Source: Mangrovibacterium diazotrophicum
GTDB lineage: Bacteria; Bacteroidota; Bacteroidia; Bacteroidales; Prolixibacteraceae
Assembly (NCBI RefSeq): GCF_003610535.1
Contig: NZ_RAPN01000001.1
Span: forward strand, 3,893,320 to 3,957,319
Reading direction: 5' to 3'
DNA length: 64,000 nucleotides
The notes under the pieces were generated by a model that was not told where the DNA came from, searched no databases, and saw only the letters and a list, made by a program, of their open reading frames with translations. Made by a program: the position numbers and the translations under genes. Below are positions 1 through 64,000 of the stretch, one piece after another (position 1 is the stretch's first letter; every line of letters begins with the position of its first letter).

Positions 1-1637
1 TTGCCCATGATGTGTTCGCGGCCTTGTTTTGCTTGCAACAAAGCTTGCGACATTACTTCGTATGACAGACCGTCAACTTTGATGTCCATTTGGGTAGCGG
101 TGATACCTTTTTCGGTACCGGTTACTTTGAAGTCCATGTCCCCCAAGTGGTCTTCGTCACCAAGGATGTCTGAAAGGATCGCGAATTTGGTGTTACCTTT
201 ATCGGTAATCAAACCCATTGCGATACCCGATACCGGGCGTTTCATTTGGATACCAGCGTCCATCATGGCCATTGTACCGGCGCAAACCGTTGCCATTGAT
301 GAAGAACCGTTTGATTCGAGGATGTCAGAAACCACACGAACAACGTATGGGAAATCCTGAGGAATCATGCGTTTCAGTGCGCGGTAAGCCAGGTTACCGT
401 GACCAATTTCGCGACGGCTCAACCCACGAGGTGTTTTTGCTTCGCCCACACAGAATGGAGGGAAGTTGTAGTGCAAAAGGAATTTTTCAGTTCCCTGAAC
501 AGTAACACCGTCGATGATTTTTTCATCCATTTTGGTACCCAAAGTCACTGATGACAATGACTGAGTTTCGCCACGGGTGAAGATTGAAGAACCATGAGAT
601 CCCGGCAGGTAGTCGGTTTCACCCCAAATCGGACGGATTTGAGTTGTGGTACGACCATCCAAACGGATACCTTCGTCCAGAATCATGCGACGCATGGCTT
701 CTTTTTCCACATCGTGGTAATATTTTTTGATCAGCTTAATGTGCTGGCCCAAATCAATTTCTTCGTTTTCAGCATTGGCTTCTTCGTAAGCAACGATGTA
801 CTCGTCAACCAATTCTTTGAATGAAGACATACGCAATTGCTTGTCGGCAATACGTTGTGTTGCGATGGCATAGCATTTTTCGTACAAATCAGCGTGTACT
901 TTTTCGCGCAATACTTCGTCGTTAACTTCGTGGCAATATTCGCGTTTGGCTTTACCAACTTCGGCAGCCAGTTCTTCTTGTGCTTTACAGTGAATGCGGA
1001 TGGCATCGTGTGCGAATTTGATAGCAGCAAGCATATCTTCTTCGGTCACTTCATCCATTTCACCTTCCACCATCATGATGTTCTCGTAAGAAGCACCAAC
1101 CATGATGTCGATATCAGATTCTTTCAGAAGGGCTGCGCTTGGGTTCAGTACGAACTCACCGTTGATCCGGGCAACACGAACTTCAGAAATCGGACATTCA
1201 AAAGGGATATCAGATACCTGGATGGCTGCAGACGCAGCTAAACCGGCTAATGCATCAGGCATAACTTCTTCATCAACCGAGATCAATGAAATCATCACCG
1301 CTGTTTCTGCGTGGTAGTCAGCAGGGAACAGGGGACGCAGTGCACGGTCAACAAGACGTGCAATCAGAATTTCGTCATCCGAAGGACGAGCTTCACGTTT
1401 TAAGAACCCACCAGGGAAACGGCCTGCAGCAGAGAATTTCTCGCGGTAGTCAACCGATACAGGCATAAAATCAACATCTTCTTTGGCTTCTTTGGCCGAT
1501 ACAACTGTTGCTAACAACATGGTACCGCCCATTTTTACAACAACTGCCCCGTCTGCCTGTCGGGCCAGACGTCCGGTTTCGATCGTAATCTGACGACCGT
1601 CGCCCAGGTCAATTGTCTTAATAATTGCTTGACTCAT
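1..1637 (-). CDS. pnp: Polyribonucleotide nucleotidyltransferase (PNPase), 3' part cut by window edge
   Basis: Phosphorolytic 3'-5' exoribonuclease that degrades mRNA in the cytoplasm. The reading frame is open from an ATG at 1637 to position 1, giving about 545 residues. It begins [20 protein letters not shown] and contains both RNase PH-like domains, including [20 protein letters not shown] and the second-domain motifs [21 protein letters not shown] and [13 protein letters not shown]. The family is about 700 residues, so the C-terminal KH and S1 RNA-binding domains lie beyond the window. It follows rpsO on the same strand, the classical rpsO-pnp order, with a strong hairpin between the two. 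Identification is secure. Confidence 0.97.
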
Positions 1638-1701
1638 AAAGTTTTGAACTAAAATTTAACAATTAAAATTGTTTTTGTGTGGTGGTGGGGCTATCAAAAA
1701 T

Positions 1702-1733
1702 AATAAAAGGCAATAAGAATATTGCCTTTTATT
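1702..1733 (-). terminator. Hairpin between rpsO and pnp (terminator/attenuator)
   Basis: Perfect 13-bp stem (1702-1714 with 1721-1733) around a 6-nt loop, just after the rpsO stop. On the minus strand the 3' arm is followed by a T-rich run. It should end most rpsO transcripts or set the level of read-through into pnp; in other bacteria this junction is also a processing site. Confidence 0.8.
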
Positions 1734-1741
1734 GTAAAATT

Positions 1742-2011
1742 TTATCGACGTAAACCAAGCTCTTTTACGATGCTACGATATCTTTCGATATCTTTCTTGG
1801 CTAAGTAGTCTAACAAGTTACGACGCTTACCTACCAGGCTAACCAATGCACGTTGTGTGCTGTAGTCTTTCTTGTTTTTCTTCAAGTGCTCTGTCAGGTG
1901 AGCGATACGGAATGAGAACAAAGCGATCTGACCTTCAGCTGAACCGGTGTCAGTTGCATTTTTCCCAAACTTTTCAAAAAACTCTGTTTTCTTTTCAGAA
2001 GTCAAATACAT
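1742..2011 (-). CDS. rpsO: 30S ribosomal protein S15
   Basis: Primary binder of 16S rRNA helices 20-22 in the 30S platform. The 89-residue product has the standard family length and the S15 signature, with DTGSAEGQIALFSFRIAHLT in the N-terminal half and LVSLVGKRRNLLDYL followed by the IVKELGLRR tail. The ATG at 2011 is the only sensible start. It lies upstream of pnp and is probably expressed from the promoter at 2102-2131, with a leader of roughly 85 nt. Confidence 0.98.
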   Translation of the reverse strand: MYLTSEKKTEFFEKFGKNATDTGSAEGQIALFSFRIAHLTEHLKKNKKDYSTQRALVSLVGKRRNLLDYLAKKDIERYRSIVKELGLRR

Positions 2012-2039
2012 AATCTATGTTTTTAATTGTGGTACAATG

Positions 2040-2078
2040 TTTAAGCTGCAGCATCGCGTTCAATAACAACAGCTTAAA
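2040..2078 (-). promoter_or_regulatory. Stem-loop in the rpsO leader
   Basis: Perfect 9-bp inverted repeat (2040-2048 with 2070-2078) separated by 21 nt, inside the predicted 5' untranslated region of rpsO. S15 controls its own mRNA through structured leaders in several phyla, so this could be the protein-binding element. That role is inference. Confidence 0.35.
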
Positions 2079-2101
2079 ATTAATTTGCTTAAAAAGCTGT
2101 G

Positions 2102-2131
2102 CAAAAGTAATTAAAATATTTGAATAACAAT
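2102..2131 (-). promoter_or_regulatory. Predicted Bacteroidota-type promoter of rpsO
   Basis: Minus strand reads ATTG (2131-2128), an 18-nt spacer, then TACTTTTG (2109-2102), an exact match to the TAnnTTTG -7 box. Transcription would start near 2096. Confidence 0.55.
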
Positions 2132-2175
2132 AGCTTGGGGTTATAAATCCCACGAGCCGTTTTTTCTGAAAAGAA

Positions 2176-2203
2176 AGGATCCCGACCATGTGGCCGGGAT
2201 CCT
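2176..2203 (-). terminator. Terminator after the susD gene at 2266-3762
   Basis: 12-bp stem with one mismatch (2176-2187 with 2192-2203) and a 4-nt loop, followed on the minus strand by a T-rich stretch. It lies about 60 nt beyond the SusD stop and would end the SusCD transcript. Confidence 0.75.
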
Positions 2204-2265
2204 AATGCATTGCATACTACTACACTACTTTAAAACTGATATGCAAACGCTATAGTTTAGCTTCC

Positions 2266-3762
2266 CTAATAACCGGGATTTTGGTCGTAAAGACCTTCTT
2301 TTACATCCAGTTGATCCTGGTGGATGGCATACAGGATGTCGTCGGCAACGATGGTTCCGATTTTGCTGGAAGCATCGTCAACTGCCGCCCAGGCATTCAT
2401 CACGGTCAACACTTTTCCGGTGCGCACTAAATCGTGCCAGCGTTGGCCTTCTGCGATAAATTCATGGCGTCTTTCGTCGAGCAACATATCCATATCAACA
2501 TTCGAAACATCGCTTAAGCCGGCACGTTCGCGAACCTGGTTCACGATTGCGTCAACCGTAGTTTGGTCTTGTCCCAATTGAATCAACGCTTCTGCTTTCA
2601 TCATCAAAACATCGGTATATCGAAGGATCGGGAAGTTGATTCCCCAATTGAAACGGTCGGCCGGTACGTGATCCAGGCTAACGAATTTCAGGTACTGAGG
2701 ACTGTTGATGGTGTTACCGTTTTCGTCCAGGTAGCTCATCAAAACAGAGAAGTCGTCGCGAACATCGCCATCTTCAAATGAACTCAGGAAATCGTCGGAA
2801 GGGTCGATGGCCCCGCTGGCATCAACCGGAACACCGCCGGCAAATGGCAGGTAGATGCGGGCCCAGCTTTCCTGGTACATCAATGTTGGCAGAATAGTTC
2901 CGATACCGCGGTCACCTGTTGAGCCGTCGTTGATTGACTGTACGTCGAAAACAATGTCGTCGTTGTTTTCATTGGTGTAGCTGAAAATTTCGGCGTAGTC
3001 ATCAACCCAGCCGTAAACACCGCTCGAGATAACTTCGTTGATTAAGCTCAAGGCGTCCGAGTACTTGTTGGAGTTCATTCCCGGTCCATCAATGCCGAAG
3101 TCAGGTCCCGACTCGGTAAGGTACACTTTTGCCAAAAGACTTTTGGCAGCACCCGAGGTTGCTTTACCCGGTGAGCTGTACGAGGCCGGAAGCAGAGACG
3201 CTGCTTCGGTTAAATCGGCTTCAATCAGGTCATAAACATCGGCAACCGGTTGGCGAGAGACTTCCAAAGCTTCGGTAGGTGTCAGCACGTGGTCGAAAAT
3301 TGGCACTCGTCCGAAGAAACGAACCAAATCGAAATAGAACAATGCACGGATGAATTTCGCTTCACCAATCATGCGGTTACGTGTTGATGCATCGGGCACC
3401 AAATCTTCGTTCACCTGATCCAAGATCAAATTCGCCCGGTAGATTCCCAGGTAAGGAACATCCCACGCCGGAGCCATCAGCGAGTTGGTAACCAGGTTAT
3501 GCTCGAAGTTGTTAATCGGGTTCCAGTCGCGAACACCTGTTCCGGGTGAGTAAATATTATCGGAACGAACCTCAGACAGGTAGAAATGGTTGGCAGCATA
3601 ATCCTTCAGGGTGTTATACATGCCGTTTACAGCTTGCTCAAATTGTGTTGTATTTTGGTAGAAGTTGGCTGCACTCGGCTCCGAGATTGGAGCCAGATCA
3701 AGATCGTCTTCGCAAGCAGAAAATACAGCCAGAACAACCAATAGATAAAATATTTTTTTCAT
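2266..3762 (-). CDS. SusD/RagB-family nutrient-binding outer membrane lipoprotein
   Basis: Surface-exposed lipoprotein that caps its TonB-dependent SusC partner and captures substrate. From the ATG at 3762 the protein begins MKKIFYLLVVLAVFSAC, a lipoprotein signal with Cys17 as the lipidated residue; an upstream ATG at 3774 would add four residues. TPR-type SusD motifs include AKFIRALFYFDLVRFFGRVP and, near the C-terminus, LDERRHEFIAEGQRWHDLVR. The length of about 498 residues is normal. It starts 22 nt after the SusC stop. The substrate cannot be read from sequence. Confidence 0.93.
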   Translation of the reverse strand: MKKIFYLLVVLAVFSACEDDLDLAPISEPSAANFYQNTTQFEQAVNGMYNTLKDYAANHFYLSEVRSDNIYSPGTGVRDWNPINNFEHNLVTNSLMAPAWDVPYLGIYRANLILDQVNEDLVPDASTRNRMIGEAKFIRALFYFDLVRFFGRVPIFDHVLTPTEALEVSRQPVADVYDLIEADLTEAASLLPASYSSPGKATSGAAKSLLAKVYLTESGPDFGIDGPGMNSNKYSDALSLINEVISSGVYGWVDDYAEIFSYTNENNDDIVFDVQSINDGSTGDRGIGTILPTLMYQESWARIYLPFAGGVPVDASGAIDPSDDFLSSFEDGDVRDDFSVLMSYLDENGNTINSPQYLKFVSLDHVPADRFNWGINFPILRYTDVLMMKAEALIQLGQDQTTVDAIVNQVRERAGLSDVSNVDMDMLLDERRHEFIAEGQRWHDLVRTGKVLTVMNAWAAVDDASSKIGTIVADDILYAIHQDQLDVKEGLYDQNPGY

Positions 3763-3783
3763 GATTACTTTCATTTTAATGGA

Positions 3784-6700
3784 TTAAAATTTGAGGTTCA
3801 ATCCGAACACCATTGATTTCGATAATGGGAATGCACCATAGTCATCGCCACTGTTGTTCACTGCTTCGGGGTTGAAACCGCCATCATACTTATCCTTGCC
3901 AAAGAAGTTCTCTGCCGTCGCGTAGATACGTGCTCCCGAAATTAAATTAGAGTGGATCAATCGACCTAAATCATAGCCCAATGTGATGTTGCGGATTCTC
4001 CAGTAATCGTTTTTATATAACCAGTCGGTGTTTTTTATACGACCGAAAGTTGAAGGAGATTTGCGTTCTTTGCCGGCTACATCAGCCGCAGTTAACACCT
4101 GGCCTTCTACCCAGCGAACACGGTCGCGGGTTTTGCCAAGGGTGTTTTCGTTACTTCCCATGCCGGTACGATACATTGCACGACCAAAGGTGGAGTAGAT
4201 CATACCGCCTGTTTGGCCTTGAATAAGGATTGAGAGGTCGAAACCTTTCCAGGAGAATTCGTTGGTGATACCCCAAACATAGTCCGGGTTTGGATGTCCT
4301 GAATAAGTACGGTCATCGCCATCAATCACACCGTCGCCGTTTTGATCGACATATTTCGGGTCGCCGGCTTCCTCTTTGTTATACATGGCAACTCCATTGG
4401 CGATATCTTCCGATGTCAGCAATCCATCCTGTTGAACCAGGTACAGCGTGTACATTGGTTTTCCAACCTCCAAAATGTTGTGTGTAATGTCAAACGCACC
4501 GCCCAGGATTGGTGTGTTATTCGGCCCCAATTTCTTAACCTCGTTGGTATTGTGGCTCAGGTTAAACATCGTTTTCCATTTGAATTGGTTAACGAGGTTT
4601 TGTGTTGTCAGCTCCAATTCCCAACCCTTGTTCAGTACTTCGCCGATGTTGGTTAAAGCCACGTCGAAACCACTGGCTGTAGGTACCGGAATACTCAGCA
4701 ACAGGTCGGTATTACGTTTGGTATAATAGTCGAATGAAGTATAAATACGTCCGCCTAACAAGCCGGCATCGAAACCAACGTCAACAGTTTCTGAAGTTTC
4801 CCAGCTCAAGTCCGGGTTTGCAAAGTTCGATGGAACCAAACCATTCACCAATGTTCCGTTGTTGCTGTAGTTGGCGTAGGCCAAACGGGCAATCTGGTCG
4901 TAGTCGCCAACACCGTTGTTACCGGCCAAACCCCAGCTGGCTCTCAATTTTAGGTCGCTGAAAATTTCATTGTCCGCCATGAACGATTCGTTGATGATTT
5001 TCCATCCGACAGATACAGACGGGAATACCCCCCACTTGGTGTTGTCACCAAATTTGGAAGAACCATCGCGACGCAAACTGGCTTGCAGCAAGTATTTGCT
5101 CATGTAGTTATATTGCAGACGACCGAAGTATGAAATCAGAACGTTTTCGGTATTGGTTGATGTGCCGCTTGTTGTATTGGCAGCATTTAAAGTAGGAATG
5201 TCGTCGGATGCGAAACCGGTACCACTGATGCTGTAATCTTCCAGTTTGAATTTGCTGTAGGAATAACCACCCAACAGATCGAAGTTGTGGTCGCCGATTG
5301 ACTTGTTATAGTTTAAGGTGTTTTCGTTTACGAAGTTGATGCGGTTGTACCCAGACTTGCTTCCGGTTGCTGTTCTGTTGCGGGTAACGAAGGCTGGCGT
5401 GAACGCACTTGCTTCATTATTATGAACGTCGAAGTTCAGGTTAGTTCTGAATTTCAATCCTTTGATGAACTGATATTCCAGGAAAGCAGTTGTGATTGTA
5501 CGGAAAGTCTGGTTATCACGCTGTTTGTATTTTGCCTCGGCAATTGGGCTAACGCGCGATGTACCCCAGGCATACATGGTATTGTCGCCAACATTTACGC
5601 CTTCTGGTCCTGTTGATGATTCAACAACCGGGTTCATACCAACAATAATGTGCGTGATCGCGTCTTTGCCTTCAACCCCGGGATCATCCTGAACACTGTA
5701 GGACGGAGAAAGGTTGATGCCGAATTTCAGATTTTCGGTGGGACTAACTTCCACATTGGCGCGAGCGCTGTAGCGACGATATTTCACGCCGATAGCGACA
5801 CCTTCCTGATCCATGTAGTCTCCGGAAATATAGTAGCGAACGATGTCGTTACCGCCGGTTGCCGACAATTGGTAGCTTTGTACCATCCCTTTGCGGAAGT
5901 ACAAATCTTGCCAGTCCACATAGTCCAGTCCCGGGTGACCGTCTTCCAGCCAGCGGTCGTCCCACATATATTTAACGTTGTACTGTCCGTCGGCCAAGCC
6001 CAGCAAAGCACGACGTTCGTTGTTAGTTTGCGATGAAGTAGCTCCAAGGTCAGAAGCATGGTCGCGAACCCAGAAATAGTTCATGTGCTCAATCTGGCGT
6101 TCAACCCATTCGTCTGATGACAGAACATCTAATTTTTTGGCCGTTTCGTTCCAACCCACATAAGTATTAAATGAAATTTGAGGGCGACCAGTTTTCCCTT
6201 TTTTTGTTGTGATGATCACAACCCCGTTTGATCCGCGAGAACCGTATATTGAAGCAGCAGCAGCATCTTTCAAAACCTGGATTGACTCAATATCATTCGG
6301 GTTCAAGTTAGTCAGCGGGTTACCATTGGAGAAACCACCGCTTGATGATTGTGGCGAAACTTCCAGCGGGAATCCGTCGACAACGTACAAGGGTTCGTTA
6401 TTCGCAGAGATTGAGCCGGTACCTCGAACCTGAATACTGAAGCCTTGTCCCGGCAGACCGCTGGTTTGTTGAACACGCACACCGGCCATCTGGCCAATCA
6501 AAGCCTGGTCAACTTTATTCACCGGGCGCTCATTCAATTTTTCAGCGTCCATGGTGGCAATTGAGCTGATGATGTCGCTTTTCTTCTGCGTACCGTAGCC
6601 CACAACAACTACCTCGTCGATACCCAGGGTTTCTTCTTCCAAAACAACATCAATATTAGCTTGGCCGGCAACTGCAATTTCTTTCACTTGCATACCCACA

Positions 6701-7245
6701 AAACTGAAAACCAAAGTTGCACCGGTCGGAACTTCGATTGCGTAGTTTCCATCAAAGTCGGTAATGGTACCGTTGGTTGTTCCTTTTTCAACCACCGTCA
6801 CACCAGGGAGGGGCGCGCCTTGTTTGTCTTTAACATTACCCTTTACCGTTTTAGATTGTGCCACTTGGGTGTTACCGCCCGATGGTGTTAAAACAATTAA
6901 ATTATTCTCCAGCACCTTGTAGGTGATGGAAGAGTTCGCGAATATCTGATCCAGGACTTCTTCGACATCTGCGTTTTCGGTGTTCACCGTAACGGTCCGA
7001 TTCAGGTCGGTAAATTCATCGTTGTATAGAAAGTGAAACTGACTTTGTTCCTCAATTTCGATCAGTACATCCTTGATTGTCTTTTCGTTAAGCTTAAGTT
7101 TAAATTTGGTGGCCTGCGAGTAGGAACTCGCGCTTACATGAAAGACGATAAGGAAAGTAAATAGCGTCGTTAGTTTCATGATTAAGAATAGTTTTTTCAT
7201 TCCGGACGCAAAGAGCCAACCGGAATAATCCAGATTTTTTTTCAT
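3784..7245 (-). CDS. SusC/RagA-family TonB-dependent transducer with N-terminal STN domain
   Basis: Outer membrane beta-barrel that imports a nutrient using TonB energy. The 1153-residue product has a signal peptide, an STN domain (about 50-125, with FKLKLNEKTIKDVLIEIEEQ), a carboxypeptidase-regulatory-like domain (about 135-205), the SusC box DEVVVVGYGTQKKSDI, a plug and a C-terminal barrel ending in GLNLKF. An internal ATG at 7200 is an alternative start. The STN domain is the part that talks to a FecR anti-sigma factor, and fecR and ECF sigma genes lie immediately upstream. The protein is therefore probably both importer and substrate sensor. Confidence 0.94.
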   Translation of the reverse strand: MKKNLDYSGWLFASGMKKLFLIMKLTTLFTFLIVFHVSASSYSQATKFKLKLNEKTIKDVLIEIEEQSQFHFLYNDEFTDLNRTVTVNTENADVEEVLDQIFANSSITYKVLENNLIVLTPSGGNTQVAQSKTVKGNVKDKQGAPLPGVTVVEKGTTNGTITDFDGNYAIEVPTGATLVFSFVGMQVKEIAVAGQANIDVVLEEETLGIDEVVVVGYGTQKKSDIISSIATMDAEKLNERPVNKVDQALIGQMAGVRVQQTSGLPGQGFSIQVRGTGSISANNEPLYVVDGFPLEVSPQSSSGGFSNGNPLTNLNPNDIESIQVLKDAAAASIYGSRGSNGVVIITTKKGKTGRPQISFNTYVGWNETAKKLDVLSSDEWVERQIEHMNYFWVRDHASDLGATSSQTNNERRALLGLADGQYNVKYMWDDRWLEDGHPGLDYVDWQDLYFRKGMVQSYQLSATGGNDIVRYYISGDYMDQEGVAIGVKYRRYSARANVEVSPTENLKFGINLSPSYSVQDDPGVEGKDAITHIIVGMNPVVESSTGPEGVNVGDNTMYAWGTSRVSPIAEAKYKQRDNQTFRTITTAFLEYQFIKGLKFRTNLNFDVHNNEASAFTPAFVTRNRTATGSKSGYNRINFVNENTLNYNKSIGDHNFDLLGGYSYSKFKLEDYSISGTGFASDDIPTLNAANTTSGTSTNTENVLISYFGRLQYNYMSKYLLQASLRRDGSSKFGDNTKWGVFPSVSVGWKIINESFMADNEIFSDLKLRASWGLAGNNGVGDYDQIARLAYANYSNNGTLVNGLVPSNFANPDLSWETSETVDVGFDAGLLGGRIYTSFDYYTKRNTDLLLSIPVPTASGFDVALTNIGEVLNKGWELELTTQNLVNQFKWKTMFNLSHNTNEVKKLGPNNTPILGGAFDITHNILEVGKPMYTLYLVQQDGLLTSEDIANGVAMYNKEEAGDPKYVDQNGDGVIDGDDRTYSGHPNPDYVWGITNEFSWKGFDLSILIQGQTGGMIYSTFGRAMYRTGMGSNENTLGKTRDRVRWVEGQVLTAADVAGKERKSPSTFGRIKNTDWLYKNDYWRIRNITLGYDLGRLIHSNLISGARIYATAENFFGKDKYDGGFNPEAVNNSGDDYGAFPLSKSMVFGLNLKF

Positions 7246-7330
7246 AATTTAGCATTGTTAATTAGTTAAACAACTTCATTGAGGGGAACCGCCAAGAACG
7301 CCTCAAGTGGTTTGGTTAAGAATTTTAACG

Positions 7331-7352
7331 AATGGGAGAGCGATCTCCCATT
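7331..7352 (-). other. Hairpin between fecR and the STN-SusC gene
   Basis: Perfect 9-bp stem (7331-7339 with 7344-7352) and a GCGA tetraloop in the 133-nt gap. On the minus strand no T run follows, so it is a poor terminator there. It may partly insulate or stabilise the SusC message. On the plus strand it is followed by T-rich sequence, but no plus-strand gene lies upstream. Confidence 0.4.
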
Positions 7353-7378
7353 TTTGTTTTGGTTATTTCATAGAGTGA

Positions 7379-8422
7379 CTATTTTTTAATTAGTGGTTCA
7401 TACTCGCGTTTAAGTTTCTCGTTGATCGTTAGGATTACCTTATTCTCGTTTATGGTATAGTTCAAAGGAATAGTCAGCTGCACTGCCTGTAACAACTGTC
7501 CGAGTGTTTGTTGCTCAATGGATCCGGAAATTTTATACGATTTTAGTCGTTCGTCTGCGATGGTAATTTTCACGTCATAACGACGTTCCAGTGTTTTAGC
7601 AAAATCCAGCATATTTTCTCGTTCAAATATCCAGCGTTTGCCTCTCCACGACGTGTATAGCTCGGTGTTAACGTTATCTGCAATTTTATACGACATATTG
7701 TTGTTTAACGAGCTTCCCAAATTGATGGTTATCTTTTGGTTGGGTTGAAGAACTACATGGTCACCAAACTCCGATACATCAACTTTTCCTTCAACCAGGG
7801 TCGTCTCCAGTAAGTTCTCGTCGGCGTAGGCTTTTACGTTAAAGGCGGTACCAACAGCTTTAACCTTTACATCACCGGCTTTAACAACAAAGGGGAGATC
7901 TGTATTTTTTGCAACCTCAAAATATCCTTCACCGGTAAGCTGAATGTCGCGGTCTTTTGAGTTGAAGGTGCTGCTGTAAGTCAATTTACTGCCGGCGTTC
8001 AACCATACTTTGGTACCATCGCCAAGATTCATGTTCAACTTGGCACCATAGGGAGCCTCAATTTCGTAATGAGCGACTTCTGACTGAAAGCCTAGTTGTC
8101 CTCTGTTGCTCATCCAAACGGCACCCAGTAAAAAGGCCAAAACAAATACGGCCGCAATTTTTATCCACTCGGGAATTCTTTTGATTGGAATGGTTTTCGA
8201 TTTTTGAGCTGGAGAATTTTGAATCCGGTTTTGGAGTGCGGAGTAACGCTGTTCGATGTTTAGATGTTTGGAGTCGGCCAATTGGCCTGCTGCAAACCAA
8301 GCGTCGCGAATCTCTTCGTAGTGCTTGAAGTTCTCGGGATCAGTATCGATCCAGGCTTCAACTTGAGAAACTTCGTCTTTTGAAGCTTCACCCTGCAGAC
8401 ATTTTAAAATAAGCTCATCCAT
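7379..8422 (-). CDS. FecR-family anti-sigma factor
   Basis: Inner membrane anti-sigma factor that holds the neighbouring ECF sigma and releases it when the SusC transducer is loaded. The 347-residue protein has a cytoplasmic N-terminal region, one transmembrane segment at about 84-104 and a periplasmic FecR domain with the signature APYGAKLNMNLGDGTKVWLN. It ends in a DUF4974-like domain resembling STN (about 270-335, ISGSIEQQTLGQLLQAVQL). It lies 69 nt after the sigma gene and 133 nt before SusC, in the usual Bacteroidota order. Confidence 0.95.
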   Translation of the reverse strand: MDELILKCLQGEASKDEVSQVEAWIDTDPENFKHYEEIRDAWFAAGQLADSKHLNIEQRYSALQNRIQNSPAQKSKTIPIKRIPEWIKIAAVFVLAFLLGAVWMSNRGQLGFQSEVAHYEIEAPYGAKLNMNLGDGTKVWLNAGSKLTYSSTFNSKDRDIQLTGEGYFEVAKNTDLPFVVKAGDVKVKAVGTAFNVKAYADENLLETTLVEGKVDVSEFGDHVVLQPNQKITINLGSSLNNNMSYKIADNVNTELYTSWRGKRWIFERENMLDFAKTLERRYDVKITIADERLKSYKISGSIEQQTLGQLLQAVQLTIPLNYTINENKVILTINEKLKREYEPLIKK

Positions 8423-8491
8423 CCAACTGTGAATTTTGGGGCGTTACAGAGGAGTGACAACTTTGTGGTCAAAAGAGGTGACAAAAATTTT

Positions 8492-9070
8492 TCAGTTTTT
8501 GAAGAAAAGAACGACGAGCAGGTGTTTGAGATCTTTTTGAAGTCGGGTTAAAGCTCTCAATAATTGTGTTTTAACGGTGTTGACTGAGACCTCCAGAATT
8601 TCAGCAATTTCTTTGTTTTTTTTCCCTTCAAGCCGGCTCATTACAAAGATTTGGCGACACTGATCCGGTAGTTTCTCGATCGAATTTTGCAGTTTGATCT
8701 CGTATTCTTTTTCGATCAGGGTTGAAAGGGGGAAGCTGTTGTTCGCTTTTTCAATTTCCTCAAATGCCTGGTGGGTTTGATAAAGGAGAAACTTATCTTC
8801 AACCTTTTTATGTTTGAGGTGATTCAGGGAGTTGTTGTAAACAGTTCGGTAAAAATAGGCAGCTGGTGAAGTTTGGACGACAATTTGATCCCGTTTTTCC
8901 CAAACCCGAAAAAACAGTTCTTCCACGATCTCTTCGGCGGCAAGACTGTCCTTCAAAAGATCGTAGCAATAGTTATACAAGCGCCCGTAATATTTCTTGA
9001 AGAAATACTCAAAAGCACCCTCGTCGCCACGACTCATTTTACGAAAGATTTCAATTTCGTTTGTGGTCAT
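8492..9070 (-). CDS. ECF-type RNA polymerase sigma-70 factor (FecI-like, paired with FecR)
   Basis: Alternative sigma factor expected to drive the SusCD operon. The 192-residue product has sigma region 2 (about 24-90, FKKYYGRLYNYCYDLLKDS and AAEEIVEELFFRVWEKRDQI) and region 4 (about 125-180, LPDQCRQIFVMSRLEGKKNK and VSVNTVKTQLLRALTRLQKD). It lacks other sigma regions, as ECF factors do. Its position directly before fecR and an STN-containing SusC matches cell-surface-signalling loci such as fec in Escherichia coli and the many ECF/FecR pairs of Bacteroides. Confidence 0.95.
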   Translation of the reverse strand: MTTNEIEIFRKMSRGDEGAFEYFFKKYYGRLYNYCYDLLKDSLAAEEIVEELFFRVWEKRDQIVVQTSPAAYFYRTVYNNSLNHLKHKKVEDKFLLYQTHQAFEEIEKANNSFPLSTLIEKEYEIKLQNSIEKLPDQCRQIFVMSRLEGKKNKEIAEILEVSVNTVKTQLLRALTRLQKDLKHLLVVLFFKN

Positions 9071-9170
9071 TCAATCGGGATCGTTACACTGACGTTTATA
9101 CTTAACCTATCTAGAGTCGATAAGATTTAACAATAAAAGTAAAATCTGTGTTGCACGTAAATGTATTGGT

Positions 9171-10205
9171 TTATCCTCTCTCGAGCAAATGTCTGAAGCG
9201 TTTAATCTGCTCGGGCGAGCCCAGAACAAACAATTGGTCGCCGCGGCTCAGTGTTAATTCCGACGAAGGGTTGAAGATGTACTTGGCTCCGCTGATCTTG
9301 ATTCCGACGATATTGATTCCGGAAATGTCCTTGCTGCGAAGTTCTTCGATGGAGTGATTGACAAAGCAATCGGCCATGTTTGTGCAGCTGATTTCTTCCA
9401 GACTTACATCTTTACTGTGTTGAAGGAGAATGTATTCGAGGAATTCGACGACATCGGGCTGTGTAATCAGTTTCGCCATTCGCTGGCCGCCAATGCGTTC
9501 GGGCATGATCACGTTCGTAACCCCGGCCCGTTTGAGTTTCGATACCGATTCCATCTCGCTTGCACGGCTGACGATCTTCAGGCTCGGGTTCATACTGCGC
9601 GCCGTTAGTGCTACAAAAACATTGTCGGCGTCGTTTGGCGTGGTTGCAATTAATGCACGGGCGTGATCAACACCGGCTTGCTTTAGCACATCCTCATGGG
9701 TGGCGTCTCCCCGAATGTACAACAACTCTTCATTATCGCGAATTCGACTGATCACGTTGTCGCGCTTGTCGATGATGACAAACTCAATTCCGTAATCCAT
9801 TAATTCCATGGCTACTTGTTCACCGTTTCGGCCGAACCCGATGATGATGACATGGTCTTTCAATTTTTGAATTTTCTTGTCCACCCGATATGTTTTTAAG
9901 TAGTTAACTAATTCGCCATCAAAAACAAAGCGTGCCAGGTTGGAGCCCACATAGGCCAAACTTCCCAGGCTGGTAATAATCAACCCTGATGTGAAAATCT
10001 TACCAATGTCGCTAAGCGGATGTACTTCGCTGAACCCAACCGTAGAGATGGTGATGATGGTCATGAAAAAGGCATCGATCAGCGAATATTTTTCGATATA
10101 CATGTAGGCCAAAGTCCCAATGGAGAGCATCGAAAAAAGCAGCAGAACACCAACACGGAGGGTTCTGTTGGAAACATCCTGAAATTTATTCGTCGACTGG
10201 CTCAT
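9171..10205 (-). CDS. Two-TM potassium channel with RCK (TrkA-N/TrkA-C) domains
   Basis: Ligand-gated K+ channel subunit of the inner membrane. The 344-residue protein has TM1 at about 17-36, a pore helix and filter TVGFSE at 55-60, and TM2 at about 68-88. A Rossmann RCK domain follows with GFGRNG at 123-128, then a TrkA-C ligand-binding domain at about 255-340. The filter departs from the usual TVGYGD. The start overlaps the end of the DUF2851 gene by 20 nt, which suggests coupled translation. Fold and family are secure; the gating ligand is unknown. Confidence 0.92.
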   Translation of the reverse strand: MSQSTNKFQDVSNRTLRVGVLLLFSMLSIGTLAYMYIEKYSLIDAFFMTIITISTVGFSEVHPLSDIGKIFTSGLIITSLGSLAYVGSNLARFVFDGELVNYLKTYRVDKKIQKLKDHVIIIGFGRNGEQVAMELMDYGIEFVIIDKRDNVISRIRDNEELLYIRGDATHEDVLKQAGVDHARALIATTPNDADNVFVALTARSMNPSLKIVSRASEMESVSKLKRAGVTNVIMPERIGGQRMAKLITQPDVVEFLEYILLQHSKDVSLEEISCTNMADCFVNHSIEELRSKDISGINIVGIKISGAKYIFNPSSELTLSRGDQLFVLGSPEQIKRFRHLLERG

Positions 10206-11487
10206 GCTTTTCGTGGTTGCTGTGATGGATCAACTTCATTCCTACAGGGCAATTTAAGCATTTTTTGGCATTGCAATAATTATTCTTCAGCTGAATCAGC
10301 GCCTGTGTGTCGAAGGCGGATCGCGCCGCAATCCCCAAGCCGGCCCAGTTGGCGATTATTGAATTGGTTTCAGCAGGTATCTGTTCCAGGTAGTTTAGTG
10401 CCAAATCCTTCAAAGGTTGCTTTTTATGGTATTCACCGTAGACAAAAAGGAATGGTACCAACGTATTAATCACTAGGTTGAAGAAAGCCGAGTCACCAAG
10501 GTGCTTAGCTTGCTTTTTTGATAGCTTGTTGAATTTAAAATGGCTTTCCCAATAGGAAGAGGCTTCGATTTGAAAGAGCTTTTTAACGTCGCTTAATTTC
10601 TCCGTTTCGATGATATGGGAAAATAAAGCCGTCGATTGGTGAACGAGCATAGCGAATTGAGCAATCCGCACGGTTGGGAAGTTGACCGGTCTCAGGCGCA
10701 GGAATTTCCACAAATGTCCTTCAATGGGTTTCAGCTTGTATTTTTTATAAAGGAAAGAGAATTCCTGGCGCAAAGCCAGAAAATAGTCATCGCCAACCAA
10801 TTCTTCGTTCAGTAAACCGGCTGTGCCGTAGAGCAGTGCTTCCAGCTGAAACAGGTCGTTTTTGTGTTTCCCCAGAATGGATAGTGGTAGTACTTTTGCC
10901 AGCAGTTCGAACGGTACAGCATTTGTTTTGAAACCGAAGTTTCGCGCCAGAAATTGGTAGAAAGTTTCATTCCAGTCGTTGTTGTTTTGTTGCAGCCGCT
11001 CGGTGATTTCCGCTGTTTTTTGTTGCAGCCGCTCTACCATTAGCGCGTGATACCAGATTTGCAATGTAATCGATGGAACACGATGAATAGAATCTGCACA
11101 GGGAATCCAGCTGGTCGATTTCTGAAGTTTTAGGTAGTTGTGTTCCAGTATTTCGTCGTAGTTCAGGCAGGCACATTCAATGTGTTCGCCTTTTGAATTT
11201 TGAATTGCGGTGTCGTCTTCTTTTACCACATGAAGAATAACATTGTCGTAGGCGCCGTCTTTCTCGTGCTTGTGTTTGATCCAATCGCTGGATCGCCAAT
11301 GAATCTCCACATTTCCAGCCCAGGTTGTTTCGCCGATTTTTAGTCGGGCATTGAAAAAGTCCGGTCCGGCATCGGTATTCTGAAAGCCAGGTGAAATGAC
11401 TTTGATTGGTTGTCCCGAGCTGGTTTGAAATGGATCCTCGTTAAAAAGACGGTGTTTCCACAAAAATTGAAGGAAGAACTCGTTCAT
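10186..11487 (-). CDS. DUF2851 family protein
   Basis: Conserved Bacteroidota protein of unknown biochemical function. From the ATG at 11487 the product is 433 residues, MNEFFLQFLWKHRLFN onward. A longer frame to 11565 exists but its added residues look non-homologous. Recognisable parts are VISPGFQNTDAGPDFFNARL and TWAGNVEIHWRSSDWIKH near the N-terminus, and a Cys cluster CNAKKCLNCPVGMKLIHH at the C-terminus that could bind metal. No signal peptide or membrane span was seen. It overlaps the downstream K+ channel gene by 20 nt. Confidence 0.85.
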   Translation of the reverse strand: MNEFFLQFLWKHRLFNEDPFQTSSGQPIKVISPGFQNTDAGPDFFNARLKIGETTWAGNVEIHWRSSDWIKHKHEKDGAYDNVILHVVKEDDTAIQNSKGEHIECACLNYDEILEHNYLKLQKSTSWIPCADSIHRVPSITLQIWYHALMVERLQQKTAEITERLQQNNNDWNETFYQFLARNFGFKTNAVPFELLAKVLPLSILGKHKNDLFQLEALLYGTAGLLNEELVGDDYFLALRQEFSFLYKKYKLKPIEGHLWKFLRLRPVNFPTVRIAQFAMLVHQSTALFSHIIETEKLSDVKKLFQIEASSYWESHFKFNKLSKKQAKHLGDSAFFNLVINTLVPFLFVYGEYHKKQPLKDLALNYLEQIPAETNSIIANWAGLGIAARSAFDTQALIQLKNNYCNAKKCLNCPVGMKLIHHSNHEKHEPVDE

Positions 11488-11754
11488 AGGTTTTGGCTTG
11501 ATCAGGTTAACTAAAATAAGAAAAATATCACTTGACAACCAGCTGTTTGTGAGCATTGTGCTCATTCGTTGAGGTGAATTTGGCTGCTTCGCGATTTCGG
11601 AAAATCTGTTTTAATCGTAAACCGCCCATTTCGCTACAAATTCAAGCTTTTTGATGTAGCTTTTTCAGTGTTTTTTCACGTATATATTTAATGTAAGGCT
11701 GGATGTATTTTCGGATAGAACCGACTAACTTTAATAGAGAACCTAAAGCTTGTG

Positions 11755-12282
11755 ATGAATTTGAGTAAATTAAATATCACGCGAATTGTCGTAGTTGTGT
11801 TCTTTTTCGCAATTGCTGTTTCGATCGCTTCGGCGACCATCGGAAGAGAAATATACGGGGCAACGAAGGTGAGTTTGCTGTCGTTTGGGATTATCAACTT
11901 CTCGGGCTATCTCTTCTTTTTGATTATGCCGGTTGAGTTGGCTTTTATTTACTACCTTCACTCGCATCTCAGTCTTTTTCTGCTGAATATTATTGCAATT
12001 GTAACGGCCCTAGGGGCGCAGCTCATTGATTACTGTATTGGTCGCTGGCTGAGTGCGTCGTTTATCGACAAGCTGGTGGGGCGTCACCGGTACGAAAAAG
12101 CGGAGGAGGAAATTCGTGCGTATGGTAATATTGCTATTTTCCTTTTCAACTTATTACCGCTTTCATCGCCTATTATTCTGTTGGCTGCCGGTATGCTGAA
12201 ACATCCGATCCGGCAGGCCATTTTTTACAGCCTGCTTGGGCTGGTTGCTAAATACCTGTTTATCTCGATCATCTTCTTTTAG
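11755..12282 (+). CDS. DedA/VTT-domain membrane protein
   Basis: Small integral membrane protein of 175 residues, related to the DedA (SNARE-associated, VTT) family of lipid-flipping or envelope-homeostasis proteins. At least four hydrophobic segments are visible. The C-terminal part FLFNLLPLSSPIILLAAGML resembles the conserved DedA proline-rich re-entrant loop. ATG at 11755 is preferred; a GTG lies one codon earlier. It stands alone, divergent from the DUF2851 gene and convergent with pyrF. Family assignment is good, substrate unknown. Confidence 0.75.
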   Translation: MNLSKLNITRIVVVVFFFAIAVSIASATIGREIYGATKVSLLSFGIINFSGYLFFLIMPVELAFIYYLHSHLSLFLLNIIAIVTALGAQLIDYCIGRWLSASFIDKLVGRHRYEKAEEEIRAYGNIAIFLFNLLPLSSPIILLAAGMLKHPIRQAIFYSLLGLVAKYLFISIIFF

Positions 12283-12291
12283 AAAAACAAA

Positions 12292-12317
12292 GCCCGAAGC
12301 TCTTGCGAACTCCGGGC
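12292..12317 (-). terminator. Terminator after pyrF
   Basis: 8-bp GC-rich stem with one mismatch (12292-12299 with 12310-12317). On the minus strand it is followed by a T-rich tract, so it ends the purM-prfA-pyrF transcript. It may also weakly stop transcription from the DedA-like gene. Confidence 0.65.
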
Positions 12318-12373
12318 CGGATTATGATTGATTATAAACATTTGTAGGTGCGGACAAGTCGTCCTATTTATCT

Positions 12374-13207
12374 TTACAGCAAATCTGCTTCCAGTAGCAA
12401 TTCTTCCATATCAACTTGCACATCCATAGCAGCCATTCTCGCTTTCTCAGCAAAATCCTCGTCGTTTGAAGCGTAAATGATAGCACGGGAAGAGTTCACC
12501 AACAATCCGCAATGATCGTTCATACCGTATTTAGCCACCTCTTCCAGGCTGCCGCCTTGCGCTCCAACACCCGGAACCAACAGGAAGTGATCCGGAACCA
12601 GCTCGCGGATGCCTTCCAGGTTTTCAGCCTTGGTGGCGCCAACCACGTACATCATGTTGTCGGTTGTACCCCAGGTTTGCGATGTTTTCAGCACCGACTC
12701 GTACAGCTGGTCGCCGCTTTCCTCATCTTTCAGGAATTGAAAATCGAAAGCACCCTTGTTTGACGTCAAAGCCAATAAAATCACCCAGCGATCCAGGTAA
12801 GTCATGAATGGTTTTACTGAATCTTCACCCATGTAAGGTGCAACAGTTACGGCATCAAAATCCATGTGATCGAAGAACGCACGAGCGTACAAATTCGATG
12901 TGTTGCCAATATCGCCGCGTTTGGCATCGGCAATAATGAATTGCTCCGGGTATTTCTCGCGAATGTAGTTCACGGTTTTTTCCAAAGCCACCCAGCCGGC
13001 AACGCCCAGGCTTTCGTAAAAAGCCAGGTTTGGTTTGTATGCCACACACAAATCCTGTGTTGCGTCGATGATTTCTTTGTTGAAAGCGAAAATCGGGTCT
13101 GAAGTATCTTTCAGGTGAGCTGGGATCTTCAGAATATCGGTGTCTAGTCCAATGCACAGGAAACTGCGCTTGGCTTTGATCTGTTCAAAAAGTTGTTCTT
13201 TGTTCAT
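12374..13207 (-). CDS. pyrF: Orotidine 5'-phosphate decarboxylase (type 2)
   Basis: Last step of de novo UMP synthesis, OMP to UMP plus CO2. The 277-residue product matches the longer type 2 subfamily. The catalytic motif DAKRGD is at 94-99 with Lys96, preceded by the substrate-binding FLCIGLDTD. The phosphate-binding region [14 protein letters not shown] lies near 217-230. It is the last gene of a minus-strand run with prfA (42 nt gap) and purM, and is followed by a terminator hairpin. Confidence 0.96.
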
Positions 13208-13248
13208 TTTATATCGTCGTTATAAAGTGAGGGCCTCACTCGATAAAT

Positions 13249-14334
13249 TTAAATTTCAGCCTCTTTCAAACGCTCTGCGTTTTCTTCGAGCATCAGTTTT
13301 TCGATGATCTCGTCGATATCGCCGTTGATGATCGCCTGCAGGTTGTAAAGTGTCAGGTTGATACGGTGATCGGTTACGCGTCCCTGTGGCCAGTTGTAGG
13401 TACGGATTTTGGCAGAACGGTCACCCGTTGATACCATGGTTTTCCGTTTCGAAGCAATCTCGTCCAAATACTTCTGGTGTTCCATATTGTAGATACGGGT
13501 ACGCAGTTCGATCATCGCTTTATCGAGGTTTTTCAACTTCGATTTCTGATCCTGGCACTGTACCACGATACCGGTCGGAATGTGTGTCAAACGAATGGCG
13601 GAGTATGTGGTGTTCACCGACTGTCCTCCGGGACCTGACGAACAGAACTCGTCGCGACGGATATCTTCATTGCGCAGTTCGATGTCGAACTCTTCTGCTT
13701 CAGGCAACACGGCTACCGATGCCGCAGAAGTGTGCACACGTCCCTGTGTTTCGGTTTGAGGCACGCGCTGAACACGGTGCACGCCCGATTCGTATTTCAT
13801 GATTCCGTATACATTCTCTCCGGTGATGGTAGCAACAATCTCTTTGTAGCCGCCAGATGTACCCTCGCTCACCGAGCTTACTTCCAAGCGCCAGCCTTTT
13901 CGTTCGGCGTATTTTGAATACATTTTGAAAAGGTCACCGGCGAAAATTGAGGCTTCGTCGCCACCAGTACCGGCACGGATTTCGAGAATGGCATTCTTGG
14001 CGTCTTCCGGATCGGCAGGTACCAGTAATAACTTAATTTCTTGTTCTTTGCCCGGAATTGCGTCTTCGCTTTGTTCAATCTCTTCTTTGGCCATTTCGCG
14101 AATATCCGGGTCGCTCTCCTCAGCCAACATTTGTTTGCCTGATTCAATATTTTCAATCAGGTTTTTATAATCTTTAAAAGCTTGCACCAAAGCTTCCAGG
14201 CGACGATACTCCTGGTTCAGCTTCACGTAGCGTTTCATGTCGCTCATCGTTGCCGGGTCAGTAATTTGCTGGCCAACCTCGTCGAAGCGGTGCTGAATGC
14301 TTTCGTATTTTTCTAATAATGAATAATCTGCCAT
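13249..14334 (-). CDS. prfA: Peptide chain release factor 1
   Basis: Recognises UAA and UAG in the ribosomal A site and triggers peptide release. The 361-residue product has the normal RF1 length, the peptidyl-tRNA hydrolysis motif GGQ at 236-238 within SSGPGGQSVNTT, and the RF1-type codon-recognition tripeptide PQT at 192-194, where Escherichia coli has PAT. The ATG at 14334 gives the expected N-terminus. It lies between purM and pyrF on the same strand. Confidence 0.97.
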   Translation of the reverse strand: MADYSLLEKYESIQHRFDEVGQQITDPATMSDMKRYVKLNQEYRRLEALVQAFKDYKNLIENIESGKQMLAEESDPDIREMAKEEIEQSEDAIPGKEQEIKLLLVPADPEDAKNAILEIRAGTGGDEASIFAGDLFKMYSKYAERKGWRLEVSSVSEGTSGGYKEIVATITGENVYGIMKYESGVHRVQRVPQTETQGRVHTSAASVAVLPEAEEFDIELRNEDIRRDEFCSSGPGGQSVNTTYSAIRLTHIPTGIVVQCQDQKSKLKNLDKAMIELRTRIYNMEHQKYLDEIASKRKTMVSTGDRSAKIRTYNWPQGRVTDHRINLTLYNLQAIINGDIDEIIEKLMLEENAERLKEAEI

Positions 14335-14340
14335 ATAATC

Positions 14341-14386
14341 AGTTCCAAGTTAACAGTTTAAAGTTCCAAGTTTCGAGTTCCAAGTT
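14341..14386. repeat. Three short direct repeats in the purM-prfA gap
   Basis: The 11-mer AGTTCCAAGTT occurs at 14341-14351, 14362-14372 and 14376-14386. Short A/T-rich direct repeats like this are frequent between Bacteroidota genes. No function can be assigned. Confidence 0.6.
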
Positions 14387-14416
14387 TCGGTTACTCACGA
14401 CTCATGTCTCAATACT

Positions 14417-15583
14417 CTAATACTCGAATGTTCCGAATTCGGATGTAATGGTGAGTTTTTTGCCTTCGTGAGCTTCAACCCGACCAACAACCTGCGCGTC
14501 GATATTGAATGATTTTGAGATTTCGATAATCGCATCAGCCAATTCAGGCTTCACATAGATCTCCATGCGGTGTCCCATGTTGAAGACTTTGTACATTTCA
14601 GCCCATTCGGTTTTCGATTCTTCCTGAATTAATTTAAACAGCGGAGGAACCGGGAACAGGTTGTCTTTAATCACATGTACGCCGTCAACAAAGTGCAGCA
14701 CTTTTGTTTGCGCGCCACCCGAGCAGTGCACCATTCCGTGGATTTCGGAGCGGTGAGCATCCAGAATTTTTTTAATAACCGGAGCATAAGTACGCGTTGC
14801 AGAAAGCACCAGTTTACCGGCATCGATGCCCAAACCTTCGATAGCATCGGTCAGTTTTTTCGTTCCCGAATAAACCAGTTCTGCCGGAACTTCGGCATCA
14901 AAGCTTTCCGGATATTTAGTTGCCAGGTAGTTGGCAAATACATCGTGACGAGCCGAAGTCAGACCATTGCTGCCCATGCCTCCGTTGTATTCTTTTTCGT
15001 AAGTTGCCTGGCCAAATGAAGCCAATCCAACAATGACATCACCTGCCTGGATGTTGTCGGCTGAAATCACATCCGAGCGTTTCATGCGGCAGGTCACCGT
15101 CGAGTCCACGATAATGGTCCGAACGACATCGCCCACATCAGCTGTTTCGCCGCCGGTAGGGTAAACACCAACGCCCATTTCCTGCAATTCGCGACAAAGT
15201 TCGTCGGTTCCATTAATGATCGCGGCGATCACTTCACCCGGAATTTTATTTTTGTTACGACCAATGGTTGACGACAGCAAAATGTTATCCACTGCTCCAA
15301 CGCACAACAAGTCGTCGATATTCATGATCAACGCATCCTGAGCGATTCCCTTCCAAACCGAAATATCACCGGTTTCTTTCCAGTACATGTAAGCCAGGGA
15401 AGATTTGGTTCCGGCACCGTCGGCGTGCATAATGTTGCACCAGTCCGGATCGCCGCCCAACACGTCGGGAATAATTTTGCAAAACGCTTTCGGGAACAGT
15501 CCTTTATCGATGTTTTTGATGGCGTTGTGCACATCCTCTTTCGAAGCCGAAACGCCCCGTGCCATATACCTGCTGTCGCTCAT
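14417..15583 (-). CDS. purM: Phosphoribosylformylglycinamidine cyclo-ligase (AIR synthase)
   Basis: Fifth step of purine synthesis, ATP-dependent closure of FGAM to AIR. The 388-residue product shows the PurM-family N-terminal half with MHADGAGTKSSLAYMYW, the QDALIMNIDDLLCVGA metal/ATP motif and GVYPTGGETADVGDVVRTII. The C-terminal half contains the glycine-rich MVHCSGGAQTKVLHF. Sequence and length fit the Bacteroidota form rather than the 345-residue Escherichia coli form. It leads the minus-strand purM-prfA-pyrF run. Confidence 0.92.
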   Translation of the reverse strand: MSDSRYMARGVSASKEDVHNAIKNIDKGLFPKAFCKIIPDVLGGDPDWCNIMHADGAGTKSSLAYMYWKETGDISVWKGIAQDALIMNIDDLLCVGAVDNILLSSTIGRNKNKIPGEVIAAIINGTDELCRELQEMGVGVYPTGGETADVGDVVRTIIVDSTVTCRMKRSDVISADNIQAGDVIVGLASFGQATYEKEYNGGMGSNGLTSARHDVFANYLATKYPESFDAEVPAELVYSGTKKLTDAIEGLGIDAGKLVLSATRTYAPVIKKILDAHRSEIHGMVHCSGGAQTKVLHFVDGVHVIKDNLFPVPPLFKLIQEESKTEWAEMYKVFNMGHRMEIYVKPELADAIIEISKSFNIDAQVVGRVEAHEGKKLTITSEFGTFEY

Positions 15584-15608
15584 AAAATTGGATTCTGAAT
15601 TCGGGGCA

Positions 15609-15616
15609 CAAAGTTA
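15609..15616 (-). promoter_or_regulatory. Predicted -7 box for purM
   Basis: The minus strand carries TAACTTTG, an exact TAnnTTTG match, 26 nt upstream of the purM ATG. No clear -33 TTTG at the usual spacing. Confidence 0.45.
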
Positions 15617-15688
15617 ATATTTTTAGGGAAATATGCAGGTGTAAATATGCAGGGGCATCGATTGCTATTTGAAGAAAATGAGGAAACC

Positions 15689-15719
15689 TTTCTTCGAGCT
15701 CCGATGTTTACTACCTTTG
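15689..15719 (+). promoter_or_regulatory. Predicted promoter of the MFS transporter gene
   Basis: TTTC at 15689-15692, a 19-nt spacer, then TACCTTTG at 15712-15719, an exact -7 match. Transcription would start near 15726. This supports the ATG at 15767 rather than in-frame start codons further upstream. Confidence 0.65.
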
Positions 15720-15766
15720 TCGCACCCTCCAATAAAAACTGGTCGCTTCGAAATCGAAGGTTTTAT

Positions 15767-16930
15767 ATGAGCAAAACAACGCGCCAATTAGCCAACATCA
15801 TTTCCGTAACACTCGGAATGCGTCTCTTCTCCATGTTAATTATCATCCCGTTTTTGTCGGTTTATGCCCTGAATTTAGAAGGTGGGGCGCCATGGCTGAC
15901 GGGTTATGCACTCGGGATTTTCGGTCTAACGCAAGCTGTTTTGCAGATTCCGTTCGGCATGTTGAGCGACCGGATTGGTTACAAGAAAATGATGCTAGCC
16001 GGTTTGATCATGCTCATTGTGGGCCTGTTGACCGCTGCCTATGCCACCAGTATTTACTGGCTGATTTTCGCGCGCGCTTTGCAGGGGAGTGGTGCCATCG
16101 TTACGGTTGGCTATTCGTGGATTTCGTCGGCAGCCGGTGATGAAGAAAGGGATAAACAGTTAACTCGGCTGGGAGCAGTTTTGGGAACTTTCACCATGCT
16201 TTCTTATCTGATCGGTCCACTGGTTCACATTGTGCTTAGCGTGAGTCACATGTTTGTCTTTTCGGCTGTGTTGATTGCGATCTGCTTTGTGTGGGTGCTG
16301 TTGTTCACCAAACAGGTTGATCCGGAAGTTCGGAAATTGAAGAGCGCTGAGAAGGCAAAGCAGAAGTCGGTTTTTAATCGTCGTAATTTGATGATGGGAC
16401 TCATGCTGACGACGAACAACCTGATGAGCATGGCCTTCTTTTTTATGCTTCCGATGTTACTAACCGGAGTGCTCGAAACAAACCGCATGTGGATGATTTT
16501 GACGCCCGCCATCCTTTGTTCTGTTCTCTTGCTGCCCGTATTTTCCAGGTTGAGTCAGAAAGGCAAGGGCAAAATTACGATTGGCTCGCTGTTTATTGTT
16601 GAAGGACTTGGATTTGGGCTGATGTACATCGGCAATATCGCCGGCATTGTTGCCGGAACGATTTTGCTAACCACCGGTACATTTGCTATTTCAACCATTG
16701 TGCCGATGCTCGCCAATCGCGGCATCGATAATCAGCAACGTGGCAAAGGAAACGGGATTATTGTCAGCTTGCAGTATGTCGGATCATTCCTGGGAGCGGC
16801 GCTAACGGGAACACTGTGGAACTTCTCTCCCGATTTCGCTTTTGTGTTTACCGGATTGGTTGCTCTTGGCGGAATGACGTTAGTTGCGACCTTCCCGAAA
16901 AACAAACAGGCTGAAGCGGCCACTGCTTAA
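15767..16930 (+). CDS. MFS transporter, drug:proton antiporter-like
   Basis: Twelve-helix major facilitator superfamily permease of 387 residues, likely exporting small molecules by proton antiport. It has an alternating pattern of hydrophobic helices and the MFS motif A region GMLSDRIGYKKMMLAG between TM2 and TM3. The ATG at 15767 is chosen because the promoter lies between it and the longer reading-frame start, and because the protein then begins directly before TM1. It is monocistronic, divergent from purM. Substrate unknown. Confidence 0.88.
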   Translation: MSKTTRQLANIISVTLGMRLFSMLIIIPFLSVYALNLEGGAPWLTGYALGIFGLTQAVLQIPFGMLSDRIGYKKMMLAGLIMLIVGLLTAAYATSIYWLIFARALQGSGAIVTVGYSWISSAAGDEERDKQLTRLGAVLGTFTMLSYLIGPLVHIVLSVSHMFVFSAVLIAICFVWVLLFTKQVDPEVRKLKSAEKAKQKSVFNRRNLMMGLMLTTNNLMSMAFFFMLPMLLTGVLETNRMWMILTPAILCSVLLLPVFSRLSQKGKGKITIGSLFIVEGLGFGLMYIGNIAGIVAGTILLTTGTFAISTIVPMLANRGIDNQQRGKGNGIIVSLQYVGSFLGAALTGTLWNFSPDFAFVFTGLVALGGMTLVATFPKNKQAEAATA

Positions 16931-16945
16931 GCCAAACACAAAAAA

Positions 16946-16972
16946 AAAGGATGCCATTTGCGGACATCCTTT
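16946..16972. terminator. Bidirectional terminator between the MFS gene and ilvA
   Basis: 8-bp stem (16946-16953 with 16965-16972) between two convergent genes. On the minus strand it is followed by eight Ts, serving ilvA well; on the plus strand the following sequence is only moderately T-rich. Confidence 0.75.
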
Positions 16973-16994
16973 CAGCTATATTTTTGATTCACCT

Positions 16995-18251
16995 TCAAAG
17001 TAAATATTGAAAAAGATCCGGTTTATCGTTGATGTATTCATGAATGAAACCGTGTTCTGTCATGCGTTGCACAAGGCCATCAAAGTCTTTTTTGTCGGTC
17101 AACTCAATGCCCACAAAAGCGGGGCCTTTCTCGCGGTTTGTCTTTTTTGAATAATCGAAATGGGTGATGTCGTCGTTGGGCCCCAAAACATTGTCGATAA
17201 AATCGCGCAGAGCTCCGGCCCGCTGAGGAAAACGGATGATGAAATAATGCTTCAATCCTTCGAACAGCAGTGAACGCTCCTTGATTTCTTCGGTACGGGT
17301 AATGTCGTTGTTGCTTCCGGAAACGATGCAAACCACATTTTTCCCTTTAATCTGATCAGCGTAATAATCGAGTGCTGCAATGGAAAGTGCTCCGGCAGGT
17401 TCTACCACAATGGCATCGCGGTTATAAAGCTCCAGAATCTTCGTACAAACACGTCCTTCTGGAACCAGCACGATGTCGTCAACCACCTCTTTGCAAATTT
17501 CGAAAGGCAGATCGCCGACTCGTTGCACGGCTGCTCCATCGACGAACTTATCGATGTTTTCCAGTTTCACAACCTCGCCTTTTTTCATCGATTCCGACAT
17601 GGACGGTGCTCCGGCGGGTTCAACCCCGATAATTTTCGTATTTGGGCTGACTTGTTTGAAGTAACTTCCAACGCCGGCAATCAAACCACCACCACCAATT
17701 GGTACAAACAGGTAATCGATTTGGCAGGTTGAATCCTGGATGATTTCCAGCGCAACGGTTGCCTGACCTTCGATAATCAGCGGGTCGTCGAACGGGTGGA
17801 TGAATGTTTGGCCATTTTCCTCGCAGTCCTTCAACGCTTCGGCACTTGCCTGGTCGTAGGTGTCTCCAAACAGAATGATTTCGACATTGTCGCGGCCGAA
17901 CATTTGTGCCTGTTTAATCTTCTGCTTCGGTGTCGTCGTCGGCATATAAATTTTTGCCTTGATACCCAGCTTGTAGCTGGAGTAGGCTACACCTTGTGCA
18001 TGGTTTCCGGCGCTGGCGCAAACAATTCCGTTTTGCAGCTGCTCAGGGCTCAGGCTTTTGATCTTGTTGAATGCCCCGCGGATTTTATACGAACGTACTT
18101 GTTGCAGGTCTTCGCGTTTCAGCATGACGCGCGCCTGAAACTGTTCCGACAAGTTCAGGTTGGCGGCCAGCGGCGTTCCGCTTAGAACTTCATTAATCGT
18201 CAGTTTGGCCCGGTTGATGGCCTGTAAACTTGGGAAATATTTTTTTGTCAT
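16995..18251 (-). CDS. ilvA: Threonine dehydratase (biosynthetic type)
   Basis: PLP enzyme converting threonine to 2-oxobutanoate and ammonia, the first committed step to isoleucine. The PLP lysine is Lys56 in SYKIRGAFNK. The phosphate-binding loop VPIGGGGLIAGVG and the substrate loop SAGNHAQGVAYSS are intact. The 418-residue product carries one C-terminal ACT-like regulatory domain (about 325-415), shorter than the 514-residue Escherichia coli IlvA with two. No other ilv gene is adjacent. Feedback control by isoleucine is expected from the family, not shown here. Confidence 0.94.
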   Translation of the reverse strand: MTKKYFPSLQAINRAKLTINEVLSGTPLAANLNLSEQFQARVMLKREDLQQVRSYKIRGAFNKIKSLSPEQLQNGIVCASAGNHAQGVAYSSYKLGIKAKIYMPTTTPKQKIKQAQMFGRDNVEIILFGDTYDQASAEALKDCEENGQTFIHPFDDPLIIEGQATVALEIIQDSTCQIDYLFVPIGGGGLIAGVGSYFKQVSPNTKIIGVEPAGAPSMSESMKKGEVVKLENIDKFVDGAAVQRVGDLPFEICKEVVDDIVLVPEGRVCTKILELYNRDAIVVEPAGALSIAALDYYADQIKGKNVVCIVSGSNNDITRTEEIKERSLLFEGLKHYFIIRFPQRAGALRDFIDNVLGPNDDITHFDYSKKTNREKGPAFVGIELTDKKDFDGLVQRMTEHGFIHEYINDKPDLFQYLL

Positions 18252-18342
18252 TTGTACTCGGTTAAGAACATCATTTTGGAAAGGGATGGTTGTCCCAAAT
18301 TGAATATTCGGGATAAGTCTGCAACCCGCTTAAAACATTACG

Positions 18343-20346
18343 TTATTTTTCCGTTTCCGGCGTAAATTTTTCGTGGTAGTCTGTAGAAAGAACACGGAAC
18401 TCGGTTCTTCGGTTGATCGATTTCGCAATTTCCTGTTGCTCGGGTGTTAATCGGTTGATGAATTCTTCCGTCAACTCGTCATTCCGCTTCAGGAAATCGT
18501 ACTGACGAGCCAACTCACGGGTGATCTTTTTCGGCCATGTTTCGCCATAACCTTTTGCCACCAATCGATCCGGATTGATACCCCGTTCAATAAGATAATC
18601 TACGGCTGCCTGTGCCCGCTTTTGTGATAAGTCGAAGTTGAACTTGTCGGAACCAACGTGGTCGGTGTGCGACATAAGCTCGATGGTGATCGTTGGGTTG
18701 GTTTCAAGAATTTGCACCACGCTGTCGAGCGAATGTTTTGAAGCTTCATTCAACTCCCAGGCACCAAAAGCGTAGCTGATGTTTTCAACCTTTATTGGCG
18801 CATCTGTCGGTGTGAGGTACAGGTTCACATGAAAATCTTTACTGTCGGTCAGCCCAATTGTGTTTTCGCGGATTTTGTCATTTAAATAGCCGTCGCGGTA
18901 TGCTGCAAAAACGTACTCGGTTTCGGGATTCAGCTTGAGCTGAAATTTTCCGTCGGTTGCACGCATGCGCAGGTTGGTACCGTCGGTCGCAATCACACGA
19001 ACGCGGGCCCCGTCGATGCGCTGTCCTGTTTCTTTATCGAAGATCTCGCCGGTTATCCGGTACACTTTGGGTGGAAGATAGAAGGAATAAATGTCGTCGC
19101 TTCTCGATCCTTTGCGATTGGAGGAAAACAGTCCGCGCGGATTTTCCTCATGAATGAAGGTCATTCCGAAGTCGTCGCCGGATGAATTAACCGGGACCTG
19201 CAGGTTTTCGATTGTCCATTTACCGTCTTCGTCCTTGGTCGCTTTAAAAATATCAAGTCCGCCCATACCAGGGTGGTAGTCCGACGAAAAATACAGGTTT
19301 CCTTCCCAGTCGACTGAAGGGAACATTTCGTCGCCGGGAGTATTAATTTCTTTGCCTAGATTGACCGGCTTGCCGAAAGTACTTCCTTCGCGGGTAGCCA
19401 TCCAAATGTCGTATCCTCCATAACCGCCGGATTTGTTGGAAGTGAAATAAAGCGTGTTGCCGTCGGGCGAAAAAGCCGGGTGGGCAGCAACCAAACTGTC
19501 GGACGTCAACGGCAGTAAAACCGGTTCGGACCAATTACCACGAGACATGCGTGCCGCGAAAAGGCTCGCACCCAGATCTTTGGTTTTGTCGAAACGGCAA
19601 CGGGTAAAAACCATCAGGTCGCCGTTTGGTGATATGGCCGGAGCCCCTTCATCTTCTTCGGTATTGATAATTCCGCTGTCGTCGATCAGCTCCGGCTCAG
19701 ACCATTTCTGCTTTTGCAGCTGAAATTCCGAGCGGTACAAATCGCCAAAATGCTGGCCGGTGATCGCACTGGTGCGTTTCCCGCTGATGTCGCTTTCCCG
19801 CATCGATGATAAAATAAGTTCGTTGTCGCGGCCGGCGATAAAAGCAGGAGAGTAGTCGCTGAATTTGGAGCTCAGTTCTTTTACCGGAGCAACGATGTAG
19901 CGTGAAGGATTTTCCTCCCATTCCGGAACATAGGTGCAGGCTGCGAGTCCGTTCTGTGCTTGTTGGTCGTCGGGAAACTGTTCCAGGTATTGCTGGTAGT
20001 AAATTTTGGCTTCTTCAAAGTTTTGGTAAGCGCGCAAACACTCGGCGCAGTAAAGCATGGCTTTCGGATCGGGATAGTTTCGGCGGATGGCATTCTTGTA
20101 CCAAATTGATGCCCTGCCGTAGTCCCCCAACTTGCGATAGGCTTCAGCCAATTGAAAAGCCATTTCCATGCGGTGCTGCGGGTTGTTGTCCTTGCGGTAT
20201 GCTTTGCGAAATTTTTCAGCCGACCGGTAATACTCACCCATCTCCACGGAGGTCATTCCCGAGCGATACATTTTTTGAGAAGTACAGGCGCCCAGGATAA
20301 ATACCAAACCAAGAAGAACGAGACGGGTCAATAAAATTCGCTTCAT
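18343..20346 (-). CDS. PorE-like OmpA-family lipoprotein (TPR, PD40 propeller, CRD, OmpA)
   Basis: Outer membrane lipoprotein that likely anchors a complex to peptidoglycan. From the ATG at 20346 (667 residues) there is a lipoprotein signal ending LGAC, TPR repeats at about 35-150 and a PD40/WD40-like beta-propeller at about 165-440 (SPDGNTLYFTSNKSGGYGGY, FPSVDWEGNLYFSSDYHPGM). A carboxypeptidase-regulatory-like domain and a C-terminal OmpA domain (MSHTDHVGSDKFNFDLSQKR) follow. This order matches PorE of the Porphyromonas type IX secretion system. Several paralogues share the layout, so the T9SS role is inference. Confidence 0.88.
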   Translation of the reverse strand: MKRILLTRLVLLGLVFILGACTSQKMYRSGMTSVEMGEYYRSAEKFRKAYRKDNNPQHRMEMAFQLAEAYRKLGDYGRASIWYKNAIRRNYPDPKAMLYCAECLRAYQNFEEAKIYYQQYLEQFPDDQQAQNGLAACTYVPEWEENPSRYIVAPVKELSSKFSDYSPAFIAGRDNELILSSMRESDISGKRTSAITGQHFGDLYRSEFQLQKQKWSEPELIDDSGIINTEEDEGAPAISPNGDLMVFTRCRFDKTKDLGASLFAARMSRGNWSEPVLLPLTSDSLVAAHPAFSPDGNTLYFTSNKSGGYGGYDIWMATREGSTFGKPVNLGKEINTPGDEMFPSVDWEGNLYFSSDYHPGMGGLDIFKATKDEDGKWTIENLQVPVNSSGDDFGMTFIHEENPRGLFSSNRKGSRSDDIYSFYLPPKVYRITGEIFDKETGQRIDGARVRVIATDGTNLRMRATDGKFQLKLNPETEYVFAAYRDGYLNDKIRENTIGLTDSKDFHVNLYLTPTDAPIKVENISYAFGAWELNEASKHSLDSVVQILETNPTITIELMSHTDHVGSDKFNFDLSQKRAQAAVDYLIERGINPDRLVAKGYGETWPKKITRELARQYDFLKRNDELTEEFINRLTPEQQEIAKSINRRTEFRVLSTDYHEKFTPETEK

Positions 20347-20476
20347 GAATAACAGCTGATTAAACGCTAAAGTAAGCATATTTTGTACGTAAGATGAAAC
20401 GCAAATTTCGGAAATAAAGTATCCAACACGTTGGTTTTTATCCCTCGGTGAAAGAGAGTGCCTGTTGGAAATGAAA

Positions 20477-20498
20477 AAGCCCGGCATTTACCGGGCTT
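20477..20498 (-). terminator. Terminator after the M13 peptidase gene
   Basis: Perfect 8-bp GC-rich stem (20477-20484 with 20491-20498), 6-nt loop, followed by five Ts on the minus strand. Confidence 0.8.
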
Positions 20499-20536
20499 CA
20501 CTTTATAGCTTGTTGTAGCTGAATCAGAAATGAATT

Positions 20537-22585
20537 TTACCAGATTTTCACGCGAAGGCTATCGGGTCGCCACATCGCATCGCCTTCTTTTACATTGAAT
20601 GTTTTGTAGAAGGCGTCCATGTCGGCCAGCGGCCCGTTGACGCGGAATTTGGCCGGTGAGTGAACGTCGCTGCGTACCTGGTTGGCAACAGCTTCGGGGC
20701 GCATGTTTAGCATCCAGGCCATGGCATAGCCCAGGAAGAAGCGTTGATCCGGGCTTAGCCCCGCGATGATTTCGTTGGTTTCGTATTGCGGGCGTTTTTG
20801 GAAAGCCTCGTAGCCCATCATGATGCCACCGAGGTCTGCAATGTTTTCGCCTTGGGTCATGTCGCCGTTAATGTGAAGACTGTCGACAGCAACATAGCCG
20901 TCAAATTGTTCCACGATCATTTTGGTTTTGCTGTAAAAACGAATGCTGTCCTCAGGTGTCCACCAGTTGTTAAGGTTTCCCTTTTCGTCGTACTTGCTTC
21001 CCTGGTCATCAAACCCGTGCGTCATTTCGTGTCCAAAGGTTGAGCCTCCGATGATGGCATACAAGATAGCATCGTCGGCCATTTTGCTTTCGTAGCCCGG
21101 CACCATGATGTTGCAACCCGGCACCACAATCTCGTTATTCGATGGATTGTAGTACGCGTTGTAGGTTTGCGGTTGCATGTGCCACTCTTTGCGGTCAACC
21201 GGTTGGCCGTATTTTGAAATGTTGTAGCGGGTGTACCACTCGGAAGCATTCATCACATTCTGTACGTAGGATGAACGGTCGATCTGCAGTGAGCTCAGAT
21301 CTTTCCACTGATCCGGATAACCAACTTTCATGATCATGGCGTCGAGTTTGTGCAAGGCTTTCACCTTGGTTTCCTCTGTCATCCAATCCAGGTTTTTAAT
21401 GCGCTCGGCGTAAACGTCCTTGATCGCATTCCCGATTTCTTCCAATTTTTCCTTAGTTCCTTTCGGTAAATAATCCTCCACATAAACTTGCCCGATCAGA
21501 TCGCCCAACAGGCTGTTTGTGGTTCCTACAACCCGTTTCCATCGCGGGCGAGGTTCTTCGATACCGCGCAGGGTTTTCGAGTAGAAGTTGAAAGAAGTCA
21601 TGAAAGTATGGTCGTCCAGGTAGCTGGCTACTCCGTCCAGAAAATGAAGTTTCAGGTAATCTTTCCAAACCGACAGTGGGTAGCTCTTCAGGTAGCCGTT
21701 CAAGGCAGTCAGGAATTCCGGTTGACCAACGATTACCGTATCAATTTGGGAGAAACCCATTTCAGAACTGAATAGCGTCCAATCCAAATTCGGTGCGAGG
21801 TCGTTCAGTTGTTTAAATGAAAGTTTGGTGTAGTTTTTCAATGGGTCTCGGGTATCCTCGCGTTTACGGGAAGCTTTTGCCAGATCAGTTTCGAGTTTCA
21901 TCACGCTTTCAGCTGCTGCCGACGCTTTTGTGGCGTCGTAGCCCATAATTGTAAACATGCTGTCGATGTAATTCACAAACTCGCTGCGAACCGTTTTTGC
22001 ACGATCATCAGTGGCGAAATAGTAATCACGATCCGGAAGGCTCAATCCTCCCTGGTAAATGTTGACAGCATTTTTGCTGCTGATTTTATCGTCCTGTCCA
22101 ACGTAAATTCCCAACATGGGCGAGGCTGCAGTCAAATGCACGAAGGCCGCTTCTTTAAAAAAAGACTGGAGATCCTGAACCTGGTCAATCTGATCAAGGT
22201 ATTTTTGGACAGGTTCAATTCCGGCGGCGTTCAGGCTGATGCTGTCCATTCCGGTGTAAAACGCGTCGCCGATTTTTTGTTTGGCGCTTCCGGGCTCCGC
22301 TTTGTCGAGCGCAGCCGCTGATTCGCAGATATTGCGGACCTGTGCGTTCACGGTATCCTGGATAATCTGGAAAATGCCATTGTACATTTCGCTGGCAGGG
22401 ATTGGATTTTCTTTGAACCACTTTCCGTTTGCAAACAAAAAGAAGTCGTCACCCGGTGTGATTGTTGAATCGATGTGGGCTGCCAGGGCATCTGGTCCGC
22501 TTTCGGAATCGGCAGTCGGGCGGTTGCAGTCTACCATTGCGATTAAAGCGACAAAGGCCGGCAATAGAAATTTGTAAGTCTTCAT
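20537..22585 (-). CDS. M13-family zinc metallopeptidase (neprilysin/PepO-like) lipoprotein
   Basis: Extracytoplasmic zinc peptidase that cleaves oligopeptides. From the ATG at 22585 (682 residues) the protein starts with a hydrophobic signal followed by Cys20 (IAMVDC), which suggests lipidation. The N-terminal M13 domain has LFANGKWFKENPIPASEM. The catalytic domain has the substrate motif NAYYNPSNNEIVVPG, the zinc helix HEMTHGFDDQG (HExxH) and the third ligand motif ENIADLGG. Length is typical. It is transcribed alone, ending at a strong hairpin. Confidence 0.95.
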   Translation of the reverse strand: MKTYKFLLPAFVALIAMVDCNRPTADSESGPDALAAHIDSTITPGDDFFLFANGKWFKENPIPASEMYNGIFQIIQDTVNAQVRNICESAAALDKAEPGSAKQKIGDAFYTGMDSISLNAAGIEPVQKYLDQIDQVQDLQSFFKEAAFVHLTAASPMLGIYVGQDDKISSKNAVNIYQGGLSLPDRDYYFATDDRAKTVRSEFVNYIDSMFTIMGYDATKASAAAESVMKLETDLAKASRKREDTRDPLKNYTKLSFKQLNDLAPNLDWTLFSSEMGFSQIDTVIVGQPEFLTALNGYLKSYPLSVWKDYLKLHFLDGVASYLDDHTFMTSFNFYSKTLRGIEEPRPRWKRVVGTTNSLLGDLIGQVYVEDYLPKGTKEKLEEIGNAIKDVYAERIKNLDWMTEETKVKALHKLDAMIMKVGYPDQWKDLSSLQIDRSSYVQNVMNASEWYTRYNISKYGQPVDRKEWHMQPQTYNAYYNPSNNEIVVPGCNIMVPGYESKMADDAILYAIIGGSTFGHEMTHGFDDQGSKYDEKGNLNNWWTPEDSIRFYSKTKMIVEQFDGYVAVDSLHINGDMTQGENIADLGGIMMGYEAFQKRPQYETNEIIAGLSPDQRFFLGYAMAWMLNMRPEAVANQVRSDVHSPAKFRVNGPLADMDAFYKTFNVKEGDAMWRPDSLRVKIW

Positions 22586-22710
22586 TTGCAGTATGAATTT
22601 AATTTGTTTCGAATTCAGGGTTGCTATCGTTAGTCGACTCATCGACAGGATTATTACAGAAGTCTCGAAGTAGAAACGAATTTAAGCGATTTTATTTTGT
22701 TTAAAACAAC

Positions 22711-22732
22711 AAACCCTGCAAAAGCAGGGTTT
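22711..22732 (-). terminator. Terminator after the type III glutamine synthetase gene
   Basis: Perfect 9-bp stem (22711-22719 with 22724-22732) with an AAAA loop, followed on the minus strand by a T-rich tract. Confidence 0.8.
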
Positions 22733-22754
22733 GGCTATGATTGGTAATACTCAC

Positions 22755-24944
22755 TTATTTTACGAATAATAGTTCCCGATATTTGGGCAATGGCCAAAGT
22801 TCGTTGTCAACAGCCAACTCCAGTTTGTCGATGTGGTAACGAATATCGTCTAAAAACGGGAAAACTGTTTTTTCGTAAGCCTTGGCTTTTTCGGCTGAGT
22901 TTTCAATGACGTTGGCAACTTTTCGTGCTTCCACCATTTCTTTCACTTTCAATTTGATGGTAGAAATGTGGCTTCCTACTTCGCGAATCAAATCCAGACG
23001 TCCTTCGGCTAAACTCTCAAATTCTTCCGCCGGGAAAAGATCTTTGATGTGTTTGACATTTTCCATCAAGCTGGTTTGATATTGCACGGCTGTTGGCACA
23101 ATGTGGTTGATCGCCAAATCGCCCAGTACGCGAGCCTCAATCTGGACTTTCATGGTGTATTTTTCATACTCCACTTCCGACCGGCTTTCCAGTTCATTTT
23201 TATTTAGTACATCTACTGATTTGAACAAGTCGATTACCGATTGAGTGGTGTAGGCTGAAATGGCCTCGGGTACGCTGCTCACGTTGGTCAGCCCGCGTTT
23301 GGCGGCTTCTTTTATCCATTCTTCACTGTAGCCGTTTCCGTCGAAGCGAATCGGCTTGGTTTCGATAATCAGACGTTTCAGAACCTGGAAGATCGCCTCG
23401 TCTTTTTTCACTCCTTTGTCAATCAAATCATCCACCTCGGTTTTAAACTTGGTCAATTGGGCTGCCATGGCTGTATTAAGTGCGATGAGCGACGCTGCGC
23501 AGTTGGCTGAAGAACCCACGGCGCGGAACTCGAAACGGTTGCCGGTAAACGCGAAAGGCGAAGTGCGGTTGCGGTCGGTTGTGTCCAGAATGATCTCCGG
23601 AATGCGACCGATATTTAATTTTAAAGCTGTTTTTTCGTCCGGCGTCATTTTGCGATCAACGACGGCTTCCTCCATCAGGTCGAGCATTTTGCTTACTTCG
23701 GATCCAAGGAATACCGAGAGAATTGAAGGAGGAGCTTCGTTTGCTCCCAGGCGGTGTGCATTGCCGGCACTGTAAATACTGGCGCGCATCAGATCCTGGT
23801 GGTCATAAACGGCCTTCAGCGTGTTAACCACAAAGGTCAGGAACTGCAGATTTGATTTTGGATTTTTACCCGGTGAATACAGGTTGATTCCGGTGTCGGT
23901 TACCAGCGACCAGTTGTTGTGTTTGCCTGATCCGTTTACGCCGGCAAACGGTTTCTCGTGGAAAAGAACCATGAATTTATGCCGGCGGGCGATCTTTTTC
24001 ATGATGTCCATCAACAGCTGGTTGTGGTCGTTGGCCAGGTTGGCCTCCTCGAAAATCGGAGCTACTTCAAATTGGTTCGGTGCCACCTCATTATGGCGTG
24101 TTTTTACCGGAATTCCCAATTTGTAGGCTTCATTTTCAAGATCCTCCATAAAACGGTAAACCCGTGTCGGAATCGAACTGAAATAGTGATCGTCCAATTG
24201 CTGGTCCTTTGACGAAGCGTGTCCCATGAGTGTGCGGCCGGTCAAAACCAGGTCGGGACGAGCCATGTAAAGGGCTTCGTCAATCAGGAAATATTCTTGT
24301 TCCCAGCCCAGGTTGGCTTGTACTTTTGTAACTGTCTTGTCGAAATACAGGCAAATTTCGGTTGCAGCTTTGTCCACTGCACTTAACGAACGTAGAAATG
24401 GCGTTTTATAATCGAGTGCCTCACCAGTGTATGAAATGAAAACAGTTGGAATACAAAGCGTGCCGTCGACAATGAATGCCGGCGATGAAGCGTCCCAGGC
24501 TGTGTAGCCGCGAGCCTCGAAAGTCTGGCGAATTCCACCGCTTGGGAACGATGAGGCATCCGGCTCCTGTTGTGCAAGTAATTTGCCTGAAAATGCTTCG
24601 ACAACACCACCATCTTCTCCGTGAACGATAAATGCGTCGTGCTTTTCGGCTGTTCCGTCTGTCAACGGATGAAACCAGTGTGTGTAGTGTGTAGCGCCGT
24701 TTTCCGTTGCCCAGGCTTTCATTCCCTGTGCTACCTGGTCGGCCATTTTTCGGTCGATCGGCGCACTGCTATCAATCGCATCGCTGACGGCTTTGTAAGC
24801 TTCGCGCGACAGGTATTTCTTCATTTTCGGGCGGTCGAAAACTTTGACACCGTAGTAGTCGGAAGTCAGGTTGTGTTCCCTGTGTATCTCTATCGGTTTG
24901 CGCGAGAGGACTTCCTCCAACGCTTTAAATCTAAATACAGCCAT
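22755..24944 (-). CDS. glnN: Type III glutamine synthetase
   Basis: ATP-dependent amination of glutamate to glutamine; cytoplasmic dodecamer in the GSIII family first described in Bacteroides. The 729-residue length is diagnostic, since types I and II have about 450 and 350 residues. Typical segments are LGWEQEYFLIDEALYMARPD, HNEVAPNQFEVAPIFEEANL, KPFAGVNGSGKHNNWSL and NRTSPFAFTGNRFEFRAVGS. It is divergent from the ligase-kinase-HAD operon across a 449-nt gap. It is probably the main ammonium-assimilating enzyme, though a type II enzyme lies 4 kb away. Confidence 0.97.
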   Translation of the reverse strand: MAVFRFKALEEVLSRKPIEIHREHNLTSDYYGVKVFDRPKMKKYLSREAYKAVSDAIDSSAPIDRKMADQVAQGMKAWATENGATHYTHWFHPLTDGTAEKHDAFIVHGEDGGVVEAFSGKLLAQQEPDASSFPSGGIRQTFEARGYTAWDASSPAFIVDGTLCIPTVFISYTGEALDYKTPFLRSLSAVDKAATEICLYFDKTVTKVQANLGWEQEYFLIDEALYMARPDLVLTGRTLMGHASSKDQQLDDHYFSSIPTRVYRFMEDLENEAYKLGIPVKTRHNEVAPNQFEVAPIFEEANLANDHNQLLMDIMKKIARRHKFMVLFHEKPFAGVNGSGKHNNWSLVTDTGINLYSPGKNPKSNLQFLTFVVNTLKAVYDHQDLMRASIYSAGNAHRLGANEAPPSILSVFLGSEVSKMLDLMEEAVVDRKMTPDEKTALKLNIGRIPEIILDTTDRNRTSPFAFTGNRFEFRAVGSSANCAASLIALNTAMAAQLTKFKTEVDDLIDKGVKKDEAIFQVLKRLIIETKPIRFDGNGYSEEWIKEAAKRGLTNVSSVPEAISAYTTQSVIDLFKSVDVLNKNELESRSEVEYEKYTMKVQIEARVLGDLAINHIVPTAVQYQTSLMENVKHIKDLFPAEEFESLAEGRLDLIREVGSHISTIKLKVKEMVEARKVANVIENSAEKAKAYEKTVFPFLDDIRYHIDKLELAVDNELWPLPKYRELLFVK

Positions 24945-25393
24945 ATTAGTCTCAGAGGTTAAGTTAAATCAATAATGTCATAAAATGTGGTTTTTGTTGG
25001 TTTCGACATTTCAAACACGCATTGCCTGAAGGTGAACGAAAGATCAACAAACGCAAAATAATCCCGCAAAAATTTTGCACCCCAAAATTAGAGTTTTTAA
25101 TAGATAAACGTCACATTTAGATGTGTTTTGTAAGGTAAAACCGCTTTTTGATTTTAGATCCCTATTATAAAACAACCATACTCTTTCCCGGACCGATTTC
25201 CACCAGAAGGGGGCTTCAGAAAGTTGTCCGGGATTCTGTGCGAAGATGGGTTGAAACGCGTCTCTGGCAGCTTGTGGCGGCCCTTGTTAAGAAAATTCGC
25301 ACGGTGTGCAACATTTCCTCTAACATTGTTTTATTACTTATCGGTTATGCTTAATTTAATATCTTCGTAAATGTAGATGAAAGAAAGTAGCCC
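24945..25393. other. Divergent intergenic region between glnN and the GS-like operon
   Basis: 449 nt without a credible gene. It contains a near-perfect palindrome at 25066-25078 (GCAAAAATTTTGC) and an inverted repeat at 25112-25125 (CACAT-N4-ATGTG). A CAAAATTA at 25083-25090 is the reverse complement of a TAnnTTTG box and could serve glnN. A TATCTTCG at 25360-25367 lies just before the operon. Short open frames here look random. Confidence 0.5.
25360..25367 (+). promoter_or_regulatory. Possible -7 box of the GS-like/kinase/HAD operon
   Basis: TATCTTCG, one mismatch from TAnnTTTG, 27 nt before the ATG. No convincing -33 element is present. Confidence 0.3.
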
Positions 25394-26746
25394 ATGGGAA
25401 GAAACGAAATAGTCAAGAAGTTAGAGGAAGCGGGACATCGAAAGATCAGATTTGCGATATGTGATATTGACGGAATCCTTCGCTCGAAAACCCTTCTTTT
25501 GGATAAATTTATCGAAATAACTGAAAAGCAAACCGGGTTTTGCGACGTTGTTTTTGGCTGGGACAGCAGCGACGTTTGTTATGATAATGTTGAATTGACC
25601 GGTTGGCATACCGGTTACCCTGATAAAAAAGCAAGTATTGATTTAACGACTTACCGAAACGTTCCGTGGGATAATAATATCCCCTATTTTTTGGGCGATT
25701 TCGGTCAGGATGAATCCAATCCAGCCTGCCCGCGAACGTTGCTGAAAAAGATACGCAACCAGGCGACAGAAATGGGATATTCCGCCATTTTTGCCGCTGA
25801 ATTTGAATGGTTCAACTTTTTGACTACGCCCAATGAACTGGCTGCTGACAAATTTCACACCTTGGAGCCGATCTCTCCGGGCATGTTTGGTTATTCGCAA
25901 TTGCGTCCGTCACTCAACCGGGAATATTTCAATGAACTATTCGATTTGTTAAGCCAGTTCCGAATTCCGTTGGAAGCTCTTCATACCGAAACGGGCCCCG
26001 GTGTTTACGAAGCTGCTATTCGTTACGACGATATTTTGCAGGCAGCCGATAAGGCGACACTGTTTAAGACAGCCGTTAAAGAAATAGCTTACCGACATGG
26101 GATTGTGGCCACATTTATGGCAAAGTGGAACGAAAATTTGCCGGGTTGCAGCGGACATATCCATCAGAGTATTTGGAGTAATGATCAGAGTAAAAACCTG
26201 TTTTATTCGGGCGACAAAGCGAAGCCGATGAGCAGCATGATGGAAAGCTATTTGGCAGGATTGCTTTATTGTTTGCCAGAGGTGTTACCCATGTACGCAC
26301 CAACCATCAACAGCTACAAGCGTTTGCGCGATGGTGCCTGGGCGCCGACAACCGTCACCTGGGGCCACGATAACCGCACAACAGCTGTTCGCGTTTTGAA
26401 TGGTGATGCAAAATCAACACGTTTGGAAATGAGGGTGCCCGGCTCCGATATCAATCCGTACCTGGCTATGGCCGCCTCGCTGGCATCGGGATTGTATGGT
26501 GTGCGCAACGGATTGAAGTTGGACACGCCTGCGATTGTTGGTAATGCCTATGCGAATCGCGAAGTGACAAAACTACCTTCGAACCTGCTGGATGCCACGC
26601 GCCAAATGGAACAGTCTAAATTAGCAAACGAGCTGTTTGGAGAGGGCTTCACCAATCACTTCACAAAGACAAGGGAGTGGGAGTGGCGCGAGTTTGGCAA
26701 GGCCGTGACCGATTGGGAGTTGAAACGTTATTTTGAGATTATTTAG
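25394..26746 (+). CDS. Glutamine-synthetase-family ligase (FluG/PuuA-like, probable gamma-glutamyl-amide synthetase)
   Basis: ATP-dependent ligase with the type I glutamine synthetase fold, 450 residues. Metal and substrate residues are kept: E136/E138 (AEFEWF), E199/E206 (TETGPGVYE), H255/H257 (GCSGHIHQS), R310, R328 (DNRTT) and E345/R347 (RLEMR). The flap Glu that handles ammonium (Glu327 in Salmonella GlnA, in EAP) is replaced by Trp316 in GAWAPT, as in FluG- and PuuA-type enzymes that use amines. It should therefore make a gamma-glutamyl amide rather than glutamine. It is the first gene of a three-gene operon; the actual amine is unknown. Confidence 0.85.
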   Translation: MGRNEIVKKLEEAGHRKIRFAICDIDGILRSKTLLLDKFIEITEKQTGFCDVVFGWDSSDVCYDNVELTGWHTGYPDKKASIDLTTYRNVPWDNNIPYFLGDFGQDESNPACPRTLLKKIRNQATEMGYSAIFAAEFEWFNFLTTPNELAADKFHTLEPISPGMFGYSQLRPSLNREYFNELFDLLSQFRIPLEALHTETGPGVYEAAIRYDDILQAADKATLFKTAVKEIAYRHGIVATFMAKWNENLPGCSGHIHQSIWSNDQSKNLFYSGDKAKPMSSMMESYLAGLLYCLPEVLPMYAPTINSYKRLRDGAWAPTTVTWGHDNRTTAVRVLNGDAKSTRLEMRVPGSDINPYLAMAASLASGLYGVRNGLKLDTPAIVGNAYANREVTKLPSNLLDATRQMEQSKLANELFGEGFTNHFTKTREWEWREFGKAVTDWELKRYFEII

Positions 26747-26757
26747 AAAAAGAGCAG

Positions 26758-27837
26758 ATGGAGCGAGTGATTCGCAGACCTTTAAAACGAAAAATGGAGA
26801 AGCTGGACAATTATCATATTATAAGGCAAGCTTGGAGAGAATTTGACGACCGGCACGAGATCAAAGGAATTTTTGATGTGAGTGCACACGTGTCGACAAA
26901 TTCGGTGTATAAAGTTTCTTTTTACAACCGGCAGCCAGTGTTCGCCAAGTTATCCGATTACGGGAAGTTTGAGCATTTCAAAGAAGACCACGTCATCATC
27001 AATAATTTGGCTAATAACCTGGAAATTCCGTACGAGACCTTTCTGGCGCAATCGCTGGAGAAACGCAACGACCTGTACATTTATCGCTATTACTCGCAGG
27101 ATCATTGTGCCTGGGTTGTTTTTTACAATCCAATCAAGGTGAAGAATAAATTGCCACGACGGCTGGAGGATCGGCATGTGAAGAAAATGGGGCGCGAGTT
27201 GGCTCGTTTTCATAAAGCTTGTTACAACATCAGCGCGCAACTGCCGATCGCGTCAAAAAGCGTGGTAACGGATATTCACCAGCTGACGAAAACCATCCGC
27301 GAGCAAAAATTCTGTGCGACACAGGCGCAAAAGGATTTAATTCTGAAACAATGCGACGTCTTTCTGAATAACGCCGATCATTACAATTATATGACCGAGA
27401 TAGAAATTATCCCGGTATTTGTTGACTGGAACATCGGGAACTTCTCGGTTACGCCTGAGGGGAAATTTTATTCTCGCTGGGATTACGACTGGTTCCGCAT
27501 GTCGTCGCGGGTGATGGATTTTTACTTTTTCAGCCGCGTTTGTTCCGATATTGGTGATCGCACGGTTTTCAGCTATGTCGTTGATACCTTAATGGAAGAG
27601 CGATTCATTACCTTTTTGAAGGAGTACCACAAAATTTACCCGCTCACCGAACCGGAAGTTCGGTTGATTGAGGAGTGTTACCGCTTTTTCATTTTGAATT
27701 ACGTAATTAAGGACGGACCATACTTTTTCCAAGAATCATACTCTCGCAAATTGCAAAAAGAAGCCTATGAGGTCTATTTGCCGAGAATAGAATCCAACTT
27801 TCAGGCTGAAAAATTGCTGCGCGCTTTAAAGCTATAA
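26758..27837 (+). CDS. APH-fold small-molecule kinase (phosphotransferase family)
   Basis: 359-residue protein with the aminoglycoside phosphotransferase/choline kinase fold. Visible elements are a candidate ATP-binding Lys64 (VFAKL), the Brenner motif variant FVDWNIGN at 221-228 with catalytic Asp223 and Asn228 (the usual leading His is absent), and the metal-binding WDYDW at 241-245. It starts 11 nt after the ligase gene and ends 2 nt before the HAD gene, so it is surely co-transcribed. It probably phosphorylates a hydroxyl on a small metabolite, perhaps the ligase substrate or product; that is inference. An internal ATG at 26794 is an alternative start. Confidence 0.8.
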   Translation: MERVIRRPLKRKMEKLDNYHIIRQAWREFDDRHEIKGIFDVSAHVSTNSVYKVSFYNRQPVFAKLSDYGKFEHFKEDHVIINNLANNLEIPYETFLAQSLEKRNDLYIYRYYSQDHCAWVVFYNPIKVKNKLPRRLEDRHVKKMGRELARFHKACYNISAQLPIASKSVVTDIHQLTKTIREQKFCATQAQKDLILKQCDVFLNNADHYNYMTEIEIIPVFVDWNIGNFSVTPEGKFYSRWDYDWFRMSSRVMDFYFFSRVCSDIGDRTVFSYVVDTLMEERFITFLKEYHKIYPLTEPEVRLIEECYRFFILNYVIKDGPYFFQESYSRKLQKEAYEVYLPRIESNFQAEKLLRALKL

Positions 27838-27839
27838 TT

Positions 27840-28688
27840 ATGAGGACGAAAGATTTTAAGTCGGTTGCACTGAAGTATAAAACGATTTTTTTTGATGCGT
27901 TTGGTGTGTTGAAAAACCACAAAGGGATTATTCCCGGCGTAGAGAAGACATTTGATTTCCTGGACGAAAACGGGATCAACTATTTTGTGGTTACTAACGA
28001 TAGTTCGCGTGGCCCCGAAGGACTGGCAGATGGTTACATTCGCCGCGGGATCAAAAGTATCACACCGGATAAGATTATTTCGTCCGGGATGCTGGCTCGC
28101 GACTGGCTGTCACTTAAAATAAAGGAAGGGACGGTTGCGTACCTGGGTACGGGTGATTCAGCTCATTATGTCGAAACAGCTGGGCTGGATACGCTTGCCA
28201 TTCGGGATTTGGACCTGGAAGATATCGACCACATCAAGTGCCTGGTTTTTCTGGATGACGAAGGTTTCGACTGGAACCAGGACATCAACAAAGTGATCAA
28301 CCTGCTGCGGAAACGCAACATGCCGGTAGTGGTGGCCAATACCGATATTCACTATCCCGTCAGCAAAAATGACGTTGCCGTGGCTATCGGCGGTATTTCC
28401 GATTTGGTTGAGGAAGTGCTCGGTAAAAAATTCATCCGCTTCGGAAAGCCCGATGCGCAGATGTTTATGTTTGCGTATGAGCGAGCCTGCGAGATGAAGC
28501 CAGTGAAGAAGAATGAAATCCTAATGGTGGGTGACACCCTTTATACCGACATCATCGGCGGGAACAAGTTCGGAGTTGATACTGCGCTGGTACTTTCCGG
28601 AAACACGCTGCCCGAAATGGCTAAAGTTCGGATTACCAGCTCCGGTATTATCCCAAACTTCATTTGTGACTCGGTGATTATTGATTAG
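27840..28688 (+). CDS. HAD-IIA family (NagD-like) protein with altered motif I
   Basis: 282-residue haloacid-dehalogenase superfamily protein with a type IIA cap. Motif I is FFDAFGVLKN with nucleophile Asp19, but Phe21 replaces the second Asp that acts as acid/base in HAD phosphatases. Motif II is VVTNDSSRG, the motif III Lys lies in FGKPDAQMF, and motif IV is GDTLYTDIIGG. The mutated motif I recalls HAD-IIA subgroups with DxWG in place of DxDG. It is the last gene of the operon, 2 nt after the kinase. It may be a phosphatase of changed chemistry or a binding/regulatory protein. Confidence 0.82.
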   Translation: MRTKDFKSVALKYKTIFFDAFGVLKNHKGIIPGVEKTFDFLDENGINYFVVTNDSSRGPEGLADGYIRRGIKSITPDKIISSGMLARDWLSLKIKEGTVAYLGTGDSAHYVETAGLDTLAIRDLDLEDIDHIKCLVFLDDEGFDWNQDINKVINLLRKRNMPVVVANTDIHYPVSKNDVAVAIGGISDLVEEVLGKKFIRFGKPDAQMFMFAYERACEMKPVKKNEILMVGDTLYTDIIGGNKFGVDTALVLSGNTLPEMAKVRITSSGIIPNFICDSVIID

Positions 28689-28799
28689 CCGATTTCTGTT
28701 TGCTGCAGAGCTACCCGCAGATTGCAGGAAGCGCTATTAGCTGTCCCATATCTACTTCGCGCACTTTTCTGTTATTCTATTCGATACTAAAGACATAAA

Positions 28800-28828
28800 A
28801 AAAAGCTACTCGGTAAGAGTAGCTTTTT
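28800..28828 (-). terminator. Terminator after the type II glutamine synthetase gene
   Basis: Perfect 12-bp stem (28800-28811 with 28817-28828), 5-nt loop, followed on the minus strand by a T run. The reverse orientation also ends in Ts, so it may stop the convergent operon too. Confidence 0.85.
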
Positions 28829-28850
28829 AGATATGCTGTGTTGTAATAAA

Positions 28851-29873
28851 TTACATTTTAGCAACTGCTTTTTCAGTTGTGTCGATGATAACAGCAGCGA
28901 TTTTGTATGGGTCACCGTTTGAAGCAGGACGACGGTCTTCCAAACGACCTTTCCAACCATCTTCAACAGTACCAACAGGGATACGGATTGAAGAACCACG
29001 GTCAGATACACCATAGCTGAAGTCATTGATAGAAGCAGTTTCGTGTTTACCAGTCAAACGTTGGTCGTTGTATGCACCGTAAACAGAAACGTGTTCTTGG
29101 ATGTGTTTTCCGAATTCTTCGCAGATTGCGTCGAATACTTTTTTGTCACCACAAGTTCTCATCAAACCGTTAGAGAAGTTGGCGTGCATACCAGAACCGT
29201 TCCAGTCAGCATCTTTACCAAGTGGTTTTGGGTGCCATTCTACGTAAACACCATATTTTTCAGCAACTTTTTCAAGGAAGTAACGTGCAATCCAGATTTG
29301 GTCACCTGCATCGTGAGCACCTTTTGCGAAGATTTGGAATTCCCATTGTCCGGCAGCAACTTCTGCGTTGATACCTTCAACGTTCAAACCAGCTTCCAAA
29401 CAAACATCGAAGTGTTCTTCAACGATCTCACGACCGAAAGCAGCTTTCGCGCCAACACCACAATAGTAAGGTCCTTGTGGGCCTGGGTAACCACCTGCAG
29501 GGAAACCTAAAGGTAATTTTGTATCCACGTCATACAGGAAATATTCTTGTTCGAAACCGAACCAGTAGTCATCGTCATCTTTAGCGATAGTTGCACGACC
29601 ATTTGTTTCGTGTGGAGTACCGTCTGCATTCAAAACCTCGCACATAACAACGTAAGCATTTTTACGAGTTACGTCAGGATAAACTGCAACTGGTTTCAAC
29701 AGACAGTCTGAGCTTCCACCTTCTGCTTGTTCTGTAGAAGAACCGTCGAATGACCACATTTTTAAATCTTCCAGTTTTCCATCGAAACCATCTTTAGACA
29801 TCATTGTTTTTGCTCTTAATGTCTGAGTTGGCTTATATCCATCTAGCCAGATGTACTCCAATTTTGATTTCAT
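28851..29873 (-). CDS. glnII: Type II glutamine synthetase
   Basis: Glutamine synthetase of the short, eukaryote-like GSII family, decameric in known members. The 340-residue product has the GSII hallmarks: MWSFDGSSTEQAEGGSSDC, the active-site segments FGFEQEYFLYD and GFPAGGYPGPQGPYYCGVGA, GINAEVAAGQWEFQI, and the ATP/glutamate-binding WNGSGMHANFS. It converges on the GS-like operon and sits 3.9 kb from glnN. Having types II and III in the same neighbourhood suggests different roles in nitrogen supply. Monocistronic, with its own promoter and terminator. Confidence 0.96.
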   Translation of the reverse strand: MKSKLEYIWLDGYKPTQTLRAKTMMSKDGFDGKLEDLKMWSFDGSSTEQAEGGSSDCLLKPVAVYPDVTRKNAYVVMCEVLNADGTPHETNGRATIAKDDDDYWFGFEQEYFLYDVDTKLPLGFPAGGYPGPQGPYYCGVGAKAAFGREIVEEHFDVCLEAGLNVEGINAEVAAGQWEFQIFAKGAHDAGDQIWIARYFLEKVAEKYGVYVEWHPKPLGKDADWNGSGMHANFSNGLMRTCGDKKVFDAICEEFGKHIQEHVSVYGAYNDQRLTGKHETASINDFSYGVSDRGSSIRIPVGTVEDGWKGRLEDRRPASNGDPYKIAAVIIDTTEKAVAKM

Positions 29874-29922
29874 CGTGTTACAAATTATAAGTTAATGATA
29901 TGTTTTTCTTAAAATTTAACGT

Positions 29923-29953
29923 CAAAAATAGAACAGACTGACAAATCTATAAA
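29923..29953 (-). promoter_or_regulatory. Predicted promoter of the type II glutamine synthetase gene
   Basis: Minus strand reads TTTA (29953-29950), a 19-nt spacer and TATTTTTG (29930-29923), an exact TAnnTTTG match. The leader would be about 45 nt. Confidence 0.55.
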
Positions 29954-29999
29954 TAAAATATCAACTCCTAAATAAAAGTTAATAATAAATTCATATTAA

Positions 30000-30076
30000 A
30001 TTTTGGATTCAAAATCAGCCTCAATCCACAAGGGGGTATGACCCCAAAATTATAAATTAATTTGGTACCTCGTACC
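30000..30076. promoter_or_regulatory. Cluster of three short inverted repeats (possible operators)
   Basis: ATTTTG-N4-CAAAAT at 30000-30015, GGGGT-N3-ACCCC at 30033-30045 and GGTAC-N3-GTACC at 30064-30076. All are perfect and lie between two divergent promoters, upstream of both. They could be binding sites for a dimeric regulator; none matches a site I recognise. Confidence 0.3.
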
Positions 30077-30233
30077 GAGAAAGATGGAGAAGGTCGAAAT
30101 TTTTAACGTCTTTTTGCTGTCAATACCCCGAATTTTGCGACCCTCGTGTTGCCAAAAAATCGCTTAAATCCCCATTGGTAGGAAGTTGCGAGCATTTTGT
30201 TCTTTGTGCAGTCGGTCATCGCACCTTTTGTTT

Positions 30234-30263
30234 TTTGTGTCTGAATTGATTTCAATATTTTTG
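30234..30263 (+). promoter_or_regulatory. Predicted promoter of the FKBP gene
   Basis: TTTG (30234-30237), an 18-nt spacer and TATTTTTG (30256-30263), both exact consensus matches. It lies inside the longest possible reading frame, so the true start codon must be downstream of about 30270. Confidence 0.6.
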
Positions 30264-30290
30264 TTTCAAGAACCTAAAAATGCTATCAAA

Positions 30291-30722
30291 TTGGCAAAAC
30301 GAGAAGCTAAGACAAAGAACAAAGGTGCAGCAGGGCACCATCGGAAAATGGGCGACGATTTTCTGGAACAGAACCGGCGAAAAGAAGGCGTTGTTGAAAC
30401 GAGCAGCGGCTTACAATTTTGCGTTGTTGAGGAAGGATCCGGTGCCCGACCGGATGAATGGTCGACTGTTTTGATTCATCAGCGGGCGCAGCTGCTGGAT
30501 GGAAAAATTTTGGAGGACACGTATAGGCAGAATAAGCCCGATGAAGTTGCCCTAAAAGAAATGATTGAGGGGCTGCAGGAAGGATTGCAGTTAATGACCT
30601 TGGGTAGTCGCTATAAATTTTGGGTTCCGGCTGATTTGGCCTGGGGGCGTAAAGGAACCTCGAACAAAATACCGCCTTTCGCTGTGCTCGCCTTCGATAT
30701 TCGTTTGGTGGAGATTCGTTGA
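30291..30722 (+). CDS. FKBP-type peptidyl-prolyl cis-trans isomerase
   Basis: Small protein-folding isomerase of about 143 residues. The C-terminal FKBP domain shows TSSGLQFCVVEEGSG, LLDGKILEDTY, a helix LKEMIEGLQEGLQLM and WVPADLAWGRKG followed by IPPFAVLAFDIRLVEI. The frame is open from 30186, but a consensus promoter at 30234-30263 lies inside it. The TTG at 30291 is therefore the likeliest start, giving an N-terminus rich in Lys/Arg. ATG at 30348 is the alternative; the ATG at 30280 is out of frame. No signal peptide in the short form, so probably cytoplasmic. Confidence 0.8.
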   Translation: MAKREAKTKNKGAAGHHRKMGDDFLEQNRRKEGVVETSSGLQFCVVEEGSGARPDEWSTVLIHQRAQLLDGKILEDTYRQNKPDEVALKEMIEGLQEGLQLMTLGSRYKFWVPADLAWGRKGTSNKIPPFAVLAFDIRLVEIR

Positions 30723-30774
30723 TCGAATCTTTCAGAGATGTTTATTCCGCCGTTACTGGACGCTGTAATAAAAA

Positions 30775-30803
30775 AAAGCGACCTCGTACCGAAAGTCGCC
30801 TTT
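30775..30803. terminator. Terminator between FKBP and TrmH-family genes
   Basis: 8-bp stem with one bulged C (30775-30782 with 30795-30803). On the minus strand a T run follows, so it mainly serves the methyltransferase gene; it lies 53 nt after the FKBP stop. Confidence 0.65.
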
Positions 30804-30827
30804 CTTGTAATATTTCTTTTGGTTATC

Positions 30828-31367
30828 CTAGGAGATACCCCATTTCATCTTTTTGAAAAGATCCCAAAGTACAATCCCCGCACTCACTGATACATTAAAA
30901 GAATGCTTTGTTCCGAACTGCGGAATTTCGATCGCGCCGTCGCAGAGGTCGACAATTTTTTGCTGAACTCCTTTCACCTCGTTGCCAAACACGAGCGCGA
31001 TTTTTTCGCCAGCCTCGGGTTGAAACTCAGGAAGCATAATGCTCTTGTCGATTTGCTCGATCGCATAAACAGTAAAGCCCCTTGATTTTAAATCGGCCAC
31101 AGCATCTTCGGTGTGCTCGAAATATTTCCAGCTCACTGTTTTCTCGGCATCCAGCGCAGTCTTGTGAATTTCCTTGTTGGGAGGCGTTGCGGTGATCCCG
31201 CACAGGTAAATCGAGTCGATGAGCAGTGCATCGGAAGTCCGGAAGAAGGAGCCAATGTTGTTGCAACTTCTCACATTATCCAATACCACCACGAGGGGCA
31301 TCTTCCCGGTTTCCTGGTATTCATCCGGATTTAACCGGTTCAGTTCGTTTGTTCGGAGTTTTCGCAT
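30828..31367 (-). CDS. TrmH/SpoU-family RNA 2'-O-methyltransferase
   Basis: SAM-dependent methyltransferase of the trefoil-knot (SPOUT) class, modifying ribose 2'-OH in tRNA or rRNA. The 179-residue product contains the three SpoU motifs: VLDNVRSCNNIGSFFRTSDA, ALVFGNEVKGV and IEIPQFGTKHSFNVSVSAGI. It lacks the N-terminal RNA-binding extension of RlmB-type enzymes. The target nucleotide cannot be assigned. The arginine deiminase gene lies upstream on the same strand with a 20-nt gap, so the two may be co-transcribed. Confidence 0.92.
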   Translation of the reverse strand: MRKLRTNELNRLNPDEYQETGKMPLVVVLDNVRSCNNIGSFFRTSDALLIDSIYLCGITATPPNKEIHKTALDAEKTVSWKYFEHTEDAVADLKSRGFTVYAIEQIDKSIMLPEFQPEAGEKIALVFGNEVKGVQQKIVDLCDGAIEIPQFGTKHSFNVSVSAGIVLWDLFKKMKWGIS

Positions 31368-31387
31368 GTCTACTATTCTATCTGGAA

Positions 31388-32659
31388 TTACCAGTCTACT
31401 TTTTTACGTTTGAACGGCATGGTCATACAGCGGGCGCCGCCGCCGCCGCGTGCCAGTTCTGAGCCTGCAATGGTAATCACACATTTTTTGTTTTTTGGGA
31501 TTTCGGCTTTCCCGTCGATGATATTTTGCGCTTTAATAACCTCAAAGCCGCTTTTGTTCAGCTCTTCTACCGTATTCACGTTGCGCTCGTAACCGATAAC
31601 TTGCCCCGGTGCGATGGCAAAAAAGTTTGCGCCACTGTGCCATTGTTCCCGCTCCTGCGTCCAGATGTCGTTTCGTCCGCCGCAGTAAATTGGATTCAGA
31701 TCGATGCCCAGCTTTTTCAAGGCCTTTACCAGGTTTTTCTCCTCTGTTATTTTGGTTACTTCGCCGTTTTCAATTTGAATATGAATGGTGTGGTAGCGGG
31801 TTGTTCCCAAAATCAACGGTTCGTACACCATGCAGGCGTCACGGTCCAGGAAGGTGAAAACCATATCGAGGTGGATAAACGATTCGGGCATGTCGGGCAG
31901 TTCCTGAACCAACACGTGGCGGATCGGTTCCTTTTTTGCTTTGATGCTTTCCAGTATGAAATCAATACCCTGCGTTGAAGTTCGGATGCCGGTTCCGATC
32001 ACCAATACATCTTCCCGGGCAACCTGAAAGTCGCCTCCTTCGATGGAGATGTTGCCGGTCGTCGGAATGTTTCCTGCTTTTTGCGAATTCACAGTGGTGG
32101 CTTCAATCATGGGATGATGGTTGAAAATCGCTTCCATGATCAGCGCTTCGCGGTCGCGGACAGCATTTGCCATTTTCCCGATTACCACTTCGTCGCGGAA
32201 AGACATGGATGCATCGCGGGTAAACAGGAAATTGTGCAGCGGCCAAAGGCTGAAACGCTCCTGGCTCAGGTAGCGCGTCAGGTTGTTGCGCATGATCGGT
32301 ACTCCTTGAATAAGTTGCCGGGCCAGCTCCGGCGACGTCAGCTCAAAAAGATCGGCGTGAATTTCCTGGGCGTTTTCCTGCCGGCAAATTTCATCCAGAA
32401 GTTCTTTGCGAACCTGTTCCGATTTCAGAACCTCGGCCAGCAGGTCGGTCACTTCAAAAACACGACTTACTTTGTTGAGCACACCTTTCAGTTGTTTGTA
32501 TTCTTCGGTGGCAACTGCCAGGTTCAGAATGTCGCTGTACAACGCGCGCTTGGCCGTTTCCGGAGTCATTTCTTCAACTTCCAGACCCGGTGTATGAATA
32601 ATGACTCCCTCAAGTTCCCCAAACTCGGTAGTCACATTCACTTTCATTTTGTCTGTCAT
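31388..32659 (-). CDS. arcA: Arginine deiminase
   Basis: Hydrolyses arginine to citrulline and ammonia. From the ATG at 32659 the product is 423 residues. Guanidine-group-modifying enzyme motifs are present: FTRDAS, the Asp/Glu pair in ISIEGGDFQ, the catalytic His in FIHLDMVFTFLDRDA and the nucleophilic Cys411 in GGGGARCMTMPF. Ornithine carbamoyltransferase (arcB), carbamate kinase (arcC) and the antiporter (arcD) are not nearby, so here it may serve nitrogen release rather than a full ATP-yielding pathway. A longer frame to 32686 would start upstream of the promoter box. Confidence 0.94.
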   Translation of the reverse strand: MTDKMKVNVTTEFGELEGVIIHTPGLEVEEMTPETAKRALYSDILNLAVATEEYKQLKGVLNKVSRVFEVTDLLAEVLKSEQVRKELLDEICRQENAQEIHADLFELTSPELARQLIQGVPIMRNNLTRYLSQERFSLWPLHNFLFTRDASMSFRDEVVIGKMANAVRDREALIMEAIFNHHPMIEATTVNSQKAGNIPTTGNISIEGGDFQVAREDVLVIGTGIRTSTQGIDFILESIKAKKEPIRHVLVQELPDMPESFIHLDMVFTFLDRDACMVYEPLILGTTRYHTIHIQIENGEVTKITEEKNLVKALKKLGIDLNPIYCGGRNDIWTQEREQWHSGANFFAIAPGQVIGYERNVNTVEELNKSGFEVIKAQNIIDGKAEIPKNKKCVITIAGSELARGGGGARCMTMPFKRKKVDW

Positions 32660-32683
32660 AGAATTCCCTTTTCTAATTTTCAA

Positions 32684-32691
32684 CAAATATA
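32684..32691 (-). promoter_or_regulatory. Predicted -7 box of arcA
   Basis: Minus strand TATATTTG, an exact TAnnTTTG match, 25 nt before the arcA ATG. No clear -33 element at standard spacing. Confidence 0.4.
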
Positions 32692-32750
32692 ATAACTCGC
32701 GACGAAGCAGAATCTTTTCGCGACTTATTCGTTTTAGTTTCAGAACACAT

Positions 32751-32758
32751 TATCTTCG
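32751..32758 (+). promoter_or_regulatory. Possible -7 box of the DUF4294-thpR pair
   Basis: TATCTTCG, one mismatch from consensus, 11 nt before the ATG. The same octamer precedes the GS-like operon at 25360. Confidence 0.3.
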
Positions 32759-32768
32759 TCATTAAGTC

Positions 32769-33356
32769 ATGTGGAAACAGATTGTATTTATCTTAATTGT
32801 GATCACCTCGACGTCGGCTGCATTCGGGCAGGTGAATGATTCCGTTCATTATTTGAGCGGGATGAAGGAGAATGGAGATACGATTCCACACATCGAACTG
32901 AAGACAATTCCGGTTTTCCCCCGAACGAAATTTAAATCGAAACGCTTGGAGCGCAAATACTGGCGTTTGGCCATGAAAGTGAAGAAAGTTTATCCATATG
33001 CCAGAGTTGCTGCCGAGCTAATGGCGGAATACGATGCAAAGTACCGAGCCTCGGACAATAAAAAAGAACGCAAGGAATATTTGAAAGAAGCCGAAGCGGA
33101 GTTGTTTGATCGTTATGGTGATGAACTGAAAAAGCTTTCCATTTCCGAGGGGCGAATTCTGATTAAATTGATTGACCGGGAAACCCAGCATACTTCTTAT
33201 GAACTCATAAAGGATTTAAAAGGAGGTGTTTCTGCTTTCTTCTGGCAGGGCATTGCGCGCTTGTTTGGAAATAATCTGAAGGAAGAGTACGATCCGGATG
33301 AAGAGGACAAGATGATCGAAGAAATTATTTATTACATCGAAGCCGGAGTGATCTGA
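32769..33356 (+). CDS. DUF4294 domain-containing exported protein
   Basis: Bacteroidota-specific protein of unknown function, 195 residues. It has a cleavable signal peptide (about 1-20, ending SAAFGQ) followed by a charged, mostly helical domain with RKYWRLAMKVKKVYPYARVA and LSISEGRILIKLIDRETQHT, both typical of DUF4294. It is expected in the periplasm or at the outer membrane. Its stop shares one base with the start of thpR (TGATG), so translation is coupled. Confidence 0.88.
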   Translation: MWKQIVFILIVITSTSAAFGQVNDSVHYLSGMKENGDTIPHIELKTIPVFPRTKFKSKRLERKYWRLAMKVKKVYPYARVAAELMAEYDAKYRASDNKKERKEYLKEAEAELFDRYGDELKKLSISEGRILIKLIDRETQHTSYELIKDLKGGVSAFFWQGIARLFGNNLKEEYDPDEEDKMIEEIIYYIEAGVI

Positions 33357-33922
33357 TGAAACGGATGTTTGTTGCCATAAAAGTTCAGCTTGATCCGCCG
33401 ATGACTCAGTTTGTAGACGGGCTAAAAAAGGCGTTTGCGGCAGAGTCCGTTCGTTGGGTAGATCCTGACAATTTCCACGTTACTCTGCACTTTTTCGGGA
33501 GTATTGATGAAACCAAGGAATTTGCGCTCAATCGTATTTTTGAGGATTTCGCTGCAGAAGAAAGAACTTTTGAGTTCGGGTTAAACGGTGTTCATTTCTT
33601 TGGCAAAGGACAAAAACCACACGTGTTGTTTATTGATATTTCTAACGGCGGGGCGCTTGCTGATTTGGCGGCGAGAATGAAAGCTGTTTTACTAAATCGA
33701 GGAATGATCGGCGAACAAGAAATGGCCTTTCGTCCGCACCTGACGATTGCGCGTTTGAAAAGTCTGAAAGACAAAATACGATTTGCGGAGTTGGTAGAAT
33801 CCTGGCGGCAAAATTCACCGGAACAGAAAATAAAGGCAAAAGAGATTGTTTTCTACGAGAGTCAGACCCGGCCTGGTGGTCCGATTTATACGCCGCAGGC
33901 AATTTATGCACTACAGGAATAA
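33356..33922 (+). CDS. thpR: RNA 2',3'-cyclic phosphodiesterase (LigT/2H family)
   Basis: 2H phosphoesterase that opens 2',3'-cyclic phosphate ends of RNA. The two catalytic HxT motifs are FHVTLHFFG near 40-48 and RPHLTIARLK near 124-133, at normal spacing in a 188-residue protein. The start overlaps the DUF4294 stop. It converges on the sugar transferase gene with only 5 nt between the stops and no room for a terminator. Confidence 0.92.
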   Translation: MKRMFVAIKVQLDPPMTQFVDGLKKAFAAESVRWVDPDNFHVTLHFFGSIDETKEFALNRIFEDFAAEERTFEFGLNGVHFFGKGQKPHVLFIDISNGGALADLAARMKAVLLNRGMIGEQEMAFRPHLTIARLKSLKDKIRFAELVESWRQNSPEQKIKAKEIVFYESQTRPGGPIYTPQAIYALQE

Positions 33923-33927
33923 ATACT

Positions 33928-35343
33928 TTATTTCCCTTTGCCGTGGAAAATTTCCAGGATACTGTAAATCATGATTTTGAAATCGAGGTACAGTGAGGCG
34001 TTTTTCATGTAAACCAAATCGTAGGGGAGACGCTCCAGCATTTCTTCAATATTCGAGGCGTAACCGTATTTCACCTGTCCCCAACTGGTAATTCCTGGCC
34101 TTACTTTGTGAAGCAAATTATATTGTGGTGCTTTTTCCACTAGTTGGTCAATGTAGAATTGCCGCTCGGGGCGTGGTCCAACCAGCGACATGGTTCCGAC
34201 GATCACATTACAAAACTGAGGAATCTCGTCAAGGTGCGTTTTGCGTAAGAAGCGTCCAATTTTGGTAATTCGGCTGTCATGATCAGACGAAAGTTCCGGC
34301 CCGTTTGATTCGGCATCGGCCACCATACTCCGGAATTTGTAAATTTTAAAAGGCTTTCCGTAACGGCCGACACGTGTTTGTGAATACACAATCGGTCCTT
34401 TCGATTCTGCTTTGATCAAAATGGCTATGATTAGGCTGACCGGCAGGAAAATAAGGAGCCCGACAACGGATAAAACCACATCGAGTATGCGTTTTACGTT
34501 GGCTTCCCAGACCGGCATGATACCGTTTGATATTTTAAAAAGCGGGCGGCCGTAGAGGTTGTTCGTTTTTTTATTCCCCGAAAGGATGTCATAAAGGTCG
34601 GGGATACCCCAAACAACCACGTTGAATTTTTGCAGTAAGATCAGAATCTGGCTCAGCAAGCTGTGTTGCGAAGTATCGAATGTGATGATGACTTCTTCTA
34701 CCTGATTGGTTGAAATTATTTGCGGGATGTCCTCCGCATTTCCCAAGCATGGCAGTTGATTTTCCAGGGGCATTGTTTGTTCGTGACCGGTCTTCACAAA
34801 TCCGATCAGACGGTTTCCCGAAGGGCGGTTTTGGGTGGTCAGATCCTGATAAAGTTGAACGGCCTTCTCGTCACCACCGATTAATAAGGTGTTGAATCCG
34901 TATTCGCGCCGGTGTATTTTGTGGGCGATAATGCTCGTATGTATAATTCGAAACAAGTAGGTAATTCCGAAGTGTAAACCGAGCAGGGTAAAAAACAGGC
35001 GGTAATAATTTTTATAGGTGTTCACATAATCGTCGAGTAAAAGGCTGAAGAAGAGAATGACAACTCCGCCGAGAGAGGTAAAGAATGTTTGATTCAGTTC
35101 AATCAATCGCGATTTGCGGCAAACGTTGCTGTAATAGCCGGTAACGTAATAAATCAGAATCCAGAATGACGGGATGATCAACAATGCCAAATAAAAGCGG
35201 GAAGTGTAATCAAGTGATATTTCTGATCCGAGGGCTGCTCTTTCGATGTAGATTTTACGGTAGGTGTAAAATAGAAACCAGCTCAGGCAAGCTGCTAAAA
35301 CATCAAAGAAAAGGTATATAATTCGTGTCTTCTTGCTATCCAT
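33928..35343 (-). CDS. Polyprenyl-phosphate sugar-1-phosphate transferase (WcaJ-like)
   Basis: Membrane enzyme that starts polysaccharide synthesis by moving a sugar phosphate from a nucleotide sugar to undecaprenyl phosphate. The 471-residue protein has about four N-terminal transmembrane helices (10-130), a Rossmann-like central region with LLIGGDEKAV, a fifth helix near 285-310 and the C-terminal catalytic domain. The latter shows YSQTRVGRYGKPFKIYKFRS, LRKTHLDEIPQFCNVIVG and MSLVGPRPER. A degenerate oxidoreductase-like gene lies 63 nt upstream on the same strand. No glycosyltransferase cluster is adjacent. Confidence 0.94.
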   Translation of the reverse strand: MDSKKTRIIYLFFDVLAACLSWFLFYTYRKIYIERAALGSEISLDYTSRFYLALLIIPSFWILIYYVTGYYSNVCRKSRLIELNQTFFTSLGGVVILFFSLLLDDYVNTYKNYYRLFFTLLGLHFGITYLFRIIHTSIIAHKIHRREYGFNTLLIGGDEKAVQLYQDLTTQNRPSGNRLIGFVKTGHEQTMPLENQLPCLGNAEDIPQIISTNQVEEVIITFDTSQHSLLSQILILLQKFNVVVWGIPDLYDILSGNKKTNNLYGRPLFKISNGIMPVWEANVKRILDVVLSVVGLLIFLPVSLIIAILIKAESKGPIVYSQTRVGRYGKPFKIYKFRSMVADAESNGPELSSDHDSRITKIGRFLRKTHLDEIPQFCNVIVGTMSLVGPRPERQFYIDQLVEKAPQYNLLHKVRPGITSWGQVKYGYASNIEEMLERLPYDLVYMKNASLYLDFKIMIYSILEIFHGKGK

Positions 35344-35406
35344 TCCATTTTCAACGACTTTGCAAATATAGCCGTTACCTACAGAAACGAACTTTCAGCT
35401 TATAAA

Positions 35407-36261
35407 TTATACAGCATATCGGCTACCGGATGAAAAACCACCCGAATAGTTCATTTTAGCCTGAAGGTTCGACAAAATACGCTGTGCTTGCAGGAGATGG
35501 GAGAACCCAACAGAAACCGATTTTTTCTGATTGATCTCGGCCGAGAACTGTTGGATGGCGATCTTTTCACTGTTGAGAATGGTGATTTCAGAGCCTTCTC
35601 CGTTGTTGAAATAAACGACGTCTTTGCCCGACTGGAAAAACTCGATTTGCGATTCTGCTTCTTTGATTTGGTTGGAGAAGAGAATTCGGGCAACCGATCC
35701 GGACGAGAAAACGATGCGGCATTCGAGCAGGTTGCTTCCGTCGGGATTGGGGATCGTCATTAAATCAGTTTTCCGAAACTCGCTGTTGCTAACAACGACC
35801 ACAAATAATAAAAGTTGAAAAAGCTGCCTTTCTTCGTCGATACCAGGCTCAGATTTCATTCGAATATTGGCTAAAAACGGGCTGGTAATTTCTGCCAGTT
35901 TTCTGAAATTATCGGGTTGAAAAACCTGAGGCACGAAAAACTGAACTGTGGAGCTTGCTTCGTGCGACAAATTAATGAGCTGCTTCAGTTCTATTTCGGA
36001 TAACCGGGGGTAACGATTAAAATACAGGTTGTTGCGTTTTCGCACGGCATGCTTAATCATGTCGAAGGACGGAATAATCCGATCGAAGTAGATGGCTTGT
36101 GATGAATTGATGAGTTCTTCAGCCTGAAAATAAAGCATCTTCTCGGTCAGCTCGTTGTGCCCCGCAGAAAGGCCAATGACCTTCAAATCGTTAATTGTTT
36201 GTGCGAGCTTTAAGGTTTTGCTGGCCGTGTCGTCCCCCGATATAATCCCCATATTGATCAT
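35407..36261 (-). CDS. Degenerate Gfo/Idh/MocA-like protein of unknown function
   Basis: 284-residue protein I cannot name with certainty. The pattern of strands and helices in the first 120 residues resembles the nucleotide-binding half of Gfo/Idh/MocA oxidoreductases, but the glycine motif is replaced by GIISGDDTAS and the EKP motif region reads LYFNRYPRLSE. NAD(P) binding and catalysis are therefore doubtful. The second half fits the family's beta-sheet domain loosely (PNPDGSNLLECRIVFSSGSV). It precedes the sugar transferase in one transcription unit, so a structural or regulatory role in polysaccharide synthesis is possible. No signal peptide. Confidence 0.6.
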   Translation of the reverse strand: MINMGIISGDDTASKTLKLAQTINDLKVIGLSAGHNELTEKMLYFQAEELINSSQAIYFDRIIPSFDMIKHAVRKRNNLYFNRYPRLSEIELKQLINLSHEASSTVQFFVPQVFQPDNFRKLAEITSPFLANIRMKSEPGIDEERQLFQLLLFVVVVSNSEFRKTDLMTIPNPDGSNLLECRIVFSSGSVARILFSNQIKEAESQIEFFQSGKDVVYFNNGEGSEITILNSEKIAIQQFSAEINQKKSVSVGFSHLLQAQRILSNLQAKMNYSGGFSSGSRYAV

Positions 36262-36399
36262 AGCTGCAAATTAGAAATAAAAAGCTATTTTAAAGCTTTG
36301 AACTGGATACAACTTTTCAACCAGCGGCGGTTGATAATGTCGGTTGGACAGTTTAGTAGAAAAATCAATTTAAACTATTTTTACTAAAAAATTGACGTA

Positions 36400-37050
36400 A
36401 TGAATCCTTTGGATACTCTGAGGCACCAGGGATTGAGGAAACGTTTGGTTGAAGGGCTGCGAATCAAAGGGATAAAAGATGAAAAGGTTTTGAACGCGAT
36501 TTCAAAAGTACCCCGTCATTTATTCATGGATAGTGGATTTATTCAATTCGCCTACCGAGATCAGGCATTCCCGATTGGTGCCGGACAAACTATTTCACAG
36601 CCCTACACGGTGGCTTTTCAGACTTGGCTGTTGCAGCTAAGTCCCAACGATAAAGTACTCGAAGTCGGTACCGGCTCCGGTTACCAGGCTGCCGTTCTAT
36701 TGGAAATGGGGGTGAATGTTTTTACGATTGAACGCCAGCGCGAGCTTTACCTGAAAGTGCAACAGTTGCTGCCCAGTCTCGGCTATTTTCCGAAATTCTT
36801 CTACGGCGACGGTTATAAAGGTTTGCCGACTTACGGCCCGTTTGATAAAATCATTGTCACTGCAGGGGCTCCTTACGTCCCCGAAGATTTGATGCAACAG
36901 CTCACAATTGGCGGAAGAATGGTGATCCCGCTCGGCCCAACCGACCGACAAACCATGACTGTGGTTGTGCGCACCGGTGAAAATGAATTTAAAAAGGAAA
37001 CACACGGAACATTTGTATTTGTCCCCATGTTAAAGGGAACGGAAAAATAA
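36400..37050 (+). CDS. pcm: Protein-L-isoaspartate O-methyltransferase
   Basis: SAM-dependent repair enzyme for isoaspartyl residues in aged proteins. The 216-residue product has the PCMT family elements IGAGQTISQPYTVAFQTWLL and motif I KVLEVGTGSGYQAAVLLEMG, followed by IIVTAGAPYVPEDLMQQL and GGRMVIPLGP. It lies 63 nt before the MBL hydrolase start on the same strand and is probably co-transcribed with it. Confidence 0.95.
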   Translation: MNPLDTLRHQGLRKRLVEGLRIKGIKDEKVLNAISKVPRHLFMDSGFIQFAYRDQAFPIGAGQTISQPYTVAFQTWLLQLSPNDKVLEVGTGSGYQAAVLLEMGVNVFTIERQRELYLKVQQLLPSLGYFPKFFYGDGYKGLPTYGPFDKIIVTAGAPYVPEDLMQQLTIGGRMVIPLGPTDRQTMTVVVRTGENEFKKETHGTFVFVPMLKGTEK

Positions 37051-37113
37051 ATTGTTGTTTCGGTGTAATGCAGATTGCTTTCCGGGAACACATTAACTCG
37101 AAAAAAAGGAAAA

Positions 37114-37752
37114 ATGATACAAGTCCAAAAGTTTACTTTCAATCCGGTTCAGGAAAACACCTACGTGTTGTACGACGAAACAGGCGAATGCATCATCGTT
37201 GATGCGGGGTGCTATTTCGATTACGAGCAAAAAGAGTTGTCAGATTTCATTGAAAAAAAGCAGTTGACGCCCGTTAAGCTGGTGAATACGCATTGCCATT
37301 TGGACCACATTTTCGGTATTACTTATTGCCGGACAAAGTACAAGGTTCCGTTTGTTGCTCACCAGGCCGATTTGTTCCTGATTGAAGGGTTTGTTGCCAG
37401 CGGCGAACGTTGGGGCATTCCGGTTGAACCGATGGATGGCCCGGATGAGTTCATCGACGAAAATGATGTGATTGAATTCGGAAATTCGAAACTGGAATTG
37501 ATCCATGTTCCGGGTCACGCACCGGGACACCTGGTGTTGTATTGCAGCGAGCAAAGCTTCATGATGGCCGGCGATGTGCTGTTTTACGGAAGCATCGGTC
37601 GTACCGATTTGCCCAAAGGAAACTACGAGCAGCTGATTACCAATATTCAGCAAAAGCTTTTGATATTGCCCGAGGAAACTTTGGTTTACAGCGGGCACGG
37701 ACCGGACACAAGTATTGGTTTCGAGAAAAAGTCGAATCCGTTTCTTTCCTGA
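37114..37752 (+). CDS. MBL-fold metallo-hydrolase (glyoxalase II-like)
   Basis: 212-residue metallo-beta-lactamase-fold hydrolase. Metal ligands are in THCHLDHIFG (HxHxDH), VPGHAPGHL, GDVLF and YSGHGPDTSIGFEKK. The C-terminal motif and small size match the YcbL/GloB-like subgroup, whose members hydrolyse thioesters such as S-lactoylglutathione or relatives. ATG at 37114 gives the standard N-terminus (MIQVQKFTFNPVQENTYVLY). Exact substrate unknown. Confidence 0.92.
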   Translation: MIQVQKFTFNPVQENTYVLYDETGECIIVDAGCYFDYEQKELSDFIEKKQLTPVKLVNTHCHLDHIFGITYCRTKYKVPFVAHQADLFLIEGFVASGERWGIPVEPMDGPDEFIDENDVIEFGNSKLELIHVPGHAPGHLVLYCSEQSFMMAGDVLFYGSIGRTDLPKGNYEQLITNIQQKLLILPEETLVYSGHGPDTSIGFEKKSNPFLS

Positions 37753-37894
37753 TTCTGGCAAAAAGCAGACAATAATTTGAGGACTGTTGAAGCGTGTGGT
37801 TGTTAGCTGAAAAGGCGAAAACCGGTAAAAATCATTTTTTTATCTTAAACTTCAACTTAATATTGGCGCACACTTATAAAAACAAAATAGCAGC

Positions 37895-40759
37895 ATGGCA
37901 AGTGATAAATTCGTAACCCGTCATATTGGACCCAGAGCGTACGAAATTCAAGAGATGTTGGAGAAAATCGGCGTCTCATCTCTTCAGGAACTGATCGATC
38001 AAACGATCCCCGAAAATATTCGTTTGGAAAAACCGCTTCAACTGGAAGATGGTTTGACTGAACGCCAGTACTTCCGTAAGATTTTAGCCCTGGCAAAAAA
38101 GAACAAGGTTTTCAACACATACATCGGTATGGGGTATTACGACACCATTACGCCAGCCGTTATTTTGCGTAATGTTTTGGAAAACCCGGTTTGGTACACC
38201 TCTTACACTCCTTATCAAGCTGAGATTTCACAAGGGCGTTTGGAGGCTTTGTTGAACTACCAAACCATGATTTGCGAGATGACTGCCATGGAATTGGCAA
38301 ATGCGTCGTTGCTGGATGAAGCAACCGCTGCTGCCGAGGCAATGGTGATGATGTTGAATTCTCGCAGCCGCGCCAAAGTAAAAGAGAACGCGAATGTGGT
38401 TTGGGCCGACAAGAACATTTGGCCGCAAACGCTCGACGTTTTGAAAACAAGAGCAATTCCGTTGGATATTGAATTGAAAATTGCGGAAGTCTCGGAATTT
38501 GAAATTAACGCTTCAACAGTTGGTATTTTGTTACAGTACCCCAACGCAAACGGCGAAGTTATTTCGTACAGAGAATTGGCAGAGAAGGCGCACCAGGTAG
38601 AAGCAAAAGTTGCTGTTGCTGCCGACCTGTTGAGCTTGGCGCTGTTAACGCCTCCCGGAGAGTGGGGTGCCGATATCGTGTTCGGTAATTCGCAGCGTTT
38701 TGGTGTCCCAATGGGATACGGCGGGCCTCACGCGGCATTCTTCGCTGCCCGCGATGAGTTCAAACGAAACATGCCTGGCCGTATTATTGGTGTGTCGAAA
38801 GATGTTCACGGAAACCGCGCGTTGCGTATGGCTCTGCAAACCCGCGAGCAACACATCAAGCGCGAACGTGCAACCTCAAATATTTGTACGGCGCAGGCGC
38901 TGTTGGCAAACATGGCAGGGTTTTATGCCGTTTACCATGGCCCTGCCGGAATTACGCAAATTGCCAAACGCGTGCACCGAATTGCAGTGTTGCTTGAAAA
39001 AGAGATTACAACTTTGGGGTACACGCAAAAGAACGAATCGTATTTTGACACCATCCGTTTTGCATTGCCAAAGCATGTGAAAGTTGAAGATATTGAGTGG
39101 TTGTCGTTGGAGTTGGAAATGAATTTCCGCTATTTCGAAAACGGCGAAGTCGGCTTGAGCATTGACGAAACCACGAACCTTGAAGATATTAACTGGATTA
39201 TTGAAGTGTTTGCAAAAGCAGCGAACAAGCCATATCCAACAATCAAAGCATACCCGGAAGCTGACAAAATCGGTGGCGAATTAGCTCGTGCGTCAGAATT
39301 CCTGCAGCAGGAAGTGTTCAATAAATATCGCTCGGAAACCGAGATGGTGCGCTACATCAAAAAACTGGAGCACCGCGATATTTCGTTGACACATTCCATG
39401 ATTCCACTTGGGTCATGTACCATGAAGCTGAACGCAGCAACCGAAATGTTGCCGCTGAGTTGGATTGAATTCGGAGGGATTCACCCGTTTGTTCCGAAGA
39501 ACCAGGCTCGGGGTTACCAGGAAATGATGGAAGAGTTGCGACGCGATTTAGCTGAAATTACCGGTTTTGCCGACGTCAGCTTGCAGCCAAACTCTGGTGC
39601 TGCTGGTGAGTACGCCGGTTTGATGGTGATCCGCGAGTACCACCTTAGCCGCGGTGAAGCCCAGCGTAATGTTGTGCTGATCCCATCATCTGCTCACGGA
39701 ACAAACCCAGCAAGTGCTGTAATGGCCGGTATGGAGGTAGTTGTTGTGCCTTGCGACGAAAAAGGGAACGTGGACGTTGAGGCTCTGCGCCAAAAGGCTC
39801 AGGAATACAAAGATACGTTGTCTGCATTTATGGTGACCTACCCATCGACACATGGTGTGTTCGAGGCGTCGATCATCGAAATGTGTGATATTATTCACCA
39901 ATACGGAGGACAGGTTTACATGGATGGTGCCAACATGAATGCGCAGGTTGGCTTGACCAACCCGAAGCGAATTGGCGCTGACGTTTGCCACCTGAACCTG
40001 CACAAAACATTTGCAATTCCTCACGGTGGTGGAGGCCCCGGCGTTGGCCCGATCGCGGTTGCCAAACACTTGGTTGAGTTCCTGCCATCACACCCGGTAA
40101 TGAATAACGGTCACGTGGGTATTTCCGCTGTTTCAGCTGCTCCATGGGGTAGCGCTTCGGTATTGCCAATTACTTATGGTTACATCAAGATGCTTGGCGC
40201 CGACGGTTTGCAGAACGCTACTGAAATTGCAATTCTGAACGCTAACTACATTGCTTCAGCTTTAAAAGATACTTACGGAATTTTATATACCGGCGAAAAA
40301 GGTCGTGTTGCACACGAAATGATTCTGGAATGCCGTCACTTGAAAACGACAAGCGGAATTACAGAATCCGACATTGCCAAACGTCTGATGGACTTTGGGT
40401 TTCACGCGCCAACATTGTCGTTTCCGGTACACGGTACATTAATGATTGAACCCACTGAAAGTGAGTCGAAACAGGAACTGGATCGTTTCATCGATGCGTT
40501 GAATTCAATCTACCAGGAGATTCAGGATATTGTGGACGGTAAGTCTGACAAGGAAGATAACCCGCTGAAAAACGCGCCGCATACGGCAGATTCAGTGACT
40601 TCTGATGAATGGAGCCATTCTTACAGTCGCCAGCAAGCTGCGTTCCCGTTAGCGTGGTTAAAAGAAAATAAATATTGGCCACCTGTAGGGCGTGTTGATA
40701 ATGCTTTTGGCGACCGAAATTTGGTTTGTACCTGTGCGCCGATAGAGAGTTATCAATAG
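37895..40759 (+). CDS. gcvP: Glycine dehydrogenase (decarboxylating), P-protein of the glycine cleavage system
   Basis: PLP enzyme that decarboxylates glycine and passes the aminomethyl group to lipoyl H-protein. At 954 residues it is the fused homodimeric form. The N-terminal half begins RHIGPRAYEIQEMLEKIGV; the C-terminal half has the PLP lysine in LNLHKTFAIPHGGGGPGVGP. gcvT and gcvH are not adjacent. No glycine riboswitch pattern is evident in the 142-nt upstream gap. Confidence 0.97.
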   Translation: MASDKFVTRHIGPRAYEIQEMLEKIGVSSLQELIDQTIPENIRLEKPLQLEDGLTERQYFRKILALAKKNKVFNTYIGMGYYDTITPAVILRNVLENPVWYTSYTPYQAEISQGRLEALLNYQTMICEMTAMELANASLLDEATAAAEAMVMMLNSRSRAKVKENANVVWADKNIWPQTLDVLKTRAIPLDIELKIAEVSEFEINASTVGILLQYPNANGEVISYRELAEKAHQVEAKVAVAADLLSLALLTPPGEWGADIVFGNSQRFGVPMGYGGPHAAFFAARDEFKRNMPGRIIGVSKDVHGNRALRMALQTREQHIKRERATSNICTAQALLANMAGFYAVYHGPAGITQIAKRVHRIAVLLEKEITTLGYTQKNESYFDTIRFALPKHVKVEDIEWLSLELEMNFRYFENGEVGLSIDETTNLEDINWIIEVFAKAANKPYPTIKAYPEADKIGGELARASEFLQQEVFNKYRSETEMVRYIKKLEHRDISLTHSMIPLGSCTMKLNAATEMLPLSWIEFGGIHPFVPKNQARGYQEMMEELRRDLAEITGFADVSLQPNSGAAGEYAGLMVIREYHLSRGEAQRNVVLIPSSAHGTNPASAVMAGMEVVVVPCDEKGNVDVEALRQKAQEYKDTLSAFMVTYPSTHGVFEASIIEMCDIIHQYGGQVYMDGANMNAQVGLTNPKRIGADVCHLNLHKTFAIPHGGGGPGVGPIAVAKHLVEFLPSHPVMNNGHVGISAVSAAPWGSASVLPITYGYIKMLGADGLQNATEIAILNANYIASALKDTYGILYTGEKGRVAHEMILECRHLKTTSGITESDIAKRLMDFGFHAPTLSFPVHGTLMIEPTESESKQELDRFIDALNSIYQEIQDIVDGKSDKEDNPLKNAPHTADSVTSDEWSHSYSRQQAAFPLAWLKENKYWPPVGRVDNAFGDRNLVCTCAPIESYQ

Positions 40760-40785
40760 GTAGCGATTTAATGGTTCGCATTTCG

Positions 40786-40793
40786 TAACTTTG
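40786..40793 (+). promoter_or_regulatory. Predicted -7 box of ispE
   Basis: TAACTTTG, an exact TAnnTTTG match, 20 nt before the ispE ATG and within the 53-nt gap after gcvP. The -33 region is weak. Confidence 0.45.
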
Positions 40794-40812
40794 GGTAAGG
40801 AATTTATATACT

Positions 40813-41625
40813 ATGATTACTTATCCAATTGCAAAAATAAATATCGGGCTGCTCGTTACCGAAAAACGGGCAGATGGTTTCCATAATTTGGAGACCATTT
40901 TTTACCCGATTCAGATGCAGGATGTTTTGGAAGTTGTCGAAGCGGATGAGTTCAAATTCAGCATGTCGGGATTAGATTTGGATGGAGATCCGAACGACAA
41001 TCTGGTGGTGAAGGCTTACAATCTGATTAAAAATGATTACCAAATTCCTGCGGTACAGATACATCTACATAAAAATATTCCTTCGGGAGCAGGTTTGGGC
41101 GGCGGATCTTCGGATGCCGCCTACATGCTTTTGGCATTGAATGATCTTTTTAGCCTTAAAATCAGCGAAGAAAAGTTGATGGACTATGCACTCCGTTTGG
41201 GGAGCGACTGTCCTTTCTTCCTGAAGGGCAGGCCCGTTTATGCCACAGGGCGGGGCGAAGTCATGCAGGACGTTCCTGTTGAATTAAAGGAATACTATTT
41301 AATATTAGTGAAACCGCCGGTGCATGTTTCAACAGCGCTTGCCTATCAGAATATCGTGCCACAGAAACCTCGTTTGTCACTCAAGGGCTTGGTTGGTTTT
41401 GCCGTTGGTAAATGGAAAGGCAATATTTTGAATCACTTTGAAAAATATGTTTTTCAGGAACATCCTGAAGTGGCACAGATTAAGAAAACACTGTATGATC
41501 AGGGGGCTGCGTTTGTGCTGATGTCAGGTAGTGGATCTGCTGTTTACGGGCTGTTCCGATCTGAGAAACGCGGAATTGAAAACTATTTCCCGAAAGATTA
41601 CCAGGTTTTCAGGCAACGGTTATAG
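40813..41625 (+). CDS. ispE: 4-diphosphocytidyl-2-C-methyl-D-erythritol kinase
   Basis: GHMP kinase of the MEP isoprenoid pathway that phosphorylates CDP-ME. The 270-residue product has the start AKINIGLLVTEKRADGFHNL and the ATP-binding motif PSGAGLGGGSSDAAYMLLAL. The C-terminal GHMP motif LMSGSGSAVYGLF also fits the family. Downstream is a strong bidirectional terminator. Confidence 0.96.
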   Translation: MITYPIAKINIGLLVTEKRADGFHNLETIFYPIQMQDVLEVVEADEFKFSMSGLDLDGDPNDNLVVKAYNLIKNDYQIPAVQIHLHKNIPSGAGLGGGSSDAAYMLLALNDLFSLKISEEKLMDYALRLGSDCPFFLKGRPVYATGRGEVMQDVPVELKEYYLILVKPPVHVSTALAYQNIVPQKPRLSLKGLVGFAVGKWKGNILNHFEKYVFQEHPEVAQIKKTLYDQGAAFVLMSGSGSAVYGLFRSEKRGIENYFPKDYQVFRQRL

Positions 41626-41647
41626 GAACGAATTTAATGAGAAATAA

Positions 41648-41670
41648 AAAGGGGCTTTTAAAGCCCCTTT
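41648..41670. terminator. Bidirectional terminator between ispE and the biotin carrier gene
   Basis: GC-rich stem flanked by A and T runs (41648-41657 pairing with 41661-41670), followed on the plus strand by CTTATTTTTT and on the minus strand by a T-rich run. It serves both convergent genes. Confidence 0.85.
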
Positions 41671-41671
41671 C

Positions 41672-41995
41672 TTATTTTTTAGCGATTTCAATCATTAGAA
41701 ATCCTTTTGGAATCCGATCTCCGGCTTTCACATGAACCGTAGCGATTTTGCCATCGAATGGCATCTGCACGACGTTGTGCATTTTCATCGCTTCAAGAAT
41801 CATCAGTGGATCGCCTTCTTTTAACTTGTCACCGGGCTTAACAAACAGGTCGATGATTGTTCCGGGAATGAATGAATGCAATTGATTCTCATCCGGTTTT
41901 TCCCATTTTACACGACGACGGTATTTCTCGGTATACTCGGTTTTGTACACAGCGCTGTGTACAATAATCGTTTCGTTTTTTTCTTCTTCTTGCAT
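41672..41995 (-). CDS. Biotin carboxyl carrier protein of an acyl-CoA carboxylase/decarboxylase
   Basis: 107-residue biotinyl-lipoyl-domain protein. The biotinylated lysine is Lys71 in EAMKMHN. The residues before it (FIPGTIIDLFVKPGDKLKEG) and after it (MPFDGKIATVHVKAGDRI) are standard. A 35-residue N-terminal extension, charged and aromatic, probably contacts the carboxyltransferase. It starts 17 nt after the carboxyltransferase stop, so both are one operon. Confidence 0.93.
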   Translation of the reverse strand: MQEEEKNETIIVHSAVYKTEYTEKYRRRVKWEKPDENQLHSFIPGTIIDLFVKPGDKLKEGDPLMILEAMKMHNVVQMPFDGKIATVHVKAGDRIPKGFLMIEIAKK

Positions 41996-42012
41996 AATGC
42001 GACAATTTTAGA

Positions 42013-43557
42013 TTAAAACGGAGGAATACCGTGTTTCTTTTTAGGTCCTGAAATAGACTTGTTGGCTGACACTTTCAACGCGTGCAACAACATGCGGCGA
42101 GTATCTTCCGGTTCAATTACCTCATCAATGTAACCTCTTGAAGCGGCTACATATGGATTGGCAAATTTGTCTTTATATTCCTGGATTTTCAATTGGCGCA
42201 TTGCTTCAGGATCTTCCGCTTCTGCAATTTCCTTACGGAATACAATGTTGGCAGCTCCTTCAGGTCCCATTACCGCGATCTCGGCAGTTGGCCATGCAAA
42301 TACGAAGTCGGCGCGCAAGTGGCGAGAGTTCATCGCGATGTAACCACCACCGTAGGCTTTACGGATGATAACGGTGATTTTTGCAACTGTTGCTTCACTG
42401 TAAGCATACAGAATTTTTGCACCGTGACGGATAACACCAGCATGTTCCTGGTCAACACCCGGAAGGTATCCCGGAAGGTCTTCCAATGTAATGATCGGAA
42501 TGTTGAAGGCGTCGCAGTAACGGATGAAACGGGCAGCTTTATCAGAGCTGTCGCAATCCAATACACCGGCCAAAACTTTCGGCTGGTTACAAACAAAACC
42601 AACGGTTTCACCTTCCATACGTCCGAACCCGATTACAACGTTCGGAGCGAAGTATTCCATTACTTCGAAGAAGTCAGATTTATCGGTGATTGCTTTAACG
42701 ATATCGCGGATATCGTAAGGCATTTTTGCGTCGGCTGGAACGATGTTTTCAATTTTCTTTTTGAAAGTTGGTTTAGCCGGCTCAAGCGTTTTTGCTTTTT
42801 GCGTGTTATTCCACGGAATGTAGGTGATCAGCTTTTTAATTTGCTCGAAACATTCCAGTTCGCTTTCAGCATAGAAGTGAGCATTCCCGGTAATTTCAGC
42901 GTGTACTTTTGCACCACCAAGGTCTTCCATCGAAATTTCTTCACCCAAAACGGTTTTAATAACGCTAGGGCCGGTAATAAACATTTTCGAGATGTTGTTC
43001 ACCACGAAAACGAAGTCGGTCAGAGCAGGCGAATAAACCGCTCCACCGGCGCAAGGTCCTAAAATTACAGAGATTTGAGGGATAACACCTGAAGCCAGTG
43101 TGTTGCGGAAGAAAATTTCGCCATAACCTGCCAAAGAGTTTACCCCTTCTTGTATACGTGCACCACCCGAGTCATTGATTCCGATAAGCGGAACTCGCAT
43201 TTTTAATGAGTGGTCCATGATTTTGGTGATTTTCCGGGCGTGCATCAAACCTAAAGATCCACCGGCAACGGTGAAGTCCTGAGCGAAGATACAAACCGGA
43301 GAACCGTAAATTGTCCCGGTACCGATGATCACCCCGTCACCATGCAACTTCATTTTGTCCATATCGAAGTCGCGGGCAACGTGTTCAACGAACATATCAT
43401 ATTCGTGGAATGAGCCCTCATCCAGGATGTAAAGGATCCGTTCACGGGCAGTAAGTTTCCCCATAGCCACTTGCTTTTCAATGGCCTTCTCACCACCACC
43501 CTTGAGAACCTCGTCTTTGCGTTTTCTGAGGTCCAGGATATTCCGTTTCAACGACAT
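42013..43557 (-). CDS. Acyl-CoA carboxyltransferase subunit (propionyl-CoA carboxylase beta / methylmalonyl-CoA decarboxylase alpha)
   Basis: Crotonase-fold carboxyltransferase of 514 residues that moves CO2 between carboxybiotin and an acyl-CoA. Typical segments are GKLTARERILYILDEGSFHE, FAQDFTVAGGSLG, INDSGGARIQEGVNSLAGYG, GPCAGGAVYSPALTDFVFVV, DLPGYLPGVDQEHAGVIRHG and AVMGPEGAANIVF. Substrate is probably propionyl-/methylmalonyl-CoA, linking succinate and propionate metabolism. No biotin carboxylase and no membrane decarboxylase subunit is adjacent, so it cannot be decided whether this acts as a carboxylase or as part of a sodium-pumping decarboxylase. Confidence 0.93.
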   Translation of the reverse strand: MSLKRNILDLRKRKDEVLKGGGEKAIEKQVAMGKLTARERILYILDEGSFHEYDMFVEHVARDFDMDKMKLHGDGVIIGTGTIYGSPVCIFAQDFTVAGGSLGLMHARKITKIMDHSLKMRVPLIGINDSGGARIQEGVNSLAGYGEIFFRNTLASGVIPQISVILGPCAGGAVYSPALTDFVFVVNNISKMFITGPSVIKTVLGEEISMEDLGGAKVHAEITGNAHFYAESELECFEQIKKLITYIPWNNTQKAKTLEPAKPTFKKKIENIVPADAKMPYDIRDIVKAITDKSDFFEVMEYFAPNVVIGFGRMEGETVGFVCNQPKVLAGVLDCDSSDKAARFIRYCDAFNIPIITLEDLPGYLPGVDQEHAGVIRHGAKILYAYSEATVAKITVIIRKAYGGGYIAMNSRHLRADFVFAWPTAEIAVMGPEGAANIVFRKEIAEAEDPEAMRQLKIQEYKDKFANPYVAASRGYIDEVIEPEDTRRMLLHALKVSANKSISGPKKKHGIPPF

Positions 43558-43642
43558 AATTTGTAGTTTTTAATTAAAATTAGCTCCGCAGAGGCCGGAG
43601 TCTTTACTTCATAATGGTCTTTCTGTTGAAAGTTTTACGTGT

Positions 43643-43671
43643 CAAAATTATAATTTTTTCATACAGGCAAT
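43643..43671 (-). promoter_or_regulatory. Predicted promoter of the carboxyltransferase-biotin carrier operon
   Basis: Minus strand reads ATTG (43671-43668), a 17-nt spacer and TAATTTTG (43650-43643). The leader would be about 80 nt. Confidence 0.45.
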
Positions 43672-43757
43672 TGTTTTTAAAAACATTCTAAAGTTTCCGT
43701 GAACTTTTTTGCCTTTTCTTGGTTTTGAACAATTTTATGCAGAGTTTGAAATTTTTG

Positions 43758-44852
43758 TTAACGGCGTGCCCGATTGTATAAATAGGCAGCCAACGCACCG
43801 AAAATAAAATTCGGAATCCAAACGGCAATATAGGGCGGGACTGATCCGGAGAGCGCAAAGACTGTAGAGATTTGCATGAACATGATGTATGAGAAGCTGA
43901 TCAAAATGCCAAGCCCGAGGTGAAGCCCCAATCCTCCTTTTACTTTTCTTGACGCCAATGAAACGCCGATTATCGTAAGTATAAAGGCTGAAAATGGATT
44001 TGCACGTCGTTTGTGCTTTTCCACTTCGTATTCGATGGTATTGATACCCCGAAGTTTTAGCGATTCGATTTCTTTATTCAAATCCGGCAAAGCCAGTGTC
44101 TCGGCCATATTGGCCATAGTCACGTAGTCAGCCGGAACCATATTCAGTGTTGTGTCTTTCTTTGTGCCGGTTGTAATGGTTTCCTTATACCCGTCGATGT
44201 CGCGGATAAAATAGTTGTTGATTTCCCATACCTTCCGTTCCCGATCCCATTTGATAAAATCTGCCGAGAGTTTCGAAATTAAATTCCCCTCTTCAAATCG
44301 TTCAATTGTAAATTTATAACCTACATCGTTCGACGTATTATAACTTCTCATGTAAATGTAGGTGCCTGGCGTTATCTGCCGGTGTATGTTATTTTCGAGA
44401 CTGTTCCGCTTGTTTTTAATATAAGCATCTTTGAATTCGACCATGGTTTTGTTAGCCGGTGGAATAATATAATCGCCCAACACATAAGAGAACAAGGCGA
44501 TAATTGCAGCACCAACCATATAAGGGCGAACAAAGCGATGGAATGACACACCGGAGCTCAGAATAGCAATAATCTCCGAGTTGTAAGCCATCTTGGACGT
44601 GAAATAAATAACCGCAATAAAGTTGAAAAGCGAGCTGAACAGGTTGGCAAAATAAGGGATGAAGTTCAGGTAATAGTCGAAAATAATGTCGTGGACGGGA
44701 ATGTCCTTCGACAAGAATTCATCCAGATTTTCCGAAACGTCGAAAACCAAGGCAATGCTGATGATCAGGGCGATGGATACAAAGAAAGTACCCAGGAACT
44801 TCGCGATGATATACCTGTCAATTGTTTCTATGCCCGGAATTTTCAATTTCAT
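43758..44852 (-). CDS. LptF/LptG-family permease
   Basis: Inner membrane subunit of the lipopolysaccharide export ABC transporter. The 364-residue protein has three N-terminal transmembrane segments (about 12-125), a periplasmic beta-jellyroll domain (about 130-265) and three C-terminal segments (about 280-360), the YjgP/YjgQ layout. The N-terminal IDRYIIAKFLGTFF resembles the family start. Its ATG overlaps the tgt stop by 4 nt. Whether it is LptF or LptG cannot be decided. Confidence 0.92.
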   Translation of the reverse strand: MKLKIPGIETIDRYIIAKFLGTFFVSIALIISIALVFDVSENLDEFLSKDIPVHDIIFDYYLNFIPYFANLFSSLFNFIAVIYFTSKMAYNSEIIAILSSGVSFHRFVRPYMVGAAIIALFSYVLGDYIIPPANKTMVEFKDAYIKNKRNSLENNIHRQITPGTYIYMRSYNTSNDVGYKFTIERFEEGNLISKLSADFIKWDRERKVWEINNYFIRDIDGYKETITTGTKKDTTLNMVPADYVTMANMAETLALPDLNKEIESLKLRGINTIEYEVEKHKRRANPFSAFILTIIGVSLASRKVKGGLGLHLGLGILISFSYIMFMQISTVFALSGSVPPYIAVWIPNFIFGALAAYLYNRARR

Positions 44853-45979
44853 AAGCGTTGAGCCAGTTTAACAACCATTTCTTCTTTCCAATCTTTAAAG
44901 GTGTCGGCTAAAATCTGCCGACGTGCTTCTTTTACCAGCCACAAGTAAAATGCCAGGTTGTGTTGGCTGGCAATTTGGGCTCCCAGCATTTCGCCCGAAA
45001 CGATGAGGTGGCGCAAAAAAGCTTTGGTATAGTTGATGTCTACGAAAGACGTCCCTTCCGGATCAATTGGCGAGAAATCATCGGCCCACTTGGCATTTCG
45101 CATATTCATGAAACCGTTTTTGGTGAACAGCATGCCATTGCGGCCATTGCGGGTTGGCATCACGCAGTCGAACATGTCAACACCACGATCGATGGCCTCA
45201 AGTATATTTACGGGTGTTCCGACACCCATCAGGTAGCGTAGTTTGTCTTTCGGAAGTATCGGGTTTACCACATCAATCATGGCGTACATGTCGGCTTCGG
45301 GTTCTCCTACCGAAAGTCCGCCAATGGCGTAACCGTCACTCGGGATCGTGGTTACGTGGCGAGCTGCCTGTTCGCGCAATTCCGGGTAAACACCTCCTTG
45401 CACAATCGGGAAAAGCGATTGGTTGTGTCCGTAAAGCGGACTCGTTTTCGCCATTTGGTTCACACAACGGTCAAGCCAGCGCTGTGTAAGTGCTAGCGAT
45501 TTTTTGGCATAGTCGAAGTCAGCATCACCCGGAGTGCACTCGTCGAAAGCCATCATGATGTCGGCGCCGATCTTACGTTGAATGTCAATAACGCTTTCCG
45601 GCGTAAACAAGTGGTACGAACCATCAATGTGCGACTGGAACCGGGCTCCTTCTTCCGTTAGTTTGCGAATATCTCCCAGTGAAAAAACCTGGTAGCCACC
45701 GCTGTCTGTCAAAATAGGGCCATCCCAGCCATTGAATTTGTGTAATCCTCCGGCACGTTCGATAATGTCCATGCCCGGACGCAAATAAAGGTGGTAGGTG
45801 TTGCCCAGAATAATTTGAGCACCGATGTCTTCTTTGAGATCTTTTTTATGGATTCCTTTCACTGAACCGGCTGTACCCACAGGCATGAATATAGGCGTCT
45901 CAATGACTCCGTGGTCCGTTTCAAGTATGCCCGCCCTCGCTTCCGATTGGCTGGCTGTATGTTTCAGTGTAAAATCCAT
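44849..45979 (-). CDS. tgt: tRNA-guanine transglycosylase without the usual zinc cysteines
   Basis: Exchanges guanine 34 for a queuosine precursor in GUN-anticodon tRNAs. Catalytic regions are kept: LTDSGGYQVFSLG with the active-site Asp, the substrate pocket AIGGLSVGEP, and RGVDMFDCVMPTRNGRNG with the nucleophile Asp. The zinc site that reads CxCxxC in Escherichia coli is replaced by a stretch without cysteine (IDPEGTSFVDINYTKAFLRH), although the later His (SQHNLAFYL) remains. The ATG at 45979 (376 residues) is chosen because a promoter -7 box lies just upstream of it. It overlaps the LptF/G gene by 4 nt. Confidence 0.93.
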   Translation of the reverse strand: MDFTLKHTASQSEARAGILETDHGVIETPIFMPVGTAGSVKGIHKKDLKEDIGAQIILGNTYHLYLRPGMDIIERAGGLHKFNGWDGPILTDSGGYQVFSLGDIRKLTEEGARFQSHIDGSYHLFTPESVIDIQRKIGADIMMAFDECTPGDADFDYAKKSLALTQRWLDRCVNQMAKTSPLYGHNQSLFPIVQGGVYPELREQAARHVTTIPSDGYAIGGLSVGEPEADMYAMIDVVNPILPKDKLRYLMGVGTPVNILEAIDRGVDMFDCVMPTRNGRNGMLFTKNGFMNMRNAKWADDFSPIDPEGTSFVDINYTKAFLRHLIVSGEMLGAQIASQHNLAFYLWLVKEARRQILADTFKDWKEEMVVKLAQRL

Positions 45980-45998
45980 GTTTCTTTTTTTCAGCGAG

Positions 45999-46006
45999 CA
46001 AAGATA
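45999..46006 (-). promoter_or_regulatory. Predicted -7 box of the tgt-lptF/G operon
   Basis: Minus strand TATCTTTG, an exact TAnnTTTG match, 20 nt before the preferred tgt ATG. It rules against the longer frame starting at 46012. Confidence 0.5.
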
Positions 46007-46121
46007 GCACATTAATATAAAAGCTGAAGATGTAAAATCTCATTATCCGTTGTTAATTAAATTTAAAAAGAAGCTGATGAAGAATCGCTTCGATTATTAA
46101 ATTTGTCATCAAATTTCGACC

Positions 46122-47255
46122 ATGACGCAAGAGTTTTTCAATCGTCCGTTTTACGAGTGGGGTGGGTATTTAATCCTGTTGTTGGGCTTTGTGCTGACGT
46201 TGGTGATACAACTTGTATTTTACCGCAGGGTAATTGTGGCTAATCGCGCGCCGTCCAAAAGTCGGGCAGAGAGGCCGATTAGCGTACTGTTAAACGTGCG
46301 CAATGAGTCGGAACGTCTGGAGCAATTCCTGCTTAAATTATTGGATCAGAATTACTCGAATTTCGAAATCGTTGTCGTTGACGATTTTTCGGCCGATTCA
46401 ACCTTAATTATTCTGGGAGTGATGGCGAAGAAATACCCGAAAATCAAATTCAGCTCGTTGAACCAGGAGAACCGCTCGTCGGAAAAGATGGCGATGAACC
46501 TGGCAATGAAAGCTGCAAAGAACGATTGGGTGCTTTTACTCACGCCGGAAACCAATCTGGATGATCGGGATTACCTGGCGAAAATGAATCAGGAGTTGGA
46601 CGATGACTCACAAATGCTGGTAAGCTATGTGAATTATAATAGTGGTAAAACCCGCTACAATCGTTTGTGTCGAGTGGAACGAATGGATGCGTTTTGGCGG
46701 GCTTCGGCGAACCAACGAGCATCGATCCCACTGTTGTATCAGCAAATCAATGTTCTTTTCAATAAGCGCTTGTATTTTGAAACCGGAGGTTTTAAAGGGA
46801 AAATGAATGCCCATTATGCAGGCCTGGAGCTCGTGTTTAATCAGCTCAGTAAACTCAATGTGAAATTCTCTACCGCGATTCAGGCTAGTTTGCGCGAGGA
46901 TCGCGTGACTGATAAGGACGAATTCCAGGATTTAGTGAAAAAACACATCCGCATATTTAACGATATCAGTTTTTCGAAGAAGTGGCTGGCATGGCTTGAG
47001 CGTCTGGCGAAACTATTGTTTCTAACCGGCCTTTTGACGCTCTTGTTTACCGATATTCGCTACTGGTATGTTTTTGTTCCGGTTCCATTTATAGCAATCA
47101 TAATCCAAGCAGTTTTGATTAAAAGTCTGCTGAAATGCTTGGCAGAAAAGAAAATCTTTTTATCTTCGTTTGTATACGTTTTTGTGCGACCTTTTCTGTA
47201 TTTTTACTACAGAGCGTCAATCTATTTACAAGTACAACGCAATAAATGGAACTAA
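46122..47255 (+). CDS. Family 2 glycosyltransferase, membrane-bound
   Basis: 377-residue GT-A-fold glycosyltransferase that likely builds an envelope or exported glycan. One N-terminal transmembrane segment (about 15-37) precedes the GT2 domain, with SVLLNVRNESERLEQFLLKL, the nucleotide-sugar motif NFEIVVVDDFSADST and a later ETGGFKG stretch. Two more transmembrane segments lie near 295-350. The canonical QxxRW motif is not seen; QASLREDRVTD sits at a comparable place. It overlaps the following sigma factor gene by 10 nt. Confidence 0.85.
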   Translation: MTQEFFNRPFYEWGGYLILLLGFVLTLVIQLVFYRRVIVANRAPSKSRAERPISVLLNVRNESERLEQFLLKLLDQNYSNFEIVVVDDFSADSTLIILGVMAKKYPKIKFSSLNQENRSSEKMAMNLAMKAAKNDWVLLLTPETNLDDRDYLAKMNQELDDDSQMLVSYVNYNSGKTRYNRLCRVERMDAFWRASANQRASIPLLYQQINVLFNKRLYFETGGFKGKMNAHYAGLELVFNQLSKLNVKFSTAIQASLREDRVTDKDEFQDLVKKHIRIFNDISFSKKWLAWLERLAKLLFLTGLLTLLFTDIRYWYVFVPVPFIAIIIQAVLIKSLLKCLAEKKIFLSSFVYVFVRPFLYFYYRASIYLQVQRNKWN

Positions 47256-47857
47256 ACCCGAACCTGTCAGATAAAGCCCAACAAGATTACGCCTTGGTGG
47301 AGTCTGCATTGCGCGGAGAGGAAAAAGCCTTCGCGAAACTGCTTGGTAAGTATAAAGATGCCATTTATTACATGTTGCTAAAAATGGTCAACAACAAAAG
47401 CGATGCAGAGGATTTGACCATTGAGGCCTTTGGAAAAGCGTTTAAAAACCTCCACCAGTATTCACCGAATTATGCATTTAGCACGTGGTTGTTTAAGATC
47501 GCTTCAAACAACTGCATCGATTTTCTCCGAAAGCGCCGCGGGGTGACTATTTCAATTGAAACCACGCAGGAGAGCAACGAAAACGATCCGCCGATAAAAT
47601 TGAAATCAGTTGACCCCGATCCCGAACAAAAGCTGATACGTATTCAAAAAGCAATCTTACTTCGCCGCATCGTCCACAAACTCAAACCTCGTTATCGTAC
47701 TTTAGTCGAATTGCGTTATTTCCGCGAATATTCGTACGAAGAAATTGCAAAAGAGCTAAATTTGCCGCTCGGGACCGTTAAAGCGCAGTTGTTCAGAGCT
47801 CGGGAAATGCTGTTCAAAATGATTGAGTCGACCGAAATGGACGACCATAAAGAATAA
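47246..47857 (+). CDS. ECF-type RNA polymerase sigma-70 factor without adjacent anti-sigma
   Basis: 203-residue sigma factor with region 2 (about 27-95, LLGKYKDAIYYMLLKMVNNK and DAEDLTIEAFGKAFKNLHQY) and region 4 (about 135-190, LKPRYRTLVELRYFREYSYE and LNLPLGTVKAQLFRAREMLF). Unlike the sigma factor at 8492-9070 it has no FecR partner. Its start overlaps the glycosyltransferase end by 10 nt, so the two are translated together. A role in envelope homeostasis is a guess from context. Confidence 0.93.
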   Translation: MELNPNLSDKAQQDYALVESALRGEEKAFAKLLGKYKDAIYYMLLKMVNNKSDAEDLTIEAFGKAFKNLHQYSPNYAFSTWLFKIASNNCIDFLRKRRGVTISIETTQESNENDPPIKLKSVDPDPEQKLIRIQKAILLRRIVHKLKPRYRTLVELRYFREYSYEEIAKELNLPLGTVKAQLFRAREMLFKMIESTEMDDHKE

Positions 47858-47914
47858 GCGAAATCCTTTGCGGGCCGGTTGCCGCTCCCGATAACCGGAA
47901 TCAGTTAGTATTTT

Positions 47915-48550
47915 ATGGAACTTATAACGAAATATTTTCCGTCGTTAGACGAAACCCAGCAGAAGCGCTTTGCCATGTTGGGCGATCTTTATTCGGAGTG
48001 GAATGAACGAATCAATGTCATTTCACGTAAAGATATCGATCAACTTTATGAGCGGCATGTCCTGCATTCGTTGGGAATTGCCAAGGTGACGGGTTTTGTT
48101 CCCGGTACGCGGATTATGGATGTGGGCACAGGTGGTGGTTTTCCAGGAATTCCCTTGGCCATCATGTTCCCCGAAACCGAGTTTTTGTTGGTTGATTCGA
48201 TTGCTAAGAAGATTACGGTGGTGAACGAAGTTGCGAAAGCACTTGGCTTGACAAATGTGAGGGCAGAGCAGCATCGGGCCGAGAAAGTGAAAGGCCAGTT
48301 TGATTTTGTGGTGAGTCGCGCCGTAACTGCTTTCCCAAAATTTGTGTCGCTTGTTCGCACAAAAATCAGCGGAATACAGCGCAACGAATTTGCAAATGGG
48401 ATTTTATATCTCAAGGGTGGTGACTTCGATGATGAGCTGGAAGCGTTTCAAAATAAGGTCAAAGTGTTCCCGTTGAATAAATATTTTGAAGAGGAATTCT
48501 TTGAAACTAAGAAAGTTATTCATCTTGTGTTGAAAAATACAGGAAAATAA
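47915..48550 (+). CDS. rsmG: 16S rRNA (guanine527-N7)-methyltransferase
   Basis: SAM-dependent methyltransferase acting on G527 of 16S rRNA. The 211-residue protein has the GidB/RsmG signatures LYSEWNERINVISRKDIDQL, the SAM motif IMDVGTGGGFPGIPLAI, and VVSRAVTAFPKFVSLV. It starts 57 nt after the sigma factor gene and ends just before the rpmH promoter. Confidence 0.96.
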   Translation: MELITKYFPSLDETQQKRFAMLGDLYSEWNERINVISRKDIDQLYERHVLHSLGIAKVTGFVPGTRIMDVGTGGGFPGIPLAIMFPETEFLLVDSIAKKITVVNEVAKALGLTNVRAEQHRAEKVKGQFDFVVSRAVTAFPKFVSLVRTKISGIQRNEFANGILYLKGGDFDDELEAFQNKVKVFPLNKYFEEEFFETKKVIHLVLKNTGK

Positions 48551-48560
48551 GTCGTTATAT

Positions 48561-48591
48561 TTTGGAAGGAAATAAAAAAGATATATTTTTG
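48561..48591 (+). promoter_or_regulatory. Predicted promoter of rpmH
   Basis: TTTG (48561-48564), a 19-nt spacer and TATTTTTG (48584-48591), a perfect match to both Bacteroidota consensus boxes. It begins 10 nt after the rsmG stop and predicts a start near 48598. Confidence 0.75.
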
Positions 48592-48635
48592 CAGTCCGAA
48601 ATTAACAGAGAAAGAAATAATAAAAAGATATACCA

Positions 48636-48794
48636 ATGAAAAGGACATTTCAACCATCTAACAGAAAGCGTAGAAACAAACACGGTTTTCGCGAAAGAAT
48701 GTCTACTCCGGGCGGCCGCTTGGTCTTAAAAAGTCGTCGTGCCAAAGGTAGAAAGAAACTGACTGTTTCAGACGAACCAAGACACAAACGTTAA
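48636..48794 (+). CDS. rpmH: 50S ribosomal protein L34
   Basis: Small, very basic ribosomal protein of the large subunit. The 52-residue product starts [20 protein letters not shown] and continues [20 protein letters not shown], the L34 signature. The start ATG lies about 38 nt after the predicted transcription start, and a strong terminator follows. rnpA, the usual neighbour in many phyla, is absent. Confidence 0.97.
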
Positions 48795-48821
48795 GAAATC
48801 TTATACGTATTACTGCATAGG

Positions 48822-48853
48822 AAGGTAAAGAATTACGATTCTTTACCTTTTTG
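48822..48853 (+). terminator. Terminator of rpmH
   Basis: Perfect 12-bp stem (48822-48833 with 48838-48849), TACG tetraloop, followed by further Ts. Confidence 0.9.
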
Positions 48854-48913
48854 TGTGTTATAACCATTGGTCTTGGATTCGGTCAGGTCTTCAAAGTCGG
48901 GGTGATATTTACC

Positions 48914-48943
48914 TTTCGGCTTTCGATTTTTAAGCTATTTTTG
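48914..48943 (+). promoter_or_regulatory. Predicted promoter of the PASTA-rluD genes
   Basis: TTTC (48914-48917), an 18-nt spacer and TATTTTTG (48936-48943). It lies 30 nt before the PASTA-gene ATG. Confidence 0.6.
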
Positions 48944-48972
48944 TTTACTGCAAACATCATTCTGATTTTACC

Positions 48973-49803
48973 ATGAGTTTTAAATCATTTTTGACCAGTA
49001 GAACATTTTTCATCCAGTTGGCGATCGCAATCGCAATCATTGTTGTTTTATTATTGCTGACAATGTTTGGTATTCGGAAGTATACCAATCACGGCGAATC
49101 GCAACCTGTGCCCGATTTGGCAGGACTGAATATTGAACAGGCTGAACAGCTGCTGGCTTCAAAAAATTTGACTTACGAAATATCAGATTCAACCTACCTG
49201 GATTCAGCGGAGCCTGGTTCAGTTATCGGGCAAATGCCACAGGCCGGACATAGCGTTAAAGAAGGCCGGACGATATTTTTGAGTATCTGTGCAATTGCGC
49301 CGGAGCAGGTTGCGATGCCGAAATTAACCGACATCTCTTTTCGTCAGGCGGTGAACATCATGCAGGCGGAAGGATTAAATGTTGGCGTAATCGACTACGT
49401 GCCTTCTGAATTCTCGAACCTGGTTTTGGGACAGCAAATCAATGGCCAGGAAGTTGAGCCGGGTGTGATGGTGAATAAAGGTTCGCGTGTTGACCTGAGA
49501 ATCGGCAAGTCGAGCAGCGGAGAGAAGACAGTGGTGCCGAATTTGTTCGGAGAAACACTTTCGCAGGCTCGCTCTGAAATTGCCAGTTTGTTCCTGAATG
49601 TTGGAGCAATCATTTATGATGAGACGGTTCAAAGTCAGGAAGATAGTCTGAATGCTAAAGTTTGGCAGCAACGGCCGTCAAACAGCCGCTATGACGAAAT
49701 TGAACTGGGTGCTTCTATCGACGTTTGGTTAACATTGGACGATAGCAAGCTGATCCAGGAAAGTGATATGGAAATGACAAATGATTCAACCGGAGGATTT
49801 TAA
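48973..49803 (+). CDS. Membrane-anchored PASTA-domain protein
   Basis: 276-residue inner membrane protein with a short cytoplasmic tail, one transmembrane segment (about 12-37) and three PASTA repeats in the periplasm (about 45-115, 116-185, 186-260). Representative PASTA cores are VPDLAGLNIEQAEQLLASKN and VVPNLFGETLSQARSEIASL. PASTA domains bind peptidoglycan fragments or beta-lactams. No serine/threonine kinase domain is attached. It shares one base with rluD (TAATG) and lies close to ddl, so a cell-wall link is plausible but inferred. Confidence 0.9.
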   Translation: MSFKSFLTSRTFFIQLAIAIAIIVVLLLLTMFGIRKYTNHGESQPVPDLAGLNIEQAEQLLASKNLTYEISDSTYLDSAEPGSVIGQMPQAGHSVKEGRTIFLSICAIAPEQVAMPKLTDISFRQAVNIMQAEGLNVGVIDYVPSEFSNLVLGQQINGQEVEPGVMVNKGSRVDLRIGKSSSGEKTVVPNLFGETLSQARSEIASLFLNVGAIIYDETVQSQEDSLNAKVWQQRPSNSRYDEIELGASIDVWLTLDDSKLIQESDMEMTNDSTGGF

Positions 49804-50867
49804 TGCAGGAAGAGTTTGACGATATTTTTGATGATCAGGAAGAAGAAGGCCAGGAGTCGGCGCTTTACGAGCATTTTAATCTGGTTGTTGATTCCGGACA
49901 GAAGCAGGTTCGGATTGATAAGTTTATTGTCAACCGGATCGACAATGCTTCCCGAAGCCGGATTCAGACGGCTGCTGATGCCGGAAATATTTTGGTTAAC
50001 GGCAAATCAGTCAAATCAAATTATAAAGTAAAACCAGGCGACGAGATCAGTATCGTGATGGATTTTCCTCGTCGCGAACTGAAAATCATTGCCGAGGATA
50101 TTCCGTTGGATGTGGTTTATGAAGATGATCAACTGATCGTCATTAATAAGCCTGCTGGCTTGGTTGTTCATCCGGGGCACGGAAATTACAGCGGTACTTT
50201 GGTCAATGCCTTGGCTTGGCGTTACAAGGATCTGCCGATTTTTTCATCGGCCAATGATCCGCGTCCAGGTTTGGTACACCGTATCGACAAGAACACCTCG
50301 GGGTTGATGGTTGTGGCAAAAACAGAAGCGGCTAAAACCAAGCTCTCCAAGCAATTCTTCGATAAAACCACGAAACGTCAGTATGTGGCGCTGGTGTGGG
50401 GGCGTTTGAAAGAGCCGGAAGGAACCATCGAGGGAAATATTGCCCGCAGTGTGAAAGACCGCCAGGTTTTCACGGTTTACGAAGATGGCGACAGCGGTAA
50501 ACATGCCGTGACCCATTACAAATTGATTGAAGAACTGGGGTATGTCAGTCTGGTTCAATGTCAGTTGGAGACTGGCCGCACGCATCAGATTCGCGTTCAC
50601 ATGAAATATATCGGCCACCCGCTGTTTAACGACGACACTTACGGAGGCGATAAAGTTCTTTGGGGAACGACGTTCTCGAAATACAAACAGTTTGTTGCCA
50701 ACTGTTTTAAGATTCTTCCGCGACAGGCACTACATGCGAAAACGCTCGGCTTTGTTCATCCGACGACTGGTGAAGAGATGCTGTTCGAATCAGAATTGGC
50801 CCAAGACATGCAAGATGCCATTACCAAATGGCGCGATTACATCGCCAATCGCGAAATCGGCGAATAA
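49803..50867 (+). CDS. rluD: RluA-family 23S rRNA pseudouridine synthase (RluD-like)
   Basis: Converts uridines of 23S rRNA to pseudouridine. The 354-residue product has an acidic N-terminus, an S4 RNA-binding domain (about 35-90, VRIDKFIVNRIDNASRSRIQ) and the catalytic domain with NKPAGLVVHPGHGN and the active-site Asp in RPGLVHRIDKNTSGLMVVAK. Further motifs are LETGRTHQIRVHM and PRQALHAKTLGFVHP. It is translationally coupled to the PASTA gene. RluD fits best by the S4 domain and length. Confidence 0.92.
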   Translation: MQEEFDDIFDDQEEEGQESALYEHFNLVVDSGQKQVRIDKFIVNRIDNASRSRIQTAADAGNILVNGKSVKSNYKVKPGDEISIVMDFPRRELKIIAEDIPLDVVYEDDQLIVINKPAGLVVHPGHGNYSGTLVNALAWRYKDLPIFSSANDPRPGLVHRIDKNTSGLMVVAKTEAAKTKLSKQFFDKTTKRQYVALVWGRLKEPEGTIEGNIARSVKDRQVFTVYEDGDSGKHAVTHYKLIEELGYVSLVQCQLETGRTHQIRVHMKYIGHPLFNDDTYGGDKVLWGTTFSKYKQFVANCFKILPRQALHAKTLGFVHPTTGEEMLFESELAQDMQDAITKWRDYIANREIGE

Positions 50868-51045
50868 CGGTTAGATTTACCATTTCTTCATTTACGATTT
50901 ACGATTCGGGGCTGTTGAGTGTCTTTGCCTTCTCGTGTTGTAGCGCGAGCAAAATAATTAAACTAAATAGTTATATTTTTCGTCATTGGCGGGCGGACAA
51001 TGCCAATTATTGATGATATTTGAGTTTTCAAAAATTGAACTCAAA

Positions 51046-52023
51046 ATGAAGAAAAATATAGCTGTTGTTTATGGTGGCGACTCTTCGGAGTACATTGTTT
51101 CAGTGCAGAGTGGTAAAAACGTCTATTCCTCAATCGATCCGGAAATCTTCAATCCATGGATGGTCGAGATGAAAAACTCTGAATGGTCGGTGATGCTCGA
51201 AGGGCAGAAAATTGCCGATGTGGATAAAGGATCGTTTAGTTTTTCCTTCGGTGGGAAAACCGTCAAATTCGATTACGCTTATATTATCATTCACGGAACA
51301 CCGGGCGAGGACGGCATTTTGCAAGGCTATTTCGACCTGTTGAAAATTCCATATTCAACATGTGGCGTTCACTCTTCTTCACTCACTTTCAATAAATATT
51401 TTTGCAGCAACTACCTGCGCAATTTCGATATCCCGATGGCGAAATCGGTTCGCATGATGAAAGGAACTGCGATTGATGCCGAACAGTTGGTTTCAAAATT
51501 AAATCTTCCGGTTTTTGTAAAGCCGAATGCAGGCGGTTCCAGTTTTGGAGTTACCAAGGTGAAGACTATCGACGAATTGCAACCGGCCATTGAACGTGCC
51601 TGGATTGAAAGCGATGAAGCCTTGGTGGAAGAATTTGTGGAAGGTGCTGAGTTCACTTGTGGATTGGTAAAATTGAAAAACGAAACCTTCATTTTCCCGG
51701 TAACCGAAGTACTGCCGAAAAAGGAATTCTTCGATTTTGAAGCAAAATACACAGCTGGGATGACGGATGAAATTACTCCGGCCCGCATTTCGGCGGAACT
51801 CACGAATGACATTCAGCAATTGGCGTCGCGTATTTACGACTTGTGCAACTGTAAAGGAATTGTTCGTGTGGATTTCATCCTGCGCGACGGGAAGTTCTAT
51901 TTCCTGGAAGTAAACACGACACCGGGCATGACCGCAACCAGTTTTATTCCGCAGCAGATTGCTGCAATGGGGCGTGAATTGAAGGAGATGCTGACACTCA
52001 TTATCTTAGATAGTATCGGTTAA
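51046..52023 (+). CDS. ddl: D-alanine--D-alanine ligase
   Basis: ATP-grasp enzyme that makes the D-Ala-D-Ala dipeptide for peptidoglycan. From the ATG at 51046 the product is 325 residues, starting MKKNIAVVYGGDSSEYIVS. Substrate and metal motifs are HGTPGEDGILQGYFD, VKPNAGGSSFGVTKV, RVDFILRDGKFYFLEVNTTP and GMTATSFIPQ. The frame extends to 50986, but the added residues are not family-like. It lies 178 nt after rluD with no clear promoter, so it may be in the same unit. Confidence 0.95.
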   Translation: MKKNIAVVYGGDSSEYIVSVQSGKNVYSSIDPEIFNPWMVEMKNSEWSVMLEGQKIADVDKGSFSFSFGGKTVKFDYAYIIIHGTPGEDGILQGYFDLLKIPYSTCGVHSSSLTFNKYFCSNYLRNFDIPMAKSVRMMKGTAIDAEQLVSKLNLPVFVKPNAGGSSFGVTKVKTIDELQPAIERAWIESDEALVEEFVEGAEFTCGLVKLKNETFIFPVTEVLPKKEFFDFEAKYTAGMTDEITPARISAELTNDIQQLASRIYDLCNCKGIVRVDFILRDGKFYFLEVNTTPGMTATSFIPQQIAAMGRELKEMLTLIILDSIG

Positions 52024-52042
52024 AAATTAACATTGAAAATAG

Positions 52043-52073
52043 AAAAAGAGGGGCTGATAAGGCTCCTTTTTTT
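52043..52073 (+). terminator. Terminator of ddl
   Basis: 7-bp core stem with two G-T pairs (52049-52055 with 52061-52067), flanked by A and T runs; seven Ts follow the 3' arm. It separates ddl from dnaB. Confidence 0.65.
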
Positions 52074-52151
52074 ATACCTTTAAAATTCGTTTCGCTAAAT
52101 TTTTCCGGGCGAAATAGGTATTGACAATCAACCAGTTTACACAATTTTTCG

Positions 52152-53711
52152 ATGGCAGTAGAGCGTAAAAATACAAGAGGGAATAACAATATAAGCGCAA
52201 CAATTGAGCAAATCAATGCTCAGTACGGCAAGCTTCCGCCGCAGGCAATAGATGTGGAAGAAGCGGTATTGGGTGCTCTGATGTTGGAACGTGATGCCTA
52301 TGTAAGTGTAGCTGATATTATTGATACGGGCAGTTTTTACAAAGACGAGCACAAAAAGATTTTCGAGGCTATCAAATATCTTTCGACCCACGAAAAACCG
52401 GTCGACTTGTTGATGGTGACCCAGGAAATGAAAAACCGCGAGCAGCTGGATGAAGTTGGCGGTCCGCTCTACATTACTCAATTGACGAGTCGTGTGGCCT
52501 CGGCTGCGCACATCGAATTTCACGCCCGTATCATTGCGCAGAAATTTATTCAGCGCGAATTGATTCGTGTTTCATCTGAAATCCAAACAAAAGCATACGA
52601 CGCCAATATCGACGTTGACGATTTGATCGACTTCTCGGAAACCGCCCTGTTTAAGGTGGCTGAGGGGAATATCAAGAAAGAAACCTTGCCGATTAAGCCC
52701 ATTCTGAAGGAAGCTGCGATCATGATTGAGGAAGCTTCAAAACGGGAGGACGGTTTGAGTGGTACGCCAACTGGTTTTACCGCTTTGGACCGAATGACTT
52801 CGGGCTGGCAGAAGACCGACTTGGTGATTATCGCGGCCCGTCCGGCGATGGGTAAAACGGCCTTCGTGTTATCGATGGCCCGGAATATGGCGGTTGATCA
52901 CCGTGCTCCGGTAGCGATATTCTCTCTGGAGATGGCGTCGGTTCAGTTGGTGAACCGTTTGATTGCGGCCGAAACCGAGTTGGGCTCTGAAAAGATTAAA
53001 ACCGGTAGGTTGGCGCAGTGGGAGTGGGAAAACTTCAACCGCAAATTGAAAGTGTTGGAAGATGCGCCGATGTTTATCGACGATACGCCCGCTCTTTCAA
53101 TTTTCGAATTCCGAGCGAAATGCCGCCGTTTGAAAATGCAACACAATATTGGCGTGGTGATTGTCGACTACTTGCAGCTGATGACCGCCGGTGACATGGG
53201 GCGCGGTAGCCGTGAACAGGAGGTGAGTATGATTTCCCGTTCGTTGAAGGCGATCGCCAAAGAGCTGGACGTTCCAATCCTGGCACTTTCACAGTTGAGC
53301 CGTGCCGTAGAAAGCCGCGAAGGAAAGCGTCCGCAGCTGTCCGACCTTCGTGAATCGGGAGCGATTGAGCAGGATGCCGACTTGGTATGTTTCATCCACC
53401 GTCCGGAATATTATGGTATCACCGAAGACGAAAACGGAAACTCGCTGATCGGTGTTGCTGAGATCATTATTGCTAAGCACCGTAACGGTTCAGTTGGTGA
53501 TGTGCAGCTGGCCTTCAAGAAGGCGCAGGTTAAATTCTGTGACCTCGAGAGCACGATACCGGAAGAAATTGGTGGCGGTAATTTTGGTCAGACGTTCAGC
53601 TCGAAAATGAATAGTGATTCGGGTGGTTTCGGCATGCCGGCCAATACCGGTTTCGAGACGGAAAACAGTATGAACTATGGCAAACCCAACGCAGACGACG
53701 CGCCGTTCTAA
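52152..53711 (+). CDS. dnaB: Replicative DNA helicase
   Basis: Hexameric 5'-3' helicase of the replication fork. The 519-residue protein has the N-terminal primase-interacting domain (about 20-125, with LPPQAIDVEEAVLGALMLER) and a RecA-like ATPase domain. The Walker A motif is ARPAMGKTAFVLSMARN and the Walker B region VVIVDYLQL. The LSQLSRAVESREGKRPQLSD and LRESGAIEQDADLVCFIHR segments are standard. No intein is present. The Gly/Asn-rich tail is overlapped by 35 nt by the next gene in another frame. Confidence 0.97.
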   Translation: MAVERKNTRGNNNISATIEQINAQYGKLPPQAIDVEEAVLGALMLERDAYVSVADIIDTGSFYKDEHKKIFEAIKYLSTHEKPVDLLMVTQEMKNREQLDEVGGPLYITQLTSRVASAAHIEFHARIIAQKFIQRELIRVSSEIQTKAYDANIDVDDLIDFSETALFKVAEGNIKKETLPIKPILKEAAIMIEEASKREDGLSGTPTGFTALDRMTSGWQKTDLVIIAARPAMGKTAFVLSMARNMAVDHRAPVAIFSLEMASVQLVNRLIAAETELGSEKIKTGRLAQWEWENFNRKLKVLEDAPMFIDDTPALSIFEFRAKCRRLKMQHNIGVVIVDYLQLMTAGDMGRGSREQEVSMISRSLKAIAKELDVPILALSQLSRAVESREGKRPQLSDLRESGAIEQDADLVCFIHRPEYYGITEDENGNSLIGVAEIIIAKHRNGSVGDVQLAFKKAQVKFCDLESTIPEEIGGGNFGQTFSSKMNSDSGGFGMPANTGFETENSMNYGKPNADDAPF

Positions 53712-54975
53712 CGGGCTCAAAATAGCTTTCCTTTTTTTTCTTTTAAGTTTCACCTTCGTGAAGCAAAGCTCGGCTTTATACCTGTTGATCCCGATGGACG
53801 GGCAGCAGCGAAACCAGTTGAAAGCCTATGGCATTGCCTACTGGACCCTGGAGAAAGCCATTGAGGTGAAATGGCTGCTTAACTACCGGGGCGGCAGTTT
53901 CCTCATTCAATATGCGCCTGAAATTGAGTCGGAGTGCGTCATTCGGGGAGTGAGTGTCGAGAAGATTGCCGATGCGAAAGCCAACCTCATTCTAACAGAA
54001 ATTGCCAGTCCTGAAGTTAACCAGGATGCAGTGAGTATGCAGAAGGCACCGAAAATTGCCGTTTATTCGCCAAAGAACAAGCAGCCCTGGGACGACGCCG
54101 TTACGATGGTGTTGACCTATGCGGAAATAAAATACGACCTGATTTACGATGACGAAATTCTCGCCGGTAAACTGAAAGACTACGATTGGCTCCACCTGCA
54201 CCACGAAGATTTTACAGGGCAGTTTGGGAAGTTCTACGCGAACTATCGTAACATGCCCTGGTACCAGGAGGAAGTTAGAACCAATCAAGAGGCTGCTCAG
54301 CGAAACGGTTTCCTGAAAGTGTCGGAGATGAAGCGGGTAGTTGCGGAGCAAATTCACAGTTATGTGGATCGCGGTGGCTTCCTGTTTGCCATGTGTGCTG
54401 CTACGGATACCTACGATATTGCCATGGCTGCTCACGATGTGGATATTTGCGACGTTATGTTCGACGGTGATCCGGCAGATCCGCAGGCAAACGAAAAGCT
54501 GGATTACGGCTCAACCCTCGCCTTCAAAGATTTCAGCCTCGAAATGAATCCCTATATCTACCGCTTTTCGGACATTGATGTGACAACCATCCGGAAGGTA
54601 CAGCAACCGCAGGATTTCTTCACCTTGTTTGATTTCTCGGCCAAATGGGATCCGGTTCCGACAATGCTGACTCAAAATGACAAGCGCGTTATTCGTGGTT
54701 TTATGGGCCAAACCACTGCCTTCAACTCAAAACTGATTAAGGCGAATGTGTTGATTATGGGTGAGAATAAAGCGGCAGGCGAGGCCCGTTACATTCATGG
54801 CGAATCCGGCAAAGGTTTCTGGACTTTTTACGGAGGGCACGACCCGGAAGATTATCGCCACCTGGTTGGAGATCCCCCCACTGATTTAAATCTTTATCCC
54901 AACTCTCCGGGCTACCGTTTAATCCTGAACAACGTGCTGTTCCCTGCGGCTAAAAAGAAAAAACAGAAAACTTGA
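53677..54975 (+). CDS. Secreted protein of unknown function (often named asparagine synthetase B; ThuA/GATase1-like)
   Basis: 432-residue protein with an N-terminal signal sequence (Arg-Arg, then a hydrophobic core at about 15-33). It resembles Bacteroidota proteins that databases label asparagine synthetase B, but it has no N-terminal catalytic Cys and no ATP-pyrophosphatase motif, so that name is doubtful. The segments KDYDWLHLHHEDFTGQFG and GKGFWTFYGGHDPEDY recall the ThuA/class I amidotransferase-like fold. It is expected in the periplasm. It starts inside dnaB (35-nt overlap), which suggests coupling. No catalytic triad can be claimed. Confidence 0.75.
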   Translation: MANPTQTTRRSNGLKIAFLFFLLSFTFVKQSSALYLLIPMDGQQRNQLKAYGIAYWTLEKAIEVKWLLNYRGGSFLIQYAPEIESECVIRGVSVEKIADAKANLILTEIASPEVNQDAVSMQKAPKIAVYSPKNKQPWDDAVTMVLTYAEIKYDLIYDDEILAGKLKDYDWLHLHHEDFTGQFGKFYANYRNMPWYQEEVRTNQEAAQRNGFLKVSEMKRVVAEQIHSYVDRGGFLFAMCAATDTYDIAMAAHDVDICDVMFDGDPADPQANEKLDYGSTLAFKDFSLEMNPYIYRFSDIDVTTIRKVQQPQDFFTLFDFSAKWDPVPTMLTQNDKRVIRGFMGQTTAFNSKLIKANVLIMGENKAAGEARYIHGESGKGFWTFYGGHDPEDYRHLVGDPPTDLNLYPNSPGYRLILNNVLFPAAKKKKQKT

Positions 54976-55058
54976 TTGGACTGAATGTAGAGGGGTTAAG
55001 TGTCAATTTAAGATGTTTACTCGCTCGTAATTACTTGATAGAATTAAGTATATAAAGA

Positions 55059-55091
55059 AATAGAGGCGATGGATCATCCATCGCCTCTATT
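55059..55091. terminator. Bidirectional terminator between the secreted protein gene and the third SusCD-associated lipoprotein gene
   Basis: Perfect 15-bp stem (55059-55073 with 55077-55091) with a 3-nt loop between convergent genes; the longest perfect stem seen in the window. Confidence 0.75.
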
Positions 55092-55107
55092 CTTGTAAAT
55101 CGAAAAA

Positions 55108-55938
55108 TTATTCAATGGAAATTATTTCAGTGAAATAATCTTGGTCTCCAAAGTATTCGACATATGAGCCAACACCGGCTTGGTTGAAATCATAATACAA
55201 ATACATAGTGCCGGAACAGGCATTTAGGAATCCGTGTGCCGACAGGTAGTAGGTTGGTTGCGGAGCTCCATCCCACGTTGTGGTGATATACGCTGCTTCT
55301 TCAATCGTAAATTCGCCTGATTCTAAATCGACGTCTACAGGTAGCGTCTCCATCGTTACGATTTCTTCTCCCCAGTATCCTGTTAAGAAGGAAACTCCAA
55401 CTCCGGTAATTTGAAGGTTCCCGTCTCCATCTAAAGAAGTGACAACGTTAGTTGAACCCCAGCCGCCCATTGTTTCTCCGCTATATGTTCCAACGAACTC
55501 ATTGATATCTAATTCGCAGTGTTTCTGGATTGTCAGTTCAGCTGGATCTCCCGTGAACAGCCCGATTTCGTCAGCGATTTGAAGGCCTATTGTGACTGGG
55601 TCTTCACCAAGATTATTATCTACGGCAGTAACGGTAATTGTTCCAACGCTTGAGTTTGCCGGAATTGTTACTGTTGCCGGAATAGAGTAACTTTCAGGGT
55701 TCGCGGTTGTCGCATCTTCAACTACTTCAACGCTGAAAGTCCGGTCTGAACCTGTTTTTTGAGTACTGTAAACATGGACAGTAGCTTCGGTTGTACCCTC
55801 TTTTTCAACGACTATTGTAGGAATCTGAATTTCAAATGAAATGAAATTCAGATTTTTAGTGAACTCGGGATCATCGGAACAGCTGTTTAGGAATGCCCCA
55901 AATGTCAGGAGTACCAATATGTATGTTAGTTTTTTCAT
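55108..55938 (-). CDS. SusE-like surface lipoprotein of unknown ligand
   Basis: 276-residue lipoprotein with signal MKKLTYILVLLTFGAFLNSC and lipidated Cys20. Residues about 30-135 form a beta-rich domain resembling Calx-beta repeats (VTIPANSSVGTITVTAVDNN). Residues about 140-276 form a second beta domain with Trp/Gly/Tyr-rich motifs and two cysteines. It follows SusD by 21 nt, as SusE/SusF-type binding proteins do. It likely helps bind the nutrient at the surface. No enzymatic motif seen. Confidence 0.75.
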   Translation of the reverse strand: MKKLTYILVLLTFGAFLNSCSDDPEFTKNLNFISFEIQIPTIVVEKEGTTEATVHVYSTQKTGSDRTFSVEVVEDATTANPESYSIPATVTIPANSSVGTITVTAVDNNLGEDPVTIGLQIADEIGLFTGDPAELTIQKHCELDINEFVGTYSGETMGGWGSTNVVTSLDGDGNLQITGVGVSFLTGYWGEEIVTMETLPVDVDLESGEFTIEEAAYITTTWDGAPQPTYYLSAHGFLNACSGTMYLYYDFNQAGVGSYVEYFGDQDYFTEIISIE

Positions 55939-55959
55939 AATTTGCTGAATATTTAAGAT

Positions 55960-57399
55960 TTAACGTCCATCGTTTACCGAAGCATCAATGTTCGGGTTGG
56001 CATCAATTTCAGTTTGCGGAATTTTCAGGAAGAAACGCTTGTCATTCGGATCAAGTGTTAGCACAACCCGGTGGTTTGCACCTCTGACGATACCACGCTG
56101 AAGGCGTTTTGCATCAAACCATTCTACGCCGAGCTCGCCGTACATTTCTTTTCTTCTTTCTAACAGGATCTCTTCCAACAAAGCGGTTCCTGTCGCAGAT
56201 GATTGAACGGCATAAGGATCGCGGTCAGACTGCAACGTGAAAAGTAAGTCATGTGCTTCTGTCTCCCTACCCTGGTGATACATGGCTTCTGCTTCCATCA
56301 AAATCATTTCAGGCGTACGCATAATTGGAATATCTGCGGAGAATGAGAATACAAATTTGCTGGTTACAAATTCCCACCAGTCGCCGGATTCACCACCGTA
56401 AATATTGAAGAATAAACTGCGAACGTCGGTGCCGGAGAAGTTAGCAACAAAGTTCTCGTCGATGTAGGTTCCAAAGTAGGCATCAGCAAAGTGGTCGGTG
56501 AAAGCGTGCGGGGCAACGTAATAGTAGTTACTTTGATCCGCTTGTTGGTCCATTCCCCACATCCATTCGCTGGCGTTAATGTCGTCGAAACCTGCGCCGT
56601 ATTCTGATGCATACAGCGCTGCATCAGGATCGCCGCCGTAGGCTGCGTTGGCAGCTGCTTCAACCTGATCCCAATCTTTGTTCATTGCCATCAGAATCCG
56701 TGCTTTCAACCCGTACGCGACCGATTTATTAATGTAGGACTTATTGAGCCTGTCTTCAGGTAAATCGGCGATTGCATCGTTGATGTCCTGCACGATCAGG
56801 GTGTAAAGTTCTGCCAAGGTACTCATTCCCTTTGCTTCATATTCTACCTGGTCGTAGAGAGGTGGGGCCGGAGCGCTCGGGTCAACAGCGTAAGAAAGTT
56901 GGTATTCCAAAGCGAGTTGGAAGTAGAAATATGCTCTCAGTGCTTTTCCGTGGGCAATGTAGATTGCCTTGTCGGCATCAGAGAGAGTACCATTCGTTAC
57001 TCCCTGAATAAGAGTATTGGCGTGGTTAACGAGGTCGAACAGGAACTGCCAGGTTACCCGTGTACGACGGTAGGTGGGTTCGCGGTTGTCATTCTCGTAA
57101 TCGAAGTTGTACCATGAGTTCTGAATCAGGTCTTTTCCTTTTACCGCACGAGCAAAATACATGGAGTAAATACCACCGACATCAGTTGTGGCAACATCCG
57201 TTGAATATTCGTATTGAGCGCGCATGTTGCGATAGATCCCTGAAAGGTAGGCATCCACACCTTCCGTCGAAGAGTAAATGGCGTCAGAAGTTAAGCTGTC
57301 AGTAGGTTTGGGCTCGTCCAAGTACGACTCACAGCCGGAGAAGGCAAATAATACCAAAACTCCCAATAATATTCTATTTATATTTTTCATATTCTTCAT
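55960..57399 (-). CDS. SusD/RagB-family nutrient-binding outer membrane lipoprotein
   Basis: About 479 residues from the ATG at 57399 (57390 is an alternative). The lipoprotein signal ends FAFSGC with Cys23. SusD motifs are HGKALRAYFYFQLALEYQLS and, near the C-terminus, EEILLERRKEMYGELGVEWF. The AMYHQGRETEAHDLL stretch shows the TPR-like fold. It lies 12 nt after SusC and 21 nt before the SusE-like gene, so all three form one operon. Confidence 0.92.
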   Translation of the reverse strand: MKNMKNINRILLGVLVLFAFSGCESYLDEPKPTDSLTSDAIYSSTEGVDAYLSGIYRNMRAQYEYSTDVATTDVGGIYSMYFARAVKGKDLIQNSWYNFDYENDNREPTYRRTRVTWQFLFDLVNHANTLIQGVTNGTLSDADKAIYIAHGKALRAYFYFQLALEYQLSYAVDPSAPAPPLYDQVEYEAKGMSTLAELYTLIVQDINDAIADLPEDRLNKSYINKSVAYGLKARILMAMNKDWDQVEAAANAAYGGDPDAALYASEYGAGFDDINASEWMWGMDQQADQSNYYYVAPHAFTDHFADAYFGTYIDENFVANFSGTDVRSLFFNIYGGESGDWWEFVTSKFVFSFSADIPIMRTPEMILMEAEAMYHQGRETEAHDLLFTLQSDRDPYAVQSSATGTALLEEILLERRKEMYGELGVEWFDAKRLQRGIVRGANHRVVLTLDPNDKRFFLKIPQTEIDANPNIDASVNDGR

Positions 57400-57411
57400 T
57401 TTCAAAGACGA

Positions 57412-60400
57412 TTATAAATCAATGTTTAGACCAAATGAGATGGTTTTCATTTGGTTCGAACGGTTGTTTGTTGTACCGGCAATGTTCTGCTCCGGGTCGA
57501 TTCCCTTGTGCGACTGGTAAGTCCAGATGTTGTCAGCCTGCATGTAAACTCTTACGTTCTGAAGGTTTGCTTTGCTGGTCACAGACTTCGGTAGATTATA
57601 GCCGATTGTCAATGCTTTCAAACGTACATAATCGTTATCGAACAGGAATCTCGTAGAAACCGCGTTGTAATCGTTGTTTGCCTGGTACAGTTTTGGTACG
57701 TCGGTAATGTCGCCTGGTTGTTGCCATCTGTCTTTGATATCGGCAGAAAGCTGGTCACCGGCTGACTCCAAACTATTCATCAAACCGGCATAAGATGAAT
57801 CGTAGATTTTTCCGCCAAAGCTGTAGTTGAAAAGAATATTCAGGTCGAATCCTTTGTATTTGAAATAAGAAGAAACACCACCGATAACATCAGGAAGCGC
57901 CGATCCCTGGTAGTATTGCGTTGCATCGGAGTAATCCTCAGTTAAAACCTTCGAACCATCATCAGCGTCCATATACCACATGGCATTACCGTTCGCCGGG
58001 TTTACGCCTGCATACTCGCGGATGAAGAAGTCGTAAATTGATTTACCGACCATCCATTTTTTGGTACCGTTTGTAATCTCATCCTGTGGTAATTTCAGGA
58101 TTTCGTTTTTGTTGGTTGAGATGTTGAATGAAGACGTCCAGTAAATGTCTCCTTTGTGCACGTTAACCGTGTTAACCATGAATTCCCAACCGGTGTTTTT
58201 AACTGTACCAATATTGGTGAAAATAGATGGGTCACCTAAAGACGGAGCCAGCGGTTTATCGAATAGCAGGTCGATTGACTTCTTGTTGTAATATTCAATT
58301 GTACCTGTAATACGGTTATTCAGGAAGCCATAATCCAAGGCAACATTGAACAAACCGGTTTTCTCCCACTTGATGTTTGGATCAACAACACCACCTTGCA
58401 GAACGCCGCTGTTGTCGCCGTTGCTCCAGCCAGTGTCGTAACCTTCCAAATAAGGGAAGTATCCGATACCTTGGTTGTTGCCTAATTCTCCGTAAGAACT
58501 ACGAATTTTCAACAGTGAAATTTGCTCGACTGAAGACAGGAAAGCTTCGTCGGATACAATCCAGCTACCTCCCACAGAGAAGAAGTTACCCCAACGATTG
58601 TCTTTCGAGAATTTTGTCGATGCATCGCGGCGGAAGCTGAAATCGATGAAGTATTTCTGTTTGAAGCTGTAATCGGCACGAGCCAGGTAACTGACCAGTC
58701 TCGTTTGGTTGATGTATCCACCCACTGATTCAGGAACTGTACTTCCGGAAATAACTTTCACATTCGGAAGGAAACCGGTTGCCTGTGCATTCAAATAATC
58801 GTATTTGTAATCAAACGTTTCTGAAATCACGTCGACATTAATGGTATGGTCGTTAATTGTCGTGGCGTAGTTCAGTAAGTTTGTCCAGGTCAACGATTCA
58901 GTGATCGAACGTTCCTGAGAAACGCGACCATTAACAGATGCGGCAGAACCATATTGGTTATGATCGTATTCGTACGAGTCGAACAGGTATCTTTCGTAGC
59001 CTAAGGTTGTTTTGAAAGACAAACCTTTGTACAGGTCGAATTTCATGGAAGTTGCCGACAACAAGTTGGTTCTTGTATACAGAATGTCGTTGATTTTATT
59101 GGAAGAAACGGCATTTTCTCCACCGAGGGTCGGACGAACCGCATTGACCGATTGACCACTTGCATTACCGTAATCATAAATCGGATTTCCGGCAGAGTCA
59201 TATTTCAGGTTTCCATCAGCGTCTCTGGCATACAGCGGGTAGATGTTTGGAACCACATAAACCCATTGTAAGGAGCTGGTGTACGATGTACCTTCCTGGT
59301 TCGGGTAGTTCTGAATGGATTTAGAATAAGAGTTGTTAGTTGATAACTCCAACCAGTCTTTCAGCTTCACATTCAGGTTTACACGTGCTGAATAACGTTC
59401 GAAGTTTGATTCGATAACAGCACCGTCCTGATTCAGGTAGCTACCACTGATGAAGTAGTTGATGTCTTCGGAACCTCCGGAAGCATTCAAATTGTATTCG
59501 TTGTAAAAAGCGTTGTCGTTGGTTAGTTCATCATACCAATCGGTATCCCAAAGCTGCTCAGCTCCGGATACGATTTGGCCATCAGTTCCGACCGGATTAG
59601 ACACGCTGTATGGATTGTAACGCAATGAGCTGATTAGGTTATTGGTGGCATAAGTTGATGCTGCAGCTTCTGAATTGCCGTCGTAATACATGCTGCGGTT
59701 TTTCAATGCTTCCCACGAATACTTCATGTAGTCTTCGGCTGAAACCAGGTCATAGGTGTCAACAGCAGGATTGGAAACACCAACTTTTGCATTGAAACTG
59801 ATTTTCGCTTCTTTACTACCGTATTTCCCGCTCTTGGTCGTGATTAGGATAACCCCGTTTGACGCACGTGATCCGTACAATGCAGAAGCAGACGCATCCT
59901 TCAGAATGTTGATTGTTTCAATTTGTTCGGCACTAATAGAGTTGAGGTTTCCAGAGAAAACAATTCCATCGACAACGATCAGTGGGTCATTCGATAAGTT
60001 CACACTACCAATACCACGGATACGGATTGTTGGGTTTTCACCCGGCTGACCACCCGAGGTCAGAATGTTTACTCCAGGAGCAGACCCCTGGAGAGCCCGT
60101 AACGGAGAAATTGCTGTTTGATTTTCCAGTACGTCGGAGCCGACGCTGGTGACAGCCCCGGTTAAAGCACGCTTGGTCTTTGTACCGTAGGCAACTACAA
60201 TTACTTCGTCAACGCCCACTGTTTCCTGACGAAGCGCAACGTTTATCGCATTCCCTGTAATTGGTTGCTCTATCGTTCGCATACCAACAAAAGAAAATAC
60301 CAGAGTCGTTGCAGATTCCGGCACATAGATCGTGTACTTACCGTCGATGTCGGTAATAGTACCTATGGTGGTTCCTTTCACTGAAACCGATACTCCCGGA

Positions 60401-60513
60401 AGTGAATATCCATCTTCCGAACTGGTCACGGTACCTGTAATTTCTCGGGTTTGTGCCAAAGCAGCACTCACCCAAATTGCTAGAATTGCAAGCAATAGCG
60501 TGATTTTTTTCAT
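57412..60513 (-). CDS. SusC/RagA-family TonB-dependent outer membrane transporter (no STN domain)
   Basis: 1033-residue outer membrane importer. From the ATG at 60513 it has a signal peptide ending SAALAQ, a carboxypeptidase-regulatory-like domain (about 24-100), the SusC box DEVIVVAYGTKTKRALTGAV, a plug with RIRGIGSVNLSNDPLIVVDG and a C-terminal barrel ending SFGLNIDL. Unlike the SusC at 3784-7245 it lacks an STN domain, and no sigma/anti-sigma pair is nearby, so it should be controlled differently. The long frame to 60573 has no signal peptide at its start. Confidence 0.94.
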   Translation of the reverse strand: MKKITLLLAILAIWVSAALAQTREITGTVTSSEDGYSLPGVSVSVKGTTIGTITDIDGKYTIYVPESATTLVFSFVGMRTIEQPITGNAINVALRQETVGVDEVIVVAYGTKTKRALTGAVTSVGSDVLENQTAISPLRALQGSAPGVNILTSGGQPGENPTIRIRGIGSVNLSNDPLIVVDGIVFSGNLNSISAEQIETINILKDASASALYGSRASNGVILITTKSGKYGSKEAKISFNAKVGVSNPAVDTYDLVSAEDYMKYSWEALKNRSMYYDGNSEAAASTYATNNLISSLRYNPYSVSNPVGTDGQIVSGAEQLWDTDWYDELTNDNAFYNEYNLNASGGSEDINYFISGSYLNQDGAVIESNFERYSARVNLNVKLKDWLELSTNNSYSKSIQNYPNQEGTSYTSSLQWVYVVPNIYPLYARDADGNLKYDSAGNPIYDYGNASGQSVNAVRPTLGGENAVSSNKINDILYTRTNLLSATSMKFDLYKGLSFKTTLGYERYLFDSYEYDHNQYGSAASVNGRVSQERSITESLTWTNLLNYATTINDHTINVDVISETFDYKYDYLNAQATGFLPNVKVISGSTVPESVGGYINQTRLVSYLARADYSFKQKYFIDFSFRRDASTKFSKDNRWGNFFSVGGSWIVSDEAFLSSVEQISLLKIRSSYGELGNNQGIGYFPYLEGYDTGWSNGDNSGVLQGGVVDPNIKWEKTGLFNVALDYGFLNNRITGTIEYYNKKSIDLLFDKPLAPSLGDPSIFTNIGTVKNTGWEFMVNTVNVHKGDIYWTSSFNISTNKNEILKLPQDEITNGTKKWMVGKSIYDFFIREYAGVNPANGNAMWYMDADDGSKVLTEDYSDATQYYQGSALPDVIGGVSSYFKYKGFDLNILFNYSFGGKIYDSSYAGLMNSLESAGDQLSADIKDRWQQPGDITDVPKLYQANNDYNAVSTRFLFDNDYVRLKALTIGYNLPKSVTSKANLQNVRVYMQADNIWTYQSHKGIDPEQNIAGTTNNRSNQMKTISFGLNIDL

Positions 60514-60615
60514 AGAATTATTAATTGTTAAAGTGTGTGTTCCCCCATTTTCGTCCCAAGGAATTGCCCCCAATTCTTCTTTCCCCCAAAAAGCCCGCTT
60601 GGGTCAGGCCTATAT

Positions 60616-60649
60616 CAAAATTAGTTAAAAAATGTGAAAAAGGACTAAA
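60616..60649 (-). promoter_or_regulatory. Possible promoter of the SusC-SusD-SusE-like operon
   Basis: Minus strand TAATTTTG (60623-60616), an exact TAnnTTTG match, with TTTA 22 nt upstream (60649-60646). The leader would be about 95 nt. Confidence 0.4.
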
Positions 60650-61054
60650 GGATAACATAAGATCTGAAGATTTGTTTATTGCTTTATCTGTAAGAAGTTT
60701 TAAATCAGGTTTTCTGTAGGTGGTATATTCTGTTTGATATCATAAAAATGAAATGGCGCCTATGCTTGATTTGAGGAATGAACACGGCCAAGAATAGGCA
60801 CGAGGTGAATACTTAGCTTGGTATCACTAGAGATACGGTTGGGCTGATTCTTCTTGTTCGTCTTCGGGACTTTTTGAGAGGGGAACCAGATGGGGTTTCA
60901 GGCCCTAAAATTCTTTTCCTGGTTCATTGGCAAATATTTCAATGTTTTGTAAGAAAAGTTTCGGGGATTGAAACCGGATATGAAATTAGGATTTAGTGTT
61001 CTGTAGAAAAGAAAGCGATGGTTGGCGTGCCGCAGGCTATCTAATGAGCATAAA

Positions 61055-61083
61055 AAAAGCTGTCCCGAAAAAGGACAGCTTTT
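61055..61083 (-). terminator. Terminator after the SusD gene at 61124
   Basis: Perfect 11-bp stem (61055-61065 with 61073-61083), 7-nt loop, followed by a T run on the minus strand. Confidence 0.85.
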
Positions 61084-61123
61084 GTATTGTAAGCTTGGGG
61101 TTTTTCCCAAGATCTTGTCGAGC

Positions 61124-62584
61124 TTAATTTTTATCCCAGAAGATTTTTGTTGAAATTACGTCGCCACCAATCATTGTTGATGCCGCAGCATAGTTTTCAG
61201 CATTCAATGTTTGTTCGTTTACAGGGAATGTAAAACGTACAGGTATGTCACTGTAGCTCTCAGCATCTTCAGGAAGGTTGAAGATCGGGTAGTCCAATCT
61301 TCTCCAGGTATTGTAAGCTGTTGCACCACGAGTGTAGTTTGCTAACCACGATTGTACCCCGATTTTTTCTTTCCAGGTACCGCTTGCAGTAGCGTAAGCA
61401 ACGTCTGTTTTTGCGATATAGGCTTCCGCTCCGCTAACTCCCCAGAAATCAAATGAAGCTTCGATACCTTTGCCGTACCATTCAGCCGCTGTACCGTCAA
61501 CATCGTAACCTCTTTCAGCTGCTTCTGCCAAGTAGAAACAAAGCTCGGAATAAGTCAACATGATTCCTGGAAAAGTAGGTTCCTGAATCATATCGCCGAT
61601 ATGTGAATATTGGCTGTAAGAGTTAGAGTATCCGTATTCGCCACCAACATAAGCCAGTTTTTCAACACCTGTGACTGTTGATGTGTCTGTCTCAGTAAAA
61701 TAAACTGATCTACGTGGATCGTCCAAATCGTTCATTACGTCAACAATTGTATTGGCAGGAACAAAGTCGTGACGACCTGAAGCAACCAGGTCAGCGTACA
61801 ATTGGTTGTAGTTTGGAGATGAAGAAAGGTATTGCAACAAGCAGTCGTCGTCGTTTGATTCGAACGCGCCATCTACAGCTGCTTCAATCGCTGATTTTGA
61901 ATATGAGTCGTTTGCATCAGCAGTTGTGATGGCCATACGGATTTTCAACGTGTTGGCGAATTTTACCCATGAAGCAACGTCTCCACCGTAATACAAGTCT
62001 GCATTGTCGTAGCTATCTGCGCTGGCATCAAGGCCGGCAATCGCAGCATCTAAACGAGTGAACAAGTCAGCATAGATATCTGAACCTGCATCATAAGATG
62101 GGTATACGTCTGCGATGTTTAATGCTTCAGTATAAGGAACGGCACCAAACACGTCTACCAGGTGAGCAAACACATAAACATTCATGATTTCGATAATCTG
62201 AAGTTTGTTGTTTTTAACCGCTGTTTCTGAAGAATTCACCTCGGTTGCCTCGATCAATGTTGCCGCTTCTTTTAAGTCGTTCAATACGATCAGGTAGCCA
62301 CGGTTGAAGATGTTTTGTGCGATGTTACGGGTTACCAAGTCGTAGTTCGCTTCATCAATATAAGTTGTCTCAGTCCAGTATTGAGAAATGAGTTTGAAAA
62401 TATTGATGTTAACGCTCGTGTTGTTGACATAGTCTGAAAGTTCCTTTTGTGCATTCGTAAACAATGACTCACCGGGAACCACAGACGGGTTCTTTGTGTC
62501 CGTGTTGAACTCCTCAAATTTATCCGTACACGAAGTGGTCGCAAATACGAATAAGATAGGTAAAAAATATAGTATTCTTTTCAT
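61124..62584 (-). CDS. SusD-like outer membrane lipoprotein (SusD/RagB-like subgroup 2)
   Basis: 486-residue lipoprotein with signal MKRILYFLPILFVFATTSC and lipidated Cys19, followed by the typical TDKFEEFNTDTKNPSVVPGE. Motifs such as AVKNNKLQIIEIMNVYVFAH, LVDVFGAVPYTEAL and WVKFANTLKIRMAIT place it in the SusD-like subgroup distinct from the two other SusD proteins of this window. It starts 15 nt after the SusC stop. The nearby terminator shows it is the last gene of its operon. Confidence 0.92.
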   Translation of the reverse strand: MKRILYFLPILFVFATTSCTDKFEEFNTDTKNPSVVPGESLFTNAQKELSDYVNNTSVNINIFKLISQYWTETTYIDEANYDLVTRNIAQNIFNRGYLIVLNDLKEAATLIEATEVNSSETAVKNNKLQIIEIMNVYVFAHLVDVFGAVPYTEALNIADVYPSYDAGSDIYADLFTRLDAAIAGLDASADSYDNADLYYGGDVASWVKFANTLKIRMAITTADANDSYSKSAIEAAVDGAFESNDDDCLLQYLSSSPNYNQLYADLVASGRHDFVPANTIVDVMNDLDDPRRSVYFTETDTSTVTGVEKLAYVGGEYGYSNSYSQYSHIGDMIQEPTFPGIMLTYSELCFYLAEAAERGYDVDGTAAEWYGKGIEASFDFWGVSGAEAYIAKTDVAYATASGTWKEKIGVQSWLANYTRGATAYNTWRRLDYPIFNLPEDAESYSDIPVRFTFPVNEQTLNAENYAAASTMIGGDVISTKIFWDKN

Positions 62585-62599
62585 TGTAATTCCTCCTTA

Positions 62600-64000
62600 T
62601 TAAAATTGAAGATTCAGAGTGAAACCAAAGTTTTTGTTTGCTGGCATTACACCACTCTGCCATCCTTGGTAGTTACCCGAACCTTGACTGGCTTCCGGAT
62701 CAGCATAAGGCAGGTTTTTGTGGATAATCCAAAGGTTTGAAGCTACGATTCCGATAGAAGCGTTTTCCAGGTACAATTTGTTGACGATGCTCTTAGGAAG
62801 ATCATAAGTCAATGTTACTTCTCTCAATTTGATGTAAGAAGCATCGTAAACGAATTTTTTATTCGGACTCACAGCCCAACCATCAGCACCGTAGTTTTGG
62901 TTGCTTACGCGAACAGTATTTGGGTTTCCGTCAGCATCAACACCCGGGTTGATTGTACCACCACTGGTAGATGCATATGTTCCGTCTGAGTTTTTCTCAA
63001 TCGCAGAACGTTTTTCGTTACCCAGGTCATTCAAGCCGGCAGTCTCTTTGTACAGACCGGTTCCCATACCGTACCACAAGTCAAGCGAGAATACATCACC
63101 ACCTTTTTGCCAGTCGATCAGGAAGCTCAACGCCAGGTTTTTGTATTTGAATGAGTTTGATAAACCAGCGTTCCAGTCTGGGTTAGTATCACCAATTACC
63201 TGGTCGTTGGTTGAAGTTTTCAGGTAGCGACCTGTTGTTTGGCTTACAATTTTACCACCGTTGTCAGCGTATTGGAAGTCAGAACCCAGGATGGTTCCGT
63301 AAGGTTGTCCAACGCGAGCATTAGTAGAAACACCACCTTGGAAGCTAGCTAATTGCAAGTTTGTAATTTGGTTGCCTGATTCGTCTTTGTACAACGAAAT
63401 TACTTCGTTTTTATTGGTTGACCAGTTCAAACGAGCATCCCATCTAAAATCTTTTGATTTTACAGGAGTACCCATAATTGCCAATTCAATCCCTTTGTTT
63501 TGGAGTTCACCGGCATTCACCCAGTTTGAAGAGAATCCAGTTGCATAAGATACAGTTACTGGCATCAATTGGTCGGTGGTGTTGGTTTTATAGAAAGCTA
63601 AGTCAAATCCAACGCGGTTTTTCACAAAGTTCATTTCCAAACCAGCTTCCCAGGATTTTGTTCTTTCTGGTTTCAGTGTTGAATTTTTCTTTGTGTTTGG
63701 TAACGTAACCAAAGAAGTACCACTGAACGGAGAGTTTGCAGAGTAAACATCTTTTGTGCTCAATGCCGGAGCAGAGTTACCTACTTCAGCGTAGTTCAAA
63801 CGAACTTTACCCAATGACATCCAGTCAGCTTCTGCTAAGTTTGAGAAGATAAAGCTGGTAGTTACAGATGGGTAGTAGTAAGTGTTGTTTGCTTCTGGCA
63901 ATGTTGAAGATTGGTCGCGACGCAAAGTACCGTCTAAGAACAAAGTGTTTTTGTAGCCCAATGAAACGCTACCAAAAATACCGTTAACACCTACGCGATA
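62600..64000 (-). CDS. SusC/RagA-family TonB-dependent transporter, C-terminal part (cut by window edge)
   Basis: The frame is open from 64000 down to the stop at 62600, giving 466 residues of the outer membrane barrel. Segments such as LFLDGTLRRDQSST, LKPERTKSWEAGLEMNF, KNRVGFDLAFYKTNTTDQLM and the terminal FGFTLNLQF are characteristic. The first visible residues (YRVGVNGIFGSVSLGYKN) are interior barrel sequence, so the N-terminus, plug and any STN domain lie outside. Operon partner is the SusD 15 nt downstream. Confidence 0.93.
   Translation of the reverse strand, partial: YRVGVNGIFGSVSLGYKNTLFLDGTLRRDQSSTLPEANNTYYYPSVTTSFIFSNLAEADWMSLGKVRLNYAEVGNSAPALSTKDVYSANSPFSGTSLVTLPNTKKNSTLKPERTKSWEAGLEMNFVKNRVGFDLAFYKTNTTDQLMPVTVSYATGFSSNWVNAGELQNKGIELAIMGTPVKSKDFRWDARLNWSTNKNEVISLYKDESGNQITNLQLASFQGGVSTNARVGQPYGTILGSDFQYADNGGKIVSQTTGRYLKTSTNDQVIGDTNPDWNAGLSNSFKYKNLALSFLIDWQKGGDVFSLDLWYGMGTGLYKETAGLNDLGNEKRSAIEKNSDGTYASTSGGTINPGVDADGNPNTVRVSNQNYGADGWAVSPNKKFVYDASYIKLREVTLTYDLPKSIVNKLYLENASIGIVASNLWIIHKNLPYADPEASQGSGNYQGWQSGVMPANKNFGFTLNLQF

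Follow-up and report, generated by a model that had tools for sequence, protein, structure and literature searches.

A patchily distributed Bacteroidota gene trio encoding a glutamine-synthetase-like protein, a predicted APH-fold kinase and a HAD-IIA protein

PMC6529630 and PMC10132767 describe the gamma-glutamylethanolamide synthetase GlnA4 of Streptomyces coelicolor and a glutamylation route in Chromohalobacter salexigens/Phaeobacter, and PMC11342911 describes the HAD domain of ACAD10, which keeps only the first Asp of the DxD motif. This domain showed next to no phosphatase activity and holds the partner kinase in check. Further points of comparison are the HAD-IIA phosphatases (chronophin/PDXP, NagD) with structure 2HX1, and the APH-fold small-molecule kinases. 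Within the accessible portions of the open-licence PMC literature, we found no description of the gene trio analyzed here, which lies in a 64,000-nucleotide stretch of Mangrovibacterium diazotrophicum DNA (the window). We report its co-occurrence, operon structure, folds and residue states as findings of the analysis, and then weigh what the three proteins might do together.

Layout of the locus

The trio consists of three intact ORFs, all on the plus strand and separated by 11 nt and 2 nt, and the tight packing given in a preliminary description of this DNA is thereby confirmed by the coordinates:

22755-24944, minus strand: flanking GSIII-type glutamine synthetase
24945-25393, no strand: gap of 449 bp between the divergent GSIII and GSL
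25394-26746, plus strand: GSL, glutamine-synthetase-like, putative gamma-glutamyl-amide ligase (450 aa)
26758-27837, plus strand: KIN, predicted small-molecule kinase of the APH/homoserine-kinase/NahK fold (359 aa)
27840-28688, plus strand: HAD, HAD-IIA protein (282 aa)
28851-29873, minus strand: flanking GSII-type glutamine synthetase (GlnII model 394.6 bits, below the cut-off of 500)

The GSIII and GSII genes on either side of the trio were absent from the preliminary description. The divergent GSIII-GSL pair recurs in 19 of the 21 Prolixibacteraceae loci listed, the window counted in, the two exceptions being L136 and L042, the latter a short contig. Script gene calls at the loci were crude longest-ORF calls. 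In 50 loci, GSII and GSL have GGACT-family genes between them. No Rfam family was found within the window at gathering scores.

Residues and folds of the three proteins

In a family scan, GSL matches Gln-synt_C with an E-value of 2.4e-96. It keeps the equivalents of E129, E131, E212, E220, G265, H269 and H271, together with those of R321, R339, R344, R355, E357 and R359, and carries substitutions at E327 (W316), N264 (P250) and Y179 (F165). In the residue comparison (108 GSL rows, thinned to 74), the flap E327 position is Trp in 64/64 trio GSLs, 5/5 ethanolamine-operon GSLs and 5/5 distant GSLs, the distant Bacteroidota GSLs being 32-38% identical to GSL. The 64 trio sequences retain the metal and ATP residues, save H271, which is Asn in one row, and all have Pro at the glutamate-site residue N264. 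The Asp50 (ammonium) column aligns to D64 and holds Asp in 52/64 trio rows, in a stretch judged poorly aligned. Because the flap Glu327 is Trp, the residues argue against a glutamine synthetase, and with 224 bits on the NCBIfam GlnA model against a cut-off of 429.15, we rejected GSL as a true glutamine synthetase. Loss of E327 is also described for GlnA4 (F331) and PauA7 (W296) in the accessible part of PMC6529630, with which the Trp of GSL fits; GSL shares with GlnA4 and the C. salexigens/Phaeobacter route the Gln-synt_C fold, the metal and ATP residues and the loss of E327. Judged by its residues, GSL is a putative ligase of the gamma-glutamyl-amide type, in support of the amide-forming role that it had first been given. 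The second-best solved relative of GSL, although a far one, is 5DM3 (E 2.3e-71), which we take to be the enzyme that C. salexigens uses in its ethanolamine route. Csal_0679 is named in the available part of the C. salexigens paper PMC5299690.

Pfam gave nothing for KIN at E <= 1, and its NCBIfam matches were all sub-threshold, led by homoserine kinase (E 0.0063). Foldseek placed its AlphaFold2 model (mean pLDDT 87.6) in the APH/homoserine-kinase/NahK fold, indicating that the kinase fold proposed in the preliminary description was right. K64, D223, N228, D242 and D244 are invariant in 43 aligned KIN sequences, window included, and KIN has Lys, Asp, Asn and Asp at the expected kinase motifs (assigned by eye), as do NahK, homoserine kinase, amicoumacin kinase, microcompartment aminopropanol kinase 6EF6 and ethanolamine kinase. 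Unlike these kinases, to which it is 12-15% identical, KIN lacks a Pfam match and has FVD where the family motif reads HGD. We regard KIN as a predicted APH-fold small-molecule kinase. Since its top fold matches, at 12-16% identity, span sugar 1-kinase, homoserine, antibiotic, aminopropanol and ethanolamine kinases, the fold does not fix the acceptor.

HAD belongs to the HAD-IIA type (TIGR01460, 125.9 bits, over the cut-off of 100.15), as first described. Its solved close homologue 2HX1 can be aligned to it from end to end and carries the identical DAFG motif; in the single relevant paper that we found, 2HX1 is named only in a list of test structures. HAD shares with 2HX1 and the HAD-IIA phosphatases the profile, the nucleophile Asp, the Lys and the GDTxxTD motif, and D19, K203, D232 and D237 are invariant in 106/106 sequences (rows that include the window and repeated genomes). 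In contrast to those phosphatases, the second Asp of DxD (position 21) is Phe in 82 and Tyr in 24 of these sequences, and Asp in none, which makes an ordinary phosphatase role doubtful. With the nucleophile, Lys and motif IV retained, HAD could well turn over an activated phosphate. The HAD-IIA enzyme LHPP likewise has no second Asp. By analogy, the nearest precedent that we found for such a DxD-defective protein is the kinase-restraining HAD of ACAD10, which likewise combines an APH-fold kinase with a HAD keeping only the first DxD Asp. Yet KIN and HAD are separate proteins, HAD is of type IIA, the partner is a glutamate ligase, and no acyl-CoA dehydrogenase gene was seen recurring beside the trio (neighbours read by eye).

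These features bear on whether KIN simply does the job of a homoserine kinase or N-acetylhexosamine 1-kinase, with HAD acting on an anomeric or acyl phosphate and GSL linked for some other reason. Substrates in which the phosphate is bound to a good leaving group would suit an acid-less HAD, and both homoserine kinase, already the best sub-threshold match, and NahK are among the top fold matches of KIN. The identity to either is only 13-15%, however, and in the loci drawn neither sugar nor threonine genes are recurrent neighbours of the trio, except for flanking genes shared within Mucilaginibacter; we consider this reading highly improbable.

Co-occurrence across Bacteroidota

With unequal E-value limits (KIN 1e-3, HAD 1e-30, GSL 1e-60), KIN was found in 36 of 296 sampled Bacteroidota genomes and HAD in the identical 36, an overlap with a Fisher p of about 4e-47 (296 genomes; phylogeny is ignored in this value). 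The two genes share a contig in 36/36 genomes and lie <=300 bp apart in 35, and chance adjacency of KIN and HAD is ruled out by this distribution. Thirty of these 36 genomes have a close GSL, which is adjacent to the pair in 29, whereas only 4 of the remaining 260 genomes have one; seven KIN/HAD genomes are without an adjacent GSL and six without a close one. Five of these six carry a distant GSL, compared with 3 of the 256 other genomes that have no close GSL. At E <= 1e-15, no GSL was found in G223, one of the 36, nor in G014 and G016, which lie outside the 296-genome sample and have KIN and HAD on different contigs.

The preliminary description held that the three genes very likely work together. 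In agreement with this, the co-conservation check found the three families together across genera, families and more than one class, but KIN and HAD can be found away from GSL too. Their presence without GSL in G223, G014 and G016 suggests that the KIN/HAD job may not need GSL. KIN-HAD is thus the tighter unit, and the ligase may be a partner rather than an obligatory first step. Among the best 80 of 319 confirmed KIN relatives, every title is Bacteroidota, and tblastn found no KIN on PLSDB plasmids. Overall, the trio looks like a dedicated metabolic module with a patchy distribution in Bacteroidota.

The constant company of KIN and HAD in all 36 genomes would also be expected if the two worked as a regulatory pair, reversibly phosphorylating either a protein or an allosteric metabolite involved in nitrogen assimilation and so controlling GSL and the neighbouring GSII/GSIII. 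Consistent with such a pair, KIN and HAD stand together without GSL directly behind GSII at L138 and L139, and GSII is found in 76 and GSIII in 19 of 111 KIN loci (122 loci minus 11 without a full KIN, with some genomes counted twice, e.g. L066 and L117, and contig ends included). However, at trio loci such as L127-L131, L134, L140 and L142-L145 the genes drawn include no further glutamine synthetase, the nearest solved folds to KIN are small-molecule kinases, and the two genes are on separate contigs in G014 and G016, leaving regulation decidedly unlikely.

Ethanolamine context and a possible pathway

Close GSLs without linked KIN/HAD sit in ethanolamine operons, in G053, G111, G170, G182 and G146 (in the last, KIN-HAD is on another contig than GSL). 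All five are accompanied by an ethanolamine permease (TIGR00908 over cut-off) and a Peptidase_C26 (PuuD-like hydrolase) gene; Fe-ADH and ALDH genes were recognized by eye and profile-tested in L155, plus the ALDH of L147. In a free tree of 42 GSL rows, from which the long-branch row L124 was left out, the five fall inside the trio GSLs (a set of 15 trio sequences plus the five, 97/100), although a topology that sets the trio GSLs apart as a clade is not rejected (p-AU 0.081). The joint branch of trio and ethanolamine-operon GSLs reached only 87/0 in the 74-row tree. By the criterion used here, a single alignment column separates the 64 trio GSLs from the ethanolamine-operon GSLs, of which there are few (five) for this specificity comparison. 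Since its close relatives sit in ethanolamine operons, the amine partner of GSL is likeliest an amino-alcohol, and the preliminary guess of such a substrate was a good one.

In the window genome we found no TIGR00908 match, and only 4 of the 30 genomes with a close GSL and KIN/HAD have a permease over cut-off (G119, G146, G234 and G269). In G119, G234 and G269 it precedes EutB/EutC ammonia-lyase genes (by eye; Pfam-confirmed for G119). Given this scarcity and the position mostly before EutB/EutC, free ethanolamine is not obviously the substrate of the trio GSL. Whereas the operons of its close relatives share permease, dehydrogenase and Peptidase_C26 genes with the gamma-glutamylethanolamide route, the trio combines its ligase with a kinase and a HAD protein, and in the loci drawn it has no conserved permease, dehydrogenase or hydrolase neighbour. 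Simple ethanolamine catabolism was rejected on these grounds. The same observations weigh against a variant of gamma-glutamylethanolamide catabolism, in which generic dehydrogenases elsewhere would oxidize the product and KIN/HAD would clean up a side product. This variant draws on the kinship of GSL with the ethanolamine-operon ligases and on G084, G178, G139 and G191, where KIN/HAD coexist with distant GSLs that have SDR-, ALDH- and GATase-like neighbours (by eye), but no neighbours of this kind are in view around the distant GSL of G210, and we judge the variant very unlikely.

A later trimming step, also proposed in the preliminary description, found no enzyme encoded within the trio; GGACT and Peptidase_C26 genes lie next door only in some relatives, the latter adjoining HAD in G014 and G016. 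Peptidase_C26 presence is uninformative (45/45 genomes and 14/14 controls), many matches presumably sitting in frames of GuaA-like length, and neither GGACT presence (34/45 genomes) nor a search with the Peptidase_C26 protein as query (matches in 68/296 genomes) led anywhere. The earlier interpretation is thus partly supported.

Another neighbour suggests a different order of steps. In 12 Prolixibacteraceae loci, HAD is followed on the opposite strand by a CobD-like aminotransferase gene (best model threonine-phosphate decarboxylase CobD, 191.1 bits, cut-off 290.55), which precedes GSII in 11 of them, the exception L050 showing no GSII. In G016, a 54% identical copy forms a single run together with a GSII-like gene, the Peptidase_C26 gene and HAD. 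KIN might then act first, phosphorylating a hydroxy compound or hydroxy amino acid, a PLP enzyme (this CobD/HisC-like neighbour in some relatives, a housekeeping enzyme elsewhere) decarboxylate or transaminate the product, HAD dephosphorylate it, and GSL cap the amine, amounting to gamma-glutamyl amino-alcohol biosynthesis. Copies above 50% identity occur in the 21-genome relatives sample only at these loci (G001, G002 and G016). But the window locus lacks the gene, no copy above 50% was found in the window genome, G005 or the 296 phylum-sample genomes, and HAD is without the general acid expected of a phosphomonoesterase, which makes a KIN-first order unlikely. As a general role, a threonine-phosphate (cobamide) route was rejected, the CobD-like gene being local to few lineages.

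We tentatively prefer, as a real possibility, a module in which GSL glutamylates an amino-alcohol, KIN phosphorylates and HAD limits the KIN product. GSL would spend ATP to turn L-glutamate into gamma-glutamyl phosphate and couple this to the amine of a small amino-alcohol. The likeliest such substrate is ethanolamine or something very similar, possibly set free when lipid head groups are turned over. With ATP, KIN would then phosphorylate the free hydroxyl of the gamma-glutamyl amino-alcohol, or that of the closely related free compound. HAD would bind the phosphorylated product at its aspartate/Mg site and, without the usual general acid, serve as a regulator or a slow specialized hydrolase that limits the KIN product, a role modelled on the DxD-defective ACAD10 HAD domain and its kinase. 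Removal of the gamma-glutamyl group would fall to enzymes whose genes lie elsewhere or, in some relatives, alongside (GGACT, Peptidase_C26). More doubtful is the fuller proposal that this is an undescribed Bacteroidota pathway making and controlling a phosphorylated gamma-glutamyl amino-alcohol with a two-protein, ACAD10-like pair of kinase and restraining HAD.

Roughly an eighth of the Bacteroidota genomes sampled have the KIN-HAD pair, in most cases accompanied by the ligase. Should the proposal be true, it would add a kinase step to gamma-glutamyl amine chemistry, offer a possible function for the family of structure 2HX1, and provide a simple bacterial system for the pairing of a DxD-defective HAD with an APH-fold kinase.

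Conservation of the three-gene locus

The three genes, previously described as tightly packed, are indeed all intact and on the same strand, separated by 11 and 2 nt. They and their surroundings are as follows:

18343-20487, - strand, PorE-family type IX secretion protein (673 bits, cut-off 600), close to the trio
22755-24944, - strand, GSIII-type glutamine synthetase
25394-26746, + strand, glutamine-synthetase-like ligase (GSL)
26758-27837, + strand, APH-fold kinase (KIN)
27840-28688, + strand, HAD-IIA protein (HAD)
28851-29873, - strand, GSII-type glutamine synthetase
31388-32686, - strand, arginine deiminase family protein (280 and 275 bits against NCBIfam cut-offs of 414 and 489)

The divergent GSIII gene lies 449 bp upstream of the trio and the convergent GSII gene 162 bp downstream. 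Of 21 Prolixibacteraceae loci, the window counted, 19 share the divergent GSIII-GSL arrangement. The interval 22755-29873 holds three glutamine synthetase superfamily types (GSIII, the GSI-like GSL and GSII) inside 7.1 kb. The PorE-family cluster, c25, recurs around the module in 11 loci. The 31388-32686 protein scores well below both cut-offs and is possibly a different guanidine-modifying enzyme.

The co-occurrence test suggested by the preliminary description was passed among 296 genomes spread evenly over the window's phylum. KIN and HAD each matched in 36 genomes, the two sets being identical, and shared one contig in all 36, at most 300 bp apart in 35 and 2.3 kb apart in one. At E <= 1e-60 GSL matched in 42 genomes, 34 at 51-100% identity (close GSLs) and 8 at 34-38% (distant GSLs). 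KIN and HAD are carried by 30 of the 34 close-GSL genomes, with GSL at most 620 bp from KIN in 29, the exception being G146; five of the six KIN/HAD genomes lacking a close GSL hold a distant one, and in the sixth, G223, GSL was absent even at 1e-15. Across 111 KIN loci, a count that includes some genomes twice and some contig ends, the next gene is GSL upstream in 83 and HAD downstream in 101. Neighbours outside the trio differ by lineage except for GSII, present within 76 of these loci. We read the KIN-HAD pair as the conserved core and GSL as its usual partner.

GSL and its relatives in ethanolamine operons

Against the GlnA model GSL reached 224 bits, where the cut-off is 429; the gamma-glutamylputrescine synthetase model gave 190 bits (cut-off 650). 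We aligned 64 trio, 5 ethanolamine-operon and 5 distant GSLs, numbered by E. coli GlnA. Metal and ATP ligands are retained, one row having N instead of H271, and E327 is W in every row (64/64, 5/5 and 5/5). N264 and Y179 become P and F in trio and ethanolamine-operon GSLs, and A and E in distant ones; the D50 column is mostly D among trio rows, in a stretch judged poorly aligned. According to PMC6529630, E327 is replaced by F in GlnA4 and W in PauA7.

By our criterion, a single alignment column, 349, separates trio from ethanolamine-operon GSLs. A free tree of 42 rows nested the latter inside the trio GSLs of Bacteroidia, in a set of 15 trio plus 5 ethanolamine-operon rows (97/100); a separate trio clade was not rejected (p-AU 0.081), and the joint branch was weak (87/0) in a 74-row tree.

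At these five GSLs (G053, G111, G170, G182 and G146) the order by eye is ethanolamine permease, GSL, then Fe-ADH, PuuD-like and ALDH genes. Profile searches verified permease and Peptidase_C26 at all five; at one locus, L155, all four partners fell in the expected families, the permease above its cut-off and the other three below theirs. The first four genomes are without KIN/HAD, and in G146 KIN-HAD lies on a different contig from GSL. The distant GSLs of G084, G178, G139 and G191 adjoin SDR-, ALDH- and GATase-like genes, those of G084 and G178 a permease gene as well; that of G210 is without such SDR-, ALDH- or GATase-like neighbours.

The permease findings speak against plain ethanolamine use by the module. 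Of 45 searched genomes, 11 have the permease above its cut-off. Seven of these carry KIN/HAD; among the 30 genomes that combine a close GSL with KIN/HAD, only 4 have it. In G210 it lies ~14 kb from KIN. EutB- and EutC-like genes follow the permease in G119, G234 and G269 (Pfam-verified for G119), and a TIGR00908 permease search of the window genome gave zero matches. In G119, a trio genome, permease, EutB and EutC occupy L196:7851-11604, a stretch in which visual inspection picked out no shell gene.

Neighbours from families known to act on gamma-glutamyl compounds

Mucilaginibacter and its relatives carry a GGACT-family gene at 53 loci. In 50 of them, L057 and L060 for example, it lies between GSII and GSL, and in 49 of these 50 it is on the strand opposite GSL. 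In G014 and G016, of the window's order, HAD sits beside a Peptidase_C26 gene with KIN on another contig, and GSL was not found at 1e-15; G014 has Peptidase_C26 then HAD (L166:8253-9849), and G016 a single run of a GSII-like gene (by eye), a CobD/HisC-like aminotransferase, Peptidase_C26 and HAD (L167:4939-8747). GGACT and Peptidase_C26 are unrelated families, both known for acting on gamma-glutamyl compounds, so two such families adjoin the module; their genome-wide presence says little. Twelve Prolixibacteraceae loci have the CobD/HisC-like aminotransferase gene behind HAD, and the window locus lacks it; among the genomes searched, copies of >50% identity occur only at the HAD/GSII locus. 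Two such genes are:

L037:9921-11042, CobD/HisC-like aminotransferase
L167:6075-7196, CobD/HisC-like aminotransferase

KIN, HAD and a reading of the module

KIN gave zero Pfam matches; among the best 80 of its 319 confirmed relatives, the top ones reach 88-90% identity. For an AlphaFold2 model built on 43 sequences (mean pLDDT 87.6), the top solved Foldseek matches included N-acetylhexosamine 1-kinase, homoserine kinase, YtaA and amicoumacin kinase, with aminopropanol kinase 6EF6 at rank 13, all at 12-16% identity. K64, D223, N228, D242 and D244 are invariant in the 43 sequences. These fold matches and residues point to no single acceptor.

HAD scores above the TIGR01460 cut-off for HAD-IIA and aligns over its full length with structure 2HX1, both having the motif DAFG. 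HAD phosphatases usually carry DxD at this position; among 106 sequences D19 is invariant and the residue two positions on is F in 82 and Y in 24, with K203, D232 and D237 also invariant. PMC11342911 describes an ACAD10 HAD with the first Asp only, negligible phosphatase activity and a restraining effect on its attached kinase; the window HAD likewise keeps the first Asp without the second.

The three-enzyme scheme proposed earlier is retained in part. Judging by its kinship, GSL would most likely glutamylate an amino-alcohol, and KIN, by its fold, would most likely phosphorylate the predicted GSL product or a precursor of it. An ordinary phosphatase role for HAD is made doubtful by the F/Y in place of the second DxD Asp (106/106); with this residue state, HAD would either act in regulation or hydrolyse some unusual phosphate.
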